Shown: piece after piece, positions 1 through 31,770 of the stretch | Position numbering within the stretch: position 1 is the stretch's first letter | How the letters are laid out: every line of letters starts with the position of its first letter | Origin: a virus | Direction: 5' to 3' (one strand) | IMG/VR virus record: IMGVR_UViG_3300035070_000558 | Span: 1 to 31,770 of that record | Length of the DNA stretch: 31,770 bases | Notes under the pieces: generated by a model | Told to the model about the DNA's origin: nothing | What the model saw: the letters and a program-made list of their open reading frames with translations, nothing else | Database searches by the model: none | Translations under genes and position numbers: made by a program

Positions 1-29
1 AGTACTTTTGTTTATATATATTATATATA

Positions 30-58
30 ATTATACATACTCCCCACTTAAATGTCAA
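30..58 (-). promoter_or_regulatory. Consensus sigma-70 promoter firing leftward
   Basis: On the minus strand the -35 is TTGACA (58-53), the spacer is exactly 17 bp (52-36), and the -10 is TATAAT (35-30). This is a full consensus match at ideal spacing. It points out of the window, so it should drive leftward genes to the left of position 1. If the genome is circular or permuted, that would be the virion gene unit whose end is at 22016. Confidence 0.8.
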
Positions 59-165
59 GTATTTTTTTTATTATTTTCATTTTGATGAGAAATCCTGTTA
101 TTTTTGTTGCATATATGGCACACCTTATATATATATACTACGCACGCACGATTTTTGTGGTGGGG

Positions 166-185
166 TGTAGACTATAGAGTCTACA
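166..185. repeat. Perfect hairpin, 8-bp stem and ATAG loop
   Basis: TGTAGACT at 166-173 pairs with AGTCTACA at 178-185 across a 4-base loop (174-177). It lies between the leftward promoter and the repeat cluster. It could be an operator or an RNA hairpin. There is no T-run on either side to make it a terminator. Confidence 0.55.
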
Positions 186-195
186 AATTATGATG

Positions 196-209
196 AACCC
201 TTAAGGGTT
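196..209. repeat. Perfect 14-bp palindrome
   Basis: AACCCTTAAGGGTT reads the same on both strands. A gap-free palindrome of this length in a control region suits binding by a dimeric protein. No regulator can be assigned to it. Confidence 0.5.
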
Positions 210-231
210 ACCTTAATCTGCACAAATTTTA

Positions 232-320
232 AGCAATCTAAGTAGATTGCCTAGTTTTTAAGCACTTGATCTGCCTAAATATTGAGCAATCTAAGTAGAT
301 TGCCTAAGAATTAAGCAGAT
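232..320. repeat. Iteron-like repeat cluster with internal hairpins
   Basis: A 22-bp sequence occurs twice without change, at 232-253 and 285-306, with a 53-bp period. Each copy contains a self-complementary core (GCAATCT, AAGT loop, AGATTGC; 233-250 and 286-303). A degenerate unit lies between them (AGCAC...GATCTGCCTA, 261-277) and an AAGCAGAT fragment follows at 313-320. Spaced repeats beside promoters resemble iterons or tandem operators. Which of these it is cannot be decided from the sequence. Confidence 0.6.
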
Positions 321-335
321 GAGGGTAGAATATTT

Positions 336-400
336 CATCTCAAGAGAGTCTTCTGAGCAAGTATTCTTGCACCAAGTAAGACTTGGAAGATGGAGGAGAT
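336..400 (+). other. Predicted RNA three-way junction
   Basis: Two adjacent hairpins can form: GCAAG/CTTGC with a TATT loop (357-370) and CCAAGT/ACTTGG with an AAG loop (372-386). Flanking TCTTC (349-353) can pair with GAAGA (386-390), or CATCT (336-340) with AGATG (388-392), closing a three-way junction. It lies upstream of the first recognised rightward promoter, so it would need transcription from elsewhere. I recognise no known ncRNA family. The fold was done by eye, without energy calculation. Confidence 0.35.
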
Positions 401-422
401 CGTTGCTGACCTTTACTATTTT

Positions 423-458
423 ACCTTAATACTTAGCTTTCTTTGAAAGCATTAAGGT
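423..458. repeat. Long bipartite stem-loop
   Basis: ACCTTAAT (423-430) pairs with ATTAAGGT (451-458), enclosing a second stem GCTTTC/GAAAGC (436-441 and 445-450) with a TTT loop. The loop core is nearly repeated in the hairpin at 1298-1338 (AGCTTTC, loop, GAAAGCATTA). It could act as a terminator on either strand, but neither side has a clear T-tract. Confidence 0.5.
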
Positions 459-538
459 TAAATAGATTAGGAAGATTTGATGAGATGTTTGAGGTTGATG
501 ATGAACCTTGAAGATGAAGATTTCTTTCAATCGAAGCC

Positions 539-567
539 TTGACATTTTGGAAAACTTAATATATATA
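539..567 (+). promoter_or_regulatory. Rightward promoter upstream of the GP88-like gene
   Basis: The -35 is TTGACA (539-544), the spacer is 17 bp, and the -10 is TATATA (562-567), with TATACT at 564-569 as an alternative. The spacer and -10 contain TTTGG...ACTTAATATATATA, which recurs near 1283-1305. An imperfect inverted repeat (TATATATACTT with AAGTAATATATATA, about 562-596) overlaps the -10 and could be an operator. Confidence 0.65.
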
Positions 568-625
568 CTTACTTGAACATAGTGAAAGTAATATATATAA
601 TAACATAACAATTTGGAGATTGATT

Positions 626-1255
626 ATGAACAAAGTTCACATTTCAAAAATGACAGGTAAACTAGAAGGTTTACAAGCCATTAGTACAAATACAATTACT
701 AACAAATTTTGTACCAAAATGAATGCATCAAAGAATGATGACGTTATATGTAAGCATTGTTATTCACACAGTATGTTGAAGACATACAGAAAGAATATGC
801 AAGATGCCTTGCAAAGAAACACAGATACTTTGAGTATCAAAGTTCTTGAATATGATAATATACCACGTATAAACCAACTCTATATGAGGTTTAATGCTCA
901 TGGTGAACTTATAAATGAGACGCACCTTGTAAATCTTGTAAAGATTTGTGTGATAAATCCTAATGTAACCTTTGCATTATGGACTAAACGCAAGGATATT
1001 GTTATCAAATACTTTGATAAGAATCGTAAACCTAAGAATTTGAAATTAATATTTAGTAACTCAATAATAAATACTATTATTGAACCACCTAAACACTTTG
1101 ATAGTACGTTTAACAACGTAGACCAAGACAATATGAAAGAAAAACAAAATTGTACTGGACAAAAATGTATTGATTGTCTATTGTGTTATACACACAACGA
1201 CACTAAACAGATTGTGGAAGCTGTTAAGATTAATGGCAGAGCAATAAATAGGTAA
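626..1255 (+). CDS. GP88-like phage protein, cysteine-rich
   Basis: This 209-residue protein resembles the phage 'gene product 88' family, whose function is not established. The N-terminus has the family-like pattern KMTGKLEGLQAIST. Two cysteine clusters stand out: C...CKHCYS near residues 29-46, and CTGQKCIDCLLCY near 177-189. The spacing suggests zinc or iron-sulfur binding, which is inference. An upstream TTG at 620 is in frame, but ATG at 626 has GGAG seven bases before it and is the better start. It is the first gene after the 539-567 promoter and is followed by a separate promoter, so it may be a single-gene early transcript. Family assignment is from pattern memory and moderately sure. 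Confidence 0.7.
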   Translation: MNKVHISKMTGKLEGLQAISTNTITNKFCTKMNASKNDDVICKHCYSHSMLKTYRKNMQDALQRNTDTLSIKVLEYDNIPRINQLYMRFNAHGELINETHLVNLVKICVINPNVTFALWTKRKDIVIKYFDKNRKPKNLKLIFSNSIINTIIEPPKHFDSTFNNVDQDNMKEKQNCTGQKCIDCLLCYTHNDTKQIVEAVKINGRAINR

Positions 1256-1275
1256 CAATAATGTTACCATTTAAC

Positions 1276-1305
1276 TTACCAATTTGGTACAACTTAATAT
1301 ATATA
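1276..1305 (+). promoter_or_regulatory. Second copy of the control-region promoter module
   Basis: The layout parallels 539-567: TTACCA (1276-1281) at the -35 position, then TTTGG...ACTTAATATATATA, with TATATA at 1300-1305 (TATAAT at 1302-1307). The -35 is weaker than in the first copy. The spacer sequence is conserved, which a plain sigma-70 promoter does not require. It precedes the 59-codon gene at 1364. Confidence 0.5.
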
Positions 1306-1338
1306 ATGCTTGAGCTTTCTGTGAAAGCATTATATATA
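1298..1338. repeat. 14-bp perfect inverted repeat over the -10
   Basis: TATATATAATGCTT (1298-1311) is the exact reverse complement of AAGCATTATATATA (1325-1338), with a 13-base loop. The loop region (GCTTTC/GAAAGC) resembles the core of the hairpin at 436-450. Because the left arm contains the -10, a dimeric repressor or a cruciform here would block the promoter. Confidence 0.6.
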
Positions 1339-1363
1339 ATAATAATAAAAGGAGAACACGAGT

Positions 1364-1543
1364 ATGAATAACACAGTAAAACTAAACAGATATGGTAACC
1401 CAATAGCATCTAAGTTTGATAACGTAGGTTACACATCAGTAGACAGAGACACTACAAATGGTAGATTTGTATCTCAAATAAAAGAGGTATACGAAGCACC
1501 AAGAGTGTCTTGGTTTCAGAGAATATTAAACATATTTAATTAA
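1364..1543 (+). CDS. Small unknown protein (59 aa)
   Basis: A short ORF starting at ATG with AAAGGAG ending eight bases upstream. The protein is basic and polar, starts MNNTVKLNRYGNPIASKFD, and ends with a short amphipathic segment (WFQRILNIFN). I do not recognise a family. It sits alone between the promoter/inverted repeat at 1276-1338 and a terminator at 1562-1593, so it appears to be its own transcription unit. That gives a small early-gene layout, perhaps a host-takeover protein, which is a guess. Confidence 0.65.
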   Translation: MNNTVKLNRYGNPIASKFDNVGYTSVDRDTTNGRFVSQIKEVYEAPRVSWFQRILNIFN

Positions 1544-1561
1544 TTCTCCAAGACTGATTTG

Positions 1562-1593
1562 GTAGTTTGCAGTATAACTAAACTACTGTTTTT
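1562..1593 (+). terminator. Rho-independent terminator
   Basis: GTAGTTT (1562-1568) pairs with AAACTAC (1580-1586) across an 11-base loop and is followed by TGTTTTT. It lies between the 59-aa gene and the next gene, so it would end the short early transcript. Confidence 0.6.
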
Positions 1594-1614
1594 AAACAAT
1601 AAATTGGAGTAAAA

Positions 1615-1812
1615 ATGGGAACATTAATATCAACACCAGAAGATATAAATAAATTTAGATTATTAACTTTGAAGTCTGCTCTTAAATTAGAAATAGTAGG
1701 TATGAATAGGCGAGGTCGTTCTGCATATACAATAATTAAACAAGAGTTTAATTTAAAAGGTAGTAAAACTAAAGTGTTAGAACAATTTGAAAAATTAATT
1801 GAAAGTATGTAA
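1615..1812 (+). CDS. Small basic unknown protein (65 aa)
   Basis: The start has TTGGAG six bases upstream. The protein is basic and contains MNRRGRSAYTIIKQEFNLKG, which looks like the turn and recognition part of a small helical DNA-binding fold, though no family is recognised. The C-terminus is a charged helix. It lies immediately after the terminator at 1562-1593. Its promoter is not obvious, so it may depend on read-through. Confidence 0.6.
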   Translation: MGTLISTPEDINKFRLLTLKSALKLEIVGMNRRGRSAYTIIKQEFNLKGSKTKVLEQFEKLIESM

Positions 1813-1813
1813 C

Positions 1814-1867
1814 ATGGATTACGAATTAATTTATTGGATTTGCATAATAATTTTATGTATTGTTTGA
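1814..1867 (+). CDS. Possible 17-aa hydrophobic micro-protein
   Basis: ATG at 1814 lies two bases after the previous stop and opens a 17-codon frame whose product is almost wholly hydrophobic (YWICIIILCIV at the end). It could be a single-span membrane peptide translated by coupling. There is no clear ribosome-binding site, and the TGA stop overlaps a TTGACA promoter element, so it may be chance. Confidence 0.3.
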   Translation: MDYELIYWICIIILCIV

Positions 1868-1892
1868 CACTTAATTAAAAATAATATATGAA
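1864..1892 (+). promoter_or_regulatory. Candidate sigma-70 promoter
   Basis: TTGACA (1864-1869), 17-bp spacer, TATGAA (1887-1892). The -10 matches 4 of 6 bases. It lies in the gap before the 1947 gene and would drive the small-gene operon 1947-6315. Confidence 0.45.
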
Positions 1893-1946
1893 TACTATAT
1901 GAATATATTATTATTTAATTATTAACTCTCTTGAAAGGAGAACAAC

Positions 1947-2144
1947 ATGACTGAACTACAACAATTTATAACAGACTTCCAAGAACGTGCTATGAAGCAT
2001 GGTTCTAAACATGCTGTGAGTGGTGAGCATATGCCTAGAGGTTGGCATAGTGATACTATTATCCAAGCATGTGTTGATAAGTTTGGTGAGCATGTAGCCA
2101 AAGATGCTAAAGCATTTATGGTTGAACAAATAGAAAGGAAATGA
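1947..2144 (+). CDS. Small unknown protein (65 aa)
   Basis: The start has GAAAGGAG with good spacing. The product is helical, with three histidines near the middle (HGSKH...GEH) and the segment RGWHSDTIIQACVDKFGEHVAKDAKAF. I recognise no family. It is the first gene of a run of tiny, closely packed genes that overlap by a few bases, as expected for translationally coupled phage accessory genes. Confidence 0.65.
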   Translation: MTELQQFITDFQERAMKHGSKHAVSGEHMPRGWHSDTIIQACVDKFGEHVAKDAKAFMVEQIERK

Positions 2145-2145
2145 T

Positions 2146-2325
2146 ATGACTAAAGAAGATATACTAGACATACTAAATCAAGCAAGAGATTATGCAGATA
2201 GGTCAGTACAAGAATGTAAAGATGCACAAGAACTTATAAGTGTAGCTGAGACACAATCAATAGAAGCATATCATTTAGTAGAGAAAGCTATTGATATGTT
2301 AGAGGAGTTAGACAATGAAACCTGA
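2146..2325 (+). CDS. Small helical unknown protein (59 aa)
   Basis: The ATG is one base after the previous stop codon, with GAAAGGAAATGAT upstream. The product is acidic and predicted to be one long helix or coiled coil (heptad-like hydrophobic spacing from ILDILNQARDYA onward). It overlaps the next gene by 11 bases, which supports coupled translation. No function can be assigned. Confidence 0.6.
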   Translation: MTKEDILDILNQARDYADRSVQECKDAQELISVAETQSIEAYHLVEKAIDMLEELDNET

Positions 2326-2563
2326 TAAATATTATATAGATGCTTCTAGTTTTTTAGAAGTAACAAGTGAACTTGCAGACTTTATGATGCAAGAAAAATT
2401 AGGTGAAAAGTATTATGAAGATTGCATCTATGTAGATGAAGATGATGTATATAATTTTACTGATGAGGGACAAGAGATGTTTAATAATTATGTTGATATT
2501 ATGACAAGAATACTTAGTGAAGTAAATATAGTACATGAAGATCAACTACAAGAAGGAGAATGA
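2315..2563 (+). CDS. Acidic small protein, paralogue of the 3184 gene
   Basis: The 82-residue product shares YIDASxFxEV, LADxxMxEKLG, KYYE and EGQEMFNxY with the protein at 3184-3456, so the two are duplicates within one operon. It is strongly acidic and helical. The start has GAGGAG seven bases upstream inside the previous gene. The final codons (GAA GGA GAA TGA) are also the ribosome-binding site of the next gene. I recognise no wider family. Small acidic phage proteins often inhibit host DNA-binding proteins, but nothing here proves that. Confidence 0.65.
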   Translation: MKPDKYYIDASSFLEVTSELADFMMQEKLGEKYYEDCIYVDEDDVYNFTDEGQEMFNNYVDIMTRILSEVNIVHEDQLQEGE

Positions 2564-2565
2564 TA

Positions 2566-2745
2566 ATGAGTAGAGATATAGACACAATACCTACAGTACG
2601 TAGACACATAGTAAGCTATAAGATATATGCAGAGTGGTCAGATAGTCCTAAACTCGTAGAGTTAGAGCATGAAATGGATGGTCATTTAGAAAATACTTTT
2701 AATGATTGGTTAAGAGATATAGAAGATGAGGAAGATTTAAAATGA
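2566..2745 (+). CDS. Small acidic unknown protein (59 aa)
   Basis: Two in-frame ATGs exist. The one at 2566 lies seven bases after GGAG (2555-2558), while the one at 2560 is too close. The product begins MSRDIDTIPTVRRHIVSYKIYAE and has an acidic C-terminal half. The GGAGAATGATAATG start module used here recurs at the next small genes. Function unknown. Confidence 0.6.
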   Translation: MSRDIDTIPTVRRHIVSYKIYAEWSDSPKLVELEHEMDGHLENTFNDWLRDIEDEEDLK

Positions 2746-2888
2746 TAACTATGGAATGTGATTATTGTAAGCATGTAGAACACTATGAAGATGAGTGTTC
2801 ATTTTTTCAAGGTGAAATGTGGGGATTACCTGATGACTCTGTCATGTGTAATTCTTGTTTAGAAAAGGAGAATGATAATGATAGATGA
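2742..2888 (+). CDS. Small zinc-finger-like protein (48 aa)
   Basis: The product carries CDYC at residues 6-9 and CNSC at 36-39, the pattern of a small zinc ribbon or treble clef. The start overlaps the previous stop (ATGA) and has GAGGAAG about ten bases upstream. The C-terminus (...EKENDNDR) is encoded by the ribosome-binding and start region of the next gene, so that tail may be constrained by translation signals rather than protein function. Function unknown. Confidence 0.6.
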   Translation: MITMECDYCKHVEHYEDECSFFQGEMWGLPDDSVMCNSCLEKENDNDR

Positions 2889-3045
2889 TGCAATAACAAC
2901 TGTAGGTTTTGCTTTACAATCTTATGTTAATACTTGTATCCATGAGGATACTGAAGAAAACAGAGCAGAACGTGTGGAACTAACACTAGCATGGTCAATA
3001 ATAAAAAGTCATTTAGAGGAGAATGATAATGATAGTAACTTGTGA
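2878..3045 (+). CDS. Small helical unknown protein (55 aa)
   Basis: ATG lies seven bases after GGAG (2867-2870), within the end of the previous gene (11-base overlap). The product is largely helical and acidic (IDDAITTVGFALQSYVNTC...). It ends LEENDNDSNL, again encoded by the next gene's initiation module. No family recognised. Confidence 0.6.
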   Translation: MIDDAITTVGFALQSYVNTCIHEDTEENRAERVELTLAWSIIKSHLEENDNDSNL

Positions 3046-3187
3046 AAATTGTAAAGTTAATAAAGGTGAAGAAGAAGATATGACATATAAATTTGTTCCT
3101 ATATTATTGTGTGATGATTGCTATACTGGAATACGATATTGGATTGCAGATGAATTAGATATTCATGTACAAGGAGTAGACATATGA
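3029..3187 (+). CDS. Small zinc-ribbon-like protein (52 aa)
   Basis: CENC at residues 5-8 and CDDC at 28-31 form a likely zinc-binding pair, similar in plan to the protein at 2742-2888 but not clearly homologous outside the cysteines. The start is seven bases after GGAG (3018-3021) and overlaps the previous gene by 17 bases. The stop overlaps the next start (ATGA). Function unknown. Confidence 0.6.
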   Translation: MIVTCENCKVNKGEEEDMTYKFVPILLCDDCYTGIRYWIADELDIHVQGVDI

Positions 3188-3456
3188 AAATAACTGAAGA
3201 AGAATTAGAAGATGAGTGTATACATTATATAGATGCTTCTAAATTTGCAGAAGTTATAAGTGTACTTGCAGATTGGGTAATGTACGAAAAATTAGGTGGG
3301 AATAAATATTATGAGAAGGTGTGGAAAGCTAGAGACCACCAATATTTTGCCACTTATACTGAAGAAGGACAAGAGATGTTTAATTATTATACTGGTATCA
3401 TAAAGAAAAATCTAAAGGAAATGTGTAATATAGTACCAAAGGAGAATGAAGAATGA
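3184..3456 (+). CDS. Acidic small protein, paralogue of the 2315 gene
   Basis: This 90-residue protein aligns over most of its length with the 82-residue protein at 2315-2563 (shared YIDASxFxEV, LADxxM, EKLG, KYYE, EGQEMFNYY). It has an acidic N-terminal extension (MKITEEELEDEC) and an insertion before the TEEGQ motif. Three small genes lie between the copies, so the duplication is not strictly tandem. It starts inside the stop of the previous gene. Function unknown. Confidence 0.65.
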   Translation: MKITEEELEDECIHYIDASKFAEVISVLADWVMYEKLGGNKYYEKVWKARDHQYFATYTEEGQEMFNYYTGIIKKNLKEMCNIVPKENEE

Positions 3457-4016
3457 ACATATTTGTATTAGACGAATCACCTATCATATCTGCACAGATG
3501 CAATGTGATAAGCACATAGTAAAGATGCCATTGGAAACAGCACAGATGTTGTGTTCTGTATGGCATAGGTATGGACAAGGTATGAATGTACCATACAAAG
3601 AAGCACACAAGAACCACCCATGCACACTATGGGCAGGAGATGATGCAGGAAATTATGATTGGCTATGGCAACATGGCATGGAGTTATGTTTTGAATATAC
3701 CAGAAGGTATAACAAGATACATAAATGTCAGCAAGTTATCATGGATTTAATAATAGATAATTGTGAATTTGAATTTGATAATATGGGTAGACATGGAACA
3801 CCACACCCACAATGTATGCCAGATGAATACAAGTGTGCGTTTGATGATGCTGTACAAGCATACAGAAAGTATTATGTGAATGATAAGAAAGACATAGCCA
3901 AGTGGGAGAAGTCAGGACTCATGCCTGATTGGTATGCTAATAAGAAATATAGGATAGGGTATGACTATCCCAACATGAGAGAAGAGTGGGTAGGTTTAGA
4001 AATGGAGAATGCATAA
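3453..4016 (+). CDS. Conserved phage protein, possibly DNA glycosylase-like
   Basis: The 187-residue protein begins MNIFVLDESP and has CDKHIVKMPLETAQML (near 18-33), KNHPCTLWAG (53-62) and CFEYTRRYNKIHK (79-91). This order (a K..VK..LE..Q segment, then NHP...W, then C.E..R) recalls proteins in databases labelled pyrimidine-dimer DNA glycosylase, but I cannot confirm the match. It could instead be a marine-phage family of unknown function. AAAGGAG lies upstream and the start overlaps the previous stop. It is the largest gene in the accessory block. Confidence 0.65.
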   Translation: MNIFVLDESPIISAQMQCDKHIVKMPLETAQMLCSVWHRYGQGMNVPYKEAHKNHPCTLWAGDDAGNYDWLWQHGMELCFEYTRRYNKIHKCQQVIMDLIIDNCEFEFDNMGRHGTPHPQCMPDEYKCAFDDAVQAYRKYYVNDKKDIAKWEKSGLMPDWYANKKYRIGYDYPNMREEWVGLEMENA

Positions 4017-4420
4017 TGACACTACGAATAGCTACAGATAAAGATAAGTTATGGGAAAGAGAAGACTTAGTTCATACACATATAGGAGTTAAAACTTGGG
4101 CAATGTTTTTATTAGAAGAAACTTTTAGTAGGATAGGAGTACGTAATACCTCTGTAGGTAAACCTGATTACATAGATTATTGCCATGATTTATCTGTTGA
4201 TTTATATTTTAATAAAAAAGAAGTACCTTATTTTATAAGAAAACTTGAAAGATTAGAAGACATAGGTTTGACATTAGGTATGCAATCAAGTATTAATAAA
4301 ATTAAGAAGCAATTATATAGTCAATCATGGGCAAGAGAAGTTTATTATGAACCTTTAATGATACCTTATGTTATAGAAGACAAGATAGATTGGTCAGAAT
4401 TAGATGCGTGTGTTGAGTAA
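4016..4420 (+). CDS. Unknown protein (134 aa)
   Basis: ATG at 4016 overlaps the previous stop (TAATG) and lies eight bases after GGAG (4004-4007). An in-frame ATG at 3986 has no such signal. The protein is soluble and mixed alpha/beta in appearance, with a histidine-containing N-terminal part (EDLVHTHIGVKTWAMFLLEE). No family recognised. Confidence 0.6.
   Translation: MTLRIATDKDKLWEREDLVHTHIGVKTWAMFLLEETFSRIGVRNTSVGKPDYIDYCHDLSVDLYFNKKEVPYFIRKLERLEDIGLTLGMQSSINKIKKQLYSQSWAREVYYEPLMIPYVIEDKIDWSELDACVE
4268..4296 (+). promoter_or_regulatory. Candidate intragenic promoter
   Basis: TTGACA (4268-4273), 17-bp spacer, TATTAA (4291-4296; 4 of 6). Inside the coding region of the 134-aa protein. Moderate support from the exact -35 and spacing only. 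Confidence 0.35.
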
Positions 4421-4526
4421 AATAATTAATATATTGTTTGACATAGTTAAATACATTGTGTTACTATGGCTTATGTACTTAATAGTAATGATGTTTTTAG
4501 GTACGTTTGGATTAGTAGGAACATGA
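4413..4526 (+). CDS. Possible 37-aa membrane peptide
   Basis: A frame opening at TTG (4413), overlapping the stop of the previous gene, encodes a very hydrophobic peptide with one transmembrane stretch (IVLLWLMYLIVMMFLGTFG). Its TGA overlaps an ATG at 4523 (ATGA), the overlap style used throughout this operon. Against it: no ATG start and no clear ribosome-binding site. It also competes with a longer in-frame start for the next gene at 4466. Confidence 0.4.
   Translation: MSKIINILFDIVKYIVLLWLMYLIVMMFLGTFGLVGT
4438..4467 (+). promoter_or_regulatory. Candidate sigma-70 promoter
   Basis: TTGACA (4438-4443), 18-bp spacer, TACTAT (4462-4467; 4 of 6). It lies just before the 4466/4523 gene. Confidence 0.4.
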
Positions 4527-4726
4527 ATAATAATTATATAATAGCATTTATATCTGAAGACAAAGAGATTATATTAGAACCATTAGCAAAGTTTAATGGT
4601 GATGTAATGTATTTTAAATCTAAGGTAGATGCACAAGATTATATAGAAAAACTATATATAAAAAGTGGCGTAGACATAGAGCCTATGTCAGATGATGATG
4701 GACTATCAATAGTGAGAGTGCAATAG
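4466..4726 (+). CDS. Small unknown protein (86 aa, or 67 aa from 4523)
   Basis: ATG at 4466 gives 86 residues but has no ribosome-binding site. ATG at 4523 (GGA nearby, ATGA overlap with the membrane-peptide frame) gives 67 residues. The shared part begins MNNNYIIAFISEDKEIILEPL and looks like a small beta-rich domain with an acidic end. Its function and true start are open. Deciding the start also decides whether the overlapping membrane peptide exists. Confidence 0.6.
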   Translation: MAYVLNSNDVFRYVWISRNMNNNYIIAFISEDKEIILEPLAKFNGDVMYFKSKVDAQDYIEKLYIKSGVDIEPMSDDDGLSIVRVQ

Positions 4727-4738
4727 AAAGGAAATACA

Positions 4739-5035
4739 ATGAACAAATCACAGATAAGAAAAGAGTTATACGATCTACCTAAGAATGCTACGTTCCAAGT
4801 AGATAAAGTATTGGAATGGATTAAACACAATCAAGAAGTATCTAGGTCTATGAATAGAGAGGTACGTATGAATGTATCAGGTGCTATAGCTAAAAGATCT
4901 ATGCGTGATGGATACATAAAAGACATGCGTCATTACCTACGTACTGGAGATTGGATTAGTTTATTCTATGGTAAGGATATGCAGAACTTAACTAAATATA
5001 AAACAGTAGCACATGGAGTAGGTATATGGGAATGA
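4739..5035 (+). CDS. Small basic unknown protein (98 aa)
   Basis: The start has GAAAGGAAATACA upstream. The product is basic, with NKSQIRKELYDLPKNATFQVDKVLEWI at the N-terminus and a central arginine/lysine-rich stretch (AIAKRSMRDGYIKDMRHYLRTG), which would suit nucleic-acid binding or a winged-helix-like fold. No family recognised. Confidence 0.6.
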   Translation: MNKSQIRKELYDLPKNATFQVDKVLEWIKHNQEVSRSMNREVRMNVSGAIAKRSMRDGYIKDMRHYLRTGDWISLFYGKDMQNLTKYKTVAHGVGIWE

Positions 5036-5235
5036 CAGAGAAAGAATTACTACGTAAGAATGTAAAAGAATTACAACTACAATTACGTGATGCACATATA
5101 AGAATAAAAGAATTGAATGAGAAGTGTGATGAGTTACGTAAGAGGTTAGGTTTGGAGAAAGAGTTTACAACAGAAGATGGGTGGGCTATGCCTGTAGAAA
5201 ACCCAGATGCAACACATATAAAAGAAAGGAAATAA
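5026..5235 (+). CDS. Small coiled-coil protein (69 aa)
   Basis: From about residue 3 to 47 the protein has strong heptad spacing of leucine and isoleucine with charged flanks (EKELLRKNVKELQLQLRDAH), predicting a coiled coil. The tail is polar. ATG at 5026 lies seven bases after GGAG (5015-5018). ATG at 5032 overlaps the previous stop and is the alternative. Function unknown. Confidence 0.6.
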   Translation: MGMTEKELLRKNVKELQLQLRDAHIRIKELNEKCDELRKRLGLEKEFTTEDGWAMPVENPDATHIKERK

Positions 5236-5236
5236 T

Positions 5237-5455
5237 ATGACAGCATTACAAAATAGTATAATACTAGATGAAGAATATGAATACGAAGTATCTGTAATAG
5301 ATTTATGGAAAACTTCTGGAGAAGAAGATCCATACTCTGCTATATATCTAGCTATGAATACATTAAGATACCCTAATCCTAATGTTCCAGATGAAGAGAT
5401 AGAAGAACATCTATCAGAACTATGGGAAGAAAGATGGCATGAGTATTATGTATAA
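5237..5455 (+). CDS. Small acidic unknown protein (72 aa)
   Basis: GAAAGGAAATAAT precedes the ATG. The product is strongly acidic, with aromatic residues at the C-terminus (ELWEERWHEYYV). No family recognised. It may be a DNA-mimic or scaffold-like small protein, but nothing specific supports that. Confidence 0.6.
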   Translation: MTALQNSIILDEEYEYEVSVIDLWKTSGEEDPYSAIYLAMNTLRYPNPNVPDEEIEEHLSELWEERWHEYYV

Positions 5456-5618
5456 TGAACTAAGAACATACACTAGCATACCTGAATTTATTCAGGCACA
5501 TGAAGGACTATGGCATATGTTAGGTTCTAAATATAAAAAACTTGACAAAGAAACTGTATTGATAGATAATACTAAGTGGAAATTAATTAAGGGAAACATG
5601 ACATGTCTGAAAAAATAA
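5448..5618 (+). CDS. Small unknown protein (56 aa)
   Basis: ATG at 5448 overlaps the previous gene by eight bases. The product (MYNELRTYTSIPEFIQAHEG...) is basic at the C-terminus. It contains an exact TTGACA promoter element within its frame. No family recognised. The ribosome-binding site is weak (GGAAGAAAG 14-22 bases upstream), so coupling to the previous gene is likely. Confidence 0.5.
   Translation: MYNELRTYTSIPEFIQAHEGLWHMLGSKYKKLDKETVLIDNTKWKLIKGNMTCLKK
5542..5570 (+). promoter_or_regulatory. Intragenic sigma-70 promoter candidate
   Basis: TTGACA (5542-5547), exactly 17 bp, GATAAT (5565-5570; 5 of 6). It would supply transcripts for the genes leading into the primase-helicase. Confidence 0.5.
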
Positions 5619-5761
5619 AAGATAGAGATACACTCGTATCAGTAGATGATGCAGGTGATGTAGCTAAAAAAGAATATGAAAGTTATATTAAACAACAACA
5701 GAAAGAGGTCGTAGATGATTTAGACAATCAATACTATAGTGAAGGAGAACAATATGACTGA
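5603..5761 (+). CDS. Small acidic unknown protein (52 aa)
   Basis: ATG with GGGAAAC upstream, overlapping the previous gene by 16 bases. Acidic and helical with a glutamine-rich centre (YIKQQQKEVVDDLDNQYY). It overlaps the next start by eight bases. No function recognised. Confidence 0.55.
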   Translation: MSEKIKDRDTLVSVDDAGDVAKKEYESYIKQQQKEVVDDLDNQYYSEGEQYD

Positions 5762-6125
5762 GAATAGATTTACTAACTGGTTACAAAAAGAATTAAAACA
5801 ACATCAAAAAGAAAAGGAAACTATGATGGCTAAAGCAGTAAAGAAAAATGGTGCTATGATTTTAGATGAAGCACAAAAGAAACACTTGCTAGATTTATTT
5901 AATGCAGGTAATGACTTTAATCAAAGTTACAGAGAGACAGGTATCAAGTATATAACTGCATGGGAAATAGAAAAACTTTTAGATTTAATAGATGATATGA
6001 AAGATATGTATGGTATATCACCTAAAAGATCTACTGATCCAGATATGCATGGCGATCATTATCCTCACCATTGGAGTGACCATGTATGGTCTGATGATCC
6101 AAGAGCATGGAAGAGAGAGGACTAG
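5754..6125 (+). CDS. Unknown protein (123 aa), histidine-rich tail
   Basis: ATG at 5754 has GGAG six bases upstream. A GTG at 5739 is in frame but less likely. The N-terminal part is a lysine/glutamate helix and the centre looks like a helix-turn-helix (FNQSYRETGIKYITAWEIEKLLDLI). The tail is rich in histidine, aspartate and tryptophan (HGDHYPHHWSDHVWSDDP) and could bind metal. Family not recognised. Confidence 0.6.
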   Translation: MTENRFTNWLQKELKQHQKEKETMMAKAVKKNGAMILDEAQKKHLLDLFNAGNDFNQSYRETGIKYITAWEIEKLLDLIDDMKDMYGISPKRSTDPDMHGDHYPHHWSDHVWSDDPRAWKRED

Positions 6126-6126
6126 A

Positions 6127-6315
6127 ATGCCTAAGAACTTATGGGATAAAGAGTACGAAAGAGTTCTTGAAGAAATCTATCGTGATTATCTTGACGAAGG
6201 ATATGATAAAGTTGAAGCTAGAACTTTAGCTAGAACAGATGCTAAAGAAATAATGAAAGATCAGCTTGACTTTGTTGAAGAACTGTATGATAATACGTTA
6301 AACAATTTGGATTAA
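6127..6315 (+). CDS. Small acidic helical protein (62 aa)
   Basis: The start ATG at 6127 has AGAGG upstream, one base after the previous stop. The product (MPKNLWDKEYERVLEEIYRDY...) is acidic and all-helical. A much earlier in-frame ATG at 6010 lies inside the previous gene and would add an unlikely hydrophobic N-terminus. The gene contains a TTGACT/GATAAT promoter candidate for the next gene. Confidence 0.6.
   Translation: MPKNLWDKEYERVLEEIYRDYLDEGYDKVEARTLARTDAKEIMKDQLDFVEELYDNTLNNLD
6266..6294 (+). promoter_or_regulatory. Promoter candidate before primase-helicase
   Basis: TTGACT (6266-6271), 17-bp spacer, GATAAT (6289-6294). One mismatch in each hexamer at ideal spacing. It lies 26 bases before the primase-helicase start. 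Confidence 0.5.
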
Positions 6316-6319
6316 TGAT

Positions 6320-7957
6320 ATGGATAAACAATGGTTAGACAGAGGAGCATGTCCTAAGTGTGGCTCTAGTGATGGTAATGTAAACCATTCTGAAGGATAT
6401 AGCTTTTGTTTTTCTTGTAACACTAGGTTTGGAGATAATATGGAAGTAGAAAAAGTAATACCAATGAGAACAGAAAGTGTTATGAAAACTGTGGGTACAT
6501 TAGGTGCGTTGAGTGAACGTAGTATATCTAAAGAAACTGCACAGAAATATAATACTGATGTAAAAGTAAATGGCAATATGAATACACACCACATCTATAA
6601 ATACTTTGATGAAGGTGGAAATAATATTGCAAACAAAGTACGAGACGTACAAACAAAGAACATGTGGACTGAAGGTAACATGACTAATGCAGGATTGTTT
6701 GGTCAGAATATCTTTGCACCAAAGGGAAAGTATATTACTATTACTGAAGGTGAGGTAGATGCCATGTCTGCTTATGAATTACTTGGTAGTAAGTGGGCAT
6801 GTGTATCTATTAAAACTGGTGCAGGTTCTGCATTACGTGACTGTAAGAAAGCATTTGAATATCTTGATAGCTTTGATCAGATAGTTATATCATTTGATAT
6901 GGACAAGCAAGGCAGAGAAGCTGCTGAAAAAGTAGCACAACTCTTTGCTCCTAACAAATGCAAGGTCATGCATATGGAACATAAAGATGCTAACGAATAT
7001 CTCAAGATGAATAAACGTGAGCAGTTCTCAAGAGCGTGGTGGAATGCACAACCATATACTCCTGCAGGAATAATAAATCTAAAAGATTTAAAGACTTCTT
7101 TGTTTGAAGAAGAGTATTGTGAGACATGTCTATACCCTTGGCAAAAACTAAATGATAAGACATATGGTATGCGTACTGGTGAGTTAATTACATTCACATC
7201 AGGTGCAGGTATGGGTAAGAGTTCTATCATGCGTGAGTTGATGCACCATATGTTAAAGAATACAAATGATAATGTAGGTATACTTGCATTGGAAGAGAGT
7301 ACAAAGAACACAGCATTTAATATCATGTCTGTTGAAGCTAATGTTAGACTATATATCAATGAGATACGTAAGAAGTATAGCCAAGAAGAATTAGATACAT
7401 GGTTTGATAATACTATGGGTAGTGGTAGGTTCTTTGCCTTTGATCACTTTGGTTCTATATCTAATGATGAAATACTTTCAAGAGTACGCTTCATGGCACA
7501 AGCATTGGATTGTAAATGGATATTCCTTGATCACTTATCTATACTTGTATCAGGTCAGGAAGATGGAGATGAGAGAAAGTCTATTGATGTATTGATGACT
7601 AAGTTACGTTCACTAGTAGAACAAACTGGTGTTGGTTTACTATTAGTATCACATCTACGTAGACCTGCAGGTGATTCAGGACATGAGAATGGTAGAGAAG
7701 TTACTCTATCACATCTACGTGGCTCTGCATCTATTGCACATCTATCTGATGGAGTGATTGCTTTAGAAAGAAATCAACAAGCAGAAGATGATGTAGCATC
7801 TAACACTACAACCATACGTATTCTAAAGAATAGATATACTGGTGATACTGGTATAGCTACGCATCTTTATTATGATAAAGAGACTGGTCGTATGAAAGAG
7901 ATTGACAATCCATACGAAGTAGAAGATAATAGTAACGAAGAGGAGATACCATTCTAA
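6320..7957 (+). CDS. T7 gp4-like primase-helicase
   Basis: This bifunctional replication protein unwinds DNA and makes primers at the fork. At 545 residues it is close to T7 gp4 (566). A zinc ribbon (C11, C14, C30, C33) starts the primase half. The TOPRIM motifs follow (TEGEVDAM near 140; SFDMDKQGR near 190). The RecA-like helicase has Walker A GAGMGKSS (near 295-302), Walker B WIFLDHLS (near 400), and SHLRRPAG. The C-terminus is acidic and ends NEEEIPF. T7 gp4 also ends in an acidic tail with terminal Phe that contacts the polymerase. Here the tip matches the bacterial SSB tail (DDDIPF) more closely. A promoter candidate sits at 6266-6294. Confidence 0.95.
   Translation: MDKQWLDRGACPKCGSSDGNVNHSEGYSFCFSCNTRFGDNMEVEKVIPMRTESVMKTVGTLGALSERSISKETAQKYNTDVKVNGNMNTHHIYKYFDEGGNNIANKVRDVQTKNMWTEGNMTNAGLFGQNIFAPKGKYITITEGEVDAMSAYELLGSKWACVSIKTGAGSALRDCKKAFEYLDSFDQIVISFDMDKQGREAAEKVAQLFAPNKCKVMHMEHKDANEYLKMNKREQFSRAWWNAQPYTPAGIINLKDLKTSLFEEEYCETCLYPWQKLNDKTYGMRTGELITFTSGAGMGKSSIMRELMHHMLKNTNDNVGILALEESTKNTAFNIMSVEANVRLYINEIRKKYSQEELDTWFDNTMGSGRFFAFDHFGSISNDEILSRVRFMAQALDCKWIFLDHLSILVSGQEDGDERKSIDVLMTKLRSLVEQTGVGLLLVSHLRRPAGDSGHENGREVTLSHLRGSASIAHLSDGVIALERNQQAEDDVASNTTTIRILKNRYTGDTGIATHLYYDKETGRMKEIDNPYEVEDNSNEEEIPF
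7902..7930 (+). promoter_or_regulatory. Promoter inside the primase-helicase 3' end
   Basis: TTGACA (7902-7907), exactly 17 bp, GATAAT (7925-7930). It lies 27 bases before the winged-helix gene, so that gene and the polymerase can be transcribed apart from the helicase. Confidence 0.55.
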
Positions 7958-8256
7958 TGAATAAACAATTAAACCTAAATTATGAATCACATAATTATAC
8001 AGATACTAGCAGATCAGCTTGGATAAATACAAAAAATAAACTTACAAAGAGAGAACAAGTATTGAATCTACTAAAAAATAAATCATATACTAATTATGAG
8101 ATAGCAGAAGAATTAAAAATGACATTAAGTTCTGTATGTGCTAGATGTAGAGAGCTTCAGTTATTAAATTTAGTACAAGATAGTGGAAGGAGACGTGAAT
8201 CACCTTATGGTAAACAAGTTATAGTATGGGAAATTAAAAAGGAGATACCATTCTAA
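7957..8256 (+). CDS. Winged-helix DNA-binding protein (99 aa)
   Basis: Residues about 30-95 form a winged helix-turn-helix: TKREQVLNLLKNKSYTNYEI, then a recognition helix with LSSVCARCREL, then a wing (DSGRRRESPYGKQVIVWEI). Such proteins are usually transcriptional regulators or replication accessories. It starts at the previous stop (TAATG) with AGGAG nine bases upstream. Its own end (KKEIPF, then TAATG) repeats the same 19-bp DNA module found at the end of the primase-helicase gene (7941-7959 and 8240-8258). Specific role unknown. Regulation of replication genes is inferred from position. Confidence 0.75.
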   Translation: MNKQLNLNYESHNYTDTSRSAWINTKNKLTKREQVLNLLKNKSYTNYEIAEELKMTLSSVCARCRELQLLNLVQDSGRRRESPYGKQVIVWEIKKEIPF

Positions 8257-8591
8257 TGTGGACACATTATTGTCGTTCAGAAAAAACTGAAATAGAAGTA
8301 GGTAATGGTGAAGAGTGTAACTGGTGTGGACTAGATGCTCAAGGCATTACAGTAGATGGGTTTGATGAAGCAATCATAGGGATAGGACAACAACATGGAA
8401 AAAAACCTTTACATGTCTATTCATATAGTGTAATATGTAAGATACTAAGAGAACGAGATGGTATGTCTTGGGAAGAAGCAGATGAATATGCTCAGTTTAA
8501 TATAGTTAATGTCTGGGTAGGTGATAGAACTCCCTTGATATTATATAATGAGTATTGGTATGATTGGAAAACAGATGAGAGCAGTAGTTGA
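8256..8591 (+). CDS. Conserved phage protein with cysteine motif (111 aa)
   Basis: The N-terminus has a possible zinc site (HYC near 4-6, ECNWC near 20-24). The rest carries a pattern I associate with a common phage protein of unknown function (VYSYSVICKILRERDGMSWE, then EEADEYAQFNIVNVWVGDRTP). The start overlaps the previous stop with AAGGAG upstream. It overlaps the polymerase start by 17 bases. The role is probably in the replication module, by position only. Confidence 0.65.
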   Translation: MWTHYCRSEKTEIEVGNGEECNWCGLDAQGITVDGFDEAIIGIGQQHGKKPLHVYSYSVICKILRERDGMSWEEADEYAQFNIVNVWVGDRTPLILYNEYWYDWKTDESSS

Positions 8592-10206
8592 TATAGAAAC
8601 AGATAGCTTGGATGCAACAAAGGTTCATTGTATAGTGGCTAAAGATGTAGACTCAGGGAGGGTTTATCCTTTCCCTCCTGATATGATACATGGGTTTAGA
8701 GATTGGTCACTTGGTGTCAAGCAGTTTATTATGCATAATGGTTTATCATTTGATGCACCTGTGTGTAATAGATTGCTAGGTACTGATATAAAACCTAGTC
8801 AAATTATAGATACACTTGTACTATCACAGCTATTCAATCCTATACGTGAAGGTCATAGTTTAAAAGCATGGGGAGAAAGATTAGGATTTCCTAAAGGAGA
8901 TGTAGAAACATTTGAAGTATATACACCAGACATGTTGGAGTATTGTAAACAAGATGTCAATATAACACATAAGTTATTCAATATATTACAGAGTGAAGGT
9001 AAAGGTTTCTCTCGTAGTTCAATTAGATTAGAACATAATGTAAGAGTTATCATAGACCAACAAGAAAAGAATGGCTTTGCTATGGACATGAGAAAAGCTA
9101 TGAGTCTATATAATAAATTAAAAGATGAAGCTAATGGTTTAGAAAAGTGGGCAGTAACTACCTTTGATCCTACAGTTGTTGAGTTGAAAACAAAAACAAA
9201 ATACATACCATTTAATATAGGATCAAGGCAACAGATTGCAGATAGATTAATGGAACTAGGTTGGAAACCAAAACAACATACAGATAAAGGTAACATTATT
9301 ATTAATGAAGCTGTCTTAGATAAGATAGATATGCCTGAAGCAAAAAAGTTTTCTCGTTTCTTTTTATTACAGAAACGTATAGCACAGATTAAGTCATGGA
9401 TAGAAGCATGTGATGACAGAGATGGTAGAGTACATGGTAGAGTTATGACTCTTAAAACTATTACTGGTCGTATGTCTCACCATTCTCCTAACATGGCACA
9501 GATACCTGCAGTTCGTTCTCCATATGGAAAAGAGTGTAGAGATTGTTGGACAGTTGATAATCCTTACACTCATTCCATAGTAGGAACTGATGCAAGTGGA
9601 TTAGAGTTAAGATGTTTAGCACATCTAATGAATGATACTACATTTACAGATATACTATTGACTGGAGATATACATACACACAATATGCAAATGGCAGGAT
9701 TAACTAACAGAGACCAGGCAAAGACATTTATCTATGCATTTATGTATGGTGCAGGTGCATCTAAGATAGGACAGATCGTAGGTGCAGGTGCTAAAGAGGG
9801 ACAGATATTAATTAATAAGTTTTTAAATAGTATGCCAGCTTTGAAAAGAGTACGTGACTCTGTAACAAAAGCTGCATCTAAAAAATTAATTAGAGGTATT
9901 GATGGTAGACTACTACATATACGTAGTCCACATAGTGCATTGAATACTCTAATACAAGGAGCAGGAGCAATCGTATGTAAGCTATGGCTTATCAATATGA
10001 TTAAACGTATTAACAGAACAGGTGTTGATGCTAAACTTGTAGCTAGTATACATGACGAGTATCAGTTTGAAGTTCTTAACAAAGATATAAATAAGTTTGG
10101 ACAGATAACTAAAGATGCTATGAAAGATACAGAGAAACAGTTACAAATGAAGTGTCCTCTTGATAGTGAATGGAAGGTGGGTAAGACATGGGCAGAGACA
10201 CATTAG
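8575..10206 (+). CDS. Family A DNA polymerase with proofreading exonuclease
   Basis: This is the phage replicative polymerase. Counting from ATG 8575 (GGA six bases upstream; an in-frame ATG at 8548 lacks one) it has 543 residues. The exonuclease motifs are DIETD (6-10), NGLSFD (55-60) and YCKQD (123-127). The polymerase motifs are A GTDASGLELR (337-346), B RDQAKTFIYAFMYG (379-392) and C HDE (493-495). It is about 160 residues shorter than T7 polymerase (704), so a T7-type thioredoxin-binding insertion is probably absent or reduced. The residue equivalent to E. coli Phe762 is Tyr387, as in T7. Mechanism and motifs are secure; processivity partner unknown. Confidence 0.95.
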   Translation: MRAVVDIETDSLDATKVHCIVAKDVDSGRVYPFPPDMIHGFRDWSLGVKQFIMHNGLSFDAPVCNRLLGTDIKPSQIIDTLVLSQLFNPIREGHSLKAWGERLGFPKGDVETFEVYTPDMLEYCKQDVNITHKLFNILQSEGKGFSRSSIRLEHNVRVIIDQQEKNGFAMDMRKAMSLYNKLKDEANGLEKWAVTTFDPTVVELKTKTKYIPFNIGSRQQIADRLMELGWKPKQHTDKGNIIINEAVLDKIDMPEAKKFSRFFLLQKRIAQIKSWIEACDDRDGRVHGRVMTLKTITGRMSHHSPNMAQIPAVRSPYGKECRDCWTVDNPYTHSIVGTDASGLELRCLAHLMNDTTFTDILLTGDIHTHNMQMAGLTNRDQAKTFIYAFMYGAGASKIGQIVGAGAKEGQILINKFLNSMPALKRVRDSVTKAASKKLIRGIDGRLLHIRSPHSALNTLIQGAGAIVCKLWLINMIKRINRTGVDAKLVASIHDEYQFEVLNKDINKFGQITKDAMKDTEKQLQMKCPLDSEWKVGKTWAETH

Positions 10207-10715
10207 AACAATTTACTTTGTTTGATATGAAAGAAGAAGTTCTTATTGGAGAGAAAGAACATTCACAAGTTTGTTTAACTTGTAAAGAATCTTTACCTTT
10301 AAAATCTTTTAATACTAAAGGTAAATTTAAAAAAATAAATTTAAAAACTAATAAAAGATTTTCTTATTTAGATAAAGTTTGTAAGAAGTGTGATTCAATA
10401 GAAAGACAAGATAGAAAAAAAAGAGAGTACACTTATGGTAAACCACCTAAAGATTATTGTTGTCCTATTTGTGAAAGAAACGAGAAACAAATTAAAAATA
10501 ATTTAATAATGATTGATGAAGAGTATACTGTTCATGAAAGAGATTTTAAATATCCTGCATGGGTTATAGACCATGACCATGACACAGGAGCATTTCGAGG
10601 ATGGTTGTGTAGTAATTGTAACACAGGATTAGGAGCAATGGGAGATAATAAAGAAGGTCTTAAAAAAGCTATGAGATATTTAGAAGGAGATTCTAATGAT
10701 AGTAAAAGAATTTAA
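10188..10715 (+). CDS. Recombination endonuclease VII-like nuclease
   Basis: The protein resolves branched DNA such as Holliday junctions during replication, recombination and packaging. The T4 gp49-type core is clear: CCPIC and RGWLCSNCNTGLG supply the zinc cysteines, and the catalytic HNH region contains DHDHD (128-132). An extra CxxC...CxxC pair lies in the N-terminal third (CLTCKES, CKKCD). At 175 residues it is close to T4 endonuclease VII (157). It overlaps the polymerase end by 19 bases with GGAAGGTGGG upstream. It ends inside the start of the next nuclease gene. Confidence 0.9.
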   Translation: MGRDTLEQFTLFDMKEEVLIGEKEHSQVCLTCKESLPLKSFNTKGKFKKINLKTNKRFSYLDKVCKKCDSIERQDRKKREYTYGKPPKDYCCPICERNEKQIKNNLIMIDEEYTVHERDFKYPAWVIDHDHDTGAFRGWLCSNCNTGLGAMGDNKEGLKKAMRYLEGDSNDSKRI

Positions 10716-11763
10716 AGGAAGAAAAGATCACGTTGATTATATTAAGCGAGGTATAAAAGTAGAGAATGAATTTATACATACAGCTAAGTCACGTGGTTAT
10801 ACAGTTGAGATAGCTAGTGAAGAAGAGAATATAAATAAACATATAGATTTATATTTAACCTACAAAGGATTAACAATTAGTGTAGATGTAAAGGCTAGAA
10901 GAACTGGAAATAAAAACAAATCTTTGGATGACGCATGGATTGTTGTTGAGTTTTTAAATACAATGGGTAATAAAGGTTGGCTGTATGGTGACTGTGATTA
11001 CTTTGCATTTGAAAGAGAGCATGATTATGTAGTGTGTGAAGCAAAAGAGTTAGTAGAATTAACTGACAAAGTTGTAGATAAAAACACAAGAGTACAGAAT
11101 TATAGTGATGCTGAATACAAAACATGGGGTAGAAGTTATCAAGGAAAACAAGACCTTATCTCAAGAATCGAGATGAGTTTAATACTTAATTTAAATAAAA
11201 CATTTATTATGAAAAAATCTCTTGACATTAATTCAGAGGTATGTCATAATTCATTTATTAATAACAACGAAAGGAAAACACAAATGAGTGTACTAAAAGG
11301 AAACGCATATTGGGCTAGTATAGTTAGTCCAAATACTACATTTGATTCAGATGGAGTATGGTCGATAGATGTATCTAATCTTGACGAGAAGAATATTAAT
11401 CAAGCTAAAGCTGATGGATTAGATGTAAAGAATAAAGGTGATGATCGTGGTAGCTTTGTTACTATCAAAAGAAAAGTGAGACGTAAAGATGGTAACATGA
11501 ATAAACAACCTGAAGTGGTTGATGCTGCGAAAAGAAACATTGCTAGTACTATGATTGGTAATGGTTCAGAAGTCAATGTACTTTATAGTACATATGAGTG
11601 GGAGTTCAAAGGTCGTTCTGGAGTCTCTGCTGATTTACGTGCTGTGCAGGTAACTAATTTAATACCTTATAACGTAGATGCTGATGCAGATGAAGCTTTT
11701 GAAGTAGTTCCTGATGGATTTGTAACTGAAGATTCAGATGAGGAACTTTCCTTCGCTTCTTAA
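10696..11763 (+). CDS. PD-(D/E)XK-like nuclease domain continuous with SSB
   Basis: This 355-residue frame has two parts. Residues 1 to about 165 look like a small PD-(D/E)XK or Holliday-junction-resolvase-type nuclease (early KVENEFIHTAKSRGY, then NKHIDLYLTYKGLTISVDVKA with the D...D-x-K pattern). Residues 197-355 are a complete SSB (separate entry). There is no stop codon between them. The linker (about 165-196) contains a terminator-like hairpin (11155-11177), a strong promoter, an RBS and an ATG in the DNA. So the cell may make both a nuclease-SSB fusion and free SSB, or the nuclease stop may have been lost. The nuclease call is from motif pattern and is less sure than the SSB. Confidence 0.75.
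   Translation: MIVKEFKGRKDHVDYIKRGIKVENEFIHTAKSRGYTVEIASEEENINKHIDLYLTYKGLTISVDVKARRTGNKNKSLDDAWIVVEFLNTMGNKGWLYGDCDYFAFEREHDYVVCEAKELVELTDKVVDKNTRVQNYSDAEYKTWGRSYQGKQDLISRIEMSLILNLNKTFIMKKSLDINSEVCHNSFINNNERKTQMSVLKGNAYWASIVSPNTTFDSDGVWSIDVSNLDEKNINQAKADGLDVKNKGDDRGSFVTIKRKVRRKDGNMNKQPEVVDAAKRNIASTMIGNGSEVNVLYSTYEWEFKGRSGVSADLRAVQVTNLIPYNVDADADEAFEVVPDGFVTEDSDEELSFAS
11155..11177 (+). terminator. Terminator-like hairpin in the nuclease-SSB linker
   Basis: CTTATCTC (11155-11162) pairs with GAGATGAG (11170-11177, one G-T pair) across a 7-base loop, followed by TTTAATACTTAATTT. It is placed just where a nuclease transcript would end before the SSB promoter, although the reading frame continues through it. 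Confidence 0.4.
11222..11250 (+). promoter_or_regulatory. Strong promoter for SSB
   Basis: TTGACA (11222-11227), 17-bp spacer ending TATGT, CATAAT (11245-11250), with an extended -10 TG. The block TATGTCATAATT is shared exactly with the Hsp20 promoter (16433-16461). It lies 34 bases before the SSB start codon. Confidence 0.7.
11284..11763 (+). CDS. T7 gp2.5-like single-stranded-DNA-binding protein
   Basis: The product binds and protects single-stranded DNA at the fork and recruits replication proteins. From the internal ATG at 11284 (GAAAGGAAAACACAA before it) it has 159 residues beginning MSVLKGNAYWASIVSPNTTF, typical of an OB-fold SSB start. The body has a basic region (VTIKRKVRRKDGN), and the C-terminus is very acidic (DADADEAFEVVPDGFVTEDSDEE). 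It ends LSFAS rather than in a terminal Phe as in T7 gp2.5. It is in frame with the upstream nuclease and has its own promoter at 11222-11250. A hairpin terminator follows at 11778-11811. Confidence 0.8.
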   Translation: MSVLKGNAYWASIVSPNTTFDSDGVWSIDVSNLDEKNINQAKADGLDVKNKGDDRGSFVTIKRKVRRKDGNMNKQPEVVDAAKRNIASTMIGNGSEVNVLYSTYEWEFKGRSGVSADLRAVQVTNLIPYNVDADADEAFEVVPDGFVTEDSDEELSFAS

Positions 11764-11777
11764 CCAACCATGAAAGG

Positions 11778-11816
11778 ATGGAGAGGTGCTACTGAACGAG
11801 TATCTCTCCATTATTT
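11778..11816 (+). terminator. Terminator after SSB
   Basis: A 13-bp stem (11778-11790 with 11799-11811, including G-T pairs) and 8-base loop, followed by TATTTATTAT. It ends the SSB transcript, and its 3' side leaves no ribosome-binding site for the next gene at 11820. Confidence 0.55.
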
Positions 11817-11819
11817 ATT

Positions 11820-12683
11820 ATGAAATCTATTGATACTTTAGTAAAAGATATATACGATTTGTTTGATCCTCTTGTAGAGGTAGATTTAAATGAGAAAGAA
11901 GTTGAAGCTCATTTAGATTCTTTTACAGAGAGTATTAAAGAAACATTAAGAAACTTTTTAAATGAAGTTCCTTTAAAGAAACGTAACCTAAGATTGTCTG
12001 CAATAGGTAAACCTGCTAGACAATTATGGTATGACAAAAATTCTAAAGAAGAACCTAAACCTTTAGAACCTAGTACAAGAGTTAAGTTTTTATATGGTCA
12101 TATGTTAGAAGACTTATTAATTCTTTTCTCAAGACTTGCAGGACATACAGTAACTGACCTACAAAAAACAGTAAGTGTTAATGGAATAAAAGGACACCAA
12201 GACTGTGTAATAGATGGAGTGTTAGTTGATTGTAAGAGTGCATCAGGTAGAAGCTTTGAAAAGTTTTCTAAGAATAAGTTATACTCTGATGATCCCTTTG
12301 GTTATATAGCACAGATCTCTGCTTATGCTGAAGGTAATGGAGTAGATGAAGCTGCTTTTCTTGCAATAGATAAACAGAATGGGAACATATGTTTAACTCC
12401 TGTTCATTCTTTGGAGATGATTAATGCTAAAGAAAGGATTGACTATCTTAAAGGAGCAATGGATAAAGATAATCCACCTGATAGGTGTTATGATGATGTG
12501 CCTGATGGTGCTAGTGGCAATCGTAAGCTCGCTTTTGGTTGCTTTTATTGTGAACATAAGCGTACTTGTTGGAGTGATGCGAATGAAGGTAAAGGGTTAC
12601 GTGTATTCAATTATGCAAATGGAAACAGGTATCTTACGAAAGTTAAAAAAGCTCCTAATGTAGAAGAGGTTACAACATGGTAA
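11820..12683 (+). CDS. PD-(D/E)XK exonuclease with cysteine cluster
   Basis: This is probably the functional counterpart of T7 gp6 exonuclease, degrading DNA ends for recombination and nucleotide supply. RecB/Cas4-like signatures are: a helical N-terminal region with an early arginine/lysine-rich part; GHMLEDLLI; HQDCVIDGVLVDCKSA (near 125-140, the H...D...D-x-K nuclease core); FGYIAQISAYAE (a QxxxY-like motif); and a C-terminal cluster GCFYCEHKRTCW (near 238-249). The visible cysteines (C-x2-C-x5-C) suggest a metal or iron-sulfur site as in Cas4/AddB relatives, but only three are in the cluster. No Shine-Dalgarno is seen before ATG 11820 because the terminator hairpin occupies that position. 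Confidence 0.8.
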   Translation: MKSIDTLVKDIYDLFDPLVEVDLNEKEVEAHLDSFTESIKETLRNFLNEVPLKKRNLRLSAIGKPARQLWYDKNSKEEPKPLEPSTRVKFLYGHMLEDLLILFSRLAGHTVTDLQKTVSVNGIKGHQDCVIDGVLVDCKSASGRSFEKFSKNKLYSDDPFGYIAQISAYAEGNGVDEAAFLAIDKQNGNICLTPVHSLEMINAKERIDYLKGAMDKDNPPDRCYDDVPDGASGNRKLAFGCFYCEHKRTCWSDANEGKGLRVFNYANGNRYLTKVKKAPNVEEVTTW

Positions 12684-13354
12684 GTCATTGGGTTAGATAT
12701 GGTACTGAAGAACCTTTCGTACCTAACCTAGATAAGTTTGGGTTTGTTTATCTTATAACGAATACTAAAACTACTAAAGCATATGTAGGTTGTAAACAAT
12801 ATTTTTCTATGGGTAAGAAAAAAAGAAAACATAAATGGGAAATATATACAGGATCATCTAAATATTTAAATGCAGATATAGAAAAGATAGGTAAAAAATA
12901 TTTTACTTTTGAAGTTATAGCAGAGTATAAAAACAAAAGAAGTTTGCGATACTATGAAGCATACTATCAAATGAAATGGGATGTTTTAACTTCTACTATA
13001 GAAGGTAGTGATGAACCTGCTTACTATAATTCATATGTAGGTGGTAAGTGGTATAGACCTATTGAGAGTTATAAAGATCCTGAGTATAGGAAAAAAATGA
13101 GTGAAAATAGCATAGGAGATAAAAGTTCTTCTGCTTTAGGTCCAGTTGAGGTAGAGTTTGTAAATGGTACAGTTCTTACTGTTCCTAATTTATCTCGTTG
13201 GGCAATGGATCATGTTAATAAATATGATTGGGCAAATTTATTACATATGATCAAAGGATATAAAATAAACTATGGTAAAAAAGTAAAAATGAATAGACAT
13301 AAAGATATAATTGGTGTAAGATTAATAGGAAAGGAGGAAAATAAATGTCAGTAA
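12677..13354 (+). CDS. GIY-YIG family endonuclease, probably homing-type
   Basis: The N-terminal domain has the GIY-YIG pattern in variant form: FGFVYLITNTKTTKAYVGCK (near 20-39), then IYTGSSKYLNADIEKIGKKYF, then LRYYEAYYQM with the expected glutamate. The middle YKDPEYRKKMSE resembles a NUMOD-type DNA-binding module. The C-terminal third likely reads DNA. This architecture is typical of free-standing phage homing endonucleases (Seg type). It sits between exonuclease and small genes and may be a mobile insertion. It overlaps its neighbours by seven and ten bases and shows no flanking repeat. It could instead be a resident nuclease. Confidence 0.8.
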   Translation: MVSHWVRYGTEEPFVPNLDKFGFVYLITNTKTTKAYVGCKQYFSMGKKKRKHKWEIYTGSSKYLNADIEKIGKKYFTFEVIAEYKNKRSLRYYEAYYQMKWDVLTSTIEGSDEPAYYNSYVGGKWYRPIESYKDPEYRKKMSENSIGDKSSSALGPVEVEFVNGTVLTVPNLSRWAMDHVNKYDWANLLHMIKGYKINYGKKVKMNRHKDIIGVRLIGKEENKCQ

Positions 13355-13572
13355 AGGAAGCAATGTACAACACAGCACTAGCTGAGTTTCATTCTCAAAG
13401 AGATAAAGCTATAGCTACTGCACGTATATACTTGGAACATCCTGTTGGTATAGGAGAACATCCCCAAGTTATTGATGAATTTATTAAACAAATTAAACTA
13501 GCTGCTGAAGCAGAAGAAGCTGCGTCTATGTTAGTTGATACATTTAGAGATGAAATAACTCAAGAAGACTAA
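13345..13572 (+). CDS. Small helical phage protein (75 aa)
   Basis: The start has AAAGGAGG seven bases upstream, the strongest ribosome-binding site in the window. The protein is helical and alanine-rich, with LEHPVGIGEHPQVIDEFIKQ in the centre and an acidic end. I do not recognise a named family. Its strong translation signal and place between nucleases and RNR suggest an abundant accessory of DNA metabolism, which is inference. Confidence 0.65.
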   Translation: MSVKEAMYNTALAEFHSQRDKAIATARIYLEHPVGIGEHPQVIDEFIKQIKLAAEAEEAASMLVDTFRDEITQED

Positions 13573-13907
13573 TGAATGAAGAGTACATTGAGATACTAAC
13601 AGAGATAAAGGAACGTGAGAACAGTAGTCCTGAACGCATGTTATTTTTATCTGTTATATTTCAAGCATTGTTAGATGCAACAAAAGAAAAGACTACAGTA
13701 GAATCACCACGTACAAGTGTTGAAAGAGCTAATGCTCGTGCATGGTTCTTCTGTAGTGTAGGTGTAACATGTGATAACTTTGAGTATGTCTGTGAGAATG
13801 CAGGTATGGATGCACAGTATACAAGAAGCTTCGCAATAAAGGTAATTAATTCAAAGGAGATAAAATATGTCAGACAAAGGATCAGAAGAGTGCTTGATAA
13901 ATCCTGA
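13572..13907 (+). CDS. Conserved phage protein, helix-turn-helix-like (111 aa)
   Basis: The motif ERMLFLSVIFQALLDATKEK (near 21-40) is followed by RANARAWFFCSVGV, then FEYVCENAGMDAQYTRSFAIKVI near 77-99. That last segment has the shape of a helix-turn-helix (helix, AG turn, recognition helix), as in some small terminase or regulator proteins. The family is common in marine phage genomes to my memory, but I know no experimental function. The start overlaps the previous stop (TAATG). Confidence 0.65.
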   Translation: MNEEYIEILTEIKERENSSPERMLFLSVIFQALLDATKEKTTVESPRTSVERANARAWFFCSVGVTCDNFEYVCENAGMDAQYTRSFAIKVINSKEIKYVRQRIRRVLDKS

Positions 13908-14217
13908 AGAAGATAGAGGATGGTCAAGAGAAAGTCACGAACAGTATATGGCTAGACGTAGTGCAGAAGAAAGTTTAATTAATAAAGAAAGGTTTAATAA
14001 AACTAAACCTAGTGATAAACAAATAGGTGGTAATCATTATAAAGACTGTGCTATACAACCTGTAGATTATATTGTTAAAAATAATCTTGACTTCTTAGAG
14101 GGTAATGTGGTAAAATATATAACTCGTCACAAAACAAAGAATGGCATAGAAGATATTAGAAAAGTAATACACTATGCAGAGTTAATATTAGAAAAGAAGT
14201 ATGGAAAGGAAAAATAA
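13867..14217 (+). CDS. DUF3310 protein, nucleotide-kinase-associated
   Basis: Residues about 50-112 match DUF3310: QIGGNHYKDCAIQPVDYIVK, then FLEGNVVKYITRHKTKNGIE and DIRKVIHYAELILEKK. This domain is found in phage proteins linked to nucleotide metabolism, including T7 gp1.7-type nucleotide kinase. The first 48 residues are polar and charged. It ends one base before the RNR start, consistent with a shared role in dNTP supply. The start has AAAGGAG upstream and overlaps the previous gene by 41 bases. Confidence 0.8.
   Translation: MSDKGSEECLINPEEDRGWSRESHEQYMARRSAEESLINKERFNKTKPSDKQIGGNHYKDCAIQPVDYIVKNNLDFLEGNVVKYITRHKTKNGIEDIRKVIHYAELILEKKYGKEK
14087..14116 (+). promoter_or_regulatory. Candidate promoter before RNR
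   Basis: TTGACT (14087-14092), 18-bp spacer, TAAAAT (14111-14116). Located in the DUF3310 gene about 100 bases before the RNR start. Moderate support. Confidence 0.35.
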
Positions 14218-16152
14218 ATGGCATCATTAATGGGAAGTAATTATTTACCTACAGAGTATCAATCATTTATACATATGTCTAGGTATTCAAGATGGTTAGA
14301 AGACGAAGGTAGAAGAGAGAGTTGGAGTGAAACTGTAAATAGACTTATATCTTTCTTTAAAAAACATATTGATAATAATTATGATGGAGTAATTAAAAAG
14401 AAAGAATGGAATGATTTAGAAGAAGCTATACTTTCTTTACAAGTTATGCCTTCTATGAGAGCATTAATGACATCAGGTGATGCATTAGATAGAGAGAATG
14501 TTGCAGGTTATAACTGTTCTTATATTCCTATTGATAGTCCAAGAGCATTTGATGAAGTCTTATATATACTTATGAATGGTACAGGTGTAGGTTTCTCTGT
14601 TGAAAGACAGTATGCTGACAAGTTACCTACTGTTCCTGATGTAGATTTTGAACATACAGAAGATGTAGTATCTGTTGTTGATTCTAAAGAAGGTTGGGCA
14701 AAAGCATTTAGAGATTTAATATCTTATCTTTACACAGGTAGAGTTCCTAAGATAGATGTAAATAAAGTTAGACCTGCAGGTAAAAGATTAAAAACATTTG
14801 GAGGTAGAGCTAGTGGACCTCAACCTCTTGTAGATTTATTTGACTTTACTATTCTTAAATTTAAAGGTGCAAGAGGTAGAAAGCTTTCCTCTATGGAATG
14901 CCATGACATTGTATGTAAGACAGGTGAGGTTGTAGTTGTAGGTGGTGTACGTAGATCAGCACTTATATCTTTATCTAACTTATCTGATCAAAGAATACGT
15001 GGTGCTAAAATGGGTGAATGGTGGAATGAAAATCCACAAAGAGCATTAGCTAATAACTCTGTAGCTTACACAGAGAAACCAGATCCAGGTATCTTTATGA
15101 AAGAATGGTTATCATTATATGAAAGTAAATCAGGTGAGAGAGGTATGTTCAATAGAGCATCAGCTCAAGCTAAAGCTGCTGAGAATGGTAGACGTAATTC
15201 TGATTGGGACTTTGGTACTAATCCTTGTAGTGAAATTATTCTTAGACCTAATCAGTTCTGTAACTTAACTGAAGTTGTATGTCGTTCTACTGATACTATG
15301 ACTACACTAGTAAAGAAAGTTAAGCTTGCTACTATACTAGGTACAATACAATCTACCTTTACAAACTTTGGTTATCTTCGTAAGAGATGGCAGAACAATA
15401 CAGAAGAAGAAAGATTACTTGGTGTATCTCTGACAGGTATCATGGATTGTGTTGAGCTAAATACTATTGATGGACTTGCACCTAGATTAGAAACATTAAA
15501 GAAACATGCAGTAGATACTAACAAAGCTTTAGCAGATAAGTTAGGCATACCACAATCAACAGCTATCACTTGTGTTAAACCTTCAGGTACTGTAAGTCAG
15601 TTAGTAGATAGTGCTAGTGGTATACATGCTAGACATAATCCTTATTACATTAGAACAGTAAGAGGTGATAACAAAGATCCATTGACTGAGTTTATGAAAG
15701 CATCTGGTATACCTAATGAACCTGATGTAATGAAACCAGAACATACAACTGTGTTCTCTTTTCCTATGATGTCACCTAAAGGTTCAGTATGCAGAACAGA
15801 CATGACTGCTATTGAACAATTAGAGATCTGGAAAGTTTATGCACAGTCTTGGTGTGAACATAAACCTTCTGTAACTATAAGTGTTAAGGAAGAAGAGTGG
15901 GTTCCTGTTGGTGCATGGTGTTGGGAAAACTTTGAGTATCTAAGTGGTGTATCTTTCTTACCTTTCTCTGATCATACATATCAACAAGCACCTTATCAAG
16001 ATATAGATGAGAAGACTTATAAGAAGTTAGCTAAAGCTATGCCAACTAATATTGATTGGAATAAACTACAAGACTTTGAGAAAGAAGATAACACGAAAGG
16101 ATCACAAGAACTTGCCTGTACTGCAGGTGTATGTGAGTTGGTGGATATATAA
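14218..16152 (+). CDS. nrdJ: Class II (B12-dependent) ribonucleotide reductase
   Basis: The enzyme reduces ribonucleoside triphosphates to deoxy forms using adenosylcobalamin, giving the phage dNTPs. The sequence is a single-chain class II type of 644 residues. The redox cysteine is in NCSY (C100). The active-site loop NPCSEI gives N335, C337 and E339, the usual Asn, thiyl-Cys and Glu. The redox-shuttle pair is in the C-terminal tail CTAGVC (C634, C639). VGFSVE, GVRRSALI and KPSGTVSQ also match the family. No metal-radical class I subunit lies nearby. A GAAAGGAAAA site precedes the ATG. The host must have or take up B12, since no B12 synthesis gene or riboswitch is visible. Confidence 0.93.
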   Translation: MASLMGSNYLPTEYQSFIHMSRYSRWLEDEGRRESWSETVNRLISFFKKHIDNNYDGVIKKKEWNDLEEAILSLQVMPSMRALMTSGDALDRENVAGYNCSYIPIDSPRAFDEVLYILMNGTGVGFSVERQYADKLPTVPDVDFEHTEDVVSVVDSKEGWAKAFRDLISYLYTGRVPKIDVNKVRPAGKRLKTFGGRASGPQPLVDLFDFTILKFKGARGRKLSSMECHDIVCKTGEVVVVGGVRRSALISLSNLSDQRIRGAKMGEWWNENPQRALANNSVAYTEKPDPGIFMKEWLSLYESKSGERGMFNRASAQAKAAENGRRNSDWDFGTNPCSEIILRPNQFCNLTEVVCRSTDTMTTLVKKVKLATILGTIQSTFTNFGYLRKRWQNNTEEERLLGVSLTGIMDCVELNTIDGLAPRLETLKKHAVDTNKALADKLGIPQSTAITCVKPSGTVSQLVDSASGIHARHNPYYIRTVRGDNKDPLTEFMKASGIPNEPDVMKPEHTTVFSFPMMSPKGSVCRTDMTAIEQLEIWKVYAQSWCEHKPSVTISVKEEEWVPVGAWCWENFEYLSGVSFLPFSDHTYQQAPYQDIDEKTYKKLAKAMPTNIDWNKLQDFEKEDNTKGSQELACTAGVCELVDI

Positions 16153-16436
16153 TTAGTTCACCTTGTGTTGGTGTATGTACACTAGAAAATGAAGTTTGTA
16201 TTGGTTGTTTTAGAACAAGTAAACAAATAGCTGAATGGGCATTTTATAATGATGAAGAAAGAGAAAAGATAGTGAAAGAAAGTAAACCAGTATTTTCAAC
16301 AGCAGATGCAGAGTTGATAAGAGATTTAATATTATTTACTTTGAAGACGCAAGATGATTTTGCTATACCATCTGAAAAGAAGAAACAGTTAGAAGCATTG
16401 TTTCATAGATTAGGTAGGTTCAAAAAAAGTTCTTGA
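16152..16436 (+). CDS. DUF1289 small cysteine protein without a standard start codon
   Basis: Directly after the RNR stop, in another frame, an open frame encodes about 94 residues whose first part is an unmistakable DUF1289 signature: SSPCVGVCTL, then CIGCFRTSKQIAEW. Four cysteines (C-x3-C, C-x2-C) suggest metal binding. The frame opens after a TGA at 16134 and contains no ATG, GTG or TTG before the motif. ATT at 16152 (overlapping the RNR TAA, with GGTGG about seven bases upstream) or ATA at 16149 are the only likely starts. Otherwise it would need a ribosomal frameshift from RNR. The stop overlaps the Hsp20 promoter. Coding status is well supported by the motif; the start is not. Confidence 0.75.
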   Translation: MSSPCVGVCTLENEVCIGCFRTSKQIAEWAFYNDEEREKIVKESKPVFSTADAELIRDLILFTLKTQDDFAIPSEKKKQLEALFHRLGRFKKSS

Positions 16437-16461
16437 CATTTTTTGTAAACTATGTCATAAT
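16433..16461 (+). promoter_or_regulatory. Strong extended -10 promoter for Hsp20
   Basis: TTGACA (16433-16438), 17 bp, CATAAT (16456-16461) with TG one base before the -10. The -10 region TATGTCATAATT is identical to that of the SSB promoter. The expected transcript start is near 16468, at the foot of the first leader hairpin. Confidence 0.75.
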
Positions 16462-16468
16462 TACATTA

Positions 16469-16511
16469 TAGAATGCCATAATGGGTTCTATTAATCGCTT
16501 AATGAAAGGAT
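16469..16511 (+). promoter_or_regulatory. ROSE-like RNA thermometer in the Hsp20 leader
   Basis: Two hairpins fill the short leader. The first (16469-16490) has TAGAA/TTCTA at its base and CCA/TGG above. The second sequesters the ribosome-binding site: ATC-G-CTT (16494-16500) pairs with AAGGAT (16506-16511) around the loop AATGA, leaving G16497 as a bulge opposite the Shine-Dalgarno. Proteobacterial ROSE elements place a U(U/C)GCU motif with such a G opposite AGGA before small heat-shock genes. The motif UCGCU, the gene type and the location all match. Heat opening is inferred, not shown. Confidence 0.6.
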
Positions 16512-16516
16512 AAAAA

Positions 16517-16933
16517 ATGAGTGTATTTCATAATATAAATAGATATGCTATAGGGTTTGATCATTTGATGGATCACTTAGTATCTCTACACAGCAACAAT
16601 AACTTAACTACTAACGAATATCCACCTTATGATATTATAAAGGAAGGAGAAAGTAATTATAAAATAGAACTTGCTGTTGCAGGTTTTAAGAAAGACGAGT
16701 TAAGTATACAATTAAAAGACAACACCTTAACTATAAAAGGTGAGTCTAACTCTAAAAATTCTAATGGAGATTATCTTCATAAGAATATAGCACGAAGATC
16801 TTTCTCTAAAGATTTTACTCTTGCAGAGAATATAGAGGTTGGAGATGCTGAGTTTGAGGATGGTGTATTGGGTGTTAGTTTAACACATAACATACCTGAA
16901 GAACAAAGACCAAAAGAAATATCAATACACTAA
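16517..16933 (+). CDS. Small heat-shock protein, IbpA-type (Hsp20)
   Basis: This ATP-independent chaperone binds unfolding proteins and keeps them soluble. The alpha-crystallin domain spans about residues 38-135: YPPYDI, YKIELAVAGFKKDELSI, LTIKGES, YLHKNIARRSFSKDFTLAENIEV and DGVLGVSLTHNIPE. At 138 residues it has the usual IbpA length, and the pattern resembles proteobacterial IbpA. It has its own strong promoter and a ROSE-like leader, so it is likely heat- and infection-controlled. Hsp20 genes occur in several marine phages, where a role in virion assembly is often proposed. A hairpin follows the stop. Confidence 0.92.
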   Translation: MSVFHNINRYAIGFDHLMDHLVSLHSNNNLTTNEYPPYDIIKEGESNYKIELAVAGFKKDELSIQLKDNTLTIKGESNSKNSNGDYLHKNIARRSFSKDFTLAENIEVGDAEFEDGVLGVSLTHNIPEEQRPKEISIH

Positions 16934-16942
16934 CCTAAGAGT

Positions 16943-16975
16943 GAGGGAGTGTTTTATATTTCCTTTCACTCCCTC
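16943..16975 (+). terminator. Terminator hairpin after Hsp20
   Basis: GAGGGAGTG (16943-16951) is an exact complement of CACTCCCTC (16967-16975), a GC-rich 9-bp stem unusual in this AT-rich DNA. A T-rich loop lies between, but the tail after the stem (ATAACATGG) is not T-rich, so it may be a stabilising 3' hairpin instead. Confidence 0.5.
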
Positions 16976-16991
16976 ATAACATGGAGATAAA

Positions 16992-17759
16992 ATGAATACA
17001 GTTTACATAGGATATGATCCAAAAGAAGATACAGCATACGAAGTTTTAAAGTTTACTATAGAAAGAATATCAGGTAAGAACATACGTATCGTACCATTAA
17101 AGAGAGATATACTAGAACACATGGGTATATATACACGTAAGTCTGAGTTAATACATGGTCAACCATATGATGTTATAGATGGTAAACCTTTCTCTACAGA
17201 GTTTAGTTTCAGTAGATTCTTAGTACCTGCTTTAAATATGTATCAAGGTAAAGCTTTGTTTATGGATTCAGATATGTATTTACGTGCAGATGTTAATGAA
17301 CTATTTGATTTATGTGATATGGATTACTATCCTGTATATTGTGTTCATCATAAATATGAACCAGAAAAAACTACAAAGATGGATGGTAAAGAACAACATC
17401 CTTATCGTAGAAAGAACTGGTCAAGTCTTATGATGTTTAATTGTGAACATCAATTAAATAAACAGCTTACTCCTGAAGTAGTTAATACACAAACAGGTAG
17501 ATGGTTACATGGATTTGGTTGGTTGCCTGATAAAGAAGCAGACATAGGTAGAATACCTGAAGAATGGAATTGGTTAGATGGTCATTCACCAGAAGATATG
17601 GATGCAAAGAATGTACACTTTACAACAGGTGGTCCTTGGTTTAAAGATTGGAAACCAAGAGGACCAATAGAAGGTAAGTATGCAGTTGAATGGTGTAGTG
17701 ATGCTGATTGGTTGAAGATGAAAGGTATTATTGAATTTGATAGGGATTATATGATATGA
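16992..17759 (+). CDS. Glycosyltransferase, GT-A fold, GT8-like
   Basis: The protein likely transfers a sugar from a nucleotide sugar. It begins VYIGYDPKEDTAYEVLKFTI, as in GT8-like phage enzymes. It has FSFSRFLVPALNMYQGKALF followed by the metal-binding DSD (near 93-95), then WSSLMMFNC and a late HFTTGGPWF that fits the second metal histidine. The length of 255 residues fits a single catalytic domain without membrane segments. GGAGATAAA precedes the ATG. It overlaps the next gene by four bases, so the two probably modify the same glycan or virion protein. The acceptor is unknown. Confidence 0.85.
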   Translation: MNTVYIGYDPKEDTAYEVLKFTIERISGKNIRIVPLKRDILEHMGIYTRKSELIHGQPYDVIDGKPFSTEFSFSRFLVPALNMYQGKALFMDSDMYLRADVNELFDLCDMDYYPVYCVHHKYEPEKTTKMDGKEQHPYRRKNWSSLMMFNCEHQLNKQLTPEVVNTQTGRWLHGFGWLPDKEADIGRIPEEWNWLDGHSPEDMDAKNVHFTTGGPWFKDWKPRGPIEGKYAVEWCSDADWLKMKGIIEFDRDYMI

Positions 17760-20077
17760 CAAAAATAAATTTTGTTACGTCTTTTAATGAGACTATATAT
17801 ACAGATGTGGGACATCATTTATTTAAATCTATCAAAAATAATTGGGAACCTTCTATAAATTTTACAGCTTATCACCATGACTTTGATCCTAAAAATTATT
17901 CTATAAAAGATATAAAGTTAAAATCTTTAGAAGATGTAGAAGAATACAGAGATTTTTTAAAAGTTAATCAAGAACATAATGGCACAGAGAATAATACTAT
18001 ACCTTATAATTGGCATCTTGATTCTCTTAGATGGTCACATAAAGTTTTTGCATTAACTGAAAAAGCTTTTGAATTAGCAGAAGAATCTAAAGATGCAGGT
18101 TGGTTGATATGGATTGATGCTGACTCTCTTGCATCTAAAAGATTAGTTGTTAATGATATACTAGGTATGCTACCTGAAGCTTGTGATATAGCTTACAGAG
18201 GTGTTAGACATTATCCAGATAAAACATTTTATCTTGATACTTCTTTCATAGCTTTTAATTTAAATAAAAGACCTGCTCTTGATTTACTTGGAGACTTACG
18301 TGGTGCTTATATATCAGGAGAACTTTTACAGTATAGAGAGTGGCATGACTCTTTCTTAATTGAAAGACTATTAAATATTTATAAAGCTCATGGTATGAAG
18401 ATACAAGATCTTCCACAAATTAATGATTACATTACTCACTTTGAAGGTATAGATAATATAAAGAACCTAGCTATTAGGGATGATCAAGGTAATAGATTAG
18501 TAGCTTTATCAGAAGATACAGTATCTCAAGATATTGTACCTAACAGATATAAACAATTAGCTGATGTTATAAGAGAGTACAAACCTAAATCTATTATAGA
18601 AGTAGGTACTTGGAATGGTGGTCGTGCTATTGAGATGGCTCTTGCTGCATTTGAAAATCAAGATGAAATATTATATAGAGGTTTTGATTTATTTGAAGAT
18701 GGTACACCTGAAACAGATGCTGAAGAATTTAATTTGAAAGCTCACAATACTAAGTCTGCAGTTATAAAAAGATTGCAAGAGTTTAGAAAGAAGATGATGG
18801 AGAAAAAGAAAGTCTTTACATTTGAGTTAGGTAAAGGTAACTCCAGAGATATACTAAAAGATTGTGATGATTTAAATGCTGACTTTGTTTTAATAGGTGG
18901 TGGTAATAGTATAGCTACTACTAAAAGTGATTATGATAATTTAAAACATAATCCTGTTGTTGTTATAGATAATTATTTTAGAGAAGATGAAAATAAAAAT
19001 AATGCACCAGAAAAATATCATGGTACAAATAAAATTGTAGAAAGTTTACCTAAAGGAAAGAAAGATGGTGTACGTAGATGGGTAATACCTTCACAAGATT
19101 TAGTACGTGGTGGTGGACATACACATTTAGTAGTTGTATTAAGTGATAAAAAACTTCCTGATCTACCTAAAAAATTATTAAACGTACCTATAGTTGTACA
19201 TCCTAGAGACTGTGTACCTAAAGATTTTATTAGAGATAATATTAAAAAGAATTTAAAACTTATTGATAAATGGTTAGGCAAGTTTCCTTTACATAATGGT
19301 AATGTTATTCTTGTATCAGGTGGTCCTTACTTAAATATTAATAAATTAAAAACACATATAAGAAACAATCCTGATAGTAAAATTGTATGTGTTAAACATT
19401 CTTATCCTAAACTTGTAGATAATGGTATACTACCTTGGGCATGTATTGTTCTTGATCCTAGACCTATTACAGGTGTAAGTACACATGGTGTAGTAAGAAA
19501 AGAATTATTTAAAAAGATAGAAAAGAAAACAAAGTTCTTTGTAGCATCTATGACTGATCCTTCTGTTACTGAATACTTAATAGATAAAGGTGCAGAGATA
19601 CATGGATGGCACGCATTTACAGAATCATTGCGTGATCCTGCAGAACAAAATAAAAAGATGGTTAATAATTCTGTTACTCTTAATCCTGATATAGGTATAC
19701 CTCAAGGAGCTACTCTTATTACAGGTGGTACGTGTGCTGCTATGCGAGCTCTAGGCATCATGCATACTATGGGATTTAGAAACTTTGATCTCTTTGGTTT
19801 TGATTCTTGTATGGAAGAACCTACTGAAGAACAAAAGAAAGAAACTACAGGTGCTGAAGATGAAGAACCTAAACCTAAATACTTTAAGGTAGGTGTAGGT
19901 GAGCAATACTTCTGGACTACTGGTGAGTTATTAGCTATGGCACAAGATTGTGAAAGAACTTTTAATGATCCACCTATGGAAATGAATTTAAATTTATATG
20001 GTGAAGATACTTTAGTTACTGCTCTATGGAATGTATCACCTAAAAAACCAACCTTTGAGGAAACATTTGATGGATAA
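17756..20077 (+). CDS. Three-domain glycan enzyme: GT, methyltransferase-like, DUF115
   Basis: This 773-residue protein joins three parts. Residues 1 to about 245 look like a glycosyltransferase (VTSFNETIYTDVGHHLF, then WLIWIDADSL as a DxD-type motif, then AYRGVRHYP and TSFIAFNL). Residues about 260-445 look like a class I SAM methyltransferase or related Rossmann domain (IIEVGTWNGGRAIEMALAA near 280, with later ADFVLIGGGNS). Residues about 510-770 resemble DUF115/Maf proteins (NVILVSGGPYLNIN, KHSYPKLVDNGILPWACIVL, LITGGTCAAMRALG and FGFDS). DUF115/Maf proteins take part in flagellin glycosylation. The fusion suggests one enzyme that builds or modifies a surface sugar. The centre could be non-catalytic. 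Confidence 0.75.
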   Translation: MTKINFVTSFNETIYTDVGHHLFKSIKNNWEPSINFTAYHHDFDPKNYSIKDIKLKSLEDVEEYRDFLKVNQEHNGTENNTIPYNWHLDSLRWSHKVFALTEKAFELAEESKDAGWLIWIDADSLASKRLVVNDILGMLPEACDIAYRGVRHYPDKTFYLDTSFIAFNLNKRPALDLLGDLRGAYISGELLQYREWHDSFLIERLLNIYKAHGMKIQDLPQINDYITHFEGIDNIKNLAIRDDQGNRLVALSEDTVSQDIVPNRYKQLADVIREYKPKSIIEVGTWNGGRAIEMALAAFENQDEILYRGFDLFEDGTPETDAEEFNLKAHNTKSAVIKRLQEFRKKMMEKKKVFTFELGKGNSRDILKDCDDLNADFVLIGGGNSIATTKSDYDNLKHNPVVVIDNYFREDENKNNAPEKYHGTNKIVESLPKGKKDGVRRWVIPSQDLVRGGGHTHLVVVLSDKKLPDLPKKLLNVPIVVHPRDCVPKDFIRDNIKKNLKLIDKWLGKFPLHNGNVILVSGGPYLNINKLKTHIRNNPDSKIVCVKHSYPKLVDNGILPWACIVLDPRPITGVSTHGVVRKELFKKIEKKTKFFVASMTDPSVTEYLIDKGAEIHGWHAFTESLRDPAEQNKKMVNNSVTLNPDIGIPQGATLITGGTCAAMRALGIMHTMGFRNFDLFGFDSCMEEPTEEQKKETTGAEDEEPKPKYFKVGVGEQYFWTTGELLAMAQDCERTFNDPPMEMNLNLYGEDTLVTALWNVSPKKPTFEETFDG

Positions 20078-20714
20078 TTATGTAATGCCTAAGAAACCTA
20101 AACCTTCTGAAAAATATTTAGAGCTTATAGAAGCTTATAAACATTTACATAAAGAAGAAGGTAAGTTTCAAGGTATAAGTTTAATACCTTTTGCTATAGA
20201 TATATATGATATAATAAGACATAATAATTGTAAATCTATTTTAGATTATGGTTGTGGTAAAGGTTATCCTTATAAAGAACAATATAAATATTTGGATCGT
20301 AAAAAAAGAATACCTAACTTTGACAAACCTTTACATCTATGGTGGGGAGTGGAAGATTTATTTTTATATGATCCAGGTGTACCAGAACATAATAAATTAC
20401 CTACTAAAAAATCTGATCTAGTAATATGTACTGATGTACTTGAACATATACCTGAAGAAGATTTAGATTGGATTATCAGAGAGATATGTAGTTTGGCTAA
20501 CAAAACAGTATTTATAAATGTATCTTGTGAACCTGCTATAAAAACATTTACTACAGGTAAATATAAAGGAGAGAATGTACATGTATCTTTATTTGACCAT
20601 GAGTGGTGGGTAAATAAAGCAAAACATGTATGGAAAGATTATAAAGATTTAAAAATATACTTGACTTCTACATCAAAAAAAGGTATAATAGGAACATGTA
20701 TAAAAGGAGAATAA
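20070..20714 (+). CDS. SAM-dependent methyltransferase (class I)
   Basis: SILDYGCGKGYPY (near residues 55-67) is the SAM-binding motif I, and SDLVICTDVLEHIPEEDL (near 116-133) is the acidic post-motif region. The C-terminal part is typical of O- or N-methyltransferases acting on sugars or small molecules, with no DNA-recognition domain seen. ATG at 20070 has GAGG nine bases upstream and overlaps the previous stop. The in-frame ATG at 20031 lacks a site. It belongs to the glycan cluster and probably methylates the sugar added by its neighbours. Length is 214 residues. Confidence 0.8.
   Translation: MDNYVMPKKPKPSEKYLELIEAYKHLHKEEGKFQGISLIPFAIDIYDIIRHNNCKSILDYGCGKGYPYKEQYKYLDRKKRIPNFDKPLHLWWGVEDLFLYDPGVPEHNKLPTKKSDLVICTDVLEHIPEEDLDWIIREICSLANKTVFINVSCEPAIKTFTTGKYKGENVHVSLFDHEWWVNKAKHVWKDYKDLKIYLTSTSKKGIIGTCIKGE
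20661..20689 (+). promoter_or_regulatory. Promoter at the end of the methyltransferase gene
   Basis: TTGACT (20661-20666), exactly 17 bp, TATAAT (20684-20689). It would drive the small membrane genes and terminase small subunit (20721-22015). Confidence 0.6.
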
Positions 20715-20720
20715 GCACAC

Positions 20721-20867
20721 ATGTTTCCATATAATGAATCAGAATGGGAGTGGATCTCATCTGCTAAAACTCTACAAGGAGAAATAACATGGCTAAGAAG
20801 ATTAAGACTGAAGCTACCACGAGTAAGAATAAAAAAATTGCGTATATTATTGCAGCAATACTCGTAG
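20721..20867 (+). CDS. Possible small basic protein (48 aa)
   Basis: ATG follows AAAGGAG by 11-12 bases. The first 22 codons lie before the next gene; the rest overlap it by 79 bases in another frame. The N-terminal part is acidic and aromatic (MFPYNESEWEWISSAKTLQG), while the overlapping part is arginine/lysine/leucine-rich. The overlap and shift in composition make it uncertain; it may only be the leader of the next gene. Confidence 0.3.
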   Translation: MFPYNESEWEWISSAKTLQGEITWLRRLRLKLPRVRIKKLRILLQQYS

Positions 20868-21151
20868 GTATTATTGTATTAGGATCTATATTTGGACCTG
20901 GAACTAAAGAAGCAGAAGCTAATGAAGAAGTAAGAAGCACTCTGCCAGGTTGGTCTATAGGTTATAGATACTGGTATGATATGGATGAAGACGAGAAAAG
21001 TAAGCTACGTTTGTTTAGTAAGTATAAACAAAAAGATGGTGACTCATTTAAGATTGGTTGGGATAGACAAACTGGTAAAGATTTTAATCAGTTTGAAATG
21101 AATGCTGATGATGATGGAGTTATCTTCTTTGAACAGGAGTTTAAATTCTAA
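20789..21151 (+). CDS. Single-span membrane protein (120 aa)
   Basis: A basic N-terminus (MAKKIKTEATTSKNKK) is followed by one transmembrane segment (IAYIIAAILVGIIVLGSIFG, about 17-36), then an 84-residue charged domain, probably outside the cytoplasm. CAAGGAG precedes the ATG. No family recognised. It starts a chain of three genes joined by TAATG overlaps, just before the terminase small subunit. A role in host-membrane modification is possible but unproven. Confidence 0.65.
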   Translation: MAKKIKTEATTSKNKKIAYIIAAILVGIIVLGSIFGPGTKEAEANEEVRSTLPGWSIGYRYWYDMDEDEKSKLRLFSKYKQKDGDSFKIGWDRQTGKDFNQFEMNADDDGVIFFEQEFKF

Positions 21152-21276
21152 TGAAAAATTATATAATAGCAGGAATAGTTGTAGGAATAATTGCCTTTGG
21201 TGGGTGGTATTTTTCTCAAGACGATACACCTGAATTGCCTATGCCTAAACCACCAACTACTACTCAAGCAGAATAA
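21151..21276 (+). CDS. Small membrane protein (41 aa)
   Basis: The start overlaps the previous stop (TAATG) and CAGGAG lies about 12 bases upstream. The peptide has one transmembrane segment (YIIAGIVVGIIAFGGWYF), then a short proline/threonine-rich tail (DDTPELPMPKPP). It could be a holin-like or other membrane accessory. Its distance from the lysozyme, on the opposite strand, argues against assuming a holin. Confidence 0.6.
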   Translation: MKNYIIAGIVVGIIAFGGWYFSQDDTPELPMPKPPTTTQAE

Positions 21277-21608
21277 TGGAAATATTTCACGTAGCTATGC
21301 TCCTCATTTGTTTTCGTGGGGAGTGTACTACATTTGAAAGTGCACCTTACTCTAAAGATCTAAGTTTAGAGAACTGCGAAAGAATGTTATCTTATACATT
21401 CCAAACTAAAGTAGGTCCTTACTATGATGATCTCATAGATTTTGATATAGATTCTCCAGAAGATATAAAGATTGTTGATGCAAAGTGTGATGCTACAACT
21501 CGCAGAGATAGCGATTGGAAGATCACACCTCATGTAGATTCAGATCGTTTTGAAAAGAAAGAGGATGGTACTATTGAATGGAGATTAGAAAGTGATCAAG
21601 AAATATAA
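21276..21608 (+). CDS. Unknown protein with four cysteines, possibly exported (110 aa)
   Basis: The N-terminus is hydrophobic but short (MEIFHVAMLLICF), which may be a weak signal sequence without a clear cleavage site. Four cysteines (RGEC, LENC, DAKC and one in the leader) and small-domain size recall exported disulfide-containing phage proteins. The C-terminal third is charged and polar. It is joined to both neighbours by TAATG overlaps. No function known. Confidence 0.55.
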   Translation: MEIFHVAMLLICFRGECTTFESAPYSKDLSLENCERMLSYTFQTKVGPYYDDLIDFDIDSPEDIKIVDAKCDATTRRDSDWKITPHVDSDRFEKKEDGTIEWRLESDQEI

Positions 21609-22015
21609 TGGCACTTAATGATAAACAAGAGAAGTTTGCACAGGCTTATATCCTGCATAGAAATGCAACAGAAGCTGCAAAGACTGCAGGATATGCTGCT
21701 TCTTCTGCTTACAATCAAGGCTATAGAAATCTACAGAATGGAGAGATTAAAGAACGTATTGAAGAACTAGAGAATACGTTAGAGACTTCAGTAGATGTGA
21801 TAACTGAAATAGAAAAGCAGTATGAGTTTGCTAAAGCTAATGGTCATACTAATAGTGCTATCAAAGCATTAGAATTATTGTCTCGTATTAGAGGTGCTAA
21901 GAGTGAGAAAGAAGTAGATGTATCACCTGAAGGACTAGATGCTAGTATAGTAGAAACACTAAAGATACTAGGCAAAAAGAAAGTAAATGAACTTATAAAA
22001 AAATGTGGGTTCTAA
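21608..22015 (+). CDS. terS: Terminase small subunit
   Basis: TerS recognises phage DNA and recruits the large terminase for packaging. Residues 3-55 match the Terminase_2-type helix-turn-helix: LNDKQEKFAQAYILHRNATE, then AAKTAGYAASSAYNQGYRNL and IKERIEELE. This is followed by a helical oligomerisation region. At 135 residues the size is usual. It is the last gene of the rightward unit, and its TAA is directly next to the stop of the leftward unit, while the large terminase is not nearby. So it is expressed with early and middle genes rather than with the virion genes, which is unusual. Confidence 0.85.
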   Translation: MALNDKQEKFAQAYILHRNATEAAKTAGYAASSAYNQGYRNLQNGEIKERIEELENTLETSVDVITEIEKQYEFAKANGHTNSAIKALELLSRIRGAKSEKEVDVSPEGLDASIVETLKILGKKKVNELIKKCGF

Positions 22016-22594
22016 TTACTGTCCTGCTAAAGGATTATCTAAAGCTCGTTGTAGCATCTCCCTTAACTTTGTTTCTAATGCTGCTAGTTTACTATCTATT
22101 AGTTCTATTCTTCGTTGAGCATCAGACTCGATTGCTGTCCTTTTAGAATCAAACCTATCATTTGCATGATCAATCATAGTCCTAAGATCTGTCTCTGTTT
22201 GTCTAAGAGAAGTTCTTATATCTTGTTCAGTAGATCTTGATCTCTTATCTACGTTAGCTATCTGATCATGTGCTTCATGTACATCATTTCTTATATCAGT
22301 ACGTATAGTACGTGCATCATCTTGTGCTGCACCTACTAGTTCTTTTAATGTACTCATTTCTATATTAACATTACTCTCTAAAGAATCTATTTTTTCTTCT
22401 AGTAATTCTAGTTTTAAATTAAAACCAGAAAGATCAGGAGCCACATACTCATTTATCTTTTCCTCCATAGCAACCCATCTAGCATAGCCTTCAAATCCTG
22501 CCCATATTGCACCACCTAAAGTTCCTAGTAGTGGGAAAATTAAAAATAATCTACCACCTTTTACTTTAATACCTTGATATTCTACTTCACTCAT
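22016..22594 (-). CDS. Membrane-anchored coiled-coil protein (192 aa)
   Basis: One transmembrane segment (LFLIFPLLGTLGGAIWAGF, about 17-35) follows a short N-terminus. Residues about 55-185 are long charged helices with heptad spacing (LLEEKIDSLESNVNIEMSTL and later IDSKLAALETKLREMLQRAL). It ends LDNPLAGQ. The plan fits membrane-bound coiled-coil proteins near phage lysis genes (holin-, Xhl- or spanin-like), but no catalytic motif is seen. The start overlaps the end of the previous gene. Last gene of the leftward unit. Confidence 0.65.
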   Translation of the reverse strand: MSEVEYQGIKVKGGRLFLIFPLLGTLGGAIWAGFEGYARWVAMEEKINEYVAPDLSGFNLKLELLEEKIDSLESNVNIEMSTLKELVGAAQDDARTIRTDIRNDVHEAHDQIANVDKRSRSTEQDIRTSLRQTETDLRTMIDHANDRFDSKRTAIESDAQRRIELIDSKLAALETKLREMLQRALDNPLAGQ

Positions 22595-24113
22595 ATTGCT
22601 GCTGAATCATCCTTTCCATTTGTAAGTTAGATCTAACAGAGATATAATCTCCTAGAGGATCAGACATTATTACATCATTATATATTTCTTCTGCTTCATA
22701 CCATTGCATCTGTTGCATTATATCTTGTTGCTGATACTGTTGTATATCAGGACCAAGAGCAGTAACTAATGCTATGGTTGTTAGTTGTGCCACAGGATCA
22801 TACTGTGATTGTATTGTATCTAATACTTGATTAGCTTTATCTTGTTTCTTTTGTTGTTGTTTAGTAACTTCTAATTTCTTTGGTTCATTCTGATCCACCT
22901 CTTCTGATTCCATATCGCTATTCGCAACTTCCTTCTCTTGTGGTTCAGTCTCTTCTTTAGCTTCTTCTTTAATCTCTTCCATGTTATTGTCTTCAGAAAC
23001 ATCAGCGACCTCCTTTGTAGGTTCTTCGTTAGTTTCTTCTACAATTTTAACAGGCTCTTCAGTAACTTCCTCTATAACTTCTACAACAGGTTCAACTTCT
23101 ACTGATTCTTCTATAACAACCTCTTTAACTTCTTCTAATGTAGGCATTGATACTTCAACATCCATACCTATATCTTGTATCTCTTGTACAATTTCTTGAA
23201 CTTCTGTTATAACTTCTTCATATGATATAGTACCTTCATTATATTCTTCCATCATAGTACCTATAGTATCAACTTCTATTGGCATCTCTATAGCTATCTC
23301 TTCCATTGGATAGTCCATAGTAGGCATATCAAAGGTCATAACCATATCAAACTCTTCCATCATTTCATCCATTTGATATTGTTCTTCTGGTGTAGCAACA
23401 TCATATTGCTCTATTAATTCTACTGTTATCTGATCTTCCATCAATCCAGGTTGAACAATCTCTATCCATGTTTCTACTGATGTAGTTATATGATTGTAAT
23501 TAACTGTATATTCTACATTATCAAAGAAATAATTATTAGCTCCACCTACTCTTATAAATACTTTATCCAAATCTCCTGCAAAATCATACGTTCCTGCGTA
23601 TGTTGTAGGTGTTTGATTATTCTCTAATGTAATTTGTCCTGTGTCCCATTGCAGAACATTATTATTATATCCTTTTGTTTGAAAATATCCTGTGGTGTTT
23701 GCTTGTGAATGGTGCATTTGTAATTCCCAATCTAAAGCACCACCATCTGATATATGAAATTCACTTATGTCTACGTATTGATCAAATGTTGTATGTGAAG
23801 TAGACGTTCCTTTACCACATGTACCTGTACCAAAGTATGCATCACAATTAGTCATACTAGCTGAACCAATCCCTCCCCAATCTTGATCCATATCTCCCTC
23901 GTACCTACTGGTTACGACACCTGTATCTTTATGTAGTATATCACCTGTTGTTTTATGTTCAACAGTTGTAGTTGTTTCTGTTATTGTATCTATATGTCCT
24001 TCACCTAAGTGCTCAGTCTCTATCTCTTGAGTAACTGTGTCACCTTCTGGCAACATTTGTGCATTAGATAAAGAGCAACATAAGAATAATAGAGAAGATA
24101 CCAAGAGCACCTT
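22587..24113 (-). CDS. Exported protein with beta-rich N-half and acidic C-half (508 aa)
   Basis: A signal peptide is clear (MKVLLVSSLLFLCCSLSNAQ; signal peptidase I site after SNA). ATG 24113 starts exactly there, while ATG 24146 adds a lysine/leucine stretch. Residues about 60-230 look beta-rich (WGGIGSASMTNCDAYFGTG, VFIRVGGANNYFFDNVEYTV), like a carbohydrate-binding or jelly-roll domain. The second half is glutamate/valine-rich low complexity. The protein is probably periplasmic or outer-surface during infection, or virion-associated. Family unknown. It overlaps the previous gene by about 50 bases. Confidence 0.65.
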   Translation of the reverse strand, partial: KVLLVSSLLFLCCSLSNAQMLPEGDTVTQEIETEHLGEGHIDTITETTTTVEHKTTGDILHKDTGVVTSRYEGDMDQDWGGIGSASMTNCDAYFGTGTCGKGTSTSHTTFDQYVDISEFHISDGGALDWELQMHHSQANTTGYFQTKGYNNNVLQWDTGQITLENNQTPTTYAGTYDFAGDLDKVFIRVGGANNYFFDNVEYTVNYNHITTSVETWIEIVQPGLMEDQITVELIEQYDVATPEEQYQMDEMMEEFDMVMTFDMPTMDYPMEEIAIEMPIEVDTIGTMMEEYNEGTISYEEVITEVQEIVQEIQDIGMDVEVSMPTLEEVKEVVIEESVEVEPVVEVIEEVTEEPVKIVEETNEEPTKEVADVSEDNNMEEIKEEAKEETEPQEKEVANSDMESEEVDQNEPKKLEVTKQQQKKQDKANQVLDTIQSQYDPVAQLTTIALVTALGPDIQQYQQQDIMQQMQWYEAEEIYNDVIMSDPLGDYISVRSNLQMERMIQQQYE

Positions 24114-24606
24114 CATCAGTAACAATTTCTTCTTCTTTAACAGCATTTTCTTTTACCCATTTATCATAATCAGGTCTTTTCTCTGGGTTATTTGCCCATT
24201 CTTTTGCAGCATCTAAACCAATTTTGCCCATGTATGGACAAGGTGTACCTGCCATTTCCATAGCTTGAAAGACTCTTTCGTCTTGACAAAGTAAAGCAAC
24301 TGCACCAACCTTCATACCCATTCTATATAAAGATCTGGATAGTTTAAGTCTTTCACAGTTCATATCACGTACTGAAGTACCACCTGCTATACCTAGTATC
24401 TGTGACTGTATTGCAACACTAGCTGCAAAACTACAGACATCTTGATTACTATTCATAATAGATGGAGCACTAGCTGTAGAGGGAGTTCTATCTACAGATG
24501 TAGTACCAGATACAGTAGACGAGGTAGAGGTTACTGTATTAGTTTGTGCATAGGTTTGTAATGTAAATAAAAAACAAACACTAATCAGTATCAGTATCTT
24601 TTTCAT
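24064..24606 (-). CDS. Exported phage protein with C-terminal membrane anchor (180 aa)
   Basis: Starting at ATG 24606 the protein has a textbook signal peptide (MKKILILISVCFLFTLQTYA), a Ser/Thr-rich segment, then a conserved-looking core with cysteines (NQDVCSFAAS, VRDMNCERLKLSRSLYRMGM, LLCQDERVFQAMEMAGTPCP). A C-terminal hydrophobic helix (ALGIFSIILMLLFI) could anchor it. An upstream ATG at 24636 would add ten residues, has no ribosome-binding site, and is less likely. I recall this family in marine phages next to lysis or tail genes, function unknown. It overlaps the cysteine-rich gene upstream by 26 bases. Confidence 0.7.
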   Translation of the reverse strand: MKKILILISVCFLFTLQTYAQTNTVTSTSSTVSGTTSVDRTPSTASAPSIMNSNQDVCSFAASVAIQSQILGIAGGTSVRDMNCERLKLSRSLYRMGMKVGAVALLCQDERVFQAMEMAGTPCPYMGKIGLDAAKEWANNPEKRPDYDKWVKENAVKEEEIVTDEGALGIFSIILMLLFI

Positions 24607-24691
24607 GGCAATCACAATCACATTGGTTGAGTTCAATACATAGACAAGTCTCTCCAGTACAATCTGGATTATTACATTTACATTCTGACAT
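24581..24691 (-). CDS. Cysteine-rich micro-protein, metallothionein-like (36 aa)
   Basis: ATG at 24691 has GGAG about nine bases upstream and starts one base after the lysozyme stop. The peptide has eight cysteines in 36 residues (positions 4, 6, 11, 16, 18, 24, 26 and 28), mainly as CxC pairs (CKC, CLC, CDCDC), and an acidic tail (EKDTDTD). CxC density of this kind is typical of metal-thiolate cluster proteins, or of a secreted disulfide peptide if exported (no signal peptide is seen). It overlaps the next gene's start, consistent with coupled translation. Family not recognised. Confidence 0.6.
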   Translation of the reverse strand: MSECKCNNPDCTGETCLCIELNQCDCDCHEKDTDTD

Positions 24692-24692
24692 A

Positions 24693-25226
24693 TTAAATAC
24701 TCCTTGGTTCATAGTCGTAGTAGTTACGCATAACCATACTACCAGATTTTCTTTGTACTAAATTATCATATATACCTAATGCACTTTTTATTCTTCTATC
24801 ATTATGTGCTTTCTTAGGATTAGGTCTCTCAAATAATTTTGAAAAAGTTAAAGCAACATTATCAGGAGAATTTGATTTAAAAGTTTCAAGTAATACTTTT
24901 CTATTACCTGCTCCTATATCATATCCTTCTCCTTTGGTTATATTATCTAATACATAATCTATTTGTGATCCTTCAGAATCTTGTCTTTCATTTTTATTTA
25001 AATAATTTTGATAAGCTTTTTTATGACCACCTTCAAATTGAAATAAACCATAGCCAGGACCTTTAATTTGTTTTTGTTTATAATCAAAACTACCACCTGT
25101 CTCAACATCTATATTACCCATAATACCTGCAATAGCTGCATAAGGTAGACCTCTAGCTTTTAACTCTTTAAATACTTGTAATTTTTTAGGTGTATCAATA
25201 ACTATTTCACCTGACATATCAGCCAT
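24693..25226 (-). CDS. Phage tail-type lysozyme (peptidoglycan hydrolase)
   Basis: The protein likely cleaves peptidoglycan for DNA entry or lysis. The core fits phage tail lysozymes: LPYAAIAGIMGNIDVETGGS with catalytic-type Glu (E42 from this start), then GPGYGLFQFEGGHKKAYQNYL and QIDYVLDNITKGEGYDI. The start is uncertain. A TTG at 25280 would add a hydrophobic stretch (IVLCLLLFCGSMLM), making a membrane-anchored or signal-bearing form of 195 residues. ATG 25226 has GGGAG (25234-25238) seven bases upstream and gives 177 residues. It follows the small membrane protein, as in lysis cassettes. Confidence 0.8.
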   Translation of the reverse strand: MADMSGEIVIDTPKKLQVFKELKARGLPYAAIAGIMGNIDVETGGSFDYKQKQIKGPGYGLFQFEGGHKKAYQNYLNKNERQDSEGSQIDYVLDNITKGEGYDIGAGNRKVLLETFKSNSPDNVALTFSKLFERPNPKKAHNDRRIKSALGIYDNLVQRKSGSMVMRNYYDYEPRSI

Positions 25227-25261
25227 TAACATACTCCCACAAAATAATAATAAACATAATA

Positions 25262-25519
25262 CTATTGCTTCTCCATCCAACGATCTAGTTTTTCTTCTAG
25301 CTTATCAAATCTTGCTAGTAGTTTATTTATTTCATTAAACACTTCTTTACGTGTAGAATAATTAGTAGCCATAAACTCTCTAGTCTTTGCATCAGACAAT
25401 GCATGATCTTTTAAATCTTCACGTAGTTTATTTATATCATTATTAATACTACGTATCCACCATAGGAATGCACCCACAGCAAGTGTAAGCACAGCATTCC
25501 ATAACATTATATCTTGCAT
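25262..25519 (-). CDS. Small membrane coiled-coil protein, holin-like position (85 aa)
   Basis: An N-terminal hydrophobic segment (LWNAVLTLAVGAFLWWI, about 6-22) is followed by a charged coiled coil to the end (INNDINKLREDLKDHAL... LLARFDKLEEKLDRWMEKQ). AGGAG lies seven bases before the ATG. One membrane span plus coiled coil, directly before a lysozyme, fits a holin, an XhlA-like accessory or an inner-membrane spanin. Sequence alone does not separate these. Confidence 0.65.
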   Translation of the reverse strand: MQDIMLWNAVLTLAVGAFLWWIRSINNDINKLREDLKDHALSDAKTREFMATNYSTRKEVFNEINKLLARFDKLEEKLDRWMEKQ

Positions 25520-25528
25520 TGTAATCTC

Positions 25529-28500
25529 CTAATCTATCTCTGATCCAGTTAATGTATTATAAATATCAAATATTTCTTCGTAAGGTATGTCTGCACCTGT
25601 TTCCATTTCACCTAAAGTCATAGCTGTTTTAGGTATTTGATCTGCTACAAAAAAATTTTGATCTGCTTTCATAAATTCATCTAAATTTTTAGGAGTTAAT
25701 AATCCATTTTTTGATAATGCCATATACATATCACTTTCATCCATGCCTAATGCTCGATAAGATTTAGCTAAAGTTCTTAATCTTTGTGCATGTTTCATTT
25801 TATTAGCTTGTGATTCTTTATATTTATTTAATATTTTATTAGGATCACCTCCTAAATAATTAGTTATTTCATTTGTAAATAATCTTTTTGAATTATTCAT
25901 ATCTCTTATAGGACTTTTAATATTAAAATTTAATCCTTTTGATAAATTTGCTCTTTGTCTTTTAACTCCTAAAAAAGCTGCAGCATCTACTTGACCTTCA
26001 ATAATAGGAAAACCAAACTTAGTAACTCCTTCGCCAAATTTATCCTTACCTTTTTCATATGTATACCTATTCATAAAAAAATCTAAAGTGCCTGGAGTAA
26101 AAGATTTTATTATAGAATCTGTTATACCTGATGCTAATGATTGATCAGGATCTACACCTTTACCTCTATAAACATCTAACATTCCTTGTACAACCATAGA
26201 AGGATCACCAAAAGGACTTAGTAATCCTCTAAATGCTTGACTCATATCATCTCTTACAGCTTGTTCATTATAATCTTCATTATTTAAAATAGCTGCAGCT
26301 ACCATTTTAGTAGGAGTTTTTAGATAAGAGTAAGGATCAATAGGTCCTAAATTTAAATAATCAACTTGAATTTCACCTTTTTTATTTTTTTCAATAGGAC
26401 TTACAAATATTTTATTTGTACCTTTTTCCCATTCAGGAACAATTTGATTTAAAGCTGCTTCTTGATCATCATCTATTCCCATCATTTGTTTAGATACTTC
26501 AACCATAGCATCACCTGCTGTAGCTGCAGCAGTCATACCTGCTAGTCTTTTAAAACCTAAAGCTTTTAAAGCACCTTCATTTATTTTACCTATATTAATT
26601 TTTTGTTTTTTAGCTTGATCTCTCAACTCTCTTGCTGTTTGACCACTAATATCTTTCCATGTATACTTTGCAAGATGATAAGAATTACGTATCATTTCTG
26701 CAGGAAATGCTAAAAAGTTTCCTATAGGTGCAGCACGTAATGCTTTAAATGCTTTAGGAACCATATTATAATTAGGCATAGTATCTCTAGTACGTTGAGC
26801 TACAAATCTTTCTAATTCACGTTGACTCATATCAGGAAGTACTTTACGAAAAGCTTTCATTTGCTGTTCAAAGTTTGCTATTTTAAATAAATTATCTTCT
26901 GCTTCATATGCTTTTACCATAGTATCAGATACTTTTTTAATACCTCTTCCTGTAGCTCCTGTTCTTTTAGCAATCTTTTCTACAAAACCATCAGGACCTG
27001 AAGTAAAAGCTTCACTTGCTGCTTTACGTAAAGAACTAACATGAACAGAACTATCTAATATACCTAACTCTTGATACCTTGCTAATCGTTCAGATTCTTC
27101 TGGTGATAATTTTCCTTTAAATCTTTTCCATATATCTTTAATTCCTTTTCCCCAAAAACGTGGATCTATTGTACCATTAGCTAACATAATAAAAGTATTA
27201 CCCATAATATTTCTACCATGTGTAGGTACAGAATAAATAGTTTTCATAGCTTGTGATCCTGCCTTCATCTTCATCCAATGTCGCATTAATGGACCACCTG
27301 GCATAGCAACCTCTAATCCTTCATCAATAGCTTTTTTCCAAGAAGGATCTAAATATAAATCTTGTAAAGGACTTTTAACATTTTTTGATGAAGTACCACC
27401 TAAACTTTTAAGTGCTGATTTTTCAAGTAATTCATCTGATTCATATTGCACTAAATCTTTAAATGTATCACCTGGTTTTGTTCTAAAAGCTTTACCAGAT
27501 TTTTCAGCTTCATTTGTAATTTGTTTTAAAAATTGATATTCAGATTTAAGATTTGCTAATTTTGTAAAAGAATTAACATAATTTTTTAAAGGATCTGTTG
27601 TTTCTCCCCAAAGATGACGTATAGCAGGAGCTATATCTTTTTTTTGTTTTAGTATTTGACTTGTACGTGGTTTAACATTTTTTAAAAAAGAATTAAATTC
27701 TCCTTTAGTTACACCTTTAGTATAATATTCTAATACTTTTGATAGATCTTCTTCATCAACACCTTCTTTTCTAAAATATTCTTTTGCACTTTCAATAGCT
27801 TTTTCACCTTCTTTTGATTTTAAAAAGTGTTTATAATTTTCAGGATCATCATAAATTTGATATGATCTATTTAAATATGTTTCTAAATTTTCACCTATGG
27901 TAACAGAAAGATCACCTTTAGCTATATGATCTTTTACATATAAAGAAAGTTTATCTATTTCAGCTCTCATATCATCAATATGATTACCTATATCAGGAGC
28001 TTCTAATTTTAATTTACGTAATGCAAATCTATCACCTGCTAAAGCAGCATTAATATTTTCCATATCTTTTTTAGTTCGTCTTTTTTTAGGATAAGTTTTT
28101 TCAATAGCTGCTCTTAATTGACTTTCTAAAATTTCTGCTTTTGTTAAAGAAGCTTTAACAGCTCCTTCTCTTTCAGCTAATATAGCTAATCCTCTATCAT
28201 TTAATCCTCTACGTGCTGTAAGCCATTCTTGACTCCATCTTTTTAAAGGAGTAGGAACAACATACTCTACACCTTTCTTTGTAATTTTTTTAGCAAATTC
28301 TTTTCCAGGAAGTTTTGATAAACTTTTTGCTGCTGCTAAAGTAGGACCTGCAAGAACTCCTTCAAACATTAAGTTATTTAAAAATGATTGTAAATATTGA
28401 GATGATTTTGAATCGTTAGGATTAATTTCTAATTTTTTTATAAGTTGTGCTGCAGTTCCTAAAGGCTTACCTTCTTCATCTGGTACTGTCATTTCAGAAA

Positions 28501-29116
28501 TAATATTAATTATATTATCTTCAGGCTTTTCAATAACAGTAGCACCTGCAGCAAAACCAGTTCCATATTTTATTACTTCTCCTGTTTTAGCTGCTTTCTT
28601 TCCTAGTCCTAAAGCTTTAGCTCCTTGTGCTAACTTTAAACCTTTAGCTCCAAGATTAAGTCCTTTTACTATTACTGTTCCAGGTACAAAATAAGAACCT
28701 ATTTCACTAGCTGTTTGTTCTCCTTCGCCTTGTGTAGGAAAAAAATACTTTTGACGTTTACGTTCTAAAGATTCAGGTATATTTTCTTGAGCAAACTCTC
28801 TTGCTTTTTGTGTGAATTCAGGAGCAACAGCTTCTGAAATATTTTCAACGCCTTCACCTACTTTACCTAAAGCACCAAGAGCAACACGAGGTATAAGATA
28901 ACCAGGTTTTTCTAGCTCTTCTTTAGATTTTTTACTTCTTGATTCAATAGATTTATATTCTTTAAAAGCATCTTGATAATCTTCTACTTTAATACCTTTA
29001 CTTCTAATGAAATTTCTTCTTTGTTCATTAGTTGCTAGTTCTCCTGATTGAACACCAGCTATAAGTTCATTTCTTGTATCAGTAAAGATACGACTATAAG
29101 GTGATAATGCTCCCAT
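25529..29116 (-). CDS. Large virion protein, probably internal/DNA-ejection protein (1195 aa)
   Basis: The length, position after another virion protein and before lysis genes, and lysine-rich helical make-up fit the large internal or ejection proteins of short-tailed phages. The N-terminal 150 residues are helical and charged. A glycine/alanine-rich amphipathic part follows (GLNLGAKGLKLAQGAKALGL near 155-174, and FAAGATVIEK), which might interact with membrane. Long helical segments make up the rest. No lysozyme or protease motif was found. The start overlaps the previous stop (TAATG) with AAGGAAA upstream. It could also be a tape-measure-like protein. Confidence in virion role is moderate. 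Confidence 0.65.
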   Translation of the reverse strand: MGALSPYSRIFTDTRNELIAGVQSGELATNEQRRNFIRSKGIKVEDYQDAFKEYKSIESRSKKSKEELEKPGYLIPRVALGALGKVGEGVENISEAVAPEFTQKAREFAQENIPESLERKRQKYFFPTQGEGEQTASEIGSYFVPGTVIVKGLNLGAKGLKLAQGAKALGLGKKAAKTGEVIKYGTGFAAGATVIEKPEDNIINIISEMTVPDEEGKPLGTAAQLIKKLEINPNDSKSSQYLQSFLNNLMFEGVLAGPTLAAAKSLSKLPGKEFAKKITKKGVEYVVPTPLKRWSQEWLTARRGLNDRGLAILAEREGAVKASLTKAEILESQLRAAIEKTYPKKRRTKKDMENINAALAGDRFALRKLKLEAPDIGNHIDDMRAEIDKLSLYVKDHIAKGDLSVTIGENLETYLNRSYQIYDDPENYKHFLKSKEGEKAIESAKEYFRKEGVDEEDLSKVLEYYTKGVTKGEFNSFLKNVKPRTSQILKQKKDIAPAIRHLWGETTDPLKNYVNSFTKLANLKSEYQFLKQITNEAEKSGKAFRTKPGDTFKDLVQYESDELLEKSALKSLGGTSSKNVKSPLQDLYLDPSWKKAIDEGLEVAMPGGPLMRHWMKMKAGSQAMKTIYSVPTHGRNIMGNTFIMLANGTIDPRFWGKGIKDIWKRFKGKLSPEESERLARYQELGILDSSVHVSSLRKAASEAFTSGPDGFVEKIAKRTGATGRGIKKVSDTMVKAYEAEDNLFKIANFEQQMKAFRKVLPDMSQRELERFVAQRTRDTMPNYNMVPKAFKALRAAPIGNFLAFPAEMIRNSYHLAKYTWKDISGQTARELRDQAKKQKINIGKINEGALKALGFKRLAGMTAAATAGDAMVEVSKQMMGIDDDQEAALNQIVPEWEKGTNKIFVSPIEKNKKGEIQVDYLNLGPIDPYSYLKTPTKMVAAAILNNEDYNEQAVRDDMSQAFRGLLSPFGDPSMVVQGMLDVYRGKGVDPDQSLASGITDSIIKSFTPGTLDFFMNRYTYEKGKDKFGEGVTKFGFPIIEGQVDAAAFLGVKRQRANLSKGLNFNIKSPIRDMNNSKRLFTNEITNYLGGDPNKILNKYKESQANKMKHAQRLRTLAKSYRALGMDESDMYMALSKNGLLTPKNLDEFMKADQNFFVADQIPKTAMTLGEMETGADIPYEEIFDIYNTLTGSEID

Positions 29117-31554
29117 TAAGAAACATTTCCTTCATAATTAGGATCTTTATCATTTTTTTGAATTACAGTTTCTATACCTATAATTTCATTAATACTATTT
29201 TGTAATCTGTTTAATCCACCAGCATCTACAAAAGCATCATATCTACCACCAAGTTTTACTAATTCGCTTATAGCTTCATTCTTAGCAGATTCAATTTGAG
29301 ATAATATAGCAGGACCTCTTTTACCTGTTATTTTACCATCCATTATTAAAAAATCATTACCTGTAAAATTAGTTATTGTTCCAAGTAAACCTTCAGTATA
29401 ATCACTAAGATTGTTAATATAAACATCTTTTACATCATCTGGTATATTAGCTTCTACTCTAGCAATTTCATTTTGCTCTTTATAAATTTTTAGTTGATCT
29501 TTCCATTTATCTTTTTCAAATTTAACAGCTTCTGCTTTTAATTTTCTATCTCTTTTATTTAAAGTCATTCCAAGATCTTCTTTCATAGCAAGAAGTTTTA
29601 TATCTTCTCGTTTATCTTCTAAATTTTCTTTACGATCTCTCATTTCTTTATTAGTTGATTGCATTGCATCTATACTTTCAGGAGCTACTTGTAAAGCTGC
29701 ATCTACAACACCAAGTAATCCTCCTTTAGTTGGAGTAGCTGTACCCATACGTGCAAAGAAACTTGCAAGATTTGCATACTGTCCTTTTATTCTTTCATCT
29801 TCTATACCTTTAAGACGTTCATCATAACGATCTCCTTGAGTTGCTAAAGCTTTTCGTATAGCATCTTCTTTTTGTTGAATAGCTATTTGTTCTGACATAC
29901 CTGCTGTATCTAAGTTTGTAGTAGGTGTTTCTAAAGTTGGTAAACCTCCTTCTACTCCTGCTACTCTTGGTGGTTGATTTATAACTCTTTCATTTTGTTT
30001 AGGTACTTCTTGTATTTCTTTTGCCTTTCTTGCTCTTTGTCTTTCAACAATATCAGCATTAATTTCATCAAGTGTTCTTGTATCTTTTTTATCTAAACTA
30101 TATCCTTGAGTTGTTCTATTTGTTGGTACTCTTGCTAGTCTAGCAGGACCTATTATATCTCTACCTTGATAACCTGAACCTTCTGCCATTATATTACCAG
30201 GTACTGTTTCTATAGAAGATCTTCTACCTGCTTGAGAACTATCAAAAGCTAATAATGGATCTTGAGTATTTACATCTTCTGGAAATATATTATCTGTACT
30301 TCTAAATCTTGTTATACCATCATTTTCTACTCCTGCTACTGTACTTAAATCTTCAAGAGAACTAGCATCAACATCTTCACCTATGTTAGGTAATCTATCA
30401 GGTAAATTAAATATATTTCCATATTTATTATATATATTACTTATTGCTTCATCAACTTGAAGAGGAACACCTTTTGTTATAGGAAACATAGATGCACCCT
30501 CACCTCTATTTTCCATAGGAAAAGCATCAGCAGCTCTGTTACTAAATCTATATCTATCTAATAATTTTTTAAAATAGCCACCATTATCTGCATTAACAAC
30601 AGGAAGATCACTTAATCCACCACCATGTTTTCTACCTGTTAAAAGTGATAAAGGATTTTGACCTGTAAAGGCTCCATAAGTTGCACCTAATGTACCTAAT
30701 CCACTTATTAAAGTTTGTGCTGTAGATGGTGGAGGTGGTGTAGGTTGTGCAAATGTTGTTTGTTGTACAGGTGCACCAGTAACAACAGATTGATATTTAG
30801 ACATAGTATCATAAGGATAGTTTCTTTCTAATGTATATTGTCTAAAGGCTTCATCAAGAGCTGTTTGTTGTTGTCTTTGTTTCTGTTCACCAACAGTTTG
30901 TATTGCACCTAGTTCACCTAGTTGTGCTTTAAATTGTTGAGGAGCCATAGTAGCAAGTTGTGCACCTGCTTGACCTGCAGCTTGACGATCTGCTTGAAAT
31001 CTTTTTACAGCATCTTGATAAGCTTGTTGAGAACCTTTAGCTTGTATATCACTTAATAATCTTTGTTGTGTATCTGCAGCCATACCTTCTAATATAGCTT
31101 GTCTACTACCACCAAAACCACCTGTAGTTGCAGCTTGTGCAGCTAACTGTGGTACTACTTGTGATTCATATTGTTTAGTAGCTTCTCTTTTTTCTATGTC
31201 AGTTACTGCTTGTTGATAAGGAGACATGTATTGTGTCATTTGTTCTGATGTCATAGGTGCTGCAGCAGATCTTGTTAAGTCCATTCCTTCTTGAAAGACA
31301 GGAGCTTGAGAACCTACAAGTCCTTGTAATCCTGTAAAAGCTTGTTGTTGTTCAGGTGTAAAGTCTGCAACAGTAGGACCTTGATAAGGTTGAAAACCTT
31401 CTTTAGTTCTTTCGTTATAAAGAGCTTGAGCTTTACCTAGTATATCTTTATAATAAGGAGCTAACTCTTTAGGTAACTGTGAAGATTGTACTGTTGGACC
31501 TGCTACTTGTTGTACAGGTGCTCCTGTTTGAAACAATGATGATAAAAAACTCAT
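29116..31554 (-). CDS. Large virion protein, helical with Q-rich N-terminus (812 aa)
   Basis: Residues about 20-260 are glutamine/alanine-rich and helical, with PYYKDILGKAQALYNERT, VADFTPEQQQAFTGLQGLVG and AATTGGFGGSRQAIL. This N-terminal pattern is widespread in uncultured marine podovirus-like genomes and is thought to be structural. A proline stretch (PTPPPPS) and a glycine-rich part (GRKHGGGLSDLPVVNADNGG) separate it from a long charged helical C-terminal half. AGAAAGGG precedes the ATG by about ten bases. The likely role is an internal or tail-associated virion protein, by size and position. Confidence 0.6.
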   Translation of the reverse strand: MSFLSSLFQTGAPVQQVAGPTVQSSQLPKELAPYYKDILGKAQALYNERTKEGFQPYQGPTVADFTPEQQQAFTGLQGLVGSQAPVFQEGMDLTRSAAAPMTSEQMTQYMSPYQQAVTDIEKREATKQYESQVVPQLAAQAATTGGFGGSRQAILEGMAADTQQRLLSDIQAKGSQQAYQDAVKRFQADRQAAGQAGAQLATMAPQQFKAQLGELGAIQTVGEQKQRQQQTALDEAFRQYTLERNYPYDTMSKYQSVVTGAPVQQTTFAQPTPPPPSTAQTLISGLGTLGATYGAFTGQNPLSLLTGRKHGGGLSDLPVVNADNGGYFKKLLDRYRFSNRAADAFPMENRGEGASMFPITKGVPLQVDEAISNIYNKYGNIFNLPDRLPNIGEDVDASSLEDLSTVAGVENDGITRFRSTDNIFPEDVNTQDPLLAFDSSQAGRRSSIETVPGNIMAEGSGYQGRDIIGPARLARVPTNRTTQGYSLDKKDTRTLDEINADIVERQRARKAKEIQEVPKQNERVINQPPRVAGVEGGLPTLETPTTNLDTAGMSEQIAIQQKEDAIRKALATQGDRYDERLKGIEDERIKGQYANLASFFARMGTATPTKGGLLGVVDAALQVAPESIDAMQSTNKEMRDRKENLEDKREDIKLLAMKEDLGMTLNKRDRKLKAEAVKFEKDKWKDQLKIYKEQNEIARVEANIPDDVKDVYINNLSDYTEGLLGTITNFTGNDFLIMDGKITGKRGPAILSQIESAKNEAISELVKLGGRYDAFVDAGGLNRLQNSINEIIGIETVIQKNDKDPNYEGNVS

Positions 31555-31558
31555 ATCT

Positions 31559-31770
31559 TTATACCCTTTCTAACATGGGTTTTAAAGCATGTAACCCACT
31601 TATTTCATTTGGTTGTTCTGTATCTCCATAAGCTTTCTTACGTACATGCTTAACAACTCTATCCATTACTTTAGCACCTGCATCTGCATTGCCATTACCA
31701 AGTGCTGCCATTGTATAACTATCTACTACATATTCTGAAGGTGATACAGCTAATGTTCCTACTTGTTTTG
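31559..31770 (-). CDS. C-terminal fragment of an upstream virion-unit protein (partial)
   Basis: A frame open to the window edge encodes the last 69 residues of a protein, including VGTLAVSPSEYVVDSYTMAA, AGAKVMDRVVKHVRKKAYGD, and an end ...HALKPMLERV. Its stop lies four bases before the next start. The fragment is helical and basic in part. It is too short to identify; portal, tail or another internal protein are possible. Confidence 0.7.
   Translation of the reverse strand, partial: KQVGTLAVSPSEYVVDSYTMAALGNGNADAGAKVMDRVVKHVRKKAYGDTEQPNEISGLHALKPMLERV

Follow-up and report, generated by a model that had tools for sequence, protein, structure and literature searches.

The analysed DNA, here called the window, is a stretch of 31,770 bases from an IMG/VR virus record and represents a fragment of a genome. 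Genes are directed rightward up to position 22,015 and leftward from 22,016 to the window end, and the GC skew changes sign at this junction of the rightward and leftward genes (22,015/22,016). The window encodes a T7-like primase-helicase, polA, and a B12-type ribonucleotide reductase, and the small terminase gene (terS) is located at 21,608, 21 kb from the control region described below. The polymerase shares 46% identity with those of the pelagiphages HTVC115P and HTVC103P, which are the nearest cultured phages and infect SAR11, and the primase shares 45-49% identity with those of HTVC103P-type phages. At the DNA level, the cultured phages searched gave no match to the window, and Rfam and tRNA scans of the window returned nothing. 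Close relatives found via the first early gene reach to the left of position 1 and carry there a leftward gene for the large terminase subunit (terL). In 30 contigs obtained from a promoter pattern scan and having terL on the left, the terL start mostly lies 50-190 bp from the promoter motif. Long relatives (contigs of 45-62 kb) as well as HTVC103P and HTVC115P have two gene arms with one divergence and one convergence. In its homologous replication genes and the two-arm order, the window agrees with an HTVC103P-type phage. The leftward terL and the two-arm order in relatives identify the first 625 or so positions as the divergent region that controls early and late genes in a marine podovirus-like phage. 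A sequence-only reading had proposed a lysis/early switch at this place; the divergent early/late character holds, but the leftward arm opens with terminase and structural genes and not with a lysis gene. The region is conserved in relatives and the skew shifts there. Its features and the first gene behind it are as follows.

12-30, no strand: AT palindrome over the putative leftward start site, possibly an operator
30-58, minus strand: leftward late promoter of the terL/structural operon, -35 TTGACA at 53-58, spacer of 17 bp, -10 TATAAT at 30-35 (consensus and conservation)
36-52, no strand: promoter spacer in which CCCCAC, read leftward as GTGGGG, is conserved
104-135, plus strand: rightward promoter candidate with TTGTTG/TTGCAT and TATATA 17-18 bp apart, the spacer CATATATGGCACAC being conserved (consensus match only)
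152-166, plus strand: conserved G-rich block TTTTTGKGGTGGGGT (conservation in relatives)
166-185, no strand: palindrome with 8-bp stem; close relatives show paired changes and an inversion of the loop (comparison)
196-209, no strand: 14-bp palindrome AACCCTTAAGGGTT, paired changes in relatives (comparison)
219-235, no strand: predicted NtrC-type dyad 1, TGCACAAATTTTAAGCA, 10/12 match to the dyad consensus
248-264, no strand: predicted NtrC-type dyad 2, TGCCTAGTTTTTAAGCA, 12/12 match
272-288, no strand: predicted NtrC-type dyad 3, TGCCTAAATATTGAGCA, 11/12 match
301-317, no strand: predicted NtrC-type dyad 4, TGCCTAAGAATTAAGCA, 12/12 match
416-465, plus strand: hairpin with compensatory change, kept in close relatives, no T-tract
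539-567, plus strand: rightward early promoter TTGACA-17-TATATA, unchanged across seven related sequences
556-603, plus strand: hairpin cassette over the early promoter and the inferred mRNA start, similar copy at 1294-1342
626-1255, plus strand: first early gene, GP88-family protein (PF17338)

The perfect TTGACA-17-TATAAT leftward promoter described in the sequence-only reading was confirmed on the minus strand at 58-30, and it is the sole TTGACA-16..18-TATAAT match in the window (0.13 expected). As the set of 30 contigs had been selected by the promoter and is biased by its pattern, a second set of relatives was chosen by terL alone. In this set, TTGACA-16..18-TATAAT is present upstream of terL in 37 of 57 non-redundant relatives, compared with 0 of 57 stretches of coding DNA, and a looser pattern of TATAAT followed by TATA/ATA is found in 53 of the 57 terL upstreams and in none of the coding controls. 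By sequence, 58-30 is the predicted promoter of the terL operon and of a sigma-70 late type. Its CCCCAC spacer is swapped for other sequences in some lineages. A rightward promoter had also been proposed; TTGAAC-17-TATAAT is indeed present at 573-601 with 10/12 matches, but TTGACA-17-TATATA at 539-567 is the better candidate. The promoter at 539-567 and its start-site hairpin recur as a cassette ahead of other early genes. Within the window, this reusable cassette, consisting of a TATATATA -10 element, a start-site hairpin with a CTTTCTnTGAAAG-type loop and GGAG, stands at 539-605 and 1282-1345 before successive small early genes, and L094 and L102 contain several copies. The hairpin at 416-465 was rejected as an intrinsic terminator for its missing T-tract.

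Conservation in 15 non-redundant relatives, a set partly biased by the search pattern, covers the leftward promoter, 104-118, 125-137, the G-rich block at 152-166 and TTACCTTA at 208-215; positions 216-410 are not conserved. The unusual amount of structure that had been pointed out earlier is borne out by three GC-containing stems with 7 bp or more within the 625 bp (0.14 expected), which puts the region on top among 625-bp tiles. Both the 14-bp palindrome (196-209) and the 8-bp-stem hairpin (166-185) are present, and the repeated units of about 22 bp correspond to the palindromes 233-250 and 286-303 within a 53-bp tandem repeat (212-264/265-317, 83% identical). Control regions across the family contain 4.4 palindromes per 580 bp, whereas simulations give 0.54 and coding DNA gives 0.33; the palindrome sequences differ between lineages.

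The main finding, which had been missed before, is a repeated dyad of 17 bp. The 53-bp repeat is composed of four copies of TGCYTA-N5-TARGCA, starting at 219, 248, 272, and 301, which form two pairs (219/248 and 272/301) with a distance of 29 bp within each pair. The hairpins at 233-250 and 286-303 form where two dyads adjoin, the GCA end of the first, ATCTAAGTAGAT, and the TGC start of the second coming together, so that the formerly described repeated hairpins are mostly by-products of the four dyad copies. Three or more dyads within 110 bp were obtained in 0 of 300 simulations. In 1.7 Mb searched, the dyad centre measures 5 bp in all 28 distinct contexts, with no case at gaps of 0-4 and 6-12, and this constant centre points to a dimeric DNA-binding protein rather than to a hairpin. 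The dyad is located at the same place in L004, L006, and L103, which belong to lineages that are otherwise hard to align here. Two or more dyads occur in 6 of 40 non-redundant control regions, whereas neither the simulations nor the 39 coding controls contain such a case. Of 360 half-site permutations, those that match this level are all near-identical. Any dyad is present in just 8 of the 40 family control regions. Beyond the family, the paired dyad is found in at least 120 viral contigs. In 113 viral contigs examined, most arrays lie between predicted genes, and the neighbours include unrelated terminase families, portal proteins, and GP88. These 113 further viral loci (L228-L340) carry paired TGCCTA-N5-TARGCA arrays, several of them adjoining terminase, portal or GP88 genes. 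In G006, an array of TGCATA-N5-TATGCA-like sites is located at 23240-23440 upstream of the GP88 gene, at a displaced early divergence.

A paired-dyad scan of bacterial genomes resulted in 31 loci, 11 of which lie at nitrogen genes. Six are at ntrBC (L349, L356, L357, L361, L366, L368), in closely related PS1/OCS116-type genomes that do not count as six independent cases; the others are at amt (L370, L354), at nirB (L341, L362), and near PII/amt (L346). NCBIfam models at these loci identified NtrC, Amt, and NirB above cut-off, and the best matches of NtrB and PII were below cut-off. L343, which is flanked by an IspDF gene and by a gene interpreted as dusB/nifR3, is a possible twelfth nitrogen locus. 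Several loci in Bacteroidota and others have GC-containing centres and look like unrelated repeats. For a check independent of the site, an ammonium-transporter match served to select small alphaproteobacterial genomes. G366, G289, and G210 have NtrC above cut-off and a single exact dyad each, in all three cases at the ntrBC promoter. Upstream of ntrB, the exact dyad begins at a distance of 52-54 bp from the gene start in G366 and G289 and of 25 bp in G210; G366 has a second site (11/12) 28 bp further. Four single-contig genomes of 1.2-1.3 Mb with weak NtrC-model matches only, which are NtrX-type by score, have no exact dyad. Exceptions are G068, where NtrC is present and the only exact dyad lies elsewhere, the GC-richer G037 with NtrC and no dyad, G260 and G161 with NtrC below cut-off and no dyad, and G356 and G049 with one dyad each and no NtrC. 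At 20 alphaproteobacterial amt promoters, mostly from small genomes, no exact dyad was found, and weak pairs occur in some.

The dyad agrees in length, TGC/GCA ends, and AT-rich middle with published NtrC boxes, which have been described as the 17-bp TGCACCAnnnTGGTGCA in E. coli (PMC8743547) and as TGC-N11-GCA with an AT-rich middle at activated and repressed promoters in S. meliloti, where NtrC also represses a small-RNA promoter carrying the motif (PMC10746234). Proteobacterial NtrC-binding sites (NR(I) boxes) likewise form a 17-bp dyad with TGC...GCA ends and a fixed centre, and at ntrBC of the PS1/OCS116-type genomes the sites are paired about 28 bp apart as in the window. In contrast to NR(I) boxes, the array is located in phage DNA between early and late promoters, comprises two tandem pairs, and has no visible sigma-54 promoter; the inner bases are TA/TA in the window dyad and CC/GG in enteric NR(I) boxes. 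The array thus probably is a set of host NtrC-type sites inside the early/late control region. With moderate confidence, the whole locus can be explained as a divergent sigma-70 control region with two dyad pairs for host NtrC or a close paralogue. What can be read from the DNA directly are the conserved promoters, the gene order, the dyad with its fixed spacing, and its placement at bacterial nitrogen genes.

According to this proposal, host sigma-70 polymerase would start leftward from 58-30 and rightward from 539-567, and the two dyad pairs between these promoters would be bound cooperatively by phosphorylated NtrC, which should be plentiful in a nitrogen-starved host. Bound NtrC would then alter the balance between the terminase/structural arm and the early/replication arm. 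Binding of the protein, the sign of the regulation, and the host are what we infer here. Since no sigma-54 promoter was found near the array (the nearest match, at 701-716, has two mismatches and shows no clear excess over chance), NtrC would more likely act on the two sigma-70 promoters by repression, roadblock or looping than by classical sigma-54 activation. Some NtrC-type proteins without the GAFTGA motif act on sigma-70 promoters (PMC10274813). The fact that the array overlaps no strong promoter counts against a role of NtrC, as do the missing sigma-54 site, the amt promoters devoid of exact dyads, the position of the G068 dyad away from ntrBC, and the small share of family control regions with any dyad. 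Furthermore, the four two-component systems described for SAR11 include NtrY/NtrX and lack NtrC (PMC13198564), and if the host was such a SAR11 bacterium, NtrX or another protein would have to take the place of NtrC.

The phage may in this way read the nitrogen state of its host. More tentatively, and with somewhat less than even confidence, several marine phage lineages would carry host NtrC boxes as arrays in the region controlling early and late genes, and the nitrogen state of the host would thereby set the infection programme; the paired dyad in at least 120 viral contigs suggests that nitrogen sensing of this kind is widespread among phages whose bacterial hosts have NtrC. No description of NtrC boxes in phages was found in the literature searched, which is no proof of absence. 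Predicted NtcA and Pho boxes of cyanophages (PMC3037559) are similar in that lytic marine phages carry predicted sites for a host nutrient-stress regulator; regulator and hosts differ, and the window has a multi-site array in a single divergent control region. The phi29 switch (A2c/A2b/A3, p4, p6) is likewise a compact region with early and late host-sigma promoters and sites for regulatory proteins, but p4 and p6 are encoded by the phage (PMC3100819), whereas the likely binder in the window is a host protein. HTVC103P and HTVC115P have in common with the window the two-arm genome, a terminase beside the divergence, and TTGACA...TATAAT promoters there. In contrast to the window, terS heads their leftward arm, and they have no exact TGCNTA-N5-TANGCA but other short repeats, e.g., CTAGTTAAC. 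In HTVC115P (L126), a leftward TTGACA-17-TATAAT and a rightward TTGACA-16-TATAAT stand back to back beside terS at 10231-10320 and beyond, with three copies of CTAGTTAAC near these promoters. If NtrC control proves true, phages of abundant marine bacteria would couple infection control to nitrogen limitation via a two-component system of the host, comparable to the proposed role of NtcA in cyanophages. With the dyad as a sequence signature, nutrient-sensing phages could then be looked for in metagenomes, and, as the host should encode NtrC, the dyad would be a clue to the host of this uncultivated phage group.

Other explanations of the dyads have to be weighed against binding by host NtrC. 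Operator arrays are common near divergent phage promoters, and the dyads could be operators of a phage-encoded regulator that share half-sites with NtrC by chance, all the more as other lineages have different repeated palindromes in the same spot, such as TGAGAATAGTTCTCA and ACTACT..AGTAGT. This is unlikely, however, as neither an integrase nor an HTH_3-type repressor above cut-off was found in the window, its relatives, HTVC103P or HTVC115P, none of the compared genes tracks the array perfectly, and the dyad stands beside unrelated gene families in its viral contigs. The only winged-helix-like protein of the window (7957-8253, 99 amino acids, encoded between the primase-helicase and polymerase genes) was rejected as the dyad binder, because it has no detectable homologue in any compared relative, array carriers included. 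An immunity region of the lambda type, which resembles the locus in having a 17-bp dyad array near divergent promoters, was rejected for lack of an integrase and a CI/Cro-type repressor in the window, which is part of a genome, and in relatives of up to 62 kb. As array neighbours comprise several unrelated terminase families, portal, and GP88, a single terminase or repressor family is an unlikely explanation, and a shared host protein can account for the pattern. This also bears on the suggestion that the dyads are packaging sites (pac/cosB) read by the terminase: they adjoin terL, and several arrays in other viral contigs flank terminase or portal genes, but the adjacent terminases belong to different families (Nu1-type, Sf6-type, several TerL families), many arrays flank other genes, and terS of the window is 21 kb away. 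Contig ends are scattered across the region without a single point, by which a fixed genome end at the control region was rejected, and a packaging function is improbable. In the control regions of L195, L216, and L217, repeated TGAGAATAGTTCTCA and TGAGAATGATTCTCA palindromes occupy the place where other lineages carry the NtrC-type dyads; they are possibly sites of another regulator.

The region had further been suggested to contain an origin. In an origin of replication at this place, the AT-rich stretch (125-137) would unwind, the G-rich block (152-166) would favour an RNA-DNA hybrid, and the four dyads would serve as iterons. Each of the six genomes examined has its skew minimum close to the control region; this minimum follows gene direction, however, and thus lends no independent support to an origin. 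In G006, G007, and G008, it is located 1.9-2.4 kb to the right of the conserved motif, near the switch in gene direction, and these three have no exact dyad. The phage also has a T7-like primase-helicase and polA, which are not known to need an iteron-binding initiator. An origin is improbable. Similarly low is the probability of a structured regulatory or leader RNA, transcribed from the 104-135 promoter and extending from 142 to about 540. The window fold reaches a z of -8.3, and the palindromes 166-185 and 196-209 show 100% pairing in 10 sequences with four doubly changed pairs; in L101, L006, L099, and L115, however, the fold is no better than shuffles (z about -0.7 to -0.9), and the larger helices show little covariation. 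The three-way RNA junction proposed earlier is not the preferred structure: folded as RNA, 208-327 adopts a single long imperfect hairpin. Symmetric flips distinguish close relatives from each other, and the 166-185 loop is seen in both orientations, ACTATAGAGT and ACTCTATAGT. Since template switching between inverted repeats leads to homogenised arms and inverted spacers (PMC8604942; PMC8794818), paired changes alone are no proof of RNA, and the loop inversion among them is a signature of this process. The constant 5-bp dyad centre suits protein binding. For the palindromes behind the RNA fold, sites of protein binding, or arms equalised by template switching, are the better explanation. In favour of the suggested regulatory RNA, the L100/L101 clade has an ORF-poor rightward unit that ends in a conserved, covarying bidirectional terminator, but the case for a structured RNA across the phage family is weak.

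Two further observations concern these palindromes and this clade. At 166-185 of the window and in L003, L004, L094, and L111, phages that are otherwise near-identical differ by symmetric flips of the palindrome arms and by an inverted loop, which fits template switching between inverted repeats. In L100 and L101 (the G006-G008 clade), the bidirectional terminator with its compensatory changes is located at the equivalent of window positions 537-604 and closes the ORF-poor rightward unit; the gene past this terminator is directed leftward, and the early block is displaced by 2-4 kb.
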